A model generated the notes under the pieces. It was given only the letters and a program-made list of their open reading frames with translations. It did no database searches and was not told where the DNA came from. The translations under genes were made by a program, and so were the position numbers. From a virus, in the IMG/VR virus record IMGVR_UViG_3300009194_000002, positions 1-52,765 of that record: 52,765 nucleotides of DNA; one strand, given 5' to 3'. Below are positions 1 through 52,765 of this stretch, piece after piece. Every line of letters begins with the position of its first letter. Position 1 is the first letter of the stretch.

Positions 1-31
1 ATATTATATATAGTATTATTAGTATTAGTAC
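1..31. repeat. Terminal direct overlap with 52735-52765
   Basis: The first 31 bases are identical to the last 31 bases of the window. This is the size and form of overlap left when a circular or circularly permuted molecule is assembled. The first 30 of these bases also occur inside the second repeat copy near 27629 to 27658, where the next base is G instead of C, so the join is supported but rests on one distinguishing base. Confidence 0.85.
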
Positions 32-205
32 TAGTAGTGATTGGTTTTGGTTGTTGGTTTAGTTTTAAAAGCTGGAAGAAAATAAAAAATATATAAAGTT
101 GCACTTCGGGGGGAGGGGGTTGTAAATTTTAGATTTTTATTTTTTAAAAAACTTCTTGTTAACCCCCCCTCCCTAAAATAATTATTATATATTTTTTCTA
201 ATAAG
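1..205. repeat. Duplicated AT-rich element, copy A (right part)
   Basis: This non-coding stretch continues from the end of the contig (52630 to 52765) if the genome is circular. It closely matches 27610 to 27836. Shared blocks are the AT-rich start, a GT-rich run near 40 to 60, a G6-A-G5 run at 108 to 119, its C7-T-C3 partner at 163 to 173, and a conserved A/T tail to about 200. The G and C arms are unchanged between copies while the sequence between them differs, which points to a kept structure or binding site. It lies just upstream of the first early promoter. An origin, packaging site or recombination site is possible, but the sequence does not decide. Confidence 0.85.
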
Positions 206-215
206 TAAAGATTTC

Positions 216-244
216 TTGACTTCTTTATTTCTTTAGTGTATAAT
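216..244 (+). promoter_or_regulatory. Early promoter P1, sigma-A type
   Basis: TTGACT at 216-221 and TATAAT at 239-244 are separated by 17 bp, a near-consensus housekeeping promoter. Transcription should start near 251. That makes the GTG at 236 untranscribed and supports the ATG at 269 as the start of the first gene. The whole box differs at only two positions from the promoter at 1163. Confidence 0.9.
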
Positions 245-268
245 TTAAGAGTAGAAAGGGTGACTAAA

Positions 269-823
269 ATGATACATAAAGAAATAGCTATTGCAGTAAA
301 GGACGATAATAACCTGGTAGTACATAGAATAAGTAAAAATACTTACTGGGTAGGTAGTACTTACGCGCTTGTAAAACTAGGGACTAAAGAATTCGAAGCT
401 TTTAAGGATCGTTACAATAATTATAAAAGTACGCCTAACATACCCGAGGATACAGAAATAGAACAGTCTGTAGGTTATGTTAACGGCGAATTTAAACCCG
501 AGGGACCTAATGTTAACTTAGTTATTCAAGAACCTAACCGCGCTGATGATCTGGAAGCTGTTAAAAGAACAAGCTTTAAATTCGGGGCCGAGGATAAAAA
601 CGTAACATTATATAGTATTAAAGGTACACTTGCAGGTTATAACTCAAAGTATGATCGGATCATAGAACAGTTTAATGAACACAAGGCTACGGATCAGTAT
701 AACCCGATCCGCTGTTATGAAGGATCAGACTTAAAAGCTGTAATAATGCCGGTCAGACTTTCCGCGCTTCCTATGGCCGCTGAATACGAAATACTGGCAC
801 AATCTAAACTACCAGGGAGGTAA
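269..823 (+). CDS. Hypothetical protein, first early gene (184 aa)
   Basis: First gene of the short operon driven by P1. I place the start at ATG 269 because AGAAAGGG (253-260) sits 8 bases upstream; an in-frame GTG at 236 lies before the predicted transcription start. The protein is soluble, with no membrane segment or signal peptide. I recognise no motif. It is followed by two small genes and then a terminator, so it is made in a small unit apart from the replication genes. Early phage proteins in this place often act on the host, but that is only inference from position. Confidence 0.75.
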   Translation: MIHKEIAIAVKDDNNLVVHRISKNTYWVGSTYALVKLGTKEFEAFKDRYNNYKSTPNIPEDTEIEQSVGYVNGEFKPEGPNVNLVIQEPNRADDLEAVKRTSFKFGAEDKNVTLYSIKGTLAGYNSKYDRIIEQFNEHKATDQYNPIRCYEGSDLKAVIMPVRLSALPMAAEYEILAQSKLPGR

Positions 824-829
824 TTTAAA

Positions 830-895
830 ATGAAATGGTTAAAAGATTTTATTTTCAATTATTTAAAATATGGGGACAGTATAAAATGGAGGTAA
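830..895 (+). CDS. Possible micro-protein (21 aa)
   Basis: A 21-residue frame, starting MKWLKDFIF and ending WR, sits between two genes of the P1 operon. A strong AGGGAGGT lies just upstream of its ATG, overlapping the end of the previous gene. The peptide is short, aromatic and basic. Its last codons carry the GGAGGT that serves the next gene, so its translation may simply couple the two neighbours. No function is visible. Confidence 0.45.
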   Translation: MKWLKDFIFNYLKYGDSIKWR

Positions 896-901
896 ATTAA
901 T

Positions 902-1090
902 ATGATGAACTTAGAAACTTACAGTACTAAAGTAAGGCCTAGTACTAAGAAAAGAATTAAGGCTTTAACAGAAGCTAACGGCTACAGGGGACAGCGGGAA
1001 TTATTAGAGGATATGTTAAACGCTTATGAAGATCAAAACCCTACAGCGGCGAGTAAGGCCGATCAGTACGAAAATTTAATGGATCAGTAA
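902..1090 (+). CDS. Ribbon-helix-helix DNA-binding protein (62 aa)
   Basis: Residues 8 to 43 look like a ribbon-helix-helix (CopG/Arc-type) domain: a short basic strand with VRPSTKKRIKAL, a glycine turn, then a helix with QRELLEDMLNAY. Such proteins bind operators as dimers and usually repress. GGAGGT at 888-893 is 8 bases before the ATG at 902; a second ATG at 905 is possible but spaced less well. It is the last gene before a terminator, and two near-identical early promoters flank the unit, so control of these promoters is a reasonable guess. The fold call is by pattern only. Confidence 0.7.
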   Translation: MMNLETYSTKVRPSTKKRIKALTEANGYRGQRELLEDMLNAYEDQNPTAASKADQYENLMDQ

Positions 1091-1098
1091 AGATTTAA

Positions 1099-1124
1099 GG
1101 CCTGGAATTTACCAGGTCTTTTTT
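1099..1124 (+). terminator. Rho-independent terminator
   Basis: CCTGG (1101-1105) pairs with CCAGG (1112-1116), extended by a G-U and a G-C pair, with a 6-nt loop. It is followed by TCTTTTTT. It closes the first early operon just before the second promoter. Confidence 0.85.
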
Positions 1125-1162
1125 CTTACTTAAATTAATTTTAAAATAAACTTAAAAACTTC

Positions 1163-1191
1163 TTGACTTCTTTACTTCTTTACTGTATAAT
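1163..1191 (+). promoter_or_regulatory. Early promoter P2, sigma-A type
   Basis: TTGACT (1163-1168) and TATAAT (1186-1191) are 17 bp apart. The spacer differs from that of P1 at 216 by two bases, so the two were probably duplicated or held under the same control. It drives the gene at 1231 and those after it. Confidence 0.9.
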
Positions 1192-1230
1192 TATTTATAG
1201 TAAGACATTACAAGAAAGGGCGGCGATAAA

Positions 1231-1452
1231 ATGATTAATGCTAAAACAGATAAAGAGAAGCAGAATTTATTAAAATCTAAAATTATAACTAAAATGATTT
1301 CTAAGGTAGAGTTTGAAGGGCGCGAGGATATGGAAGCAATTCAAAGCGAGGTAGCTAAGGAACTTAACGAACAGGCCGGCGTAGAACTAAAGAAAGCTAA
1401 TGAAGTAGTAAGGTTAGTAGTAGCCGAATTTATACAGAAGGGGGTAGCTTAA
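1231..1452 (+). CDS. Small hypothetical helical protein (73 aa)
   Basis: First gene after promoter P2, with a GAAAGGG-type ribosome site upstream. The sequence is charged and looks mainly helical, rich in Lys and Glu, with no Cys and no membrane segment. The next gene begins directly after its stop codon, so the two are probably translated together. I do not recognise the family. Confidence 0.75.
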   Translation: MINAKTDKEKQNLLKSKIITKMISKVEFEGREDMEAIQSEVAKELNEQAGVELKKANEVVRLVVAEFIQKGVA

Positions 1453-1635
1453 ATGTTAGAAATAGATAATACAGTAGCTTCAATAATTAGTGGCAGGGAA
1501 GGTAAAGTAGTTTTTAGAGGTTCTGGGACTTACAAAGGTCACGAAGTAGATCTAGAAGCCGACCAGGTAATCGTAGAATTTGAAGGATCAGAAAAACCGT
1601 TCCTATTTAAAGAATGTAACTTAATAAAGCTGTAG
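1453..1635 (+). CDS. Small hypothetical beta-rich protein (60 aa)
   Basis: ATG follows the previous TAA with no gap, and a ribosome site (AAGGGGG) lies in the end of that gene. The protein alternates Val, Ile and charged residues, suggesting a small beta barrel or SH3-like fold; this is a guess from pattern. A minus-strand frame that overlaps it has no ribosome site and I treat it as a shadow. No function is visible. Confidence 0.7.
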   Translation: MLEIDNTVASIISGREGKVVFRGSGTYKGHEVDLEADQVIVEFEGSEKPFLFKECNLIKL

Positions 1636-1656
1636 GATACAGGGCTAGGGAAGAAG

Positions 1657-1714
1657 GGCCGAGAAGTCCGGCCGGGATCCGGAAGGATCCTTCCGCTTAA
1701 CCTGTTACAGCAGG
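1657..1714 (+). other. Cluster of three intercistronic hairpins
   Basis: The spacer between genes holds three inverted repeats in a row: GGCCG/CGGCC (1657-1661 with 1669-1673), a perfect 14-base palindrome GGAAGGATCCTTCC (1681-1694), and ACCTG/CAGGT (around 1699-1714). None has a U-run, so they are not terminators. An RNA processing site or a structured leader for the gene at 1743 is possible, and the 14-base palindrome could also be a protein binding site. Confidence 0.55.
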
Positions 1715-1742
1715 TATACATTAGTAAGGGGGTGAATTTATA

Positions 1743-1940
1743 ATGGGTGACTTATACGATACTATTTCGCCGAGAAAGCGGGCCGGTATTGGTAAACAAT
1801 TCCTGGCAGATATTGAAACTGAAACGACCGACGTAGACATATTAATAGACGAGTATTGTAAAGTATATAATAATTTAGACCAGAAAATTTTAAGAAATTA
1901 TCTAAGTAATTTAGCTGATCTGGTTACTGATCCTAATTAG
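1743..1940 (+). CDS. Small hypothetical acidic protein (65 aa)
   Basis: Starts at ATG 1743 with AAGGGGGTGA about 7 bases upstream. The protein is helical and acidic, with a Cys and two Tyr near residues 40 to 44. No known motif. It follows a hairpin cluster and precedes another inverted repeat, so its mRNA is flanked by structure on both sides. Confidence 0.75.
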   Translation: MGDLYDTISPRKRAGIGKQFLADIETETTDVDILIDEYCKVYNNLDQKILRNYLSNLADLVTDPN

Positions 1941-1966
1941 GGGTAGAAAATAGATAAAGCTAAAAA

Positions 1967-2013
1967 GGTTAGGTGGTTATAGAAAGAGAATTCTTAAGGC
2001 TATAGAACCTAAC
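1967..2013 (+). other. Intercistronic inverted repeat
   Basis: GTTAGGT (1968-1974) is complementary to ACCTAAC (2007-2013), and the inner ATAG/CTAT bases can extend the stem. There is no U-run. It lies between two small early genes and could form an mRNA hairpin just upstream of the next ribosome binding site. Confidence 0.5.
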
Positions 2014-2033
2014 TAAATTAAGGGGGCGTAATT

Positions 2034-2333
2034 ATGATGAGTTTAATAAAAGGGGTACCAGACGACTTTATTAAAGACGGAAGACATAGTAGACAAGACT
2101 TCAAAAATGCAGTTAAGGCAGTAGAGAAATTCAGAGATCCTAGCTGGGAAGATCAAAGAGTAACAGGAATAGGTCCTAATGCAATTTGGCTTCGGGACGA
2201 AAAGTATAAGTACAGGTATAGTACTAATACAGGGCAGTTAAAAGGGGTAGAAATAGCAGTATCAGACAAAGCACTTGATAAGGAAATGGAAACCGGAAGG
2301 CACGTTCCAGTTACCTGGAAGAAACTAAATTAA
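2034..2333 (+). CDS. Hypothetical protein (99 aa)
   Basis: Two ATG codons in a row (2034 and 2037); the AAGGGGGCG upstream fits the first. The protein is soluble and basic in its first half, with several Trp residues. I see no known domain. Neighbours are other small early genes leading to an XRE-type regulator. Confidence 0.75.
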   Translation: MMSLIKGVPDDFIKDGRHSRQDFKNAVKAVEKFRDPSWEDQRVTGIGPNAIWLRDEKYKYRYSTNTGQLKGVEIAVSDKALDKEMETGRHVPVTWKKLN

Positions 2334-2345
2334 GAGGTGTTATAA

Positions 2346-2489
2346 ATGTATACCATAATTATAGAAAGTCGACATAAAATAGCTGATTATCACGCTAAAG
2401 ACATAGACCAGGCCCTGGACCTTGTAAGTCAGATTAAAGGCGACCACGAAGATATAGACTACATTCATATAGATAAGAAAGAAGGTTAG
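2346..2489 (+). CDS. Small hypothetical protein (47 aa)
   Basis: A 47-residue frame begins at ATG 2346 with AGAGGTG just upstream, and stops 6 bases before the next gene. It is rich in His, Asp and Ile (starts MYTIIIESRH) and predicts as strand-helix-strand. Codon use and ribosome site match its neighbours, so I regard it as real. No family is recognised. Confidence 0.7.
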   Translation: MYTIIIESRHKIADYHAKDIDQALDLVSQIKGDHEDIDYIHIDKKEG

Positions 2490-2495
2490 CTTATT

Positions 2496-2777
2496 ATGAA
2501 GCTGGGTAATATAGAAACTAGAATTAAAGGCGGAAGTCGAAAGAACTTCCGCCGCTTAACTGAATGGAATGTAGAAAATAGGATCTTATACGGAATACTA
2601 TTTAGTATAGATCTTAAGCTTTCAGATTTTGCAGATAAAATAGGCGTTAGCAGTAGGACAGTAGAAGCCTGGGTATTTGAAGGTAGAGAACCAAACGACG
2701 AGAATAAAGAAAAGATCTGTAAGTTACTGGGCTACCCAGAAGAAATTTTATTTTATGATATAGAAAGGCGGGGATAG
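2496..2777 (+). CDS. XRE-type helix-turn-helix regulator (93 aa)
   Basis: Residues 40 to 85 match a Cro/CI-type helix-turn-helix: LSDFADKIGVSSRTVEAW is followed by a helix around ENKEKICKLLGY. Proteins of this family bind operators and often act as phage repressors. It lies two genes before a spacer that holds a 55-base repeat related to the late 47-bp array and then the main early promoter, so those repeats could be its operators; that link is inference. No integrase was found, so a role in lysogeny is unproven. Confidence 0.8.
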   Translation: MKLGNIETRIKGGSRKNFRRLTEWNVENRILYGILFSIDLKLSDFADKIGVSSRTVEAWVFEGREPNDENKEKICKLLGYPEEILFYDIERRG

Positions 2778-2778
2778 T

Positions 2779-2970
2779 ATGGAAGATCTTATTAAAAAGT
2801 ACGCGCAAATGAGTGACCCAGACGCCCAGGAAGCAGTAGAACTTTTACAGCTGTATAAGGACCGGCCAGCTGAACTACTTAACCACCTGGACCAGAACTT
2901 AAGCAGTAAAGTAGCAAGATCAGAAGTATTAGAACTTTTATATATGGATCTACTTACTTGTTTACAATAA
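2779..2970 (+). CDS. Small hypothetical helical protein (63 aa)
   Basis: ATG 2779 follows the stop of the regulator gene by one base, so the two are likely coupled. The protein is acidic and Leu-rich and predicts as two or three helices. No motif is recognised. Its close coupling to an XRE-type regulator suggests a partner or antagonist, but nothing in the sequence proves it. Confidence 0.75.
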   Translation: MEDLIKKYAQMSDPDAQEAVELLQLYKDRPAELLNHLDQNLSSKVARSEVLELLYMDLLTCLQ

Positions 2971-3025
2971 GAAATTAGTCTGATCTATAGTTTTAACTAA
3001 TTAGCTGTGTAGAATAAGAAATTAG
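2971..3025 (+). repeat. Inverted copy of the late 47-bp repeat unit
   Basis: This 55-base stretch is the reverse complement of 29013-29067 with one internal mismatch plus one at the last base. A further partial copy runs on to about 3043. It begins right after the stop codon of the previous gene and lies upstream of promoter P3. RNA made through here from P2 would be complementary to late mRNA. It could instead be a DNA binding site shared by both regions. Confidence 0.9.
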
Positions 3026-3136
3026 TTTACATAGCTAATTAGTTTAGTTATATTTAGTATTAAAGAGTATACACAAGAAAACAAAAGTTAAAATAGGTTA
3101 ACAGTAATATATTACATTATTTAGGATAATTTTTGC

Positions 3137-3165
3137 TTGCTATTACAGAAATAAGGGTATATAAT
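3137..3165 (+). promoter_or_regulatory. Early promoter P3 for the replication block
   Basis: TTGCTA (3137-3142) and TATAAT (3160-3165) are 17 bp apart. It follows the repeat region and precedes the 38-residue gene at 3219 and the Rad50-like gene. The -35 box is weaker than in P1 and P2, so an activator or a later timing is possible. Confidence 0.75.
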
Positions 3166-3218
3166 ACTTAATAGTAAGATATAAGAGATAAAAACGAGAT
3201 TTAAAGGGGGTGTAGAAA

Positions 3219-3335
3219 ATGACAGCTTTAGTTATAAAAGGTAAACCAGCCGACATTGTTAGGCAGTTAGGAAGTATTGATCCGCAGGCCTGGGAAGATC
3301 ATAAGAAAAGACTACTTAAGATAAAGGGGGCGTAA
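3219..3335 (+). CDS. Small hypothetical protein (38 aa)
   Basis: A 38-residue frame (starting MTALVIKGKPAD) has AAAGGGGGTG just upstream of its ATG, one of the best ribosome sites in the region. It ends 3 bases before the Rad50-like gene and carries that gene's AAAGGGGG in its last codons, so it may act partly as a translated leader that couples to it. No function is recognised. Confidence 0.7.
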   Translation: MTALVIKGKPADIVRQLGSIDPQAWEDHKKRLLKIKGA

Positions 3336-3338
3336 TTA

Positions 3339-4925
3339 ATGGCTAATATCACTAAGGTAGAAGCCTTCGGCCTTTGGTCCCACTACGAAAGTACTTTTAA
3401 GTTTAGTCCAGGGCTTACAGTTATAACTGGACCGAACGACAGCGGGAAAAGTAGTCTTATAAGAATTATACGCTGGGTCTTTTTAGGCGAACCCCAGGGC
3501 GACGCTTTCTTATTTAAGATCAAGGACGAAAGCGGCGAAGTATCTAAAGAAACTGACGAGGGTAAAGCTGTTATATATTTAGATAACGGCGTTAAGATTA
3601 CTAAGATCCGCCGGGGAAAGAAGACCATTTATAAACATAGAGGCTTTAAGGAACCATTCGAAACTGCTACAGTACCCGAGGAAGTAAAGGACGCGTTAGG
3701 GATAAAGTATTATAGCTTCGGGGACTTTGAAGCGGCCCTTAATTTTGCCTTCCAGCTAGAACCGCCTTTTTTAATATCAGAAGCAGATAGCGCCGGCGCT
3801 AAAGTGCTGGGACAGCTGGCAGGTACAGAAGCGGTAGATCTAGCTATCGGGAAGGTAAGAAAAGATACTTACAAGGCCAGGCAAGAAAAACTACAGGCAG
3901 AAAAAGAAGTAGAAAAATGTAACTCTAAATTACTAGAGTACGAAAACTTAGATCAGCTTAAAGAACAGTTAGAAATCTGCGAAGATCTTATAGAAAGTAT
4001 AGATCAAGCGGCAGAACGTGCTGATAGGTTACAGGAATTAAATAAAAGGTTGGATAAGACAAGCTACAGACTAGAAACGTTAAATAAAGAACTGGACCGT
4101 CTGGCAGTTATCCCGACCTTAGAAAAGGACCTAAAAGATATAGAAACAGCTAACAGGCGTTACGAAACTCTTTTAGATCTTTATAAAAGGTTAGATCAAA
4201 GCCAGACTGAAATAGATCACTTAACTAAAGAACTAAAAGTCTATAAGGGTCTACCAGAAGCAAGTCAGATTGTTAATAACTTAGGTTTTATCCACAGAAA
4301 AGTAGAGTTATTAACAGACTTATCCACAGATTACGACAAAGTTATACGTAATATCCAGGAAGCCGATAAAGTATTAGAGAAAACTAAAGGTATTAATAAA
4401 GCGGCTAAGATCCTGGAAAACTTAGAAACTAACAGGAACAGACTAGAAAGATTGGAAGACATACGTTATGATTTTATAACTACTGACACTAATTTTAAGA
4501 ACTTAGAATTAGAATTATTAAGGCTTTCAGAGGTTGAAAAAGCGGATCAGATACTTAAAGACTTACTTAAGAAGCAGGAAAGATATAGTAAGCTATCCGG
4601 TCTTAAGGAAGCTTTCGGCGATACCGACGCTAACCTATTCGCGATTAATAGTAGCTTAGAAAGATTTACAAAGCTGGAAGAAGTCCAGGAAAGCGTTAAT
4701 AAGTTAGTTAGTGATTGGGATAAGCTAATGGATCTAAGAAGTCTTAAGACTAGATACAATTTAGATAAAAAGGAAGTAGACTTAATTACAGACTACTTAG
4801 AGGAAGCTAAAGAAAACGTCGAAGCCTGGGAAGAAGAACTTAATAAAGCCTGGGAAGAAACAGACGGGATCTGTCCTTTATGTGAAGAACCTATTAAAAA
4901 TATTAAAGATCATAACCACCATTAA
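3339..4925 (+). CDS. Rad50/SbcC-like ATPase, N-terminal half with zinc hook (528 aa)
   Basis: Residues 1 to 160 form an SMC/Rad50-type ATPase N-lobe with Walker A GPNDSGKSS at 31-39. A long coiled coil of about 340 residues follows. The protein ends soon after CPLC, the zinc hook that joins Rad50 dimers. Walker B and the ABC signature are absent; they are in the separate protein at 5597. Together with the Mre11-like protein at 6595 it should form an end-processing nuclease complex for recombination-dependent replication (T4 gp46/47 relatives). The coiled coil is far longer than the one in the C-half, so the two cannot pair along their full length as in whole Rad50. Confidence 0.9.
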   Translation: MANITKVEAFGLWSHYESTFKFSPGLTVITGPNDSGKSSLIRIIRWVFLGEPQGDAFLFKIKDESGEVSKETDEGKAVIYLDNGVKITKIRRGKKTIYKHRGFKEPFETATVPEEVKDALGIKYYSFGDFEAALNFAFQLEPPFLISEADSAGAKVLGQLAGTEAVDLAIGKVRKDTYKARQEKLQAEKEVEKCNSKLLEYENLDQLKEQLEICEDLIESIDQAAERADRLQELNKRLDKTSYRLETLNKELDRLAVIPTLEKDLKDIETANRRYETLLDLYKRLDQSQTEIDHLTKELKVYKGLPEASQIVNNLGFIHRKVELLTDLSTDYDKVIRNIQEADKVLEKTKGINKAAKILENLETNRNRLERLEDIRYDFITTDTNFKNLELELLRLSEVEKADQILKDLLKKQERYSKLSGLKEAFGDTDANLFAINSSLERFTKLEEVQESVNKLVSDWDKLMDLRSLKTRYNLDKKEVDLITDYLEEAKENVEAWEEELNKAWEETDGICPLCEEPIKNIKDHNHH

Positions 4926-4942
4926 AATGGGAGGGCGGCAAG

Positions 4943-5347
4943 TTGAAAAATAAATATAAGATACTAAAGGTACCTAATTTAGCTGTTATTTATTTACCTA
5001 AAAATGACGGCGGCAAAGCTATTACAGCGGTTGATATTGACGATCTAGTAGAAATAAATAAGTACCCGGGAAGCTGGCACTTATTCGAACACGGGCCTAC
5101 CGGTCATACTTATGTAAGGGGTTGGAACGGTTCAGATAAACCAGAACCCTTACTACATAGATATATTATGGAACCGGAAAGAGGGCAGAACACAAGCCAC
5201 GTAAATGGTAATGGCTTAGATAACAGACGTAAAAACCTGGCTAATGTGCCTATAGGTAAAACAGCCAGAGAAGAAAACAGCGTAAAGGATATACTAAGTA
5301 AGTTATCCTGGATCTACTTAAAATCATTAAATAGGGGGTTAAGTTAA
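4943..5347 (+). CDS. HNH endonuclease, possible homing type (134 aa)
   Basis: Residues 70 to 100 match the HNH pattern of phage homing endonucleases: LHRYIMEP, then HVNGNGLDNRRKNL, where H86 and the Asn residues replace the usual D-H-x-N start. The start is TTG 4943 after GGGAGGGCGG; no ATG is suitably placed. It lies between the two halves of the Rad50-like protein, directly after the zinc hook. Such genes are usually free-standing invaders that cut DNA lacking them. It may have split the Rad50 gene, or may simply have landed in an already split locus. Confidence 0.8.
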   Translation: MKNKYKILKVPNLAVIYLPKNDGGKAITAVDIDDLVEINKYPGSWHLFEHGPTGHTYVRGWNGSDKPEPLLHRYIMEPERGQNTSHVNGNGLDNRRKNLANVPIGKTAREENSVKDILSKLSWIYLKSLNRGLS

Positions 5348-5583
5348 TGGAAAATGCAAAGCAGAGAATAGAAAAAGCTAAGGAAGGTCTTAAGAAGGCG
5401 GAAACAGAAAAGACCAGAAAGGAAACCGAGAAAGAGCAGGCTATTAAAAAGCGGGACGAACTGATCGAAAAAATGGAAGACGAAGGGGTAAGCCCGGAAA
5501 CTATAGGTGGCGAAATTTCAAAGCTGGAAAAAGAGATCCAGGAAGATTTAGAAAAAGTAGAAGATCTTATCCCGGAAGTTTAA
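5347..5583 (+). CDS. Small coiled-coil protein (78 aa)
   Basis: Almost the whole protein is a charged heptad pattern of Lys and Glu, predicting one long helix or a helical hairpin with a GVSPETIGG break near residues 47 to 56. The ATG overlaps the stop of the HNH gene by one base (TAATG). Because it lies between the two Rad50 halves, it could supply missing coiled-coil length or bridge them; this is inference from position and composition alone. Confidence 0.8.
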   Translation: MENAKQRIEKAKEGLKKAETEKTRKETEKEQAIKKRDELIEKMEDEGVSPETIGGEISKLEKEIQEDLEKVEDLIPEV

Positions 5584-5596
5584 AGGGGGTTAATTA

Positions 5597-6334
5597 ATGC
5601 CTAGTCTTAAAGATATGTTTAAAAGCAATTCTGACAAGCAGAACCAGTCCGAAAATAGGACTAAAGGCCCTACAGGTAGTATTAGCTATAAAGGTAGCTA
5701 CCAGCTAAATAAGGCTAATCTGGACGTTAAGAAAGCCAGGGAAGAAATCAGTAAAAGAGAAGGTAAACGCGATCAGATCTTAGCTGATAAAAAAGAAGCC
5801 CTGGAAGCTAAAGAAGAAGCGCAAAAGGAACTAGCTATCTACGATAAGGCCCAGATCCTACTACAGAAAACCAGCGACTATGCTAGACAGCAGATAAAAA
5901 GTAAGATCGAAGAAATAGTAAGCCAGGCGCTTAATGTAGTTTACGGCGGAAATCACAGCTTTATAGTAGATTTAGACGTTAAAGGTAGCAGGCCGATAGC
6001 CGAATACTATTTAGACGACGGGACTACAATTACAAAGCTGGAAAAGCCAGACTACGATCGCGGCGGAGGTAAAGTAGATATTATAAGCCTGGCCTTAAGG
6101 TTAGCTGTTAACGAGATCAGAGGGGTTAAAGGTCCTATATTCTTAGACGAGGTAGGTAAACACGTAGACAATGAAGCTATAATAAACGTAGCTTACTTCT
6201 TAAAAGAATTCAGTAATAAGTTTGATAAGCAGATTATTTTAATAACCCACGAACAGGCCCTTGCAGAGATCGGCGAAGTAAGTATAGAAGTAGAAAAGAA
6301 AAACGGCGAAAGTCAAGTAGAACTGATAAGTTAA
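5597..6334 (+). CDS. Rad50/SbcC-like ATPase, C-terminal half (245 aa)
   Basis: After a short disordered N-terminus, residues 35 to 85 are coiled coil and 90 to 245 form the ATPase C-lobe. GGGKVDIISLALRLA (156-170) takes the place of the ABC signature, FLDE (182-185) is Walker B, and H218 in ITHE is the switch histidine. It lacks Walker A, which the protein at 3339 supplies. Preceded by AAAGGGGG. Stand-alone proteins of this kind are familiar in Firmicutes phages, so the split may be old. Confidence 0.9.
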   Translation: MPSLKDMFKSNSDKQNQSENRTKGPTGSISYKGSYQLNKANLDVKKAREEISKREGKRDQILADKKEALEAKEEAQKELAIYDKAQILLQKTSDYARQQIKSKIEEIVSQALNVVYGGNHSFIVDLDVKGSRPIAEYYLDDGTTITKLEKPDYDRGGGKVDIISLALRLAVNEIRGVKGPIFLDEVGKHVDNEAIINVAYFLKEFSNKFDKQIILITHEQALAEIGEVSIEVEKKNGESQVELIS

Positions 6335-6345
6335 GGGGTGGTTAA

Positions 6346-6579
6346 ATGATTAAAGTAGAAGATATAGACGACGTACAGATACTTAAAGTTAGTGAATTCG
6401 GCGGCGAAGAATACGCCCAGGTAGCGATAGCTTATAAAGATCTAACAGGCGAAATAGTATACCTTAACCTGGAAGCTATAAGAAAATTAGCTAACGCTTT
6501 AAGGGACTGGATCTTAGAAGTGACTACAGAAGTTATAGGTAGGTTAGCAAAAGCAGGGGACTTTATGCCGACTTCTTAA
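6346..6579 (+). CDS. Small hypothetical protein (77 aa)
   Basis: Lies between the Rad50 C-half and the Mre11-like nuclease in the same operon, with AAGGGGTGG before its ATG. The N-terminal 45 residues alternate hydrophobic and acidic residues (beta-rich) and the rest is helical. No motif is recognised. Its place suggests an accessory role with the nuclease complex, but this is unproven. Confidence 0.75.
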   Translation: MIKVEDIDDVQILKVSEFGGEEYAQVAIAYKDLTGEIVYLNLEAIRKLANALRDWILEVTTEVIGRLAKAGDFMPTS

Positions 6580-6594
6580 GAAAGGGGGTAGAAA

Positions 6595-7590
6595 ATGGTA
6601 AAGTTTTTATTCGCGGCAGATTTACACTTTAGGGGGACTAACCCCAGAAATAGAATAGATAATTATAAAGAAGCCGCTAAACTTAAACTTAAGGAAACTT
6701 TCCAGATAGCAGAGGAAAAAGCAGTAGACGCTATAATCTGGCCCGGTGACGTATTCGACAGCTTTAACGTTAGTATAGGGGTACTTTTAGAACTGGCAGA
6801 CTTTATTACCAGTAATAAACCTAAACATATACCTATATTGACTACATACGGTCAGCACGACGTCCAGGGTTATAATAAAGAAAGCCTGTATCGTACAAGC
6901 CTGGCCTTACTTGAAAGATTGATCCCGGAATTAAGATTATATACTGATCCCAGTCAGCGGGACATATTCGTAGATAATAACGGTACTAAAGTACAGCTGA
7001 CCTTTACGCCTTATAGTAGGCAAATGGACGTAGACGGCTACGGATACAGCCCAGAGGACGTGCAGGCGGGAACTTCTTATAGTATTCACGTAGCACACGG
7101 TACGTTATTAGATCACAAGCCGCCGTTTGATAAGTTTACCTTATTAAAAGACGTGCAGACAAAAGCTGATCTAGTACTTACTGGCGATTACCACCCAGGC
7201 TACGGGATCTTTAAGCGCGGCGACGGTAAAGTATTTTGTAACCCAGGAAGTCTTACCCGATTAAGCGCTACAGAAAACAGTATAAATCGTAAAATAAAGG
7301 TTGCACTTGTAGAGGTTCAAGGTTCGGAAGCTAATATAGAACTTATACAGCTGGAAAATCAAAGGCCCGGGGAAGAAGTACTGGACCGATCAAAGATAGA
7401 AGCTGAAAAAGAACGACAGTATAATATGGAAAATTTCGCGGCACTTATAGAAGCTAAGACCGGGGAAGCTGTCTTACTTGATGTAAACCAGATAGTAGAC
7501 GAAATAGCGGCCCAGGAAGGTACAGAAAAAGAAGTAGTACAGCTGGCTTTAGATAAGATCGACGAAGCCCGGGGGGAATTAAAACAATGA
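6595..7590 (+). CDS. Mre11/SbcD-like metallophosphoesterase (331 aa)
   Basis: The calcineurin-type phosphoesterase motifs occur in order: D9-x-H11 in AADLHF, GDVFD (51-55), GQHD (86-89), a histidine pair near 165-168 and GDYHPGYG (197-204). These bind two metal ions for DNA cleavage. It lies downstream of both Rad50 halves and should form the nuclease partner of the complex, processing DNA ends for recombination. The ribosome site AAAGGGGG is strong. The C-terminal 80 residues are helical and would hold the Rad50-binding region. Confidence 0.9.
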   Translation: MVKFLFAADLHFRGTNPRNRIDNYKEAAKLKLKETFQIAEEKAVDAIIWPGDVFDSFNVSIGVLLELADFITSNKPKHIPILTTYGQHDVQGYNKESLYRTSLALLERLIPELRLYTDPSQRDIFVDNNGTKVQLTFTPYSRQMDVDGYGYSPEDVQAGTSYSIHVAHGTLLDHKPPFDKFTLLKDVQTKADLVLTGDYHPGYGIFKRGDGKVFCNPGSLTRLSATENSINRKIKVALVEVQGSEANIELIQLENQRPGEEVLDRSKIEAEKERQYNMENFAALIEAKTGEAVLLDVNQIVDEIAAQEGTEKEVVQLALDKIDEARGELKQ

Positions 7591-7889
7591 AAAGAGGTAA
7601 AATTCCGAACTTAGGTAAGGATAAGGTTAAAATTCCGATCATAGGGGCAAAACGTAAGAAACCGAAAAAGAAAAAGATTAAAGTCTGGACCTGCGGTAAT
7701 TGCGGGCATAAAGAGCAGATTAACCCAGACGGTCAGTTAAAAGAGTTAAACTTTAAAAAGTTTGATAATAGAACGAGTAAGATAACCTGCCCGAATTGCG
7801 GATCTTATACAATTCAGCGGCACGGTGGAAACTTTAAAGTAGGTCAGTTTTTAGTAGTTAAGGCGCACTTAAAGAAGGTGTGGTTATGA
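7587..7889 (+). CDS. Basic zinc-ribbon protein (100 aa)
   Basis: The first 35 residues are strongly basic. Then come two Cys pairs, CGNC near 36-39 and CPNC near 69-72, that make a zinc ribbon. The ATG overlaps the previous stop (ATGA), so it is coupled to the Mre11-like gene. Nucleic acid binding is likely from charge and ribbon. It could be a replication or transcription accessory protein; no specific family is recognised. Confidence 0.8.
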   Translation: MKRGKIPNLGKDKVKIPIIGAKRKKPKKKKIKVWTCGNCGHKEQINPDGQLKELNFKKFDNRTSKITCPNCGSYTIQRHGGNFKVGQFLVVKAHLKKVWL

Positions 7890-8206
7890 GTGATCTTAAG
7901 AATTCAGATAGAAAACTACAAGGTATAGTAAGTAAACCACAGTTTGATACTGACGTTTACTACCCTGGTAAGTGTATTAGTGTCAGTACTAAAGAAGAGT
8001 ATGTATACAGCGGACTTAGACATTTAGTTACAGAAGCTATTATAACAAAGTCTAACCCTTTAAAAATAGAAATACTCTATGTTTTTAAAGGTTCAAAGGA
8101 AAATTTAATAATTCCTATAGAATTTATAACTGATAAAAAGGTAGAAATCGAACCTTTAATCAGTAAGATTTTAGACGGTAATAAGAATAAAGGAGGATTT
8201 AATTAA
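7886..8206 (+). CDS. Hypothetical protein (106 aa)
   Basis: I choose ATG 7886, which overlaps the previous stop as ATGA and has AAGGTG 5 bases upstream; a GTG two codons earlier would sit on that ribosome site. The protein is beta-rich with no cysteine pairs and no membrane segment. No family is recognised. It lies in the recombination block. Confidence 0.75.
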   Translation: MSDLKNSDRKLQGIVSKPQFDTDVYYPGKCISVSTKEEYVYSGLRHLVTEAIITKSNPLKIEILYVFKGSKENLIIPIEFITDKKVEIEPLISKILDGNKNKGGFN

Positions 8207-8208
8207 TA

Positions 8209-8790
8209 ATGGAAAATGAAATGCAGAAACTTAAAGACGGTGTAGAAAAGTATATTAAAGTCCACGGTAAAAAGAAGGTAGCGGAAGCTATTAATCAGAT
8301 CTTAGATACTGGCGCCGCACCCAGGGAAAACCACCCAGTAGTTAGTGACAGCGAATTACAGCTTACTGTAAACCACCTGGACGGCGGTATTAGCGATATT
8401 ATAGAAGCGGGTGCAAAAAAGGAAGAATTGTATAATAATAAAGCTGATCTTCTAAAAGAGATCCGGGAACTGGAAACAGAAATAGAGTTAGCAGAAGCCG
8501 AAGCAATTATGGAAATACGCGGCGAAAGCAGTAGAAGTCAGTATATAATGCGCGACGGTGAAAAGGTAGCTATAGGTAACGACACCGCCCGCGAAGCTTT
8601 AATGAAAAATAATTCGGCTAAATACCGTAAAAAGCTGGCGGCTAAAGAAGCAGAACTAGCCCGTATAGATCAGAAGTTAAGCGAGGTTAACGACGAGAAA
8701 GGTACAGTTAAGGAAAGTAACGAAAGTATTAGGGCTAAGGCCAGACTGCAGGCGGCTTTACTTAACTACTTAGCTAACGGGGGTAATTAA
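8209..8790 (+). CDS. Coiled-coil protein in the recombination block (193 aa)
   Basis: The sequence is highly charged, with coiled coil from about 70 to 105 and again from 130 to 165. The end (RAKARLQAALLNYLANGG) is helical. Start at ATG 8209 after GGAGG; a second ATG lies at residue 5. No catalytic motif. It sits between the Mre11 group and a resolvase-like nuclease, so a structural or loading role in recombination is plausible. Confidence 0.75.
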   Translation: MENEMQKLKDGVEKYIKVHGKKKVAEAINQILDTGAAPRENHPVVSDSELQLTVNHLDGGISDIIEAGAKKEELYNNKADLLKEIRELETEIELAEAEAIMEIRGESSRSQYIMRDGEKVAIGNDTAREALMKNNSAKYRKKLAAKEAELARIDQKLSEVNDEKGTVKESNESIRAKARLQAALLNYLANGGN

Positions 8791-8792
8791 GT

Positions 8793-8825
8793 ATGGGATT
8801 TTCTAGCGGACCTAAAAATGACTAA
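8793..8825 (+). CDS. Possible 10-aa leader peptide (MGFSSGPKND)
   Basis: A ten-codon frame with GGGGGTAA upstream ends 8 bases inside the next gene, whose own start (ATG 8818) has only a weak ribosome site. Ribosomes ending here could restart at 8818, so it may be a coupling leader. It could also be chance. Confidence 0.35.
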   Translation: MGFSSGPKND

Positions 8826-9315
8826 CAGATCAGCAGAACAGCAGAGGAAGCGACAGCGCGGCGAAGATTTCCAGGATCAGTTAAGGGAAAGCTGGCTTAA
8901 GGTCCCGAATATCTGGCGAATACATTTAAACGAAGCTTCGGGATCCAGGCCAGCTGACGATCTGATCCTTACAGAACCGATTAACATTTTACTGGAAGCA
9001 AAAAGAACCGAGGACGACGCCTTTAGGTTAAGCTTTTTAAGAGAAGGACAGATAACAGGCCTTTTAGACTTTGAAAAAGTAATGACCCGTAATTACGGTT
9101 TAGTATTTGTAAACTTCTTAAACACTAAAAAAGAGATCAACGAAACTTATACTTTTAAATTAGTAAAGGCGCTTAAATATATGAAAAGTAAGGACAGACT
9201 TAATATAAAGCTGGAAGAATTGCGGGCCGGTAAGGTTGATAGTATTTATATTCCAGCTTTAGAAAATAAACTATATGACGTCGAGGAAGTGTTAAAATGT
9301 TACAGGCGACTATAA
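8818..9315 (+). CDS. RecU-like Holliday junction resolvase / PD-(D/E)XK nuclease (165 aa)
   Basis: SGSRPADDLIL followed by ILLEAKRT gives the D-x(n)-E-x-K core of PD-(D/E)XK nucleases near residues 42 to 63, as in RecU-type resolvases. Length fits the family. Such enzymes cut recombination intermediates before packaging. The gene lies between Rad50/Mre11-like and DEAH helicase genes and overlaps the helicase gene by 19 bases. The start has only a weak ribosome site, perhaps offset by coupling to a tiny upstream frame. It may be another nuclease of the same fold. Confidence 0.75.
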   Translation: MTNRSAEQQRKRQRGEDFQDQLRESWLKVPNIWRIHLNEASGSRPADDLILTEPINILLEAKRTEDDAFRLSFLREGQITGLLDFEKVMTRNYGLVFVNFLNTKKEINETYTFKLVKALKYMKSKDRLNIKLEELRAGKVDSIYIPALENKLYDVEEVLKCYRRL

Positions 9316-10985
9316 CAAATAATATCAGAATTCGAACCCGTAACGTAAGGCTTAAGGCTCTAATAACTAAGCCGCTTACGATAGATAACCCAGAGTACTT
9401 AAAGCGAAAGCAAAGAGGAAAAAGGACCTACGGGATAGACAGAAAGCTAAAGATATACGCGATAGACCAGGGGGATATAATAGCACCCAGAGGTTTTGAA
9501 AGTAAGTTAATTGAGATCTTAAAAAACCAGGGTATAGATCCCGAGGAAGTAATAACAAAGGATCAGAACCCTGGTAATAAAGCAGACTTTGGTAACTGGA
9601 ATTCAGATTTTAAGCTTCGCGGCTTTCAATCCCCAGCTGTAGAAGCGATCACCGAAGAAAACGGGGTTTTAGTAGCGCCGGCAGGATCTGGTAAAACTAT
9701 AATGGCTATGAAGTACGTTTTTGAAAAAGGACGATCTACTTTATGGTTAACCCACACTAAAGATTTAATGTATCAGTCAAGAGATCGGGCCAGATCTACT
9801 TTAACTGATGTCGGTAAGATTGGAATTATAGGCGGCGGTAAAAGACAATGGGGTGACGGTAAGTTAATAATAGCTACGATCCAGACTTTAGCTGAAAACC
9901 CGGACCTTATTACAGCTTTAGACGATTTTATCGGTACGGTGGTAGTAGACGAAGCGCACCATATACCGGCCCCTATGTTTTTTGACGTAGTAGGGCAGTT
10001 TAAAGCAGAAAATATGCTAGGTGTGACGGCAACGCCGCAGAGAAAAGATAAGCTAGAAGACTTTATGTATCAGTCAGTAGGTCCGAAGCTTTACAGTATA
10101 ACCCGGGACGATCTTTATAAAGCAGGCTTTTTAATTAAGCCTACGATCAAATTCGTTTATACTGATTTTAGCGACGATCCGGCCAGTCAGCGAAATGATC
10201 TTAATAGTGTGGACGCTGGCGGGGAAGATCTTAATTATAATGAACTGATGAAACTTTTAATATCAGATAAGGACCGGGCCGAATTAATAGCAGAAACTAT
10301 CTTAGCTTACTGGAAAAAGCACAAGAAATTTAGTCTAGTTATTTCCGAAAGTATTCGCTACTGTTTTAAGATCCGGGACCTTGTAGCAAAAAAGGCCAGG
10401 GACTACCAGGTAAGCGCCCCAGTAATGGAAGTCGTACACGGTGGTATTAGCCAGTACAGCTGGCGGGTAGCTGGTACAGAAAGCGAAGCAGAATTAATGG
10501 TAGAAGCCGGGGAAGCCAGGCGGTATAAATACAGTAAACGCCGTAAGCGCTGGCTTGTAGAAGTGCCGCAGTATACTGACGAAGAATTTAACGACTGGCA
10601 GGTAACAAGTAAGGACCGACGGGAAATACTAGAAAAGGCAGAAAATAACAAGCTAGACATACTATTTGCTACTCAATTAGCCCGTGAAGGTTTAGACTAT
10701 CCCCACTTATACATAGGTCACGTAGTAACACCGAAAAGAGGGGACCAGGGCGGAAGAAAAGACGGCGCGGCAGTAGAACAGGAAATAGGACGTATTCAGC
10801 GGCCAGACCCTAAAAACCCAGATAAAAAAGCTTTCTGGATCGACTATGTAGATTATAACGTCGGCGTCTTTAAGTCACAGTATTACAGCCGTAGGAAAGT
10901 TTATAAGAGGTTAGGCCTTAAAGTACCTAATAAACCCCGATCAGAAAGTCAGCAGATAGAAAAGTACCTGGATAGGCTTTTTTAG
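9297..10985 (+). CDS. DEAH-box superfamily 2 helicase, UvsW-like (562 aa)
   Basis: The SF2 motifs appear in order: Walker A APAGSGKT (127-134), DEAH (218-221), GVTATP (242-247), ATQLAREGLD (motif V) and QEIGRIQRPD (motif VI). The N-terminal 100 residues are an extra domain. Related phage helicases (T4 UvsW, RecG/UvsB types) remodel replication forks and recombination intermediates. A basic insert lies between motifs IV and V, around 395 to 430. Starts at ATG 9297 inside the end of the resolvase gene. Confidence 0.9.
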   Translation: MLQATITNNIRIRTRNVRLKALITKPLTIDNPEYLKRKQRGKRTYGIDRKLKIYAIDQGDIIAPRGFESKLIEILKNQGIDPEEVITKDQNPGNKADFGNWNSDFKLRGFQSPAVEAITEENGVLVAPAGSGKTIMAMKYVFEKGRSTLWLTHTKDLMYQSRDRARSTLTDVGKIGIIGGGKRQWGDGKLIIATIQTLAENPDLITALDDFIGTVVVDEAHHIPAPMFFDVVGQFKAENMLGVTATPQRKDKLEDFMYQSVGPKLYSITRDDLYKAGFLIKPTIKFVYTDFSDDPASQRNDLNSVDAGGEDLNYNELMKLLISDKDRAELIAETILAYWKKHKKFSLVISESIRYCFKIRDLVAKKARDYQVSAPVMEVVHGGISQYSWRVAGTESEAELMVEAGEARRYKYSKRRKRWLVEVPQYTDEEFNDWQVTSKDRREILEKAENNKLDILFATQLAREGLDYPHLYIGHVVTPKRGDQGGRKDGAAVEQEIGRIQRPDPKNPDKKAFWIDYVDYNVGVFKSQYYSRRKVYKRLGLKVPNKPRSESQQIEKYLDRLF

Positions 10986-10995
10986 GGGGTGTTAT

Positions 10996-11544
10996 ATGGT
11001 TAGATTATCAAAGAAAGAGGAAAGGAAACGCTTAAAGCTGTATAATCAAGGACTTAACGACGTAGAAATGGCCGCCGAACTTAATGTAGGGCGCCACGCG
11101 GTTAGGGGCTGGCGTAAACGCCGAGGTCTTCCTGCTAATGTAGGACCTGGGGAAACTGGAAGTATTCCGGAAGAAGAACATAAGGAAAGATTAAAATATT
11201 ATAATCAAGGTTTATCTGATCGGGAGATCGGAAAAAAGGTTCATTTATCAAAGACCGGTATAGCTTACTGGCGCGAAACCCACGGCTTACCGGCTAACAT
11301 ATCAAGGGACGCCGGCGGCGCCCACGGTAAGGGTGGCGCGGTTCTTACCGAAAAGGAACATAAAGCCAGGCTAAAGCTGTGGAAAGCAGGGCTTGACGAT
11401 AAAGAAATAGCCGAAAAAAGAGATATAGAAACCCAGACAGTCAGAAAATGGCGCCGTAAGTTTGGCTTAGACGACAGTCAAAGGCTTACTAAAGAACAGA
11501 AAAGGAAGTTTAAAGGCGCCCTGGGACTTGATAAACTATTTTAG
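10996..11544 (+). CDS. Triple helix-turn-helix DNA-binding protein (182 aa)
   Basis: Three copies of a roughly 50-residue helix-turn-helix unit follow one another. Shared landmarks are K/ERLK.YNQGL, then a D.E[MI]A or REIG helix, then V..W+K or IAYW as the recognition helix (around 5-45, 60-98 and 117-155). Linkers are rich in Gly and Pro. Such tandem units suit binding of repeated or long sites, for example repeat DNA in this genome. AGGGGGTG lies before the start. It could be a transcription factor or an origin-binding protein; neither is shown. Confidence 0.8.
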   Translation: MVRLSKKEERKRLKLYNQGLNDVEMAAELNVGRHAVRGWRKRRGLPANVGPGETGSIPEEEHKERLKYYNQGLSDREIGKKVHLSKTGIAYWRETHGLPANISRDAGGAHGKGGAVLTEKEHKARLKLWKAGLDDKEIAEKRDIETQTVRKWRRKFGLDDSQRLTKEQKRKFKGALGLDKLF

Positions 11545-11598
11545 GAATTAATAACCGCTGATAAGTAAAACTATTACAGCAGGAAGGGGGCTTTGAAA

Positions 11599-11835
11599 AT
11601 GACAGCAGAACTTAATAAAAGGCGCGCCGCCCTGGAACGTCAGTTTAAAGATTACGACGACAGTTTAGATATTGAAACGGTAGCCCAGATATTAAATGTT
11701 AGTAAAGATAAAGCTAGAGATCTAGTAATGCGAGGAATTATTAAATCTTTCGTAGTAGATCCTACGAAGGAAAGAAAGACTAGAAAAGTAACTAAGGCAG
11801 ACTTAATTTCGTTTATTCTAAGTAACAAAAACTAA
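11599..11835 (+). CDS. Excisionase/MerR-like HTH protein (78 aa)
   Basis: Residues 23 to 62 look like a winged helix-turn-helix of the excisionase or MerR type: IETVAQILNVSKDKARDLVMRG with a following basic strand. AAGGGGG is 8 bases before ATG 11599; a TTG two codons earlier is less likely. It lies ahead of the primase-helicase gene. The family covers small DNA-bending or loading proteins, so a role at a replication start site or as a regulator are both possible. Confidence 0.75.
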   Translation: MTAELNKRRAALERQFKDYDDSLDIETVAQILNVSKDKARDLVMRGIIKSFVVDPTKERKTRKVTKADLISFILSNKN

Positions 11836-11862
11836 AAATATCCTTAAGGGGGACAATTAAAA

Positions 11863-12630
11863 ATGACTAATGAAAACGTAAATAATCAAACAGAAGGTAC
11901 CGAGGAAGTAAAAGAGGAAAAGAACCAGGCTTTAGTAAATAAGGCAGAAGGAAGTATCCAGGAAGCGGCTAACGAAAGTTTTATAGTCGATATTTTAGAA
12001 AGTATTAAGGAAGACTTCCTAGCAGTAAACGCTGGCCTAGATTTAGATTTTGTTTATATAGGCGACTGGCTTAAGATCTCTAAAAAGGGGGACTTTGTAG
12101 AGCGCGATAACGAGGACGTAAACTACGGCGATAGTATAGACGTAGTTATCGCCCAGGGAGAAAAGCGCTGGACCCTCTTTGGTGAACAGGATAGCCCAGA
12201 GGACGGCCAGTTAATTGTAGCAGAGCAGGAACAAGAAGACGCCGAAGCCGCTTTAGGTGAATGGTTAATGGCAAACCCAGAAGCCGCGGAACGCTATAAC
12301 GCCGACGATCTGGAATTACGTTATGTAGCTTATGTAGTACCTGTAGAAAGCTTAGGCCAGGAATTCCCACAGGTTTACCTTATTAGCTTCCCTAAGTCTA
12401 CTACAATCGGTTTTGGTAAGTGGACTATGCAGGTATTTAAAGGTCGCTATGCAGACCAGGGCGTACCAGCAAGAACAGGAATTAATAAAATAGTAACTAG
12501 AATGACAACCAAAGAAATGAAAGGTAATAATTTCGAGTGGATCGGAATAGAATTCGACGCTGTAGGAATGTTTAGACCAGAGGAATACGGAATTAATACA
12601 GAAGACAATACAGAAAATACAGATCAGTAA
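11863..12630 (+). CDS. Acidic protein next to primase-helicase, candidate single-stranded DNA-binding protein (255 aa)
   Basis: Very acidic, with a disordered N-terminus of about 35 residues and a short acidic tail ending NTENTDQ. The middle is beta-rich with aromatic residues (FPQVYLISFPKS, GKWTMQVF), as in OB-fold phage SSBs. An acidic tail and a place directly before the primase-helicase support that idea, but I see no defining motif. AAGGGGG precedes the ATG. Treat the function as a hypothesis. Confidence 0.5.
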   Translation: MTNENVNNQTEGTEEVKEEKNQALVNKAEGSIQEAANESFIVDILESIKEDFLAVNAGLDLDFVYIGDWLKISKKGDFVERDNEDVNYGDSIDVVIAQGEKRWTLFGEQDSPEDGQLIVAEQEQEDAEAALGEWLMANPEAAERYNADDLELRYVAYVVPVESLGQEFPQVYLISFPKSTTIGFGKWTMQVFKGRYADQGVPARTGINKIVTRMTTKEMKGNNFEWIGIEFDAVGMFRPEEYGINTEDNTENTDQ

Positions 12631-12654
12631 TTAATATTAGGGGGCAGGTCACTA

Positions 12655-15600
12655 ATGGCAACAAAGAAACCTAAAATATCAGATTATAAATACGTAGACG
12701 TCTGGTACAGCGATAAGGACGGTAAGTCCAGCCCCTGGAAACGGATCCCTATGGAAGAAGTCAAAGAATTTCAGCAGGAAGAAGCCTTAAATTTTAACTG
12801 CTTCGCGACTATTCAGCAGTTCGCGAATAAGTCGGGTGTTAAGGGCGAAGATTTCATAGCGCCCTTATACTTCGACTTAGATTATGAAGAAGATCCGGAA
12901 GTAGCTAGAAAAGAAGCGATCCAGTTAGTAGAGTTTTTTACTAAAGAACTGGATATAGAAAGATCAGATATTAAAACTTTCTTTTCCGGATCTAAAGGCT
13001 TCCATATACTGATAGAAGCTAAGGCTTTCGGGGTCAGACCCAGGAATGATTTACACAAAGTGTATAAACATATAGCCGGTTACTTACGCTACAGGTTGGG
13101 CGATATGATAGAAAATGAAGAAGGGGACGAAATAGAACCCCTAAAAAGTGTAGATCTTAAGGTTTATACTTCAAAAAGAATGTTAAGATTACCTAACAGT
13201 ATGCACCAAAAAACCCGGCTTTTTAAGACCAGGCTTACTATTAATGAACTAGAAAATAAGGATCTAAAACAAATAAAAGACTTAGCAAGTCAACCGCGGC
13301 GGGATATAGAATTTAATGATGAAGCAAAGACAAAAGAAAGAACCCAGGCGGTGAAATTTTACGACACTAAATTAGGCGAATATGAACAGGCTAAGGCGAC
13401 AGCTAATAATAATTACGACGATACCGAGTACATATTCGATAAAGAAGAACCGCCCGAGTGCGTTAAAGATATATTAAGCGGCGGCTGGAAAAAAGAAGGC
13501 GACAGAAACCAGGCTACAGTACAGCTTACCTGCTACTTTAAAGCGGCCGGCTGGACTAAAGAAGAAGCTTTAGAAAAGTTAGAACCCTGGGTGTTAGAAC
13601 ATACGAGCGCTAAAAGTAACTACCAGCGCCGGCAGAGGGTTAGTAATACCCGTAACGTAGTGGATAGCATTTATAATAATGACAGCGATTATAAATTCGG
13701 TTGCGCGTTTATTAGATCTTTACACGGTGAAAAAAGACCGAACCAGGACAGCTACGACAGGGTAGCTTGCGCTGGGGATATGTGCCCGGCCCTTAAAGAA
13801 AATAACGAGGAAAAAGAAGATCCTATAGCACTACATTTAGCTGAAACAGGCGACGCTGATTACACAGGTAAGTTAGTCAGTACTAAAGTAATGATAGCCG
13901 GAAAAAGGCACACGCCTTATATAGTACCGTCCAGGATAGAGTACAATTGCTGGGGTAGATCAAACTGTAAAAAGACAGGGTGTCCGCTTTATAACATACC
14001 TTCCGGGGTAGCTTATAGAGATTTAGGAACTAAAGATCGGGAATTAATACAAATGTGCGGTATCGGTGACGATAATATTAAAGGGATACTAAAACAGCTT
14101 TCGGGGGTTTATAACTGCCGTAAGTACGACGTCGAAAGGGTAGACACTACTAACGTCGAGGAAATTATGGCTATCCCTAAAGCAGAAGAAAACGCCGCTA
14201 TGATTGATTACAGAGATACTACAAAAGACGGAACTTATGTATTAAGGACCGTTTACGCTATCGGCGACATTAGTCACTTAGAAGAAAATAAATACTATAA
14301 TATTAAAGGTTATGTTTACCCGCACCCTAAAGATCAGCAGGCTACGATCTTAATTAAGGAAGCTGAACCGCTACAGGACGTAGTAGACAGCTTTGAAGTT
14401 ACAGAAGAACAGAAAGAGCGGCTTAAGATCTTCCAGCCGGAAAATTACACAGTAGAAGCAATTAACGAAAAGTTACAGGAAATTATGAACGATTTAACCT
14501 ATAATGTAACAAGAATTGTAGAACGTGACGAAACTTTATTAGCGGCACTATTAACCTATCATAGCGTACTAAGGTTTAAAGTACCCTGGGACAGTTTACC
14601 GATCCGGGGTTGGCTAGAACTAGCTGTAATAGGTGACACAGGAACGGGTAAATCTGCTTTAATGGAAAAACTACAGGCCTTTACCGGCTTAGGATCAAGA
14701 GTTAACGCGGAAAGTACAAGCCGTACAGGGCTAACCTATAAAATGGAACAGTCTGGATCCGGCGGTGCCTGGTATATAGTCTGGGGCGCCTGGCCTTTAG
14801 CTGATAAGGAAGCGATCTGGATTGATGAATGTACCGGAATAAGCCAGGAAGAATACGGACAAATGACTATGGCCCGATCAGAAGGTAAACTGGAAGTAAA
14901 AAGAGCTGTCACAGCTGAAACACCTTCCAGGGTCCGGGCGATATTAACCGGTAACGTGCCGTACGGTAAAAGATTATCTGATTACGGCCAGGGCGTGGAA
15001 GCACTTAAGGATATATTTAATAATGAAGATATACGCCGCTTTGATTTTAGCGTATTTATGAAGTCTACAGACGTGGACCCGGAACTTTATAATAAAGAGA
15101 TCCAGGACTACCCGCAGACCATTAAGGGCGAAGACCTTAAAAATAATATACTATTTGCCTGGTCCAGAAACTACGATCAAGTAAGCTTTAGCGCTGACGC
15201 TTTAGACGCGATCCTGGAAGGATCTACAGAACTATCTAAGATCTACGGTAATGCGAACGATATACCGCTGGTAAGTCCGTCGGATCAGCGTAACAAATTA
15301 TCCAGGCTTGCTACAGCTTTGGCGGCTTTAACTCACAGCGTAGACGAAAGCGGGGAACGTATCCAGGTTTGGCCCGGACACGTAGAATATATTATAAATT
15401 TCCTTAAGGCTATTTATAACGCGCCAGGGGCAGGGCTTAATTATTACGCCAGGCTTTCAGTTAAGGAAGAAGAATTAGACGAACAAAAGTATAATAAAAT
15501 AACTGACTACCTTAAAAGTTTAGACACGCTAAAAAGTACCCAGAAGTTTTACGAGTTTATAAGTTTATTTAGTACTCAAAAGTACTTAAGGCTGGGGAAT

Positions 15601-15780
15601 GTAGAAGCTATGTTAAGTATCGACAAAGAGGAAGCTAAGGCTATAGTTAACTTACTTGCTAAGTTAAGAATGGTAGTAATGACTTCCGGGGGCTACAGGA
15701 AAACGGCCCGCTTTAATAGTTACATATCGAAATGTTTTGAAGAAGGCGTATTCGATAACGTAGAATTTGATCTTATTTAG
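12655..15780 (+). CDS. Primase-helicase: AEP primase fused to MCM-like AAA+ helicase (1041 aa)
   Basis: Residues 40 to 200 form an archaeo-eukaryotic primase core: FDLD (73-76), SGSKGFHIL (111-119) and RMLRLPN (175-181). A helical region with CAGDMC follows (372-377). Residues 400 to 570 carry Cys residues at 432, 438 and 443 and a beta-rich OB-like part. The AAA+ core has Walker A GDTGTGKS (660-667), Walker B IWIDE (721-725), sensor 1 LTGN (764-767) and arginine-finger region RRFDF (794-798). The last 115 residues look like a winged helix. Layout and motifs fit MCM rather than DnaB or D5 helicases. It should prime and unwind phage DNA. Confidence 0.85.
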   Translation: MATKKPKISDYKYVDVWYSDKDGKSSPWKRIPMEEVKEFQQEEALNFNCFATIQQFANKSGVKGEDFIAPLYFDLDYEEDPEVARKEAIQLVEFFTKELDIERSDIKTFFSGSKGFHILIEAKAFGVRPRNDLHKVYKHIAGYLRYRLGDMIENEEGDEIEPLKSVDLKVYTSKRMLRLPNSMHQKTRLFKTRLTINELENKDLKQIKDLASQPRRDIEFNDEAKTKERTQAVKFYDTKLGEYEQAKATANNNYDDTEYIFDKEEPPECVKDILSGGWKKEGDRNQATVQLTCYFKAAGWTKEEALEKLEPWVLEHTSAKSNYQRRQRVSNTRNVVDSIYNNDSDYKFGCAFIRSLHGEKRPNQDSYDRVACAGDMCPALKENNEEKEDPIALHLAETGDADYTGKLVSTKVMIAGKRHTPYIVPSRIEYNCWGRSNCKKTGCPLYNIPSGVAYRDLGTKDRELIQMCGIGDDNIKGILKQLSGVYNCRKYDVERVDTTNVEEIMAIPKAEENAAMIDYRDTTKDGTYVLRTVYAIGDISHLEENKYYNIKGYVYPHPKDQQATILIKEAEPLQDVVDSFEVTEEQKERLKIFQPENYTVEAINEKLQEIMNDLTYNVTRIVERDETLLAALLTYHSVLRFKVPWDSLPIRGWLELAVIGDTGTGKSALMEKLQAFTGLGSRVNAESTSRTGLTYKMEQSGSGGAWYIVWGAWPLADKEAIWIDECTGISQEEYGQMTMARSEGKLEVKRAVTAETPSRVRAILTGNVPYGKRLSDYGQGVEALKDIFNNEDIRRFDFSVFMKSTDVDPELYNKEIQDYPQTIKGEDLKNNILFAWSRNYDQVSFSADALDAILEGSTELSKIYGNANDIPLVSPSDQRNKLSRLATALAALTHSVDESGERIQVWPGHVEYIINFLKAIYNAPGAGLNYYARLSVKEEELDEQKYNKITDYLKSLDTLKSTQKFYEFISLFSTQKYLRLGNVEAMLSIDKEEAKAIVNLLAKLRMVVMTSGGYRKTARFNSYISKCFEEGVFDNVEFDLI

Positions 15781-15793
15781 AAAGGGTGGAATA

Positions 15794-18259
15794 ATGAAGC
15801 TTAACAGTTTATTTCCGAGTACTAAAGGAAGGTCCAGACCTTCGAAAACTAAAGACAGTAAGAAAAGCGGTAAAGAGTTAATAGCAGAAGCAAAGAAAAA
15901 AGCCCGGGCAAGTAGAATAATCCCGGGTAACGGGGTCTTTAATATTGACTGGCCCGATTTATGGGAACAAAAACCTAAAGATTATAAAGTAGTTACTGAT
16001 ATTGAAGAATTTAAAGAATATTTAAGAAAATGTAAAAAGACAGGCCTAGCTGGTTTTGACTGGGAAACAGCACCCAGTAAAGAAGAACGTAAACGGTTCG
16101 CCAGATATGAAAGAGATTTTAAAGCTAGAATGGCCGCCGCTAAAGCCGACGATAATAAAAGTCTAATTAAGACACTAAACGGCGAATATGAAGAACGGAA
16201 AGAAGAATTTTTAAAGTCGCCGCTAGATCCCTGGAAAGGCGAAATCTGTACTTTATCCATATCAGCAAAGCCGCACGAAGCGCGGGTAGTATTTATAAGC
16301 CACAAAAACGGCGAAAGAAACTTTATGTCGGATCTACCTAGAAATGTAGCCCGGGATCTGTTACTTGATACCCTGGAAGCTATGATCCTAGAACAGAAAA
16401 GTATAGTTAAAGTAGCCTATAATCTATCTTTTGAAACTAAATACGCGCTTAAGTACGGTAAGTACATACTGGAACCAGTAGCAGATCCTATGGTTATGTT
16501 AGTAAGGTGTCAGCAGGTTGTAGATCCTAAAAAGATCAAGTCTGAAAGAAGGCCCGCCACAGGTAAAGGCCTTAAAAGTCAGACTAAAGAATTATTCGGG
16601 GTTGAAATGGGTAACTTTAGGGAACTATTAGACGACCGCGGCGTGGAATTCTTCGACGAGGTAAACACCGACGATCCTACAGCTGTAAGATACAGCGCCG
16701 AAGATAGCGACTACGCCCTACAGCACTACCTTTACTGGGAGAAAGTAGCCGCCCAGATCCCTAATAAAAACGAATTATACCCTACTTACTTAGACTGGCT
16801 TAACGGGATAGAAATGCCTTTCCAGCGAGTTATAGGTCAAATGGAATACTGGGGAATGAAAGCGAACGAACAAAGGTTTATGGAACAGCGCCGGGAAGCA
16901 CACGACAAGCAGGAAGAAGCCCAGGAAATAATTAAGGATATTGCCCGGGAAAATTTCGATATTGAAGTAGATCCCGGTAAATCTGGGAAGACTGGCGACG
17001 TTAAAGATCTAATGTATAAGAAAATGGAACTACCGATAGCCCAGAGGACTGATAAGGGTAATATATCATTAAATAAGTACGCTATCGAAGATACTATCTT
17101 TATGTTAGAAAATAAGCTTGAAGACTTAGACGAGGAAGAATATTTAGGGGCAGAACTTCCAGACGACTGGGAAGATAGGGACCCGGAAACCGATAAGAAT
17201 TTAACTACAGAGCAAAGAAAGCTGATAAGAATTAAAAAACGTCCAGATCACCCGTACAAAGAAGCCGGTATTAAGTTAATGGAAACCTTGCAGAAGATAC
17301 AAAAATACAGTACTTTATTAAGCAGTCATATCAAAGGCAGGGAAAAGTACATAAACCCGGTAAGCGGTCGAATTCACGCTAGATACACAGCCTGGACGCG
17401 GACCAGCAGGCTAAATAGCAGTAAACCGAATGGGCAGAATATTCCCAGACCGGAAAATGACGAGTTTGGTATTAGATCATTATACCAGGCCGAAGAAGGT
17501 AAAGTATTAATATTCGCTGACTTTAGCGGCTTCGAACTTAGGATAATGGCCTGGCAGTCCGGCGACGAAACTATGACGGAATTGTTTTTAAATAACGGCG
17601 ATATGCACAGGAAAACAGCTTCTACTTTAACTAATAAACCAGAAGAAGAAGTAAATAAAGAGGAAAGAACTCACGCTAAACCTGGCAACTTTAGCATATC
17701 TTACGGTGGTACAGAACACGCGGTACAAAATAACTTTAGAGAATATGGGATCAGAAAGTCACTTCCAGAGTGTAAGAAGGTATTTGACGCGGTACACGCT
17801 ACTTACCCTAAAATAGCTAAATATCAGCAGGATATGATTACTATAGCCCGCGACCAGGGTTATGTAGAAACTATCTATGGTTATAAGCGGGTCCTTAAAA
17901 ATATAAACAGCACTAATAAGTATAACAGACAGTCTGATGAAAGACGGGCCAGTAATACACCGATCCAGGGTAGCGCTTCTGATATTATGAAAAAAGCGCA
18001 AAACGAAGTTTACGAAAAAGTAGGGACAGCTGGTTGGCACGGAACTGTAGATCAAGTAGCGCAGATACATGACGAAGTAGTTTTAGAGGTAGACGACGAT
18101 AAGGAATTAATAAAAGAGGTTGTAGAACCCTGGTTAAAAGAAACTATGGAAAAAGAACCTTTACCAGACTTCCCACTACCTATCTTAGTAGACGTCGAAG
18201 GTGGCTACGACTACGGAAATAAAAAGGATCTGGACGAGTTTTTAGAAGTTAGGAACTAA
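15794..18259 (+). CDS. DNA polymerase, family A, with 3'-5' exonuclease (821 aa)
   Basis: Start at ATG 15794 after AAAGGGTGG; a TTG nine codons earlier lies inside the previous gene. The exonuclease domain shows FDWE (D89, E91), an exo II region with AYNLSFETKY, and exo III YSAEDSDYA. The polymerase core has motif A IFADFSGFELR (near 575), motif B HAKPGNFSISYGG and motif C QIHDEVVLEV (near 756). There is no 5' nuclease domain. It is the replicative polymerase next to the primase-helicase. Its last codons are partly duplicated in the gene at 18714. Confidence 0.95.
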   Translation: MKLNSLFPSTKGRSRPSKTKDSKKSGKELIAEAKKKARASRIIPGNGVFNIDWPDLWEQKPKDYKVVTDIEEFKEYLRKCKKTGLAGFDWETAPSKEERKRFARYERDFKARMAAAKADDNKSLIKTLNGEYEERKEEFLKSPLDPWKGEICTLSISAKPHEARVVFISHKNGERNFMSDLPRNVARDLLLDTLEAMILEQKSIVKVAYNLSFETKYALKYGKYILEPVADPMVMLVRCQQVVDPKKIKSERRPATGKGLKSQTKELFGVEMGNFRELLDDRGVEFFDEVNTDDPTAVRYSAEDSDYALQHYLYWEKVAAQIPNKNELYPTYLDWLNGIEMPFQRVIGQMEYWGMKANEQRFMEQRREAHDKQEEAQEIIKDIARENFDIEVDPGKSGKTGDVKDLMYKKMELPIAQRTDKGNISLNKYAIEDTIFMLENKLEDLDEEEYLGAELPDDWEDRDPETDKNLTTEQRKLIRIKKRPDHPYKEAGIKLMETLQKIQKYSTLLSSHIKGREKYINPVSGRIHARYTAWTRTSRLNSSKPNGQNIPRPENDEFGIRSLYQAEEGKVLIFADFSGFELRIMAWQSGDETMTELFLNNGDMHRKTASTLTNKPEEEVNKEERTHAKPGNFSISYGGTEHAVQNNFREYGIRKSLPECKKVFDAVHATYPKIAKYQQDMITIARDQGYVETIYGYKRVLKNINSTNKYNRQSDERRASNTPIQGSASDIMKKAQNEVYEKVGTAGWHGTVDQVAQIHDEVVLEVDDDKELIKEVVEPWLKETMEKEPLPDFPLPILVDVEGGYDYGNKKDLDEFLEVRN

Positions 18260-18272
18260 GGAGGTGTAATTA

Positions 18273-18458
18273 ATGGCTAAGTTTAAATTTTCCACGGGTG
18301 TAAATAAAGCCTACGAAAATACTGTAGAAATTCCAGACGAAGAACTAAACAGCTGTGAGACAGAAGAAGATAAAGAAGAATTTATAGATAAGTGGTTTGA
18401 TGAGTGGGTCTGGCAACAGATCGAGGGTCACACTTATTGGAAAGAATTAAAAGATTAG
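18273..18458 (+). CDS. Small acidic phage protein, DUF7167-like (61 aa)
   Basis: The pattern FSTGVN...EIPDEELN...EEFIDKWFDEWV resembles a small protein family common near replication genes in phages (DUF7167 as I recall it). It is acidic with several Trp. AAGGAGGTG before the start is one of the few perfect Shine-Dalgarno sites in the genome. Function unknown; the family call is from memory. Confidence 0.7.
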   Translation: MAKFKFSTGVNKAYENTVEIPDEELNSCETEEDKEEFIDKWFDEWVWQQIEGHTYWKELKD

Positions 18459-18469
18459 AGGTGTAAATA

Positions 18470-18721
18470 ATGGCTTTAAGTAATTATAAGATAAGTCAAA
18501 TCCACGTAGGTAAGGCGGCTATAACCGACAGGATCTACGCTGGTTTTCTAGACAGTTCTGGAAAAGATTTCAATAAAAAGAAAGATGTAACCGCAGAATT
18601 CACGCAGGCTTTAGTCGATAAATACTGCGGTTATATTAGCACTTTTTACCTTAACGGTAGAAAATATAAGGTAGAAGTGACTGACATTACAGACAATGAA
18701 GGAGGAAGGGATCTTGAGTAA
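18470..18721 (+). CDS. Small phage protein, DUF7446-like (83 aa)
   Basis: IYAGFLDSSG followed by a DVTAEFTQALVDKY stretch resembles a small phage protein family (DUF7446 as I recall) with no known function. Ribosome site AGAGGTG upstream of ATG 18470. The gene's end carries GGAGG for the next gene, which overlaps it by 8 bases, so they are coupled. Confidence 0.65.
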   Translation: MALSNYKISQIHVGKAAITDRIYAGFLDSSGKDFNKKKDVTAEFTQALVDKYCGYISTFYLNGRKYKVEVTDITDNEGGRDLE

Positions 18722-18977
18722 AATACACTTTAAAATAAGTAAAAAAGCTGGAATAGCACACCACAACGAAACCGGGGAACCTGCCCCAGCTTATTCAGAA
18801 ATTAATTTACCTGGTACTTTTGTAGAGGACGAGGAAGCTTTTAGAAACTTCGCTAAGGCTACCATATCTAATATGTTAAGTATCAAGGAAGAATATTTAG
18901 AAATCATTACAGAGGAAGAATTTAACGCGATAGAAGGTAGCTACGACTACGGAAATAAAAAGGACCTAGAAAAATGA
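18714..18977 (+). CDS. Hypothetical protein with a duplicated DNA-polymerase tail (87 aa)
   Basis: I choose TTG 18714 because GGAGG (18701-18705) is 8 bases upstream; an ATG at 18696 lies before that site. The last residues, YDYGNKKDLE, repeat the polymerase C-terminus. At DNA level 18933-18970 matches 18197-18234 in 35 of 38 bases. So the 3' end of this gene probably came from a duplication of the polymerase gene end. The rest is acidic and unrecognised. Confidence 0.75.
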   Translation: MSKIHFKISKKAGIAHHNETGEPAPAYSEINLPGTFVEDEEAFRNFAKATISNMLSIKEEYLEIITEEEFNAIEGSYDYGNKKDLEK

Positions 18978-19003
18978 CTAGAAACCAGAAAGGCAGGCAA
19001 ATA

Positions 19004-19348
19004 ATGAAAACAGTAAGCTGGGAAGAATGGAAGGCCGAAGGCGTAAAGTTATTCGGTAAGGATATTACAGACTGGCGCTTTAAATGCCCCGGCTGTAATA
19101 ATACCCAGACAATGAAGGAATTTATTAACCTGGGAATGGATAAAGCCGAAGCAGCTACCCGCTTTTATTACAGCTGTATAGGCCGCTGGGATAAGTCCCA
19201 GGGTTGCGACTATACAAGCGGCGGGCTTATAAATATAGCACCGATTAAAGTTATAAGGGGCGACGAAGAATTCCACGTATTCGAATTCGCAGAAGAAGAA
19301 AACAAAGTCGAACCTGGTAAATTCATAAAAGGAAAGGAAGGCGAATAA
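19004..19348 (+). CDS. Zinc-binding phage protein, VVA0879-like (114 aa)
   Basis: FKCPGCNNTQ, then YSCIGRW and GCDYTSGGLINI match a small phage protein family (VVA0879 family as I recall) in which the Cys residues bind zinc. Start at ATG 19004 near AAAGGCAGG; the ATG at 18974 has no ribosome site. Function is unknown. It ends directly before the dCTP deaminase gene. Confidence 0.75.
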   Translation: MKTVSWEEWKAEGVKLFGKDITDWRFKCPGCNNTQTMKEFINLGMDKAEAATRFYYSCIGRWDKSQGCDYTSGGLINIAPIKVIRGDEEFHVFEFAEEENKVEPGKFIKGKEGE

Positions 19349-19987
19349 ATGGAATTAGCTACAGTCGCAGGATATGAAGGAATATTAAACGATCGACAAA
19401 TAGCCTATTTATGTAAACAGTACGGCTTTATTAAACCTTTTACTGCCGAGAATATAAAGGAACGGGTAAGTAAGGACTGGGCCGGCGAAACCAGTTATAA
19501 GGTATTAAGCTACGGCGTAGGATCTTACGGCTACGACTTCACTTTAGCCGACGAATTATACCTAAAAGAAAATAAGACCGGCGAAGTTATTAATGTTAAA
19601 AACTTTAAGATTGACGACCACTTCGAACTTATGAAAGTAGAACAGGATAGCTACGGTCAGTATGTTATTCTACCGCCCCACAGCTTCGTACTGGGCCGCA
19701 CTACAGAAAAAGTTAAAATGCCGCCGGACGTTATGGCTATCTGTTTTGATAAATCTACTTACGCCAGGGTAGGCGGCGTACAGACTAATATAACGCCGCT
19801 AGAGCCTGGTTGGGAAGGGACTATAACCTTAGAGATCAGAAACACTTTACCAGATTATACTAGATTATATGTTAATGAAGGTATAATACAGGCAGTCTTT
19901 TTTAAAGGGTTAAAGCCGAAGGTAAATTATAAGGATAAGGCCGGTAAGTATATGGGACAATCTAAGGTAACAGGTCCGAAGGTATGA
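19349..19987 (+). CDS. dcd: dCTP deaminase (212 aa)
   Basis: SYGYDFTL near residues 60-67 and CFDKSTYARVGG followed by ITPLEPGWEGTITLEIRN are the signature stretches of the dCTP deaminase/dUTPase fold, including the catalytic Glu region. It converts dCTP to dUTP, feeding dTTP synthesis, and some members also hydrolyse dUTP. No separate dUTPase is seen in the window. The ATG directly follows the previous stop. A frame starting at 19984 overlaps its end as ATGA. Confidence 0.9.
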   Translation: MELATVAGYEGILNDRQIAYLCKQYGFIKPFTAENIKERVSKDWAGETSYKVLSYGVGSYGYDFTLADELYLKENKTGEVINVKNFKIDDHFELMKVEQDSYGQYVILPPHSFVLGRTTEKVKMPPDVMAICFDKSTYARVGGVQTNITPLEPGWEGTITLEIRNTLPDYTRLYVNEGIIQAVFFKGLKPKVNYKDKAGKYMGQSKVTGPKV

Positions 19988-20102
19988 TAAGCTTAAAGGA
20001 AATAGAAAAATAGCAAAAGACAGCGGAAAAAGTAAAACAGCTGTAATAGCTTTAGGTAAGTTTTTATCTGGGGAAGACCTTAAAATTAAAGAGGTGGTTA
20101 CT
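19984..20102 (+). pseudogene. Frameshifted small gene or N-terminal extension
   Basis: ATG 19984 overlaps the dCTP deaminase stop and reads MISLKEIEK before a TAG at 20011. One base back, at the run of five A (20006-20010), another frame continues smoothly (IAKDSGKSKTAVIALGKF) and joins the frame of the gene at 20094. A lost A, a sequencing slip, or ribosome slippage on AAA before TAG would each explain it. The reading is protein-like, so I do not treat the gap as plain spacer. Confidence 0.55.
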
Positions 20103-20402
20103 ATAGAAAAACTAAGAGGTCATAAAATAGAGCGTTTAAATGGTAAGTTTGTCTATTCAGATACTAAGGAACCTACTAAAAAAGGTTATTTTAAAAGGCC
20201 TTGTGGTAACTGTGGTAAGGACAGAACTAAAGAAGGTCACGACGGCTGTTTAGGTACCTTGCCAGGTGTAATGAACGCCTGCTGTGGCCATGGCGAAATA
20301 GACGAGTGTTATATACAATTTTTAGACGGTTCGGCGATTTATGGTAAAGAAGCTAAAATAGTTCAAGATATACTTAAGGACAGTAAAAGTTTAAGGCCTT
20401 AG
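20094..20402 (+). CDS. Cysteine-rich phage protein, unusual start (about 100 aa)
   Basis: RPCGNCGKDRTKEGHDGC, then LPGVMNACCGHG and YIQFLDG, match a small zinc-binding phage protein that I have seen in many phages, function unknown. The start is uncertain. GTG 20094 lies on top of GAGGTGG, the likely ribosome site. The codon at proper distance is ATA 20103, where the gene at 26926 has ATG after the same kind of site. So an ATG to ATA change, or a longer frameshifted protein from 19984, is likely. Confidence 0.7.
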   Translation: MVTIEKLRGHKIERLNGKFVYSDTKEPTKKGYFKRPCGNCGKDRTKEGHDGCLGTLPGVMNACCGHGEIDECYIQFLDGSAIYGKEAKIVQDILKDSKSLRP

Positions 20403-20416
20403 AATGGAGGTTAATT

Positions 20417-20815
20417 ATGGAAGCTAAAGAAGATTACGCTTTTTTATGCCCTAATTGCTTTACAGATCACGACTTATATGAAGAAAATATTAATACTTTA
20501 AATAGACAAGACAGAGAAAATCCGTGGGTTTGTCATAACTGCGGCTGGGAAGGTAAGAAGGTAGAACTTTTAAAAGTAGATAAACAGTTAAGGATACTAG
20601 AAAAATTAGCTAAAAAGAGTATTACAGGTCTAGACAGAGATATAGAAAACTTAAGCAAGGTTTTAGATCTTTTAAATACCTACGTACTAAAAAGATCTGA
20701 AAGTTACAAAAATAATCTTGATTGTATAAAAGATTTTCGAGACCGACTAGATACTCTTATAGATAAGACTGACGATATTATTAACACAGCAAGAATAACA
20801 GGCGAAAAATATTAA
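20417..20815 (+). CDS. Zinc-ribbon protein with helical tail (132 aa)
   Basis: CPNC near residues 11-14 and CHNCGW near 39-44 form a zinc ribbon. Residues 55 to 130 are long charged helices, probably coiled coil. ATGGAGGTT upstream is a good ribosome site. Nucleic acid or protein binding is likely, but no family is recognised. Confidence 0.75.
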   Translation: MEAKEDYAFLCPNCFTDHDLYEENINTLNRQDRENPWVCHNCGWEGKKVELLKVDKQLRILEKLAKKSITGLDRDIENLSKVLDLLNTYVLKRSESYKNNLDCIKDFRDRLDTLIDKTDDIINTARITGEKY

Positions 20816-20826
20816 AGGGTGGTATT

Positions 20827-21111
20827 ATGGTTAATTTCGACGTTCAATACTGGGACGAAAAAGTAAAGGATCAAGCAATTAAGGCTAAGGGTTTATGCAC
20901 AGAAGGTTATACTAAACATTATATAGGTCAAATGATATTTAATGTAGATCACGCTATAATGCACGGTAATTTAGCTAAGGCTTATTTACAGTCCCGGGCT
21001 GTAGCTGATGTATTAAATAAGGATCATTTTTATAAGGAAGTTTACGGGTCAATTGAAACAGAGGAAATTAAAGAACTTAAAAAATTAGGTAAAATGTTAG
21101 CTGATTTATAA
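20827..21111 (+). CDS. Hypothetical protein (94 aa)
   Basis: Helical protein with several His (KHYIGQMIFNVDHAIMHG) but no clear metal motif. Preceded by AAAGGGTGG. Part of a run of small middle genes; no family is recognised. Confidence 0.7.
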   Translation: MVNFDVQYWDEKVKDQAIKAKGLCTEGYTKHYIGQMIFNVDHAIMHGNLAKAYLQSRAVADVLNKDHFYKEVYGSIETEEIKELKKLGKMLADL

Positions 21112-21129
21112 ACATTAAGGGGCGATATT

Positions 21130-21498
21130 ATGGATCCAAAAACTAAATTATTCGGGACTAAAGACCAGGTAAAAGACTATACGGGCGTCAGCGATTTTAC
21201 AGCTTTTTTCCTGTGGGAATGTCTTAAGAACGGATCTATGACAGATCAAGATATTATTAAGGCTGTAGAAAAAGATCCGACTACTGACGTCAGATTATGT
21301 TACGAAGCCTTACAGGATAAAAGAACAGACGCGGCTAAAATAGCAAAAGAGGAAACCAGGAAGGCTTATAAAAAGAGTAAAAGCTTAAGACGCCCTGGTA
21401 ACGGCAGTAAACCTTTTAAAGATAAAAGATACCCTAATTTATGTGAAAAAGTACCGGATCATTATAATAAAATATTTAATGGGAGGGGCAGACCATGA
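21130..21498 (+). CDS. Hypothetical protein with basic C-terminus (122 aa)
   Basis: The first 60 residues are helical. Residues 65 to 110 are rich in Lys and Arg, which suggests contact with nucleic acid. It starts after AAGGGGCG. The next gene's ATG overlaps its stop (ATGA). No known family is seen. Confidence 0.7.
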   Translation: MDPKTKLFGTKDQVKDYTGVSDFTAFFLWECLKNGSMTDQDIIKAVEKDPTTDVRLCYEALQDKRTDAAKIAKEETRKAYKKSKSLRRPGNGSKPFKDKRYPNLCEKVPDHYNKIFNGRGRP

Positions 21499-22127
21499 AA
21501 AACTATCTAAATAAACACGAAAAGAACCAGGTTTTGACTATAGCTTCTTTTGTATCATTCTTTAACGACCTGGCCGATGAGTGGGAAAAATTAGACAGGG
21601 ACAGTAAACCTATAGGGAATATGAGAAGGGCCAGAACCCGCGCCCAGCGTGTATTAGATTACTTATTCGAAGAAATAGACGGGGAACAGAAAAAGAAGAT
21701 GGCCGAACAATTATCTAAAATGGAACTTGTAGTAAGATATAAGGATCAAGCGGCCAGGGAATACAAGAAAATGCAAAAGCTAGAGGACGTAACACCGGTA
21801 GATACTGATGATTTATTCGACATAGCTAACACGGCGCTTAACTACTGTATTAAAAAGTGTACTAACACCGGTAAAGAAGTCGAAAACTGTGTTAATAGGA
21901 AGCTATTTTTAAAATATGATATACCGGTCCTAGACGATAAAGCAAAAGCTGGAAAATGTCCGTACCAGTTTAAGAGTTTAAATAAGATCCGCGAGGAAAA
22001 CCAGAAAACAGATCTTATGATTAAGGAAATTACAGGTAAAACTGATCTAGATAAAAGAGAAGCTAAAAAGCTTCTAAAAAGGCTTAATTCAATTAGCGAG
22101 GTTAACGGGAAAATAAAAGAAGTATAA
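21495..22127 (+). CDS. DUF5651-like phage protein (210 aa)
   Basis: MKNYLNKHEKNQVLTIASF and a central ALNYCIKKC...CVNRKLFLKYDIPV...GKCPYQF pattern resemble phage proteins of the DUF5651 type, as I recall them. The Cys residues near 140-180 may bind zinc. The gene overlaps the previous one and has GGGAGGGG upstream. Function unknown. Confidence 0.65.
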   Translation: MKNYLNKHEKNQVLTIASFVSFFNDLADEWEKLDRDSKPIGNMRRARTRAQRVLDYLFEEIDGEQKKKMAEQLSKMELVVRYKDQAAREYKKMQKLEDVTPVDTDDLFDIANTALNYCIKKCTNTGKEVENCVNRKLFLKYDIPVLDDKAKAGKCPYQFKSLNKIREENQKTDLMIKEITGKTDLDKREAKKLLKRLNSISEVNGKIKEV

Positions 22128-22138
22128 GGCGGGATAAA

Positions 22139-22258
22139 ATGCTACAGCGTTTTAAAGATAAATGCAGGGAGATTTACGACACTTATAATATAGAATTTAT
22201 AATAGCTATGTTAGTTTTAATAGCTTTCTGGGTAGGCTTCTTTTCTGCGATATTGTAA
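22139..22258 (+). CDS. Small single-pass membrane protein (39 aa)
   Basis: A 39-residue frame after GGCGGGAT has a charged N-terminus and one hydrophobic segment from about residue 19 (FIIAMLVLIAFWVGFFSAIL), enough for one membrane pass. Codon use fits its neighbours. It could be a holin-like or superinfection protein, but size and hydrophobicity are all that is seen. Confidence 0.65.
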   Translation: MLQRFKDKCREIYDTYNIEFIIAMLVLIAFWVGFFSAIL

Positions 22259-22321
22259 TACTTACTACCCCTATTATACACTAAATTACGGCAAAAATCT
22301 ATAATCGGAGGTTAATTAATA

Positions 22322-22966
22322 ATGAAAAATAATACCAGATTACAAAAAGCGGCTAACAAGTTTATGGATATAGCGGAGGAATTTAAAGTCGATATACTGC
22401 CTATGTCTTTAGGTAAAACCGGCGACGGACGGGACAGGGTAGGTTTAGGGATTGCTGACAGAGAAGGTGAAGGCGAAATTATACCTTTCCAGGATATTAA
22501 AAGAGATCCAGAATATAGAAGCGACCTTCCACCGGAAAACTGGGAAGAATTCTTAGAGATCCAGACAGAAGAATTTATTAGAAAAGATACTGATTACCGA
22601 CACAAATATACCCGAGGTTTATTAAAGCACGGTAAAATTATCTGGGAATGGGAAGTAGAAAAGAAATTAGATAGGATCAGAACCTGGATAGATCGCGGCG
22701 AGTTAACGGTAAAAGGCGAGGGTCTTAATAATGCAGTAGGTGACCTTTTTAACTATACTGTACTATACGAAATGTATAAGGACGCCGAGGACCGAGAAGA
22801 AGCCTTAGAAATGCTAAATAAAGCTACTTTTAAATGGTACGCTAACGCCTTTGAACCGGCAGAATGGGTAGATATGTTAGTTAAGGCTGGGCTTATTGAT
22901 CCAGACGAAACAATGGTAAAGGGTGTTATCTTTAAATTTATGGGCGTAGCTGATCTAAAAGCTTAA
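22322..22966 (+). CDS. Helical protein, faintly like DUF1599/Nmad1 (214 aa)
   Basis: Residues 90 to 160 (RHKYTRGLLKHGKIIWEWE, then LNNAVGDLFNYTVL) resemble the helical core of DUF1599/Nmad1 proteins, which are linked to nucleotide modification, or to MazG-like all-alpha enzymes. The likeness is weak and the usual acidic metal-binding residues are not clearly in place. Good ribosome site CGGAGGTT. Treat as unknown. Confidence 0.5.
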   Translation: MKNNTRLQKAANKFMDIAEEFKVDILPMSLGKTGDGRDRVGLGIADREGEGEIIPFQDIKRDPEYRSDLPPENWEEFLEIQTEEFIRKDTDYRHKYTRGLLKHGKIIWEWEVEKKLDRIRTWIDRGELTVKGEGLNNAVGDLFNYTVLYEMYKDAEDREEALEMLNKATFKWYANAFEPAEWVDMLVKAGLIDPDETMVKGVIFKFMGVADLKA

Positions 22967-22986
22967 AACAGACTGGGGGCGACAGT

Positions 22987-23736
22987 ATGAATAAGCACAA
23001 AAAGGCTGAAATTTACTTTATAGCGGCCCTGGTAGTTACTTGTATATGTATTTATACACTAACGACTATTCTATGGCAAAGGGGGCCTAATTATGGGGCG
23101 ACAGGTACACAAAAGCTAGGACAGACAGAAAAAGGGCAGAGCAAAGGACAGACGGAAGCAGTTTTTAAGGAAGGAAAAGAAGTCAAAGGGGGTCGATCAA
23201 GTGGGCGTGGAAGAACTATCAAAACAGCTGGACCAGGTTTACAACAAGAACTTAAGTTTGAAGGCAGAGAACAAACAGCTGAAAAAGGAAAAGGAACGCT
23301 ACAAAAAAGCCTGGAAAGCGGAAAAGAGGTTAACAAAGGCGGAAGCAAAGAAAGTAGACACCTGGCGCCAGGAAGTAATAGCGCACCGGTTAGCGACGTC
23401 AATATTAACGATAATCGCGCTTTTATGGGTCTTTTTAAGATAACAGCTTACACAGCTGGGCCAGAAAGCACCGGAAAACGGCCCGGGGACCCTGCTTATG
23501 GTATTACAGCTTCTGGGGCTAAGGTTAGGCCAGAACACACTATAGCGGCCGACTGGGACGTACTACCGCCAGGAACTAAAGTCTATATCGAAGGTGTGGG
23601 CGAAAGAACAGTAACGGATAAAGGCGGGGCGGTAAAAGAAAAACATATAGATTTATACATACCGGAATTAGAGGACGCCCTTAACTGGGGCGTAAGACAC
23701 CGGGAAGTTTGGATAATTAAAAAGGGGGCTAATTAA
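22987..23736 (+). CDS. 3D-domain protein with N-terminal membrane anchor (249 aa)
   Basis: Residues 9 to 29 are one membrane segment. Residues 35 to 140 are low-complexity, rich in Gly, Lys, Ser and Gln. Residues 148 to 247 form a 3D/RlpA-like double-psi barrel: FKITAYTAGPEST, PPGTKVYIEG and DKGG...HIDLYIP carry the three Asp. Related proteins cut or bind peptidoglycan. The low-complexity part overlaps a second gene in another frame (23201-23443), which may explain its odd make-up. An alternative start at ATG 23424 would give only the 3D domain, but has no ribosome site. Confidence 0.8.
   Translation: MNKHKKAEIYFIAALVVTCICIYTLTTILWQRGPNYGATGTQKLGQTEKGQSKGQTEAVFKEGKEVKGGRSSGRGRTIKTAGPGLQQELKFEGREQTAEKGKGTLQKSLESGKEVNKGGSKESRHLAPGSNSAPVSDVNINDNRAFMGLFKITAYTAGPESTGKRPGDPAYGITASGAKVRPEHTIAADWDVLPPGTKVYIEGVGERTVTDKGGAVKEKHIDLYIPELEDALNWGVRHREVWIIKKGAN
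23201..23443 (+). CDS. Nested gene: coiled-coil and C-terminal membrane protein (80 aa)
   Basis: The frame lies wholly inside the 3D gene, in a different frame of the same strand. AAAGGGGGT (23185-23193) sits 7 bases before GTG 23201, as strong as the best sites here. The protein has a charged coiled coil (residues 5 to 55) and one membrane segment at the end (ATSILTIIALLWVFLR). This organised layout, against low complexity in the host frame, argues that it is real. Nested membrane proteins are known in lysis cassettes (Rz/Rz1), but the orientation differs here. Role unknown. Confidence 0.7.
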   Translation: MGVEELSKQLDQVYNKNLSLKAENKQLKKEKERYKKAWKAEKRLTKAEAKKVDTWRQEVIAHRLATSILTIIALLWVFLR

Positions 23737-23739
23737 TTA

Positions 23740-24375
23740 ATGATGTATGTAGTTTATGGGATTACAGTAATAGCGGCAGTATTATTTGCAGGTTATCTGG
23801 GCGGCTTAAGGGCGGCCCAGATCTTAGAGGATCATAAGCAAAAGGAACATAAAAAGAAAGGTAGAAGCGGGCCTAAGTTACCGAACCACGTAAATTGCAG
23901 GTCTAAGCTACCGCCGGAATTTTACACAGTACTATTTGACAATAACTACAGCAAGGAAGATCTAGAAAAACTAGATAAAAAGTTAGAGGCAGGTCAATTT
24001 ATTATAACAGTACCTATTGATAAGAATGATCTTAAAGCTAGAATTGAAAACTTGGAGGATCGGCTGGAAGCTCATAAGATCGAAGCCAAAGGTAATTATG
24101 ACAGGCTCTTTAAATATGTAGACCATAATTTAGATAAAACAGAAACCCTTGTAAATAAGATTAATTCGGGACTAGATTTTGAAACTTTAAGTAAGATAGA
24201 AGAATTTACAGAACAGCTGATCGAGGAAAAGCCGCCGATCTGCAAACATAAGTACAAACAGCTGATTTTAGATTTTTACGGCGAAGAAGAATATAAAGAA
24301 GCCTGTATTTATGAAGTGCTTAAGGAAGGTAAGCTGGATATGGAGGAAGGGGCGCTTTGTTATGATGAAAGCTAA
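23740..24375 (+). CDS. Membrane-anchored coiled-coil protein (211 aa)
   Basis: An N-terminal membrane segment (residues 3 to 24) is followed by a basic stretch and a long charged helix (100 to 165). No catalytic motif. AAGGGGG lies upstream of two adjacent ATG codons. It follows the 3D and nested genes, so these membrane proteins may act together at the envelope. Confidence 0.7.
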   Translation: MMYVVYGITVIAAVLFAGYLGGLRAAQILEDHKQKEHKKKGRSGPKLPNHVNCRSKLPPEFYTVLFDNNYSKEDLEKLDKKLEAGQFIITVPIDKNDLKARIENLEDRLEAHKIEAKGNYDRLFKYVDHNLDKTETLVNKINSGLDFETLSKIEEFTEQLIEEKPPICKHKYKQLILDFYGEEEYKEACIYEVLKEGKLDMEEGALCYDES

Positions 24376-24994
24376 GTTACTTACTAACATAGGACCTTTA
24401 GAGTATAACTTCCCGGAAATGAAAACCCGGGAGGACGTCAGAACATATGTTAATAAAAAATTAAAAGGTGATAGGTTATTTCAATTTACAGACGGTAAGT
24501 TACTGGAAATATACGAGGATATGGAAATATTCGGCCTTGAAGTCTGGGAAGAAATCGAGGAAAATACTACAGCTGGGGAAGATCCTTTTAAGCCGCCGGC
24601 GCCTGGGCTGGATCTTAAAAAAGAGGAAAAATTCTTCCGCCGCGAAGGTAAAACTACTTATTTAGGTCACGATATAATTATTAAATTCCAGGGTTGTGTA
24701 GGACAGTATAAAATTTATTATCTGCCTGTATTTATTGAAACTGACAGAAATAAGGTAGAAGTTCGCCAGGATCTGGCCTTAAGTCCAGATAACCTAAAAT
24801 CAACCTTAAAAGACTGGGCCACAAGAAACTTAAAAGGCGAAACAGAAGAAATAGTAATCCCACCCGGCGAATTAGGCGGCTGGGAAGAAGCTAAGGAATA
24901 CTTAAAAGATTATGTAGAAACTGTAGAAGAAAGGATAGTCCCGGAGGAAAATAAAAACGCTAAAGCAGTCTACGGGCTAAGATCTAAGGAATAA
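24362..24994 (+). CDS. Hypothetical protein (210 aa)
   Basis: ATG 24362 is chosen because GGAAGGGG lies about 10 bases upstream; the longer frame from 24311 starts deep inside the previous gene without a site. Mixed alpha/beta, acidic, no known motif. It overlaps the previous gene by 14 bases. Confidence 0.7.
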   Translation: MMKAKLLTNIGPLEYNFPEMKTREDVRTYVNKKLKGDRLFQFTDGKLLEIYEDMEIFGLEVWEEIEENTTAGEDPFKPPAPGLDLKKEEKFFRREGKTTYLGHDIIIKFQGCVGQYKIYYLPVFIETDRNKVEVRQDLALSPDNLKSTLKDWATRNLKGETEEIVIPPGELGGWEEAKEYLKDYVETVEERIVPEENKNAKAVYGLRSKE

Positions 24995-25007
24995 AGGCGG
25001 TGAAATT

Positions 25008-25427
25008 ATGAAAAGTTACGAGTTTAAAATTACAATAACTTATAGCGGCAACTTGCAATCTGAGAGTGAAAAAGAAGCTATAAGTAAGTTAAGTAAAGAT
25101 AACAGCAAAGACTTAAATTTTACAGATACTGACCGAAAAATAACGGTAAATAGAGTACTCACAGGCAAAGAAAAGCTGGAAAAGCAGTTATATCCTGGGA
25201 AAATACCCGAGGGTACAAGCAAAGAAGCTTTTATAGAGTTTGCAGTTAAGAACTTTAGTGAATTCGAGGTAGCTGACGCCCTGGATCTCACAGAATTAGC
25301 GATCAGAGGTTCCAGGCAAAGCTTATACACAGCTGAACAGTTTGGTAAAATACTTAAACACGCTCTTAAATCAGGGTTTAAACCAGAAGAAATTAGACAG
25401 GATATTTACAACGAGTATTTAAGATAA
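25008..25427 (+). CDS. Hypothetical protein (139 aa)
   Basis: The first 50 residues look beta-rich (FKITITYSG), the remainder helical. AAGGCGGTG precedes the ATG. No family is recognised. Confidence 0.7.
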   Translation: MKSYEFKITITYSGNLQSESEKEAISKLSKDNSKDLNFTDTDRKITVNRVLTGKEKLEKQLYPGKIPEGTSKEAFIEFAVKNFSEFEVADALDLTELAIRGSRQSLYTAEQFGKILKHALKSGFKPEEIRQDIYNEYLR

Positions 25428-25457
25428 TTAACTAAATAACTTAAAAGGTGTGATTAT

Positions 25458-26048
25458 ATGGAAACTATAAAGATTAATAATATAGACTATAAGATCGAAG
25501 ATAGGGACTACTGGTTAAATAACGGCGATAATGTAAGCGCTATCCATATTAACAGGGGTTTACTATCTGTTTTAAGTGAACTGCCCGTACAGCGCTATAA
25601 TCGCTATTTAATGGAACTTGTAAGCAGGATCTTAATTTATGAAACTTTCTGGCCCGAAGATCCCGGGATAGATCACCAGCAGTTCGGTAATACGCTTTAC
25701 AGTTTTATGAGGTCTAATGAAGTTAGATCCTGGCTTCTAGAAGAAGATAACATACCTAATAGGGTAGTTATCAGAGATTTAGTTTACGATGTTATTATCA
25801 GCGAAAAGGGCGACCAGTTCCTGGACGCTACCGACTGTACAGGCCAGATCAAGCAAGGCCAGCTTAAGATCTTCATATTAAGCGGGATCCCAGAGCAGAG
25901 GAAAAAGGCTGTATTATTACACGAAATAACCCACGGCTTGCTACACGAAGCAGGGTTAGAGGATCACGACGACGATAAGATAGTAAGGCCGCTTACTAAT
26001 ATGCTTCATAACTTCTTTTTAGATAATGACTTTAGCTTTTTAAGGTAG
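25458..26048 (+). CDS. Metallopeptidase with a degenerate duplicate domain (196 aa)
   Basis: Residues 105 to 195 carry VLLHEITHGLLHEAG, an HExxH zinc site like those of ImmA/IrrE-type phage peptidases. Residues 1 to 95 appear to be an older copy of the same fold: I..NIDYKI, then HINRG, then RYLMELVSRILIYE where HEITH should be, then FGNTLYSFMRSN beside LTNMLHNFFLDN. The zinc ligands are lost in the first copy. Such peptidases can cut regulators, but no target is shown. Confidence 0.75.
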   Translation: METIKINNIDYKIEDRDYWLNNGDNVSAIHINRGLLSVLSELPVQRYNRYLMELVSRILIYETFWPEDPGIDHQQFGNTLYSFMRSNEVRSWLLEEDNIPNRVVIRDLVYDVIISEKGDQFLDATDCTGQIKQGQLKIFILSGIPEQRKKAVLLHEITHGLLHEAGLEDHDDDKIVRPLTNMLHNFFLDNDFSFLR

Positions 26049-26055
26049 GTGTAAA

Positions 26056-26208
26056 ATGGAAAATTCTGTAATAAGTAAGGAAGAAGCTTTAGAATTAATT
26101 AAAGAAAATAAGGTTAGATTAGTTAGTAAAATAGATCACGAAAAAGACGGCCAGGTAGATATTAAGTTTAGGATATATAAGCCAGAAAAGAAAGAAGGTA
26201 AACAATGA
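26056..26208 (+). CDS. Small charged protein (50 aa)
   Basis: A 50-residue frame after AAGGTAGGTG; its stop overlaps the ATG of the next gene. Rich in Lys and Glu, with a C-terminal strand (QVDIKFRIY). No function is recognised. Confidence 0.65.
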   Translation: MENSVISKEEALELIKENKVRLVSKIDHEKDGQVDIKFRIYKPEKKEGKQ

Positions 26209-26393
26209 AAACTATAATTGCTGAATGTCCGGTAACTAAACTACCAGAAGGGAAAACTACTATAAGCTTAGATCCAGGTATAGAAAAGTTAGAGGGTAAG
26301 GACTGGCAGGATAGATATAAGATTAGCGGCACCAATGTTTTAGAAATAGACGACACCGCGTTAGTAAGGGTTAGTTTAGAGGAGGTAAGTTAA
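26205..26393 (+). CDS. Small hypothetical protein (62 aa)
   Basis: Overlaps the previous gene (CAATGA) and the next (TAATG), so three genes are tightly coupled. GAAGGT lies upstream. Beta-rich with Pro and Asp turns. No family is recognised; a minus-strand frame over it lacks a ribosome site. Confidence 0.7.
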   Translation: MKTIIAECPVTKLPEGKTTISLDPGIEKLEGKDWQDRYKISGTNVLEIDDTALVRVSLEEVS

Positions 26394-26914
26394 TGGATCA
26401 TATAAGACCTAAAGGTATGACAGAATTAATAAGGTTTGACTATACTTGTCTGTGTGGTAAAACATTCCCTACCGCAATAACAGGCGAAGGTATAAGCGTA
26501 GGTGATACAGGCGGGACAGTCTGCCCCAGCTGTGAAAGAGAACAAGTACTAGAAAAAGAGGAAATTAAATATATTATTAGATCAGTTAGTAAAGGTAAAC
26601 GTAAAAAAGAGCCAGAGGAAGCGTTTAGGTTCAATAATACAGCTTTGTTAGATAATAAGGTGTTTAAGTACGCTGATGTAACAGATTTACAGATTAAAGG
26701 TATAAAAGACGACCTGCGAATAAATTTATTTGCAGATATAGCAGAAACTTTAGAAGGATTAGACCAAGGTTACCCAGAAGATAAAAAGTATAAGAAGGAA
26801 ATGTATTTTATTAAGGTACAGCTGGAAGAACTCTACGATCACAGGGTCCAAAGCCACAGGAACGGGGCAGAATTTAATATCAACGCTAAACTAGAAACTT
26901 ACAGTATAAAGTAG
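26393..26914 (+). CDS. Zinc-ribbon protein (173 aa)
   Basis: YTCLCGKTFP near residues 17-26 and CPSCERE near 44-50 form a zinc ribbon. A basic patch (KGKRKK) follows and a helical C-terminal half. GAGGAGGT upstream is a strong ribosome site. Probably binds nucleic acid or protein; the family is unknown. Confidence 0.7.
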   Translation: MDHIRPKGMTELIRFDYTCLCGKTFPTAITGEGISVGDTGGTVCPSCEREQVLEKEEIKYIIRSVSKGKRKKEPEEAFRFNNTALLDNKVFKYADVTDLQIKGIKDDLRINLFADIAETLEGLDQGYPEDKKYKKEMYFIKVQLEELYDHRVQSHRNGAEFNINAKLETYSIK

Positions 26915-26925
26915 AGGTGGTGTTT

Positions 26926-27447
26926 ATGGAAGCTACAGCCTATCAAGGTATGAGTATAGGCGGGAAAAGCGTTAATGAACGGATCAAGGAAGAAGTCTTA
27001 GATAAACAGCCCAGTATTGACGAAATGTTAGCCGCCGCTAATGATGATTTAGACGACTACGGTTCTAAGCTGGATAGACAGTATTTAAACGATAACGGAT
27101 ACTGGGAATACTTGCTGTGGCGGTATGAGAAGTCGGGAAGGTCATTAAGCTGGCGTGAAAAACTATTAAGTGAAGCGGTTAAATGGGGCCTATATTTATT
27201 AGGACTGAAAGGGGGTGATATTATGGCAGGTACAAATAAGGACGTTTTTACAGATAATCAGATTACTAAGTTAGCGCTGATCGGTGTTAATGAGATTATG
27301 GAAAACACAGACTTAGACGATAGAATGTATAAGGCTATGGCTAATTACGCTAAAAGAGAAATTCCAGGCCACGAGTTAGAACCTATCGTCGGTAAAATGT
27401 TTGTGGGTCTGGGGACTGAATTACAGAAACCAGAAACTACAGGCTAG
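26926..27447 (+). CDS. Last early gene, with a possible internal start (173 aa)
   Basis: ATG 26926 follows AGAGGTGG. The protein has an acidic helical first half, a short hydrophobic stretch (VKWGLYLLGL near 86-95), then a second helical part. At 27210 an AAAGGGGGTGAT stands before an in-frame ATG (27223), so a shorter 74-residue product may also be made. No family is recognised. A terminator follows. Confidence 0.7.
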   Translation: MEATAYQGMSIGGKSVNERIKEEVLDKQPSIDEMLAAANDDLDDYGSKLDRQYLNDNGYWEYLLWRYEKSGRSLSWREKLLSEAVKWGLYLLGLKGGDIMAGTNKDVFTDNQITKLALIGVNEIMENTDLDDRMYKAMANYAKREIPGHELEPIVGKMFVGLGTELQKPETTG

Positions 27448-27473
27448 AAAACTAAATAACTGGAACATAGTAA

Positions 27474-27516
27474 GTCGGGATCCCTGGAAAGATTAAAGCC
27501 AGGACCCGGCTTTTTT
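27474..27516 (+). terminator. Terminator of the early half
   Basis: TCGGG and CCTGG pair with CCAGG and CCCGG around an 11-nt loop, with small internal offsets, and TTTTTT follows (27511-27516). It separates the early genes from the duplicated element. Confidence 0.9.
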
Positions 27517-27530
27517 AATTCCCTAAATCT

Positions 27531-27836
27531 TCCAGTTTTGAAATTCTTAAAATCAAGGTCTATAAGTACTAGTACTATTAACTATTAGTTATACTACTAC
27601 TATACTATAACTATTATTATATTATTATATTATATATAGTATTATTAGTATTAGTAGTAATTGGTTTTGGTTGTTGGTTTGTTTTTAAAAGCTGGGGAAG
27701 TAAAAGAAAAATAAAATAAAAAATATATAAGGTTGTGTCTAGGGGGGAGGGGGTTGTAATTTTTTAAAAAATAATTTCAGAAAAACTTTAGGTTAACCCC
27801 CCCTCCCTAAAATAATTATTATATATTTTTTCTGAA
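27531..27836. repeat. Duplicated AT-rich element, copy B
   Basis: Matches the contig junction (52630-52765 plus 1-205) in the same direction. It holds a long AT stretch with TACTAC/GTAGTA-type dyads (about 27575-27660), a GT-rich run, G6-A-G5 at 27742-27753 and C7-T-C3 at 27797-27807. The G and C tracts and the A/T tail are unchanged between copies, and the sequence between them is not. It lies between the early terminator and the late promoter. No gene is seen in 27448-28146. Confidence 0.9.
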
Positions 27837-27921
27837 AACCCCTTTAGAGCGTAAATATATGGAAAATTCGAACAGTTTAAAGGGTTATTGCGGTTATTTG
27901 CTGTAAATTATTGAAATTTAT

Positions 27922-27930
27922 TGATATAAT
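27922..27930 (+). promoter_or_regulatory. Candidate late promoter, extended -10
   Basis: TGATATAAT (27922-27930) is an extended -10 box. No good -35 lies 17 bp upstream, so the promoter may need an activator. It is the best candidate for the start of late transcription, about 215 bases before the small terminase gene. Confidence 0.5.
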
Positions 27931-28058
27931 GGTAAATGAAGAAGTCTAGTTAGAAGTTTTACAGTTTTCTTTAATTCTTTATTTACAGTAAAGAAATCTG
28001 TAACTAATTACATATTTTTACATAATTTATTTAAAGAAGTAAAGAAGTTTTTATGAAA

Positions 28059-28095
28059 TTCGCAAAACGTCCGTTCATATTTTTTGAATTGCGAA
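28059..28095. promoter_or_regulatory. Candidate operator: TTCGCAA / TTGCGAA inverted repeat
   Basis: ATTCGCAA (28058-28065) and TTGCGAAT (28089-28096) are exact inverted copies, with centres 31 bp apart, about three helical turns. A second pair (TTCGTAA 28904-28910 and TTGCGAA 28921-28927) lies just after the small terminase gene. This pattern suits a DNA-binding protein, perhaps the small terminase itself or a late regulator. Confidence 0.5.
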
Positions 28096-28146
28096 TGTCC
28101 GAAAGGAAAATCATAGACTGCTAAGAAAGGGGGTCGCTACTCAAAT

Positions 28147-28899
28147 ATGGCAACATTTCCAAAAATTGACCTACCAAAAAATTACGATCCTCATGATCCA
28201 GAGTTAAAAAAGAAGCTGCACCCTAAAGCAGACGAGAAGAATTTAATCTTAGAAAGAAGTTACGGCCCTATCTTAGCTTGTGGGTCTAAAAAGAATAATG
28301 GCTGTAGAAATGTAGCTGGGAAAGGGACCGATCATTTAGGTTATGGTCGCTGTAAGTATCACGGTGGGAATAATACAGGCCCTAAAACTAAGAAGGGTAA
28401 AGCTAAATCTAGCCAGAACGCTAGGAAGCACGGCTTTTATTCTGACGCTTTACACGACGAGGAAGCCGAACTTTATAATGAGCTTTTAGAGAAAAAGGAC
28501 GAGATCCTAAGTTTACAGCACGAAATAACAGCGCTTAGGGCTAAGATAGTACTCTATCTAAAGAAATGGAAAGATAAATATAACCGACGCTATGAAGAAC
28601 AGCTTAAAGAAACTGGGGACGAAAAACAGGCCAGGGCTTACGCTGAACTTAAGACTAGAGTTAAATTTCAGCAGAAATCAGACGGGGGTTACAGTTATTA
28701 TACAGCTGGAACAATCGAGGATAACGCCTTAGATCGGGCCTTAAACACGTTAGCCCGGCTTATTGAAAAGCACGCCAGACTTACAGAGGATACGCCAGAC
28801 GATCTAGTTGGTAGAATTAATAGCGAATTAAGAGCCGCTAGCCAGGGCGAAGTTAATGTAAGCTGGGGATCTGGGCCACAAAAAAGGCAAGACAAGTAA
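28147..28899 (+). CDS. terS: Terminase small subunit-like protein (250 aa)
   Basis: Residues 45 to 75 hold Cys and His (ACGS, CRN, CKYHGGN), a zinc-finger-like stretch. It is followed by GPKTKKGKAKSSQNARKHG, a pattern common in small terminase or terminase-associated proteins of phages. A long charged helix runs from 95 to 165. Preceded by AAAGGGGG, and it is the first late gene. It should recognise phage DNA for packaging; the 47-bp array directly downstream is a candidate site. The usual gene order (small, then large terminase) supports the call. Confidence 0.75.
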   Translation: MATFPKIDLPKNYDPHDPELKKKLHPKADEKNLILERSYGPILACGSKKNNGCRNVAGKGTDHLGYGRCKYHGGNNTGPKTKKGKAKSSQNARKHGFYSDALHDEEAELYNELLEKKDEILSLQHEITALRAKIVLYLKKWKDKYNRRYEEQLKETGDEKQARAYAELKTRVKFQQKSDGGYSYYTAGTIEDNALDRALNTLARLIEKHARLTEDTPDDLVGRINSELRAASQGEVNVSWGSGPQKRQDK

Positions 28900-28943
28900 A
28901 AACTTCGTAAAATAAACGGTTTGCGAATATTTACATAAGAAAA

Positions 28944-29131
28944 TTAGATAGAACTATAGATCAGATTAATTTCTTGTTTTACACAGTTAATTAGATAGAA
29001 CTATAGATCAGATTAATTTCTTATTCTACACAGCTAATTAGTTAAAACTATAGATCAGACTATTTTCTTATTCTACACAGCTAATTAGTTAAAACTATAG
29101 ATCAGACTATTTTCTTGTTTTACATAGGAAA
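28944..29131. repeat. Four tandem 47-bp repeats
   Basis: Units begin at 28944, 28991, 29038 and 29085, exactly 47 bp apart, each holding ACTATAGATCAGA and a run TTCTT followed by TACA. Units 3 and 4 are nearly identical; units 1 and 2 share TAGATAGAAC at the start. Fragments lie on either side. There are no spacers, so it is not a CRISPR array. An inverted copy lies at 2971-3025. Candidates are a packaging site, a repressor operator set, or iterons. Confidence 0.95.
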
Positions 29132-29155
29132 ATAGTTACGACTGGGGGCGATCTT

Positions 29156-29286
29156 ATGGCAGATCAGCAAAACCGACACTTAAAGAGGTTAAAGAGGCAC
29201 TAAAACGGGCTGGGCTAAACCCTGTAGATTATAAGCATTTACCTTATAAAAAGTTACTGCATTTAGCTGGGTATAATACAGAATGA
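29156..29286 (+). pseudogene. Frameshifted small gene (about 43 aa if restored)
   Basis: ATG 29156 has TGGGGGCG upstream and reads MADQQNRH before an early stop. After the run of four A (29169-29172) the frame one base back reads smoothly (KPTLKEVKEALKRAGLNP, then HLAGYNTE) to TGA 29284, which overlaps the next ATG. One lost A would explain it. The site does not fit a standard slippery heptamer. A mutation or a sequence error are both possible. Confidence 0.6.
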
Positions 29287-29459
29287 CCCGCAAGAATAAA
29301 GATCCTTGCCGTGGTTGTGTTTGCTACAGCTGTAGAAAGTCCAGCCGCCACGGGGTAATACAAGCTTGCCCCCGCTGTAATGAGTGTAACGGTATTAAAC
29401 TACAGATTTGTAGGAAGTCGGCCCCTACAGAAGAAAAGGGGGTACCTTTCGAATGGTAG
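29283..29459 (+). CDS. Cysteine-rich zinc-binding protein before large terminase (58 aa)
   Basis: Eight Cys lie in two groups, CRGCVCYSC (9-17) and CPRCNEC (29-35) plus C43, likely binding zinc. The ATG overlaps the stop of the frameshifted gene, and its own end overlaps the large terminase start by 7 bases. A small DNA-binding gene at this spot is often an HNH nuclease, but the HNH residues are not seen here. Confidence 0.75.
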   Translation: MTRKNKDPCRGCVCYSCRKSSRHGVIQACPRCNECNGIKLQICRKSAPTEEKGVPFEW

Positions 29460-31147
29460 ATACTGACGGAAACCTGGCCTATAAGACAGACTTTGATTAT
29501 AAAGAGGATATAGACCCGATTAGTGGGGCGCCTAAATTGGTGGCCGTCCCGAAAACAGCTAAAGCGGCCAGGGAAGGTGTGCCTTATAATACTATTAATG
29601 ATTTAGGTGATCTTTTTAAGCGTGAAAACTTAAGGGAAGCCTGGCGCGTATTCCGGAAGAATGATCCGTTTGATTACCAGGTAGAAATAGCTGACGCTAT
29701 TATATACAGCTGTGTACAGGGCTTAGGCTGGCAGTTTGTGGTATTAATGACCCGCCAGGCAGGAAAGAACGAAACTTCTGCCTTTATACAGCAGTACTTA
29801 TTATTATACGGCTGGTACTTTGGGGAACAGGTAAGCGGCGTTAAGTTTGCGCCGGTACATAAACCACAGGTACAGGCTTCTATGGATCGCCTGGAAGGTG
29901 CGCCTACTAAAGATAGCGGCGGCCTGGCCGGATCAGTAGTTACACGGCAGTTATGGTCTAAGTCTGACGGCTTTAAGTACCATATCGGACCGCCGCGGGA
30001 CAGTAACAAATGGACCTTTTTATCTATTAACCCGACTGCTAACGTAGCTTCCCAGACTGCTTTTACGCTTTTAGAAGGTGACGAAGCCCAGGACATAGAC
30101 CGGGATAAGTGGGAACGCGACGCCCAGCCTATGGCTTCTTTCAATAATGCGACTACCGTATTCTGGGGCGTAGCCTGGACGAAAGACTGTTTTATCTATG
30201 AAGCGATCCAGCAGTCCTACGATATGGAAGAAAGGCTAGCTAAAAAACTGGATATAGGAAGGCCGAAGCTTGTTTTTAAGGTAGACGCTGACCGAGTTAA
30301 GCAGGTTAATGATAATTACCGGAAGGCTTACGAAAACCAGGTAGCGCGTTTAGGTGAAGATCATATCGCTATACAGACACAGTATAAATTAAACTTTGTT
30401 GACAGTATAGGTCGCTTTTTTAGTGACGAGAACGTGGCCCGAATGTATGCTAATAACTATCGTATGCGGGTAGGTCCGGAAAAAGGAAAGACTTACATAT
30501 TCAGTACTGATGTAGCGGGCCAGGAAGAAAACCCGACTGATCTAAAAGATTTTACAGCTGGAAAAGACAAGCGAGATAGTACGGCTTTAATTATCGGGGA
30601 ATTACAGAATGACGGGACAGTAGTTCCGGTTTGCTTGTATCATTGGACCGGGGAAAAGCACACAAGGCAAAGAGAAACTATAAAAAAGATTTTAAAACAT
30701 TGGAACGTAATAGGCGGCGTCTGTGACGCTACAGGGATCGGGGAACCCTTGGCTTATTACCTAATAGAAGAATTCCCGAGATTGGATATTATACCGTACA
30801 AGTTTAAGGCTAACGGGGACGAGAATAAATCAAAGCTGGGATATTTAGCTTATAATTATAACAGCCTTGATCTTATTAAGATCCCGGGACAGCCTACAGG
30901 GGAAGGTAACAAAAGGGCCGCGGAATTATGGAAAGAGCTTCGCTGGCAGATTAAGCACTTAATTAGAGAAGCGAAGAAAAAACAGCAGATTAACTGGCAC
31001 GTGCCGCAAAACGCGACGCCGAGATATGAAGGCCACGTACCACACGACGACTTAGTTACAGCACTATTTTTATTATTGCACGGCGCCTTTAATATTAAGG
31101 GCGGCCAGTACGGTGTAAGTATCCCAGACAGACGAGATCTTATTTAG
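29453..31147 (+). CDS. terL: Terminase large subunit (564 aa)
   Basis: The ATPase domain shows RQAGKNET (101-108) as the Walker A-like site and LLEGDEAQD (207-215) as Walker B with its catalytic Glu. The nuclease domain shows STDVAGQ near 353, GVCDATGIGEP near 423, and HDDLVTALFLL near the end, with the acidic residues that cut DNA. It drives DNA into the head and cuts it. Length is usual. The start at 29453 follows AAAGGGGG. An opposite-strand frame of 156 codons over it is a shadow. Confidence 0.95.
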   Translation: MVDTDGNLAYKTDFDYKEDIDPISGAPKLVAVPKTAKAAREGVPYNTINDLGDLFKRENLREAWRVFRKNDPFDYQVEIADAIIYSCVQGLGWQFVVLMTRQAGKNETSAFIQQYLLLYGWYFGEQVSGVKFAPVHKPQVQASMDRLEGAPTKDSGGLAGSVVTRQLWSKSDGFKYHIGPPRDSNKWTFLSINPTANVASQTAFTLLEGDEAQDIDRDKWERDAQPMASFNNATTVFWGVAWTKDCFIYEAIQQSYDMEERLAKKLDIGRPKLVFKVDADRVKQVNDNYRKAYENQVARLGEDHIAIQTQYKLNFVDSIGRFFSDENVARMYANNYRMRVGPEKGKTYIFSTDVAGQEENPTDLKDFTAGKDKRDSTALIIGELQNDGTVVPVCLYHWTGEKHTRQRETIKKILKHWNVIGGVCDATGIGEPLAYYLIEEFPRLDIIPYKFKANGDENKSKLGYLAYNYNSLDLIKIPGQPTGEGNKRAAELWKELRWQIKHLIREAKKKQQINWHVPQNATPRYEGHVPHDDLVTALFLLLHGAFNIKGGQYGVSIPDRRDLI

Positions 31148-31161
31148 AAAGGGGCTAACGT

Positions 31162-32754
31162 ATGGCAGTAACGACATCAGTACCGATTTTATTGTCAGAT
31201 CTACCAGAGGATACGGGACTAGAACAAGAAGTAGCAGAAGCCTGGGGCCAGAAGAACGGCCGCTGGATCGGAAAAATTTTAGATCAGCACGACGCCTGGC
31301 TTAGAGAAAATAACATAGAAGAATACCAGAAAGCTTATGACGGTTACATAGAAGAAATAGAAAAACGCGACAAAGATCGCGGCGACGGTATTAATAATAA
31401 ACTGATAGCTAATTACGCCCAGCTTATTGTAGATACGGTTGTCGATTATATGATAGCCCAGGCTCCAACATTTAAAGTAGAGGACCCGGTCCAGGTAGAA
31501 GATCCGGAAGCTGACGAAGCGGATATAGTAAAAGAATACCGGCAGGTTATTAAAGATTACTTAGGAACAACTAAAGCGCACCGAATACTCAAAGAACAGC
31601 TTACACAGGGTTCTTTAGCCGCCTACAGCTGTATAATTCATTGGATCGAGCCGGACGGGACCATAGATTTTGAAGAATATCCGGTCCAGGAAGTAATACC
31701 AGTCTATAATACTAAGAATAGACGGGCTTTAGTGCTTAGGGCTTACGATATAGAAGTCCCGGTAGATAGTGAAGCCGGTATTAAGCTAGAAACCCGTAAA
31801 AGGGTCGAAGTTTACGACGATAAATACGTAACCTGGTACATATCCGATAAAACAGGTAAGAAATTCGAACTTGAAGACGTGGAGGAAGGTAAAAACAACC
31901 CTTTCCCACACTACGCCGGCAGGATCCCGGTAAGTATCTTCAATAACGGAAAACCTGCTAATTATAAGGACAGGCTTAAGAATGTAGGAAAGTCTGATCT
32001 TTCAAACGGTGCTTACAGCCTTATTAAAGACATATCACACAAGTTAAGTGATAAATCTAACCTGGCCGAGTACTTAATGGATCAGTATTTACTGCTTAAG
32101 GGTGTAGATACCGACGAAGAAGAAGTACAGAAAATGAGAAAAGCCAGAGCCTTAGCTTTAAAGAATTCCGATAGTGACGCGGCGTTTATTAGCCAGGACC
32201 AGGACGACACGACCACTAAAAACTATATGGATCGTCTTGTTAACACCTTACACGATACAACCTTCACACCTAATTTAAGTAACTTAGAGGGTAAGACGGC
32301 CTACGAAATTAAAATGAAGTTCGCTAACCTGGATATTAAAGCAGGTAAAAAAGAGATCTATTTCATAGAAGCTATTATGGAAACTGTGGCTATAATCACG
32401 GATCTACTTAACGCTGACAAGTTAAAAGAAGCTGGAATAGCCGAAGAAGAAATACACAGTATCCTAGCCGGGAAAACTGAAACAGAAGTAGAGTTATATA
32501 AGTCAGAATGGGTAAGCCCTAGTCTGACCCGGAATATCCCGCAGGACTATCAAGCAGTATCTACTATAGTAGCAACGCTGGCTGGAAAAGTACCAGATAA
32601 ATACTTATATGAGCTGTTATGGTTTGTAGACGATCCTAAAAAAGCCCTGGCTGAAATGAAAGAACAGCGTAAAGAAAAGCTAGAGGAAAATATGGGCGCT
32701 ATGGGCTTCGGTAATGAGTTTACAGACTTAGAAGGTCAGAATACGGAAGAATAG
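31162..32754 (+). CDS. Portal protein, SPP1 gp6-like (530 aa)
   Basis: Length, place after the large terminase and pattern (NNKLIANYAQLIVDTVVDYM near residue 80, TQGSLAAYSCI near 150, a long acidic middle and an acidic C-terminus) fit SPP1-type portals. The ring forms the head vertex through which DNA passes. AAAGGGGC lies before the ATG. No odd features. Confidence 0.9.
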   Translation: MAVTTSVPILLSDLPEDTGLEQEVAEAWGQKNGRWIGKILDQHDAWLRENNIEEYQKAYDGYIEEIEKRDKDRGDGINNKLIANYAQLIVDTVVDYMIAQAPTFKVEDPVQVEDPEADEADIVKEYRQVIKDYLGTTKAHRILKEQLTQGSLAAYSCIIHWIEPDGTIDFEEYPVQEVIPVYNTKNRRALVLRAYDIEVPVDSEAGIKLETRKRVEVYDDKYVTWYISDKTGKKFELEDVEEGKNNPFPHYAGRIPVSIFNNGKPANYKDRLKNVGKSDLSNGAYSLIKDISHKLSDKSNLAEYLMDQYLLLKGVDTDEEEVQKMRKARALALKNSDSDAAFISQDQDDTTTKNYMDRLVNTLHDTTFTPNLSNLEGKTAYEIKMKFANLDIKAGKKEIYFIEAIMETVAIITDLLNADKLKEAGIAEEEIHSILAGKTETEVELYKSEWVSPSLTRNIPQDYQAVSTIVATLAGKVPDKYLYELLWFVDDPKKALAEMKEQRKEKLEENMGAMGFGNEFTDLEGQNTEE

Positions 32755-32765
32755 GGGGCTAAGAT

Positions 32766-34643
32766 ATGGCGGATATAAGCGATCGGGTCCTTAAACGTCG
32801 GCAGAAAGATCTGTCGGACTTCGTAGAGAAATACCAGGACCAGTTAGATAAGTCCGCCGGTCAATATGCTAAAGAAATGGTCCCGATCTGGAAAAGGCTT
32901 AAAGACAGAGCAAAAAGTAAAACAAAGTCTATATATAAACAGGTTGGCGCTTTAGACGATCCGAAAAAGATAACTAACCTAATGCGGCAGGGCGATAGAA
33001 TGGACGCCCTGGCTAATAGTCTAGCCGCTGATATTAAGCGCGTAGAAAATAAGCTACAGCCTTATTACAGCGCTAATATAGGTTATGAGTTCGAGAAAAG
33101 CTACTATAGTCATTTATTCGGAATGGAACAAGCGGCTAAGATTAGCGTAAATACGCCTATGTTATCTATGGAACGTATTTTAGGCGTACTTGCTAACCCC
33201 TGGCTTGATGACGGGGGTAATTATTCGGATAGATTACGGGCTAATACAGCTTTATTAGCTAGTAAAATGAAAGATACTATTAACGATATGGTAGTAGAAG
33301 GTTGGGGCTGGAATGAAGCGGCCCGAAGGCTGGGACAGATAACTGATGAAGGCTATTTTAATGCGGTACGGCTTATAAGAACCGAAGCTAACAGAGCCGC
33401 GGCTTTAGGAGCTAGTTATTCATATATGGAAAACGCCGACGTATTAGACGGGAAACGCTGGAACGCTACCTTAGACGCCAGAACAGCGCCGAAGGACGCT
33501 AAAAACGACGGCAAGCTTTACGATTTAGACTATGATACGCCCGAAAATGCTGGAATAGCAGGTCAGCGGATCCCGAACCACCCGAATTGCCGCTGTAAAT
33601 GGTCGCCTGTTTTATCTGCCCTGGGTGTAAGTGAAAAAGAACGTATAGCCAGGGGTAACGGTGACGGTCCGGATCAATTCGGGGAAAGAACATATACTAA
33701 AGCCCGTACATATGAAGAATATGCGAAAGAACGCGGCTTACCTAGTTTAGATAAAAGGTTAGAGGTCGATAACCCGAAAAGTTACTTAAGACCGGGGGAA
33801 ACTATAGCAGATCTTAATAAAAAAGTAGGTAGATATACAGTAAATGGTAAAAGTATTGTAATATCTAAGAACGCTTTTAATAAACTTGCAGAAGAAACCG
33901 CAGAAGCTTCTACAGCCGGTACTTTTACGCCGGCCAGCACTTTAGCGGAAGCTAAAAGAGAAGCACGTAAAACTTTTAAAAAAGTGGATCTAAACGGGGT
34001 AACTTTAGATCAGCTTAATGAGATTAACAGAGGTATAGCCGCAGGTAGAAACGGTTTGCCGCTTGAAATAGATAACCTTGACTGGATACCTGCTAATAAA
34101 AATCGAGGGACTTCTGGTCTTGTAACTCATTCAAAAAAAGACCCTACAAAAATGCCTAGAATGAGTTTTAGAAAGTTGCATATTAGAAACCCAGAAAATT
34201 ATATTAAAAAACAGCAAAGAAATTATAAGTATAGTCGTAGAAAGGTACTTGAAAAGCTGGAAAAACAAGCTAATGATAGCCGGCGTCCTGATTGGTTGTT
34301 AGAACAGAATAGAGAAAAGCTGGCTAAAGCTAAAGAAGTAGTCCGCTGGTCTACTCATACAGATGTAGAAGCTGATGATTTTATTTATACTTTAACCACT
34401 CACGAAACAGGACATGGTATATATAATTATAACGGCCTTGCTGATACCTGGGAAGACGCCTTAGAGAAATTTGCAGTAAAGGAAGTAGATAGACTTAAGC
34501 TTTCTGAATACGGGGCCAGCAGTAGTTCAGAATTATTTGCAGAAACTAACGCTATGGTAGCGCTTGATCGTAAGGCTGACGTACCAGAAACTATTTTAAA
34601 AGCCTACGAGGAAACCATTAACAGCGTTAAGGGAGGTACATAA
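32766..34643 (+). CDS. MuF-type head protein fused to an HExxH metallopeptidase-like domain (625 aa)
   Basis: Residues 1 to 300 are a MuF/SPP1 gp7-like head morphogenesis domain, with RLIRTEANRAAALGA near 205 and the end motif RIPNHPNCRCKW near 268. A linker follows. Residues 540 to 610 carry THETGHGIYNYN (H546, E547, H550) and SSSELFAETNA, the residues of a zinc peptidase. MuF proteins fused to C-terminal toxin or enzyme domains are known in Firmicutes phages. From about 33840 the DNA looks more AT-rich than the MuF part, which suggests a later gain. The peptidase may act in the head or be ejected with the DNA. Confidence 0.85.
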   Translation: MADISDRVLKRRQKDLSDFVEKYQDQLDKSAGQYAKEMVPIWKRLKDRAKSKTKSIYKQVGALDDPKKITNLMRQGDRMDALANSLAADIKRVENKLQPYYSANIGYEFEKSYYSHLFGMEQAAKISVNTPMLSMERILGVLANPWLDDGGNYSDRLRANTALLASKMKDTINDMVVEGWGWNEAARRLGQITDEGYFNAVRLIRTEANRAAALGASYSYMENADVLDGKRWNATLDARTAPKDAKNDGKLYDLDYDTPENAGIAGQRIPNHPNCRCKWSPVLSALGVSEKERIARGNGDGPDQFGERTYTKARTYEEYAKERGLPSLDKRLEVDNPKSYLRPGETIADLNKKVGRYTVNGKSIVISKNAFNKLAEETAEASTAGTFTPASTLAEAKREARKTFKKVDLNGVTLDQLNEINRGIAAGRNGLPLEIDNLDWIPANKNRGTSGLVTHSKKDPTKMPRMSFRKLHIRNPENYIKKQQRNYKYSRRKVLEKLEKQANDSRRPDWLLEQNREKLAKAKEVVRWSTHTDVEADDFIYTLTTHETGHGIYNYNGLADTWEDALEKFAVKEVDRLKLSEYGASSSSELFAETNAMVALDRKADVPETILKAYEETINSVKGGT

Positions 34644-34810
34644 TGGAAACTGTTTATTGTATGACCTGTAAACATTATAACGGACTACAGACTTGTGACG
34701 CTTTTAAAGATAAAATACCACAGGACATATTTACGGGCCTTAGAAATCACGAAGAACCTGTAGAGGGTGATAACGGTATTACTTACGAACCTATAGAAAC
34801 AAGCGGCTAG
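34643..34810 (+). CDS. Small cysteine-rich protein after MuF (55 aa)
   Basis: CMTCKHYNGL, CDAFKDKIP and HEEPVEGDNGI form a pattern found in small phage proteins that often lie just after MuF head genes. The Cys residues may bind zinc. Ribosome site GGGAGGT. Because it follows a possible effector domain, a protective or folding partner is possible, but that is inference. Confidence 0.75.
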   Translation: METVYCMTCKHYNGLQTCDAFKDKIPQDIFTGLRNHEEPVEGDNGITYEPIETSG

Positions 34811-34963
34811 TTATTACCTGGCCGCCTTAATATAGATTTATGGCCGACGGGCCTTTATAAACGGTCAATCATAAAATTATTAAATATTATTTTACGGTAC
34901 GGGGACCGGATAACCCCGGAATAATGAGCCGACGGGCCAAAAACGGAAAGGGGATATAATAAA
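34811..34963 (+). other. Structured spacer before the scaffold-capsid genes
   Basis: This 153-base spacer holds GGCC-GACG-GGCC (near 34842), a second GCCGACGGGCC (near 34930) and GGGG/CCCC that can pair around ACCGGATAA (near 34901-34918). Both GACGGGCC copies are followed within a few bases by AAACGG. There is no U-run and no clear promoter. It may be an mRNA leader that sets capsid expression. Confidence 0.45.
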
Positions 34964-35710
34964 ATGGAAGAACTTAAATTGCTTAAAGCTAAGTACGAAA
35001 ACGGAAAGATCAAAAGGGAAGAATACTTAAAACAGCTGGATCAGCTACTAAATGACGAAAATATATCGCAGGAGGAACACGACGAAGCTAAAGAATACGA
35101 CCCGGAACAAGGCGAAACTTTAATTTACAGTCAAAGCGATGTAAATAGGATCGTTAAGGGGCGCGCCCTTCGCGAAATCAGAAAGTATTTACGTAATGCC
35201 GGGGTAGAAGACGTAGACGATTTAGCAGACGGCGAAATAGAAGATAAAGTAGTCGAACTTGTTACAGTTGGGGCAGAAGCCGGCGAAGTAACACCGGACG
35301 ATAAGGAACTTAAAAGGCTGAAAGATAAGGCCGCTAAAGCAGATCAGCTGGAAGCTACTATAGATAGACTTAGTGTAGAAAATGGGGTCTATAAAGTGGC
35401 TAGTAAGTACAAACCTTATGATACTAAGCAAGTAGTACGCGCCTTAACTACTGATTATTCTGATCTCTTAGAATATGAAGACGGTAACCTGGTAGAAGGT
35501 TCCGTCGAAAAAGCAGTGGAAAGGGTAGTTAAAGCAGAACCTAACCTATTCCCAGACGAAGAAGGTAGCGGAAAGGACGACGACACCGGCGACGATAAAA
35601 AGTTTAAAAGCGGCGGACCCGGTGGGGGCGGCGGCAAAGGTAACGATAATGACCGCAAAAAGAAAGTAAATAGTGCCTTAGAGAAAATGGGTTTTAAAAA
35701 AGACGAGTAA
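34964..35710 (+). CDS. Capsid scaffolding protein (248 aa)
   Basis: Mostly charged helix with coiled coil around 105-145, an acidic stretch (EEGSGKDDDTGDD), a Gly-rich linker and a basic C-terminal helix (KKKVNSALEKMGFKK) that would touch the capsid. These features and the place before the decoration and capsid genes mark it as the scaffold. AAAGGGGATAT lies upstream of the ATG. Confidence 0.85.
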   Translation: MEELKLLKAKYENGKIKREEYLKQLDQLLNDENISQEEHDEAKEYDPEQGETLIYSQSDVNRIVKGRALREIRKYLRNAGVEDVDDLADGEIEDKVVELVTVGAEAGEVTPDDKELKRLKDKAAKADQLEATIDRLSVENGVYKVASKYKPYDTKQVVRALTTDYSDLLEYEDGNLVEGSVEKAVERVVKAEPNLFPDEEGSGKDDDTGDDKKFKSGGPGGGGGKGNDNDRKKKVNSALEKMGFKKDE

Positions 35711-35739
35711 AGTAAGATCAATTTAAGGGGGAATAAATA

Positions 35740-36129
35740 ATGGCAGATTATCAAGTTAGACATTCCAGCGCTAACGCACCGAAAGAAATTAAGGCTTCGG
35801 CGCATTACGCGTATATTGACGGAGGTATCACTTTAGATGGTTCTACTTTTTCAGCAGAAGAATTAGTAGAAGCTGGTACTTGTGTAGCTAGAAACGTAAA
35901 TACTGGAAAGTATGAAGCTTACACAGAAACCACACCCGACACATTCGAACCAGACTATGATAGACCGCTTATTTTAGACGAAAGCGTTAAGTTTAAGCTT
36001 GACGACGACGGAAATAACGCGGACCAGGTAGTCGGTGAAGTATTAGTACACGGTGCAGTTTATGAAGGTATGCTAACCGGTGTAACTGACGCTTTCAAAG
36101 CTAAAACTAAAATGATCGACTATAGATAA
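35740..36129 (+). CDS. Head decoration-like protein (129 aa)
   Basis: Beta-rich small protein with GEVLVHGAVYEGMLTG near residue 95, as in head decoration proteins that sit on the outer capsid. It lies between scaffold and major capsid genes, the usual place. AAGGGGG lies upstream. Confidence 0.8.
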   Translation: MADYQVRHSSANAPKEIKASAHYAYIDGGITLDGSTFSAEELVEAGTCVARNVNTGKYEAYTETTPDTFEPDYDRPLILDESVKFKLDDDGNNADQVVGEVLVHGAVYEGMLTGVTDAFKAKTKMIDYR

Positions 36130-36184
36130 TAGATACCGGTATTAAAATTTCACAGCCGGGAAATAACTTAAGGGGGAATAAATA

Positions 36185-37207
36185 ATGGCAGGATTAGCAC
36201 AATATAGCGAGTATTTTGAAAACCCGCTATTTACAGAAACTATACAGGAAATTCCTGTAGACGAGAACTACATTTCTAGTCGTTTTCTTCCCAGGGTAGA
36301 AACTTTTGACCTTGATTGGAACGAAACAGTACTAGAAAGACAAGCTGATATGGCAGACATTGTAGACGCTGGAGCAGAACTTCCTATGACTGACAGGGAC
36401 CCAGTAAGACGCGTAAGCGGTGAAATTGCAGACATAGGACAATCTTACATAGTCAGTAAGAAAGAGTTAAGAGGTCTTATGAGCAATAACGAAGCTGAAC
36501 GCGAGCTTATGGAAGCCCAGTTACTTAATAAAGCGGCCAGAGTACGCGGTAATATTGACGCCCGTATCGAGTGGATGAACTGGCAGGCGCTGGGTAACGG
36601 TATGTTAAGCTACAATAAAAACGGGGTTATGTTAGGTATTGACTTCGGGGTACCGTCAGATCATAAGAAAACAGCCGCTGTTAAATGGGACGACGGCGCC
36701 GGTGGACCAGATATTATTAGCGATTACGAAACCTGGGTACAGGACTACGTAGACGCGAACGGTCAAGCACCGGACGTATTCGTAACTTCAATTAAAGCGA
36801 TCCGTACAGTATTAAAAGATAGTACGATCGTAGAATCTGTAACAGGTAACACTACTTCCCAGCGAATTACTCTACCACAGCTTAACGAGTGGTTACAGGG
36901 ACTAGAACTTCCACCTATGGAAGCTTTCGACAGTAAAGTTACCTATAGGGACGTTCAGAGCGGTGGAAGTCGTGTTACTCAAAGATTATTACCAGAATAC
37001 CGCGGCGTATTCTTACTAGAGGGCGGAGAAATTGGAAACAGTTTATTAGGCCCTACAGTAGAAAACGATATGAACCCGGGTATCTTTGGTAGATCTTTTA
37101 CAATGGAAAGACCTAAGCGTGAAATCGTAGAGGTAGTTACTGCTTCAATGCCTAAAGTAACTAACCCGGAACTGATTATGTACGCGGATATTTTACTTAA
37201 CGCGTAA
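36185..37207 (+). CDS. Major capsid protein (340 aa)
   Basis: Length and features (NPLFTETIQEIPVDENYISS at the start, ISDYETWVQDYVDANG near 175, PKREIVEVVTASMPKV near the end) fit the gpE-like/HK97-fold major capsid family of myophages. It follows scaffold and decoration genes. AAGGGGG lies upstream, and a strong hairpin follows, fitting high expression. Confidence 0.9.
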   Translation: MAGLAQYSEYFENPLFTETIQEIPVDENYISSRFLPRVETFDLDWNETVLERQADMADIVDAGAELPMTDRDPVRRVSGEIADIGQSYIVSKKELRGLMSNNEAERELMEAQLLNKAARVRGNIDARIEWMNWQALGNGMLSYNKNGVMLGIDFGVPSDHKKTAAVKWDDGAGGPDIISDYETWVQDYVDANGQAPDVFVTSIKAIRTVLKDSTIVESVTGNTTSQRITLPQLNEWLQGLELPPMEAFDSKVTYRDVQSGGSRVTQRLLPEYRGVFLLEGGEIGNSLLGPTVENDMNPGIFGRSFTMERPKREIVEVVTASMPKVTNPELIMYADILLNA

Positions 37208-37224
37208 ACTAATTAACTAATGTA

Positions 37225-37250
37225 ACCAGGGTCTAATTATAGGCCCTGGT
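37225..37250 (+). other. Hairpin after the major capsid gene
   Basis: ACCAGGG (37225-37231) pairs perfectly with CCCTGGT (37244-37250). No U-run follows, so it is not a normal terminator. It may protect the 3' end of the capsid mRNA or weaken read-through to the next genes. Confidence 0.7.
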
Positions 37251-37274
37251 AAATCACAAGGAGGTATTAGCTAA

Positions 37275-37658
37275 ATGGCAGACGTACAGGAAAGAAAGTA
37301 TAAAATTCTTAAGGGCGGTAAGGTTACTTTAAGGGGTGTAGATCTTAAAAAGGATCAAGTAGTAGAACTTCCGGTAAGTGCCGGCGAACACCTAGTAAAA
37401 GAAAAGGTCGCAAAAGCTGTGGTAATGGAAGTTAAGAATGAAGATACTTCCCAGGACGACAGTAAGCAAACCGAAGAAGAACTGCAAGCGGCTTATGAAA
37501 AAGAATTTAAAACTTTAGATAAGAAAACAAGGGATAATCTTTACGAAGTAGCTAAGGAAATTATCGAAATTCCTTACGATATTAATAAAGATCCTCTAAT
37601 TGAAGCTATTATCGAAGCCGATAAGACTAAAGCCGTACTTAAAAAATTAGAAGAATAA
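37275..37658 (+). CDS. Hypothetical head-region protein (127 aa)
   Basis: The first 50 residues are a small beta unit (KYKILKGGKVTLRGVDL), then an acidic Gln-rich linker, and a helical C-terminus. It follows the capsid gene and has AAGGAGGT, a perfect ribosome site. Similar proteins occur between capsid and connector genes, without known function. Confidence 0.7.
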   Translation: MADVQERKYKILKGGKVTLRGVDLKKDQVVELPVSAGEHLVKEKVAKAVVMEVKNEDTSQDDSKQTEEELQAAYEKEFKTLDKKTRDNLYEVAKEIIEIPYDINKDPLIEAIIEADKTKAVLKKLEE

Positions 37659-37670
37659 GGGGGTTAAGTT

Positions 37671-38060
37671 ATGGCCTATCTTACAGCTAGTGAACTAAAC
37701 GACTACTACCCGGACGCTGAAAATATGAGTACTAACGACGTAACTAAGTTTTTAGGTCGTGCTAATGGCTTTGCGGCAGGTGTTATAGGTGGACCGCTAA
37801 CCGAAGATCAAATAACTAGCGCTGGAATGGATCCAGAGAACATTAAAAGTGCTATAGGTATGGCTTTCGAGATACTAAGCGAGGGCGAAACGGGCCAGGT
37901 CAACCTTGATAACGGTAACGTAACAGAAGCCGCACCGACCGGCCACTTTGTTAAAAAGAAAGACCCGCTTAAGGACGTCGTAACAATGCTACAGCCTTAC
38001 GCTGAATTGCACGACAGAATTAACGCGGAAAAGTCAGATCGCGGGATCAGTTTTTTATAA
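37671..38060 (+). CDS. Head-tail connector-like protein (129 aa)
   Basis: A helical protein of the size and place of SPP1 gp15/YqbG-type connector proteins: YLTASELNDYYPDA at the start is typical of such adaptors. Overlaps the next gene by one base. Function call rests on order and size. Confidence 0.65.
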   Translation: MAYLTASELNDYYPDAENMSTNDVTKFLGRANGFAAGVIGGPLTEDQITSAGMDPENIKSAIGMAFEILSEGETGQVNLDNGNVTEAAPTGHFVKKKDPLKDVVTMLQPYAELHDRINAEKSDRGISFL

Positions 38061-38557
38061 TGGCCCGCCGCGACGATAATTTAGAGATCGAAAACTTAGA
38101 AGACTGGATAAAGTGGTTAGACGGTTTAGACGACGAACATATCGAACGCTTTAAATCCCGGGTGTTAAGATCAGCAGGCCTTCGCGGTTTAGAATACACC
38201 CAGGACCTTACGCCCGTAAGATCTGGAACTTTGGCTGATAGCTATAGCTTCGGTGATAAAAATAATGTATTTGAACTTAAAGCAGGTAAGACAAGTTACG
38301 TAGTCTGGGGAACTACAGTTAAGTACGCCAGACACGTAGAGGAAGGCTTCGAGCAACAAGCTGGAAGATTTGTCCCTGGCTTCTGGAAAAACGGAACCTT
38401 TCATTACCGGGAAGATTACGACACCGGAATGGTTCTTACCGGAAAAGTTATTCCTGGCGCACACCAAATGGCTAAAGGTATAGAATACTTAGATGACGAT
38501 TTAAGCGACATTGTAGACTTTGAATTTCAGCGCCTTTACGCTGAATTAAATAACTAA
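38060..38557 (+). CDS. HK97 gp10-like tail component (165 aa)
   Basis: TPVRSGTLADSY near 52-63, then YARHVEEGF near 94 and PGAHQMAKGIEYLDDDL near the end, match the HK97 gp10/XkdI type of neck or tail completion proteins. ATG overlaps the previous stop (TAATG). Place and length agree. Confidence 0.85.
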   Translation: MARRDDNLEIENLEDWIKWLDGLDDEHIERFKSRVLRSAGLRGLEYTQDLTPVRSGTLADSYSFGDKNNVFELKAGKTSYVVWGTTVKYARHVEEGFEQQAGRFVPGFWKNGTFHYREDYDTGMVLTGKVIPGAHQMAKGIEYLDDDLSDIVDFEFQRLYAELNN

Positions 38558-38571
38558 AGGGGGCCTGGTTA

Positions 38572-39054
38572 ATGGGTAACTATAAACTAGAATTAAACAC
38601 GATCCAGACCTGGATAAAGCAGGCGGCAGACGTGAATTCTATCCGCTTAAACAGCGGTAAAACTAAAGCTTCCAGGCCTATAATCTTATTTGAACCGCCG
38701 GGCAGGGGTAAAGATCGGGAACTAACCCGGTATAAATACGTGAACGGAATAACCCAGTATTGTAGGTTATTTGCTAATAACTTAGACGAAGCCCTGGAAA
38801 TACAGGAAGCTTTAATATCTGATATAGAAGATCGGGACAGTTATTTAGATATTAAAGACGGAAACGGTGTTAAAGTAGGAAGGCTTAAGAATATAGAAGT
38901 TGAGTTCACAGACAGTGACGGCCTGGATATTAGCTTTGTTATTAGGTACGAAGTAACTTACAGCCGCCCAGTACCAGAAGCGCCGCCTAGTCCTACTTTT
39001 GTAGGTAATAGACTGATAATAAATGAAAATCGCGGCGAAGTTAAAGACTACTAA
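38572..39054 (+). CDS. Tail terminator/completion-like protein, XkdJ place (160 aa)
   Basis: Alpha/beta protein with a Pro-rich C-terminus (SRPVPEAPPSP). Place between the gp10-like and sheath genes fits the tail terminator or XkdJ position. No decisive motif. AAAGGGGGCC lies upstream. Confidence 0.65.
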   Translation: MGNYKLELNTIQTWIKQAADVNSIRLNSGKTKASRPIILFEPPGRGKDRELTRYKYVNGITQYCRLFANNLDEALEIQEALISDIEDRDSYLDIKDGNGVKVGRLKNIEVEFTDSDGLDISFVIRYEVTYSRPVPEAPPSPTFVGNRLIINENRGEVKDY

Positions 39055-39068
39055 AGGGGGTTTATTAA

Positions 39069-39287
39069 ATGGCTAAAAGTAAGAAAGAGGACACAAAAAA
39101 GACCACTACGAACACAGAAAATAAAGCCACGTACACAAAGGAAGAACTAATAAATGCGGCAGAAACTGCTTTTAACGTTAGACCGCACCTTTTAGCTGGC
39201 GCCCTTCGTAACTTAGAAGGGGAAATCACGAAAGAAGAAGCAAAAAAGAAACTTGACGCGTATAAAGCGCGCAAGGTAAAAAGATAA
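39069..39287 (+). CDS. Small protein before the sheath gene (72 aa)
   Basis: A Lys- and Thr-rich start is followed by YTKEELINAAETAF and ITKEEAKKKLDAYKA. Small proteins with this pattern sit just before sheath genes in many PBSX-like phages; role unknown. The antisense frame over it is a mirror shadow. AAAGGGGG precedes the ATG. Confidence 0.75.
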   Translation: MAKSKKEDTKKTTTNTENKATYTKEELINAAETAFNVRPHLLAGALRNLEGEITKEEAKKKLDAYKARKVKR

Positions 39288-39307
39288 TCGAAGGGGGATT
39301 ATAAATT

Positions 39308-40735
39308 ATGGCAGGTACTTATATAGAAGGATCCAGTAAAGTACTATCCGGTGTTTATACGCTGATACAGTCTGTAATAACTGGTATCCCGTTAGGCGAT
39401 CGCGGTATAGTAGCTTATCCGTTTACCGCTGACTGGGGACCGGCTAACAAGCTGGAACAGGTATTATTCGGCGGGGAATTTGATAAGAAGTACAACGCTT
39501 CTGCAAATGAAAGCTTATCCGCTAATTTAATCTATGATAACGCCTGGAAAGGTAAGCCACAGCGAGTATTAACTTATCGTATGGCAGACCCAGACGCCGC
39601 AAAGGGTACAGTAAGCTTGCAAGATAGCGGCACGACTGAAAGTATAGCTATGGAAACTAAGTACCCCAGCGACAGGGCTTTTGAAGTAACAGTTAAAGAT
39701 AGCCTGGCTACTGACGGGAATAAAGTTATCCAGATTATAGAAAATGGCTATAAGCTAGCAGAAGTAGACGCCGGAACCGTAGCAGAGCTGGAAGAAAAGC
39801 TGAACGCTACAGGCTACGTGAATGTAACAAGTACTGGCGACAACCTACCAGCTAATATTGTAGGTGAGCCTTTCGCCGGTGGTAATAACGGCGCGGCCGC
39901 TATTACTTCGACCGAGTATTCAAACTTCCTGGACGCTATAGAAGCTAACGGCAAGCCGCAGGCTTTCAGTCTTGACGGTGTAGACGACGAAGCTATTATA
40001 GCAGAGATGGAAGCTTGGACTAAAAGAGTAAGGGACCAGGGCTTATATATCACTTTTGCAAGTGGTGGACCGTCTACCTGGGATACAGACGTCGACGCGG
40101 CTAATACAGCCAGTAAGAACTTTAACCACAGAGGTATAGTTAACGTCGGAAACGGTGTTGACGGTTACACAGCGGCAGAAATGGCAGTATTCGTAGCGGC
40201 CAGGGTCGCAAGTATTCCGTTAAATAGAACTGTGACTGATGTAGTTATCGACTACGACAGCGTTAATGAAGAATTACTACCAGGGGATCGTGTAAAAGCA
40301 AAAGAAGCTGGTACTTTAGTATTTACTACTGATGATAAAGGTATGGTAGTTATCGACGAAGGGGTTAATACTTTAACAGCGCCTTCCGGTGGCGAACATA
40401 TCTATATGGGTAAGATCAGAGTAAATAACGCGCTTGATTTTATCAGTAGAGATCTGGAAGCTTTCGGTAATGAGTATAAGAAAACTAAATCTAATACCCA
40501 GGAAGCTAGACAGACCTACGCTAGTTTAGTACAGGATACATACTTTAGAGCGCTGGCGGCTATGGAAGTAGTTAAAGACGAACCAGGTTTTAGGTACTCT
40601 TATATCGAAGATCCGGAATATCACGGCAAAGACGCGGTATATAGCCCGGCTTTAGACGAAGCTTACTTTATCGCTGAATTTACACCCGTTGATAGTATGG
40701 AACGGATCTACCAGAAATTCCAACTTAGATTTTAA
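39308..40735 (+). CDS. Tail sheath protein, XkdK-like (475 aa)
   Basis: Length, order and pattern fit the contractile sheath: GLPLGDRGI-like GIPLGDRGIVAYPF near 25, RVLTYRMAD near 80, LNRTVTDVVIDYDSV near 300, and a C-terminal domain with NEYKKTKSNTQEARQ. It marks the phage as a myophage. AAGGGGG lies upstream. The sheath contracts to drive the tube through the cell envelope. Confidence 0.9.
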   Translation: MAGTYIEGSSKVLSGVYTLIQSVITGIPLGDRGIVAYPFTADWGPANKLEQVLFGGEFDKKYNASANESLSANLIYDNAWKGKPQRVLTYRMADPDAAKGTVSLQDSGTTESIAMETKYPSDRAFEVTVKDSLATDGNKVIQIIENGYKLAEVDAGTVAELEEKLNATGYVNVTSTGDNLPANIVGEPFAGGNNGAAAITSTEYSNFLDAIEANGKPQAFSLDGVDDEAIIAEMEAWTKRVRDQGLYITFASGGPSTWDTDVDAANTASKNFNHRGIVNVGNGVDGYTAAEMAVFVAARVASIPLNRTVTDVVIDYDSVNEELLPGDRVKAKEAGTLVFTTDDKGMVVIDEGVNTLTAPSGGEHIYMGKIRVNNALDFISRDLEAFGNEYKKTKSNTQEARQTYASLVQDTYFRALAAMEVVKDEPGFRYSYIEDPEYHGKDAVYSPALDEAYFIAEFTPVDSMERIYQKFQLRF

Positions 40736-40753
40736 TAGAGGGGGTATTAATAT

Positions 40754-41176
40754 ATGGGCTTCGACACTAACGAAGTTATTAACGGTAAATATGGCTTTTT
40801 ATACGACGAGGACGGCCGCCAGTTAACTACTACCCAGGAATTTGAAGCTGTAGTAGATCTTAACAAAGAGGAAATAGAAATGGCCGGCGAATTTATGTCC
40901 GGACATAAAGTTATGGGCGGATCCGGTTCTGGATCAGTAACTTATTTAAAACTTACTTCTGCCCTGGTTAAAAAGATCAGCGAGGAACCTACAGCTAAGT
41001 TTAACTATTTAGGGAAGCTGGCAGATCCTACTGCAAAAGGGGAAGAAGCAGTCCTTTATAAGCGACTATCTTTCGATCAGATACCCTTACAGAACTATTC
41101 ATTAGGGGATATTGTAGAAGTAGAACTGGACTTTACTTTCGAAGATTTCGAATATAAGGCCAGTATAGACGAATAA
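40754..41176 (+). CDS. Tail tube protein, XkdM-like (140 aa)
   Basis: Beta-rich protein with GKYGFLYDEDG near the start, GHKVMGGSGSGSVTYLKL near 50 and a typical end (VELDFTFEDFEY). Directly follows the sheath, as in PBSX-like phages. A perfect 9-bp hairpin follows. Confidence 0.9.
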   Translation: MGFDTNEVINGKYGFLYDEDGRQLTTTQEFEAVVDLNKEEIEMAGEFMSGHKVMGGSGSGSVTYLKLTSALVKKISEEPTAKFNYLGKLADPTAKGEEAVLYKRLSFDQIPLQNYSLGDIVEVELDFTFEDFEYKASIDE

Positions 41177-41186
41177 TTCAATAGTT

Positions 41187-41216
41187 AGGGGTTAACGCCG
41201 TAAAGGCTTAACCCCT
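41187..41216 (+). other. Hairpin after the tail tube gene
   Basis: AGGGGTTAA (41187-41195) pairs perfectly with TTAACCCCT (41208-41216) around a 12-nt loop. No U-run follows. Like the hairpin after the capsid gene, it may protect or process the mRNA of a highly made protein. Confidence 0.75.
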
Positions 41217-41244
41217 GGCTAATATTAGAAAGGGGTTTTAATTT

Positions 41245-41682
41245 ATGTCAAACAATTTTACTAGTTTAGATATGATCTTAACAAAGGATACAGAAGAACT
41301 TACAAGTCTTAAGACCGGGGAATTTGAAAGCGAGAAACTGGGTTTAATTCCTTATACTGCTATAGATCACCCAGAGTATAAGAGAAATAAGCGCGACTGT
41401 GTTAAGTTGATACCGGACGGATCGGGTGGAAGAAAACCCGACGTAGACGACGATAAACTAATGGTTCGCTTAGTTATCGACGCGGTAGATAAGGATAATC
41501 GAAGCGACTTTACTTTTGCTAATAAAAAACTGCTGGAAAAGCTTAACGTAGTCAGCGCTGAAAAAGCGGTAAGTAAGTTACTACAGCCGGGGGAAATTTA
41601 CGAGTTCGCTATGGATATACAAGATCTTTCCGGTTTTGGTAAAAGAGCGCGTAAAAAGCAGGAGGAAGAAGTAAAAAACTAA
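41245..41682 (+). CDS. Tail assembly chaperone, XkdN-like, short form (145 aa)
   Basis: Sits between tube and tape measure, the chaperone place. It ends EEEVKN at TAA 41680. The last sense codons form A_AAA_AAC (41673-41679), a classic -1 slippery heptamer, and the -1 frame is open for 53 more codons. So two products, like lambda G and GT, are expected. They coat the tape measure before tube assembly. Confidence 0.85.
   Translation: MSNNFTSLDMILTKDTEELTSLKTGEFESEKLGLIPYTAIDHPEYKRNKRDCVKLIPDGSGGRKPDVDDDKLMVRLVIDAVDKDNRSDFTFANKKLLEKLNVVSAEKAVSKLLQPGEIYEFAMDIQDLSGFGKRARKKQEEEVKN
41673..41679 (+). promoter_or_regulatory. Programmed -1 ribosomal frameshift site (A_AAA_AAC)
   Basis: The heptamer is in the right phase (GTA AAA AAC TAA) two codons before the stop of the chaperone gene. 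Slipping back one base joins the frame that runs to 41840. A downstream pseudoknot or hairpin was not obvious to me. Confidence 0.85.
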
Positions 41683-41840
41683 TAAAGCAGGACGGCGAAG
41701 CTAGGTTATTAGCTTATATATGGAATAACTATAAAAAGCTTCCGTCCGAAATTTACAACCTACCGCCTGGCGAAAAAACTTTTATTTACCAGGCTACGCT
41801 TGAACGGATCAAAGCAGAAAATAAAAGATCTCGCAAGTAA
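41679..41840 (+). CDS. Frameshift extension of the tail assembly chaperone (53 aa; fusion 198 aa)
   Basis: Read only after the -1 shift, with base 41679 used twice. It reads LIKQDGEARLLAYIWNN, then KLPSEIYNLPPGE and ATLERIKAE, a pattern typical of the second part of such chaperones in Firmicutes phages. It has no start or ribosome site of its own. The fusion links to the tape measure protein during tail assembly. Confidence 0.85.
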   Translation, partial: LIKQDGEARLLAYIWNNYKKLPSEIYNLPPGEKTFIYQATLERIKAENKRSRK

Positions 41841-41862
41841 TGAGTAGAAAGGGGGTAAATTA

Positions 41863-44310
41863 ATGGCTAGAGAATTTGTAATGGGCGCTAAAATGACCTT
41901 GAAAGATAGATTTAGTAAGCAATTAAAGGACGTAAAACGCGCTACCGATATGTTTAGTAACTCTATAGAAGGCGCTAACAGCGAAACCGCAGAAATGGTA
42001 AATAGGCAGTTAAGAGCGCGGGACAGTATGGACGATTTTAGCCGCGACACCCAGAGGGCTACTAATAACTTAAAAGAACAGCGGACTGCTACAAATAGAT
42101 TAGGTTCTGGAATGAGAATGTTAAGAGGTTTATTAGTCGGTGTAGCTTCGAGTATGGCCCTGGTAGGCGGTAAAAAATGGCTTGTAGATAGTAACGCTAA
42201 TATGGAAACTTACCAGAATACGCTAGAGGTTATAATGGGTTCACAGGAAGAAGCTATTAAACAGCTAGAATGGGCCGAAAAATTCGCCGGCGGAACACCC
42301 TTTCAGATCGGCGATATAGTAGAAGCTACTACCCGTCTAGAAAGTTACGGCTTGCAGTCAGAAAAAGTATTAGGTATTACTGGCGATATGGCTTCTGTAA
42401 TGGGTAAAGATCTTATGCAAGCAGTAGAAGCTGTAGCAGACGCCCAGACCGGAGAAGTAGAAAGACTTAAAGAATTCGGTATAACTAAGGATATGATCGA
42501 GGAACAGGCCGAAATGCTAGGCACTAACCCGATTAACAATAAGGGACAAATAACGGATATGAAAGCTTTTAACGCCGCTTTATTTTCTCTTATGGAAGAA
42601 CGCTTCGAGGGCGGAATGGCTATGCAAATGGAAACCTGGGACGGTATGATGTCAAATGCTAAAGATTTCTGGTCCCGGTTAGGTAGAACTTTAGGCGAAC
42701 CGATCTTCGAGGAAGCTAAATTACAGCTTGAAGGTCTTTTAGAGTACCTAAGCTTTTTAGAGGACAGCGGCGCTATAGATCGCTGGGCTACAAATGTAGA
42801 AAATAGTTTAACAGCTGTAAAAAACGGAATTAATAATTACATAAAACCGGGCGTCTTTTTTATGATCGGTGCCGCACAAGCTATCCGCAATAACTGGGAC
42901 TGGATCGGGCCTTTTGTAGAAGGCTTAGTCGTAACCCTGGGTAGTTACTTAATGATTACTAAAGGTATAGCTTTTTACCAGACCGTAGCCGCTGGTATAC
43001 AATGGGCTTATAATGCCGCTATTACAGCTTATCAGACATTAGGTCTTATAGCGATCGGTATAACCGAAGGTTGGGCCGGCGTCCAAACAGCGCTCAATAT
43101 CGCTTTAAACGCTAACCCTATAGGCCTGGTAGTAGCTTCGATAGCTTTATTAGTCGGAGGTTTAATATTAGCCTATAGGAAGTCAGAAACCTTTAGAAAC
43201 ATTGTTAACAGCGTATGGGATACAATCTGGACTAAGGTTAAACCTATAGTAGATAGTTTACGGAATTCTATAGTTAACGCTTTTAGTGCAGTACTTAACT
43301 GGGTTAATACTTACTGGCCTAAGATCGAGCAGATAATATCTTTTGTTTGGGCTTTTTTAGGGCCTTTTGTAATGGCTAAGATTAACATAATTAAGACAGC
43401 AGTAATTAATGGCTTTAGTTTAATATTTGATACCGTACGCCGTGTTATGGGTATGGTAGGCGCAATAGTTCGTATAAGCTGGTCTATAATATCCGGAATA
43501 TTCGGTGTAGGTTTAAGCCTACTTACCGGTGACTGGGAAGGTGCCTGGGAAGCTATGTTAAGTATGCTATCTGGTATCTGGACTGGTATAGAACAGTTCT
43601 TTACAGAGTTAGGTGGTCTATTTTTAGACGCCGGGGGTACTATTATAAATACCTTAGTTACAGGAATTCAAACCGCGGCTATGGCCCCAGTAGAAGCTGT
43701 AAAGAATGTATTTGAAAAGGTAAGAAACTTACTGCCGTTTAGTGACGCTAAGGACGGACCTTTTAGTAATTTAACAGGTAGCGGCCAGGCTATTATAACT
43801 ACTATAATAGACGGTATAGAAAATAAAGCTACTAAGATCTACGATACTGTTACTAATGTATTTGAAAAAGTAAAAGATTTTGCGCTGACACCGATTAACG
43901 GGATTTTAAACGCCGTAGATAATGTATTCAGCGGGGTTAGAAACAGCGTTTTAGATATTTATAATAAGGTAGTAGGGATAATTGATAAGATCCCGAAAGC
44001 TTTTTTACCTAAAAACTTAGAAAATCTAAAACCTATAGAACTTAAGGCCAGCGCTTCTGGGGATCAATTTAAAGATAGCCCTACAACAGGTAACAGTCAG
44101 AAAATAAACCCAGCTGGAACAGTTAACACGAATAATACAAGTAAAAGCGTAGCTATTCAGAACTTAATAGGTACTTTAGAACTTAAGGACGTAGGTAATA
44201 GAAATGTAGAAGATCTGGTAGACGAGATTATAGCTAGTCTATATAACAGATTATCGGACGCTGACGAAGTATTAAGCACCGGTGAAATGGAGGTATTACT
44301 CAATGGGTAG
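41863..44310 (+). CDS. Tail tape measure protein (815 aa)
   Basis: Longest structural gene, in the usual place after the chaperone. The N-terminal 110 residues are coiled coil, then a tape measure core (NTLEVIMGSQEEAIKQ near 120). Several hydrophobic stretches (near 360 to 440 and 490 to 600) are typical of the part that enters the membrane. It sets tail length. AAAGGGGGT lies upstream. Confidence 0.9.
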   Translation: MAREFVMGAKMTLKDRFSKQLKDVKRATDMFSNSIEGANSETAEMVNRQLRARDSMDDFSRDTQRATNNLKEQRTATNRLGSGMRMLRGLLVGVASSMALVGGKKWLVDSNANMETYQNTLEVIMGSQEEAIKQLEWAEKFAGGTPFQIGDIVEATTRLESYGLQSEKVLGITGDMASVMGKDLMQAVEAVADAQTGEVERLKEFGITKDMIEEQAEMLGTNPINNKGQITDMKAFNAALFSLMEERFEGGMAMQMETWDGMMSNAKDFWSRLGRTLGEPIFEEAKLQLEGLLEYLSFLEDSGAIDRWATNVENSLTAVKNGINNYIKPGVFFMIGAAQAIRNNWDWIGPFVEGLVVTLGSYLMITKGIAFYQTVAAGIQWAYNAAITAYQTLGLIAIGITEGWAGVQTALNIALNANPIGLVVASIALLVGGLILAYRKSETFRNIVNSVWDTIWTKVKPIVDSLRNSIVNAFSAVLNWVNTYWPKIEQIISFVWAFLGPFVMAKINIIKTAVINGFSLIFDTVRRVMGMVGAIVRISWSIISGIFGVGLSLLTGDWEGAWEAMLSMLSGIWTGIEQFFTELGGLFLDAGGTIINTLVTGIQTAAMAPVEAVKNVFEKVRNLLPFSDAKDGPFSNLTGSGQAIITTIIDGIENKATKIYDTVTNVFEKVKDFALTPINGILNAVDNVFSGVRNSVLDIYNKVVGIIDKIPKAFLPKNLENLKPIELKASASGDQFKDSPTTGNSQKINPAGTVNTNNTSKSVAIQNLIGTLELKDVGNRNVEDLVDEIIASLYNRLSDADEVLSTGEMEVLLNG

Positions 44311-44971
44311 TCTAAAGGTAAAGATAACCATAAGGGATAATAAAACAGGCGAATACGTACGTATTCCAGTAATACCGCCCAGGCTTCAATACCAGGAGGG
44401 CGCGGCTATGGTAGATACTGTTAAGATCCTTAATGTAGGTAATATTGATTTCCACAGCGGGGTGGAACTTGACAGTATGGGCTGGTCCTCTTTTTTCCCG
44501 GCAAGATACGACGGCGGTTATGTTAATATCGCCGGGGATCTTCTAAAAGAACCGCTGGAATATAAGGAAATATTTAAAGAATGGAAAGATACAGGTAGGC
44601 CTTTACAGCTTATTATACCTGTAATAGATCTTAACGTACCTATGTATTTAGCTTCCTTTAACTGGGATCTTAGAGGACACGAAAAAGATATTTATTACAG
44701 CTGTAACTTTAAGCGCGATAAAGACGTAAGACCCAGACAGTATAATACAGACACCGGGACGATCGAAGAAGTGACACAGCAAACGGCAGAGGACAGGGCG
44801 CCAGTACCGGAAGAAACACCACCCAGTAGCTACGTAGTTAAGGAAGGGGATAACTTAACTACTATAGCAAAAAGAACGGGGAATGACTGGGAAACTATTT
44901 ACGCTGATAACAGGGAAGCAATCGGGGACGATCCGAACACAATACAACCAGGAACGGAATTAATGGTATGA
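44303..44971 (+). CDS. LysM baseplate protein, XkdP-like (222 aa)
   Basis: ATG 44303 is chosen since GGAGGT lies 8 bases upstream; the frame opens 7 codons earlier. Residues 175 to 222 are a LysM domain (YVVKEGDNLTTIAKRTG...PGTELMV) that binds peptidoglycan. The N-terminal part fits XkdP. Overlaps the tape measure gene by 8 bases and the next gene as ATGA. Confidence 0.9.
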   Translation: MGSLKVKITIRDNKTGEYVRIPVIPPRLQYQEGAAMVDTVKILNVGNIDFHSGVELDSMGWSSFFPARYDGGYVNIAGDLLKEPLEYKEIFKEWKDTGRPLQLIIPVIDLNVPMYLASFNWDLRGHEKDIYYSCNFKRDKDVRPRQYNTDTGTIEEVTQQTAEDRAPVPEETPPSSYVVKEGDNLTTIAKRTGNDWETIYADNREAIGDDPNTIQPGTELMV

Positions 44972-46047
44972 TCCAGGTAGAAGTTAACGGCCAGGACATT
45001 AGACCATTACTAGCCAGTCCGCCCCGAATACAGGATAATATAAACGCCACGTGTAGGACTTTATCCCTTAAGCCTTATAAAAGTCGTGATCTGGAAAACT
45101 ATTTAGGTCAGCCAGTTAAGCTTCGTTATAGTAACGAGATCTGGTTCTATGGTTTTTTAAGATCACGGCGCTATAACTCAAACGGACAGGCAGAGTATAC
45201 CGCGGCGGATCCTCTAATATTTATGAAAAATAACCCCGGTGATTATTACTTTAAGAATATAACAGCTAACCAGGGAATGAAGCAGTTAGCAGAAAAGACA
45301 GGCGTAAAGATCGGCCAGCTGGAAAATACCGGCGCCGTACTATCCCAGCTTTTTTACGAGAATAAGGACCCGGATAAAATAGCTATCGACTTACTGGCCC
45401 GAACTTACAGAGAAAACAGTAAAAAGTACTGGTTTAGATACGATCCAGAAAAAGGTCTGATCCTATTTGAAAGAAAAACACCTAAAAAGGTCTGGGCCTT
45501 CCAAGTCGGTGTTAACCTAGAACAGGCAGAATACAAGGATAGTATCGAAAAAACAGTAACTATAGTAAAGCTTGTTAACAGAGAAACAGGGAAGGTAGTT
45601 ACTAAAGGCGATAGTCAAAGTATTAAACAGTACGGGCCTTATACACACTTTGAAGAAGTAGACAAACAGGCGGCTAAAATAATGGATCAATTAGCTAATG
45701 ATCTATTAAAACAGAAAGGTAAAGTCGAAAAATCACAGAGTATTAAGGGAATAAATCCGGGGACTATGCCGCAGTTTTACAGCGGGGACGTGATTTATGT
45801 AGAGGAAGAAAAAACTAAACTAATCGGTGCCTATCATATTAAAAACGCGGTACAGACTTTTAAGAGTGATAACCTTATAGAACTTAAGTTCGATATACAG
45901 GAAGCGCCGGACGTACCTATTATAGAATATGAAAACGCCAGTCAACCGCCGCCGTCTGATGAAGAAACAGAAAAAGGCGTACAGCAGGAATACAGCGACG
46001 AACTTAAAAAGCTGATGGATAAATACGGAATAGATCCGGAAGGTTAG
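44968..46047 (+). CDS. Baseplate hub protein, XkdQ-like (359 aa)
   Basis: NGQDIRPLLASPPRIQDN at the start and a mid part with RYDPEKGLILFERK fit XkdQ/YqbQ, the hub protein related to T4 gp27. The C-terminus is acidic. ATG overlaps the stop of the LysM gene. Order P, Q supports it. Confidence 0.85.
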   Translation: MIQVEVNGQDIRPLLASPPRIQDNINATCRTLSLKPYKSRDLENYLGQPVKLRYSNEIWFYGFLRSRRYNSNGQAEYTAADPLIFMKNNPGDYYFKNITANQGMKQLAEKTGVKIGQLENTGAVLSQLFYENKDPDKIAIDLLARTYRENSKKYWFRYDPEKGLILFERKTPKKVWAFQVGVNLEQAEYKDSIEKTVTIVKLVNRETGKVVTKGDSQSIKQYGPYTHFEEVDKQAAKIMDQLANDLLKQKGKVEKSQSIKGINPGTMPQFYSGDVIYVEEEKTKLIGAYHIKNAVQTFKSDNLIELKFDIQEAPDVPIIEYENASQPPPSDEETEKGVQQEYSDELKKLMDKYGIDPEG

Positions 46048-46058
46048 GGGGTTAATTA

Positions 46059-46811
46059 ATGGCAGATAAAGAAGTAGACTTACTTAAACTATTAAGAAAA
46101 GAAAATGATAACCAACCCCCAGGCCTTAGAGTAGCCAGGGTAAATAGTACTGAACCGGGAACGGAAACCTTTATTTTAGAGGGTTCAGAACTTGTATTAG
46201 ATATAGATTTATTCGAAGTACCGCCGGAAATGTACCCTTTAAGGGTTAACGATCTTTATTTAGCTTACCCGCTTGTCGGTGGGGATAATAACCACCGCTG
46301 GGCCTTAATAGAAAAGATCAGCGGAGGAATACCGATCTTAGAAGCTGTAACACCCGGCCCGGACCCTACTTTTAAGTTTGAAAAAAGCGGACAGTTAGTA
46401 GATCCTGTTTACACGGCAGACCGCTTCGAAATTCCGGTAGATATGAACCCTGTTAGACAGACGGATCGCTTTTTAGTACGTCCGATCGACGGCGATAACT
46501 ACAGCGCTAACCCACGCTGGGTATTAACCGAGAAACTGACCGGCGGGGTAGTACAGGCTACTATGGCCGGAGGTACTAGCTGTAATGTAGAAAATTACGG
46601 GACTATTTCCGGTTTGATTGTACCTAGCTGGGTAGTACATAATCATATACAAACACAGTATTTTGACACACACGATAAACCTAGCGATATGTATTTACGA
46701 GGTGATAACTTAGTAGTCGACAGCCTTAAAGGCGGCGACAGCGTAATAATAGAGCCTACAGGGACACCGGAAAACGTGCAATATGTAGTTACTCAATTCT
46801 TAAGTCGATAG
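46059..46811 (+). CDS. Baseplate protein with an internal duplication, XkdR-like place (250 aa)
   Basis: Two related blocks are seen: MYPLRVNDLYLAYPL...NHRWALIEKISGG (near 58-93) and MNPVRQTDRFLVRPI...NPRWVLTEKLTGG (near 128-168). The C-terminus is a beta part. The place between XkdQ and XkdS relatives fits an XkdR/DUF2577-type spike or puncturing protein, though the copies are unusual. AGGGGG lies upstream. Confidence 0.7.
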   Translation: MADKEVDLLKLLRKENDNQPPGLRVARVNSTEPGTETFILEGSELVLDIDLFEVPPEMYPLRVNDLYLAYPLVGGDNNHRWALIEKISGGIPILEAVTPGPDPTFKFEKSGQLVDPVYTADRFEIPVDMNPVRQTDRFLVRPIDGDNYSANPRWVLTEKLTGGVVQATMAGGTSCNVENYGTISGLIVPSWVVHNHIQTQYFDTHDKPSDMYLRGDNLVVDSLKGGDSVIIEPTGTPENVQYVVTQFLSR

Positions 46812-46821
46812 GGGTGATATT

Positions 46822-47265
46822 ATGGCAGGAAAAAAGACCCCTGTATTTGACTGGTCGAAAATGGAATTTAAAAGAGATTTAAACGGATCAGTAAAAACAG
46901 GGACCGGTAACGTAGCAGTAGAAGAATTATTCTTTAAAGCCCAGCAGACCAGAAGAGGGGTTTATTTGATATATGCTAACCAGGACGATCCGGATCAGCA
47001 CCATAAATATGGTAATGATCTACTTAATGTAATAAGATCTAATCTTACCGGAGGGGTTAAGGAAAGCGAAATAAAAAGAGCTGTGAAAGAAGCTGGTATA
47101 TATTTAGACGGTGTAAAGGACGTCTTTAACATTGAAGTAATTAAAAATGAGTTTAATGGTCGCAAAATAGATTTAGACGAGGTTTATATTAAAGCGGTGA
47201 TTACTACAATTTACGACGACAAGCTACCTATAGAAGGTATTATTACACTAACTGAAAGGGGGTAA
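46822..47265 (+). CDS. Baseplate wedge protein, XkdS/DUF2634-like (147 aa)
   Basis: FDWSKMEFKRDLNG at the start, LFFKAQQTRRGVYLIYAN and a C-terminal VYIKAVITTIYDD fit XkdS/DUF2634, related to T4 gp25 in fold class. Place before the baseplate J gene agrees. Ribosome site AGGGGTGAT. Confidence 0.85.
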   Translation: MAGKKTPVFDWSKMEFKRDLNGSVKTGTGNVAVEELFFKAQQTRRGVYLIYANQDDPDQHHKYGNDLLNVIRSNLTGGVKESEIKRAVKEAGIYLDGVKDVFNIEVIKNEFNGRKIDLDEVYIKAVITTIYDDKLPIEGIITLTERG

Positions 47266-47271
47266 ATATTT

Positions 47272-48831
47272 ATGGCAGATAGACCAGAATTTAAATCTGT
47301 TTATGAAGAACAGGAAGCAGATATAAGAGATAGAATGTTAAGCAGAATAAGCGACGACTGGCGTAAAAAACCCGGCGATTTTGTTTATGATACTGTAGCT
47401 ACTTCGCCACTTGAAGTAAAACAGTTACAGATCGGACTAGATCAGATATTAAAAAACGCTTTTGCTCAATACGCGGAAGGTAGCTTTTTAGATTACTTAA
47501 TGAACGACATAGGAATGACCCGGAAAGGATCTACCCCGAACCAGAGAACTTTAAACGTAACAGCAGACAGTGGGGTAGTTATTCCAGCTGGGCAGTTACT
47601 TAATACTGTTATACTAGATAATGAAGGGGATCCTTTAGAATACACGGTCGACGAAAAGGTAGAATTCACCGCTAATGAAACAAAAGCTGTAAAAGTTACC
47701 TGTAATACTGACGGGACGGTCGGAAATATAGCTACAGGATCAGACTTTATTTTTCAACCTTCAATCGGTGGTATTAAACAGATAATAGACCAGGGTTCAG
47801 ATATTTTAGGTACTGATACCGAGGACGATCCGGAAGCTTACGATCGCTACGAGTTTAAGGTAAATCACCCGGACACCGGAGGAAATAGAAATGATTATAT
47901 TCGCTGGATCCAGGAAATACCAGCGGTCGGCGATCAGCGAATTCTGCCTTTATGGCGCGGCAACGGGACCGTAAAAGCGGTTATAATAGATACTGAATAC
48001 CAGCCAGCTACTGAAACTTTAGTAGACGAGGTACAGGAATATTTAGATCCTAAACTAGATACTACAAAAGAAGCTGAAACTATGTTAACCGACGGCTACG
48101 GGGTTACAGTTAACGCTGATAATGCAGAACTAGCTTACGATAGCCAGGGGGACGGGATCTTATACTACGATCAATTCGGCGGTTTAGAAGATCTTTTAGA
48201 AACCCAGAACCATTTTAAGGCCAGGGTCCAGGTAAAAGTAGATAGTAATTCCGGAACTAATGATCTACTAAAGATCGAAGTAAGGGACCGCGGCACTTTA
48301 ACCCCGGTTTATGAAACCGACGCGGAAAACAATCAAGCTGTAAAAACCCTTACCGCCGCAGACTTAAGCACAAGCTACGGTTATGTAGAACTTCCTTTTT
48401 ACTGGGACGGTCTACAGCCTATAGAAATAGCAGTAACCAGGCTTACTACAGACACTACAACCTTAGTTACTGTAGATAATGTTAACTTTATAAGCTTATA
48501 CGGCCAGGCTTTAGGGGAAGGAAAAGCGCCAGCAGGGGCTATGGTTTACGTTATATCAGCTATAGATCTACCGATAGATATTACAGCTGTAGTAGACTAT
48601 TCCGAAGGTTACGACCAGGCGGAGGTAGAAGCTGACTTTAAAGATAAGGTAGAAAATTACCTTGTAGACCTAGCTTTTTCAGATAAGCCGGTAGTTTATA
48701 ATAAGATCGGATCCCTACTTATTGAAACTACAGGGGTTAGTAACTATTCTGATCTTACAATAAACGGCGGAACTACTGATATAATGCCCGGTAAGGAAGA
48801 AGTAGCAACCCTGGGGACGGTGACGATCTAA
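47272..48831 (+). CDS. Baseplate J protein, XkdT-like, with inserted domain (519 aa)
   Basis: Residues 1 to 260 and 415 to 519 fit XkdT/gpJ: GSFLDYLMNDIGMTRK near 70, GNRNDYIRWIQEIPAVGD near 204 and GEGKAPAGAMVYV near 415. In relatives YLDP leads almost directly to GEGKAP. Here about 150 residues (262-413) lie between, beta-rich with PFYWDG and VDNVNFISLYG, like a carbohydrate-binding sandwich. The insert may face outward and help bind the host. Confidence 0.85.
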   Translation: MADRPEFKSVYEEQEADIRDRMLSRISDDWRKKPGDFVYDTVATSPLEVKQLQIGLDQILKNAFAQYAEGSFLDYLMNDIGMTRKGSTPNQRTLNVTADSGVVIPAGQLLNTVILDNEGDPLEYTVDEKVEFTANETKAVKVTCNTDGTVGNIATGSDFIFQPSIGGIKQIIDQGSDILGTDTEDDPEAYDRYEFKVNHPDTGGNRNDYIRWIQEIPAVGDQRILPLWRGNGTVKAVIIDTEYQPATETLVDEVQEYLDPKLDTTKEAETMLTDGYGVTVNADNAELAYDSQGDGILYYDQFGGLEDLLETQNHFKARVQVKVDSNSGTNDLLKIEVRDRGTLTPVYETDAENNQAVKTLTAADLSTSYGYVELPFYWDGLQPIEIAVTRLTTDTTTLVTVDNVNFISLYGQALGEGKAPAGAMVYVISAIDLPIDITAVVDYSEGYDQAEVEADFKDKVENYLVDLAFSDKPVVYNKIGSLLIETTGVSNYSDLTINGGTTDIMPGKEEVATLGTVTI

Positions 48832-48832
48832 T

Positions 48833-49402
48833 ATGACTTTAAGAACTGATCGAATGTTAAACCAGGCACCTTATTATTATAAATTCTCTAACCTATATAA
48901 CCAGATCCAGGCGGCGCAAGCTAGCGAATACGATAGCATAGAGGAAGCCCGGGAAGATTTAAGAAAGCAATTTTATATTACTACAGCTACCTGGGGGCTT
49001 AAATACTGGGAAGAACTGCTTAATATACCTACTAACGAAAGTGACAGCTACGATGTAAGGCGGTCCAGGGTATTAAGCCGCTGGCGGGCTGTAGGTAACT
49101 TTTCCGAAGATTTGATTAAATCAGTCTGTGAAAGTTTTTTAAACGGGGAAGTAGACGTAAAGATTAGACCGGCCCAGTATGAAGTAATTATTAAATTCGT
49201 AGGTAAAAGAGGGATCCCGCCGAACTTAGAAGATCTTAAAGCAATAGTTAACGGTTTGATCCACGCCCACTACGGTGTAAGTTACGAATTTACTTATTTA
49301 ATATGGGACGAAGTGGATAAAGAAAATATGACTTTTGATGAATTAGACGCGGCAAATTATACTTTTGACGAATTAGAAGTAGCTAGACCGCCGCTAACAT
49401 AA
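48833..49402 (+). CDS. Tail protein, XkdU/DUF2313-like (189 aa)
   Basis: RTDRMLNQAPYYYKFSN at the start, YDVRRSRVLSRWRAVGNF near 80 and the order after XkdT fit XkdU/YmfQ. Two near-copies, MTFDELDAANY and YTFDELEVARP, end the protein. It links the baseplate to the fibres. Confidence 0.85.
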   Translation: MTLRTDRMLNQAPYYYKFSNLYNQIQAAQASEYDSIEEAREDLRKQFYITTATWGLKYWEELLNIPTNESDSYDVRRSRVLSRWRAVGNFSEDLIKSVCESFLNGEVDVKIRPAQYEVIIKFVGKRGIPPNLEDLKAIVNGLIHAHYGVSYEFTYLIWDEVDKENMTFDELDAANYTFDELEVARPPLT

Positions 49403-49414
49403 AGGAGGTTAAAA

Positions 49415-50395
49415 ATGAGCAGTCAATATAAAACACCGCAGTTAAAGCTTAATGACTGGGTAGGTATCGACCGTGTAGAACGTAAAGATTGGGTAAATGA
49501 TAATAAGATATTAGAAAAAGTAATAAGTACAGGTTTTATAGATTTTGAACCTGTAAGCTATGTATCAAGTAACCAGTTTACTGTACCAGAAGACCAAACT
49601 AGTATTTTTATAACTAACAGAAGAATAAAAGCTGAAATAAACGCTAATTTTTTGTATTCTTCTGTAGAAAACGTAGTTTATAATTCTACTGACGACCTAA
49701 CTACTGTAACGATTAAAGATAATATCCTAACTTCTGACTTAAATAGTATAGGTTACGGGAATATAATACCTGGAAATAGCGGCAATTTACCGTTAGAGGC
49801 CTTACAAGATACTGTAAGTAACCTTATATCAGCTGGAAATAATATCGATTTGAATTATGATGATGTAAATAACCAATTAATTATAAGTGTTAACGGTACA
49901 GCCCTTAATGCAGATACTTTAGATGGTAAGCATTTATCTGAAATAATCAGCACTGCTGTTCCACCAGGAACAGTAATATGGAGAGCAGTTAATAATATTC
50001 CTAATGGGTATTTAGAATGTAACGGGGCTGAACTATCAAGGACTACTTATTCTGATTTATTTGGTGAAATTGGAACTGTTTTTGGATCAGGTGATGGGAG
50101 CACAACTTTTAATTTGCCTGATCTTCGCGGTGAATTTGTTAGAGGATTTGATAATGGTCGGGGTGTTGATAGTGGTAGAGATTTTGGAAGTTGGCAAGAT
50201 TTTGGTTTAAAACTACCTTTCCCTATAAGGCAGCCGCCTGATGGATTTACTACAGATGGTACGCTAAATAATGTCCCTTTAAGTTTTACTGTTAGTGATG
50301 ACATACCGAATCCACATTTAAAAGAAGATTGGGAAAATTTAGTAGATGAAATAAGATCAAGGAATGTTGCTTTACTACCATTAATTAAATATTAA
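49415..50395 (+). CDS. Tail fibre with collar domain (326 aa)
   Basis: Residues 185 to 262 form a phage tail collar domain: PPGTVIWRA, NGYLECNGAELSRTTYSDLF, FNLPDLRGEFVRGFDNGRG. The end reads EIRSRNVALLPLIKY, a usual fibre tip. From about 49990 codon choice turns more AT-rich than in the baseplate genes, which suggests exchange of the tip. Ribosome site AAAGGAGG is a perfect one. It should bind the host surface. Confidence 0.85.
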   Translation: MSSQYKTPQLKLNDWVGIDRVERKDWVNDNKILEKVISTGFIDFEPVSYVSSNQFTVPEDQTSIFITNRRIKAEINANFLYSSVENVVYNSTDDLTTVTIKDNILTSDLNSIGYGNIIPGNSGNLPLEALQDTVSNLISAGNNIDLNYDDVNNQLIISVNGTALNADTLDGKHLSEIISTAVPPGTVIWRAVNNIPNGYLECNGAELSRTTYSDLFGEIGTVFGSGDGSTTFNLPDLRGEFVRGFDNGRGVDSGRDFGSWQDFGLKLPFPIRQPPDGFTTDGTLNNVPLSFTVSDDIPNPHLKEDWENLVDEIRSRNVALLPLIKY

Positions 50396-50407
50396 GGAGG
50401 TTAATTA

Positions 50408-50923
50408 ATGAAGATATATCATTACAGTCGAGATAAGTATGAGTTTTTGACAGAAGGTGAAGCAAGAGAAAATCCTTTGGAAAAAGCAAAGCATCTTATC
50501 CCAGCTTTTGCTACTGATATTGAACCACCTTCATTAAGTGAAAATGAAGTAGCAATATTTAATGAAAGTACAGAAAGTTGGGAAGTGAAAGCTGATTATA
50601 GAGGGGAAAACTTTTATTATAAAGATACTGGTAAAAAAATAGAAATCGAACAAATAGGCGAAGTAGGAAATGAATTAACTGATATCACCCCTCCTCAAAC
50701 TTCGGTAAATGAAAGAGCTATATTTAATCACGATATAAATGAGTGGGAAATTAAAGTTGATTATGTTGGTAGAAAATATTTTAATGAAAATGGAGTTGAA
50801 GTTGAAATTACAGAAATAGGAGTTGAGCCAGACCCGTCTTGGTTTAATACTTATGAAGAATATAGAATAGCTGAGCTAGAAAATGCTTTAGCAGATATAA
50901 TAGGTGGTGGTACAAGTGCTTAA
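50408..50923 (+). CDS. Tail fibre assembly-like protein with two repeats (171 aa)
   Basis: Two repeats of about 45 residues (near 45-90 and 95-140) share PP.....NE.AIFN....EWE.K.DY.G..[FY][YF]. This make-up and the place after the fibre gene fit fibre chaperones, sometimes part of the fibre. The codon use is AT-rich, like the fibre tip. AAGGAGGTT lies upstream. Confidence 0.75.
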   Translation: MKIYHYSRDKYEFLTEGEARENPLEKAKHLIPAFATDIEPPSLSENEVAIFNESTESWEVKADYRGENFYYKDTGKKIEIEQIGEVGNELTDITPPQTSVNERAIFNHDINEWEIKVDYVGRKYFNENGVEVEITEIGVEPDPSWFNTYEEYRIAELENALADIIGGGTSA

Positions 50924-51062
50924 ACCATTTCAAATTAATATATTTGTAAGAGTTGTTAAAAGAAAAGTTGAGACAGAAGGTAGAACTGCGGCTGATATTT
51001 TAGATAATGATTATCCTGCATTAACAGATACTGACAAGAATAACATTCTTTCAAAAATATAG
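50916..51062 (+). CDS. Small tail-associated protein (48 aa)
   Basis: Starts at GTG 50916 with AGGTGG upstream and overlaps the previous gene by 8 bases. The end reads DYPALTDTDKNNILSKI. A small gene at this place is common (XkdX-like position). AT-rich like the two genes before it; they were probably gained together. Confidence 0.65.
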   Translation: MLKPFQINIFVRVVKRKVETEGRTAADILDNDYPALTDTDKNNILSKI

Positions 51063-51092
51063 AAACTTATATAATTATAGGGGGCGTAGTTA

Positions 51093-51458
51093 ATGGGCGA
51101 CACTAATAACAGCAGAAATAGTAATAACGGGGATTGTAACCAACCCTGCGCAGATTTACAGAGGTTAAAGGAAAAGTTTAACGGTTACGGGGAAAGGCTT
51201 AGTAAAGTAGAATACGCTACAGATAAAAACGAAGAAAATATAAGCAGTCTACAGATGGCCCAGGCAGAAATTAAAACATATATAGAAGGGTTCGGAACTA
51301 AGCTTGATAATTTAGAAAGTAGGCTTTTTACATACCTGGAAGGGATAAGTAAAACTAACCGCCAGGACAACGAGGACTGGCGGGAATATACACTTAAAGT
51401 AATCAAGTGGACGATAGCCGCACTTATTGGTTACTTTGTAGCAAAGGGAGGTTTTTAA
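51093..51458 (+). CDS. XhlA-like membrane protein (121 aa)
   Basis: The coiled coil at 25 to 90 and the C-terminal membrane segment (WTIAALIGYFVAKGGF) match XhlA-type proteins of PBSX, which help lysis. It lies before the amidase. Two Cys lie near the N-terminus. AGGGGGCG upstream. Confidence 0.8.
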   Translation: MGDTNNSRNSNNGDCNQPCADLQRLKEKFNGYGERLSKVEYATDKNEENISSLQMAQAEIKTYIEGFGTKLDNLESRLFTYLEGISKTNRQDNEDWREYTLKVIKWTIAALIGYFVAKGGF

Positions 51459-51461
51459 GAT

Positions 51462-52199
51462 ATGAAGCCAGAAAATATCACGATCTTTATTGACGACGGT
51501 CACGGTATAGAAACGCCAGGGAAGCGGACCCCTGGCGGGACCCGTGAAAACGAGTTCAACCGACCTACAGCTGTAAAACTTAGGACCCTGGCCGAGAATT
51601 TAGGTTTTAATGTTACAATGGTAGCGCCAGAGTTAGAGGACGTGTCCCTGGAAAAGCGCGTAAATAGGGCTAATACAGCTTTTAAGTCTTTAGGGTCTAA
51701 TCATAAGGCGATTTACGTAAGTATTCATTTTAACGCCGCAGGTGAAGGCTGGTCCGGTGCAGAGGGTATAGAAACCTTTCACTACCCAGGATCGGCAGAA
51801 GGTAGAAAACTAGCCGCGGCAGTACAGCAGGAATTAATTAAGGGAACGCCGCAGAGGAACAGAGGTATTAAAGAAGGTAACTTTTATGTATTAAAGGAAA
51901 CTTTACCGCCGGCTATCTTAGTCGAGGGCGGGTTTATGACTAATAAGGACGAAGCTTCTTTAATACTAGACACGGAATTCCAGAATGAAACAGCCAAAGA
52001 GATCTTAGACGGGATCTGTAAGTATTTTAAGATTACTAAAAATAAAAAGGAAGATCTACAGCTACAGCTTGACAGGGAATACAGCCGCCGGGTGGTAGCA
52101 GAAAGAGAAGTAGAGGACCTTAAAAAAGAGACCAAAGAGTATGAAAACTTCTTTAATAACTTCCAGAAGTTTTTAAATAAAGCTAAGGGGGCTAAATAA
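51462..52199 (+). CDS. N-acetylmuramoyl-L-alanine amidase (endolysin), Amidase_3 type (245 aa)
   Basis: IFIDDGHG near the start carries the first zinc His, VSIHFNA near 86 the second, and ILVEGGFMTN near 147 the catalytic Glu of Amidase_3. The C-terminal 60 residues are coiled coil instead of a known wall-binding domain. It should cleave peptidoglycan for release. No signal peptide, so a holin is needed. Confidence 0.9.
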   Translation: MKPENITIFIDDGHGIETPGKRTPGGTRENEFNRPTAVKLRTLAENLGFNVTMVAPELEDVSLEKRVNRANTAFKSLGSNHKAIYVSIHFNAAGEGWSGAEGIETFHYPGSAEGRKLAAAVQQELIKGTPQRNRGIKEGNFYVLKETLPPAILVEGGFMTNKDEASLILDTEFQNETAKEILDGICKYFKITKNKKEDLQLQLDREYSRRVVAEREVEDLKKETKEYENFFNNFQKFLNKAKGAK

Positions 52200-52573
52200 T
52201 GGATATTAATTGGCAGTTAGTTTTAAACGTAGCTTTAGGTTTAATACCGGCTATTTCTATACTGATCGGAATTTTACTTAAAGTGCGGCCAGAACTTAAG
52301 GTTTTTGTAGCTAAGGGTTACAGGTGGCTTAACATTGTAAGTAAGGTTTTAGATCAGATCGAGGATAATTTCGAAAACCTACCTTACATAAACACAGTCG
52401 ATGACGTAGTAGAACAGATTATATCAGAGCTGGAACAGGCAGGTTTTAAACCCACATATAAGGATAAGAAGGAAATTAAGAAGCTAGCGGAAAATAATTT
52501 CAAGAAAAAAGAAGGCTGGAAATTAGACTTAAATAATGAAGCGGTTAAAATAAATTACATACATAAAGAATGA
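52199..52573 (+). CDS. Holin-like protein, single membrane segment (124 aa)
   Basis: One membrane segment (residues 6 to 28, NVALGLIPAISILIGILLK) then a charged helical tail with DNFENLPYINTVDDVVE. This resembles LL-H-type phage holins or lysis helpers. ATG overlaps the amidase stop. It is the last gene of the late half. Confidence 0.7.
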   Translation: MDINWQLVLNVALGLIPAISILIGILLKVRPELKVFVAKGYRWLNIVSKVLDQIEDNFENLPYINTVDDVVEQIISELEQAGFKPTYKDKKEIKKLAENNFKKKEGWKLDLNNEAVKINYIHKE

Positions 52574-52595
52574 CAGCAAAGTAAGCAAACCCCAG

Positions 52596-52627
52596 AGATC
52601 CCGGACTAAAAACCCGGGATCTTTTTA
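52596..52627 (+). terminator. Terminator of the late half
   Basis: AGATCCCGG (52596-52604) pairs perfectly with CCGGGATCT (52614-52622), followed by TTTTAA. It closes the late genes just before repeat copy A. Confidence 0.9.
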
Positions 52628-52629
52628 AT

Positions 52630-52765
52630 TTTCCAGCTTTTTAAATCAAGACCGTTAAACCCTAAGATCTTATAGTACTATTAACTATTAATAATACTAC
52701 TACTATACTATAACTATTATTATATTATTATATTATATTATATATAGTATTATTAGTATTAGTAC
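52630..52765. repeat. Duplicated AT-rich element, copy A (left part)
   Basis: Runs from TTCCAG after the late terminator to the end of the contig and continues at 1-205. It matches 27531-27660: shared TTCCAG, ATCAAG, AGTACTATTAACTATTA and the long TACTACTACTATACTATAAC stretch. The AT part can fold back on GTAGTA-type sequence after the join. No gene is seen here. Confidence 0.9.

Follow-up and report, generated by a model that had tools for sequence, protein, structure and literature searches.

The window, the whole stretch of 52,765 nucleotides analysed here, is the IMG/VR virus record IMGVR_UViG_3300009194_000002, positions 1 to 52,765. Two of its control regions share a repeated sequence, one upstream of an early SbcC-like gene and the other in the gap between the small (terS) and large (terL) terminase genes (Table 1). 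The first-pass annotation had described a late tandem repeat between the two terminase genes, and we found it there as four 47-bp units covering 28942-29129. This late array lies in the leader of a gene group made up of two small ORFs and terL. A weak promoter-like sequence, TTTACA-18-TATAGA, starts at 28978 and spans the junction of units 1 and 2, and another match reads TTTACA-19-TATAGA; as in the rest of the window, promoters were assigned by consensus matching, and those within the late array are weak (9/12). The early array, at about 2939-3026, consists of one full and one partial (half) inverted unit together with an extra plus-strand copy of a sub-motif. It lies at and upstream of both early promoter-like sequences, and its full unit covers the last 15 or so bases of the ORF that precedes it.

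Table 1. Features of the early and late loci, in window coordinates.
Feature	Position	Strand	Remark
XRE/HTH_3-type small DNA-binding protein, 93 aa	2496..2777	+	candidate binder; Pfam HTH_3 24.4 bits (cut-off 23)
63-aa ORF between HTH gene and array	2779..2970	+	no assigned function
Full 47-bp unit, inverted	2956..3002	-	42/47 identical to late unit 3
55-nt segment	2971..3025	-	reverse complement of 29013-29067 with 2 differences
Near-perfect dyad of facing TACAYAGCTAATTAG copies	2995..3044		copies at 2997-3011 (minus) and 3028-3042 (plus); 18-bp stem as RNA
Promoter-like TTTACA-17-TATATT (10/12)	3026..3054	+	plus-strand motif copy over -35 and spacer
Promoter-like TTGCTA-17-TATAAT (10/12)	3137..3165	+	upstream of SbcC-like gene group
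SbcC-like ATPase gene	3339..4925	+	in temperate relatives directly downstream of immunity/cro region
terS, terminase small subunit	28147..28899	+	PHROG 1889
Late 47-bp unit 1	28942..28988	+	
Late 47-bp unit 2	28989..29035	+	
Late 47-bp unit 3	29036..29082	+	
Late 47-bp unit 4	29083..29129	+	unit end forms stem with 29130-29137
terL, terminase large subunit	29453..31147	+	PHROG 5909

The window ends in a 31-bp exact end repeat, so the contig is probably complete and circularised. Essentially all genes, including every gene with a family match, lie on the + strand; because the genes are on one strand, the GC skew of the window gave no information. The nearest annotated relative is Bacillus phage vB_BboS-125, to whose annotated terminase-like protein the window TerL is 71% identical in amino acids. 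When the proteins of relatives were matched against the window, neither a CI repressor nor an integrase like theirs was detectable, and for this reason the phage looks lytic. An independent contig of the same phage (L003/L014) carries a late array identical to that of the window; it spans the late half only, and the early copy rests on one assembly, that of the window. In the small ORF after the late array (29157-29290; about 1529-1660 in L003), an A-run is one A shorter in the window and the ORF is interrupted, and in L003 a 43-aa frame is open; this is either a sequencing error or real variation. The protein encoded at 25458-26048 has a weak M78/ImmA-like metallopeptidase match (Pfam E 0.006; PHROG 1233).

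The inverted early/late match and its motifs

Direct alignment confirmed the inverted match reported in the first-pass annotation, with exactly two mismatches in the 55-nt segment. The match extends to 2939-3024 and 29014-29099 (87%, 86 nt), and other registers of the late array against the early copy give 80-88% matches. Using BLAST, we obtained 92% identity over 75 nt between the early and late copies. When the terS/terL gap was compared with the whole genome, the inverted match scored 95.4 bits, and in a control of 200 dinucleotide-preserving shuffles of the gap, in both orientations, the best score was 40 bits and none exceeded it. The early/late inverted match is real and far beyond chance.

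Identity is high along the whole 47-bp unit, including positions without an evident role, and all five full units have AACTATAGATCAGA unchanged. The near-palindromic core of the site is ARCTAATTAGYT. The sub-motif TACAYAGCTAATTAG, which was found by inspection of the window and then counted, occurs five times with up to two mismatches (0.5 expected), always within the two loci; none of the shuffles gave as many. Its copies lie at 2997 (minus), 3028 (plus) and 28980, 29027 and 29074 (plus), so that both orientations are present at the early locus. The copy at 3028 stands outside the 47-mer context and is oriented to transcription like the late copies. A second motif, CTTCTTTAYTTCTTTA, is present at early promoters (216-244, 1163-1191) and is repeated, inverted, upstream of terS (28009-28053); in vB_BboS-125, a palindromic form of it occupies three intergenic places (9792, 16640, 40885), including an early promoter and a position upstream of terS.

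In the collections searched, no phage other than the same phage carries a copy of the 47-mer. A DNA search with the repeat found no match in phages, and in plasmids only a 30-nt match with E=0.8. A 16-mer pattern matched 49 stretches in viral contigs, each a single copy apart from the same phage, which we took as chance, and a 22-mer pattern matched the same phage only.

Predicted operators at the same two loci in relatives

Relatives were collected by TerL-based searches (64-71% TerL identity), and 12 contigs were examined in full, together with vB_BboS-125. The 47-mer is absent from all of them. Two relatives have a BLAST-detectable early/late pair that involves the terS/terL gap, G005 (60 nt, 72%) and G011 (88 nt, 70%). 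Each of these pairs scores above all 200 shuffles, and their sequences are unrelated to that of the window. The first-pass annotation had treated orientation in relatives as informative; we checked it and found that both pairs are likewise inverted, with no same-orientation copies, which carries little weight in G005 because its shared element is palindromic. A long complementarity between the gap and the early region was not BLAST-detectable in G006, G008, G010 and others.

The early member of the G005 pair lies upstream of an S24 CI gene and adjoins a serine integrase gene. What the two members share is a palindromic, operator-like site of 16 bp, GTTAY-N6-RTAAC, given by a matrix that included the gap sites. 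In G005, G006, G008 and G010 (65-67% TerL identity), each terS/terL gap has two such 16-bp operator-like sites. A second matrix was built from the immunity-region sites of G005, G006 and G008 only and scanned over these three genomes and G010. It turned out that among ~54,000 positions the gap sites ranked 4/9 (G005), 9/13 (G006), 7/10 (G008) and 8/9 (G010); the training sites and gap intervals had been chosen by eye after sequence inspection, and the test was thus held out for the matrix and not blind. In each of the four gaps there is a sigma-70-like promoter with a 17-nt spacer, its -35 lying within operator 1 and its -10 immediately followed by operator 2. S24-type CI repressors are encoded in G005, G006 and G008, and G010 was judged by motif only.

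The divergent cI start and the start of SbcC are separated by 650-920 bp in G005, G006, G007, G008 and G011, and in the window 843 bp separate the start of the HTH gene from SbcC downstream. The spacing is alike, and therefore the two loci of the window match the two operator-sharing loci of relatives. The link between these loci that recurs in relatives is a predicted operator, a protein site, and not long complementarity, since three of the four relatives lack long early/late complementarity.

Several other features were seen in these genomes. Further high-scoring CI-operator-like sites lie outside the immunity region in G005 (9777, 13756), G006 (16144, 11050), G008 (11774, 15771) and G010 (13364, 9318), which suggests a set of dispersed operators. 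The G011 pair (L211, L212) is located at 1348-1435 and 27770-27857, and its early member lies just beyond a tyrosine integrase gene, in a possible attP region. We rejected this pair as a CI operator; the immunity region of G011 has a different motif (GTGTCTT...). A promoter-like sequence from the locus upstream of SbcC also recurs, as a direct copy, ahead of the primase region (18665/27462 in vB_BboS-125, 52162/8110 in G002, 24902/34530 in G009); a primase alignment for relatives found vB_BboS-125 only.

We also observed a two-copy element of ~200-270 bp, AT-rich and with a G-run/C-run stem, at 52673-204 of the window (across the contig ends) and at 27570-27838. One copy precedes the late genes and the other stands where the early genes begin, roughly half a genome away. 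The element is present in 11 of 13 relatives (G001-G011, L008/L009 entries) and was not seen in the partial contigs G012 and G013. It is direct in the window, G001, G002 and G009, and inverted in G004-G008, G010, G011 and vB_BboS-125. The L003/L014 contig starts at this element, as if the assembly broke at that repeat. It is possible that the element serves as an origin or packaging element.

Proposed regulator-binding arrays and rival explanations

We consider it probable, from the sequence comparisons, that one phage regulator has DNA binding arrays at both places. The early array would occupy the promoter region of the SbcC operon, which corresponds in position to the immunity/cro region of the temperate relatives, and the late array the terL leader. 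Both would be bound by a single protein, for which the XRE-type 2496 gene product is a candidate, and the SbcC and terL operons could in this way be coupled, coordinated or delayed in their expression. The copies may be inverted because the core of the site is near-palindromic and operator blocks could be laid down in either direction. The motif recurs at the two control regions beyond chance, and the same loci hold predicted operators in relatives. This evidence comes from relatives whose motifs differ from that of the window; for the window 47-mer we infer the protein site, its binder and the direction of effect. Several observations stand against operators. No cognate S24 CI was detected in the window, where only small HTH proteins were found, among them those from 10996 and 11593. 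The promoter matches in the late array are weak, and the site in G011 looks to be of another kind. At 47 bp, the unit far exceeds the usual length of an operator, and most of it is conserved. A site of 12-16 bp does not require such conservation, which would call for a recent duplication or a larger complex. As no CI of the relatives' types is detectable, the window regulator, if any, would be another protein. The 2496 protein had no relatives in viral contigs and one weak phage match, so the site and the protein are linked by position only.

The first-pass annotation had offered two explanations, an antisense brake on terminase expression and a shared protein site next to the XRE-type gene. 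The latter is now the better supported, by four relatives with predicted operators on promoter-like sequences. For the antisense brake, early RNA containing 2971-3025 would pair with the terL mRNA leader at up to four sites and lead to RNase III cleavage or blocked terL expression. Both loci lie among + strand genes, and on the + strand no terminator-like hairpin was found between the promoter at 1163 and position 2971, so read-through into the early copy is possible. With 92% complementarity over 75 nt, the predicted early/late duplex of about -104 kcal/mol (a net gain of -48 over the separate folds, and -46 to -51 per late unit) is physically possible, and the detectable pairs in G005 and G011 are inverted too. 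However, no relative supports an antisense brake specifically; G006, G008 and G010 share the predicted operators at both loci without the long complementarity. Half of the complementary stretch would sit inside a strong early hairpin, predicted with an 18-bp stem within 2994-3044 (region z = -4.3), which would compete with the pairing. The motif also occurs in both orientations at the early locus, and the copy over the 3026 promoter is oriented as the late copies are. An Rfam scan of the window gave no match, and single 47-nt units folded no better than shuffles. We therefore regard the antisense brake as very unlikely, and likewise a combined arrangement in which the early operon RNA would restrain the terL leader in trans by antisense pairing, through a distant inverted copy of the four-fold repeat, while the 47-bp units double as protein sites.

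It is also unlikely that the units act at the DNA level as replication-origin iterons, as a centromere or as sites recognised by the terminase (pac), in which case the early array would be another such site in inverted orientation. The tandem units do adjoin terS, and in phages of the SPP1/P22 type the small terminase binds within terS or close to it. However, the terS/terL gap is not a conserved place: it is absent in vB_BboS-125, and relatives have unrelated sequence there. Since this position near terS is not conserved in the family, a pac site was rejected as the main explanation, and the two-copy G-run/C-run element, conserved in the window and 11 of 13 relatives, is a better origin or packaging candidate. 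Quite unlikely, too, is a non-functional relic, left by a recent inverted duplication of the tandem repeat into the early region. The high identity along the whole unit, at positions without an evident role as well, the restriction of the 47-mer to the same phage in the collections searched, and the overlap of the early copy with an ORF end would all fit a relic. However, both copies lie in control regions, at loci that share predicted operators in relatives, and a stand-alone motif copy lies over a promoter-like sequence; both points speak against a relic.

Significance and comparison with known systems

Our analysis suggests that in a group of Bacillales phages (Elmenteitavirus relatives) the early regulatory region and the large terminase gene are connected in their control. 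The temperate members have predicted CI operators as far as a promoter-like sequence within the terminase cluster, and the window phage, apparently lytic, has a longer site of another kind at both of these loci. Thus, these phages offer a testable case in which a regulatory connection may have been kept while the protein and the site were replaced. In a literature search that was not exhaustive, we found no description of such an early/terminase control arrangement.

The closest comparison is with the predicted CI operators of the temperate relatives (G005, G006 and G008, and G010 by motif), where the same two loci share a motif at promoter-like sequences. The relatives have a 16-bp palindrome and an S24-type CI, whereas in the window the units are of 47 bp and no CI was detected. 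In cluster A mycobacteriophages (L5, Bxb1), stoperators or operators of about 13 bp occur up to 30 times per genome, predominantly in one orientation to transcription (PMC6550527, PMC9283540). The proposed likeness is that one phage regulator acts at many dispersed sites, some of them at promoters. The window, in contrast, has two loci and mixed orientation, and so departs from the one-orientation pattern of L5-type stoperators. The phiH antisense RNA of a halovirus, where a virus RNA duplex reportedly leads to processing (cited in PMC6210493), is a model for the antisense explanation. The window has a distant inverted copy instead. The phiH RNA is reportedly a counter-transcript of the same locus. 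For the binding arrays that we favour, a further comparison is the SPbeta master repressor MrpR, which is reported to be a single regulator controlling the lytic programme of a Bacillus phage (PMC10516654). It differs from the window candidate in that it is another type of protein and SPbeta is temperate. MrpR is also said to have dispersed binding sites.
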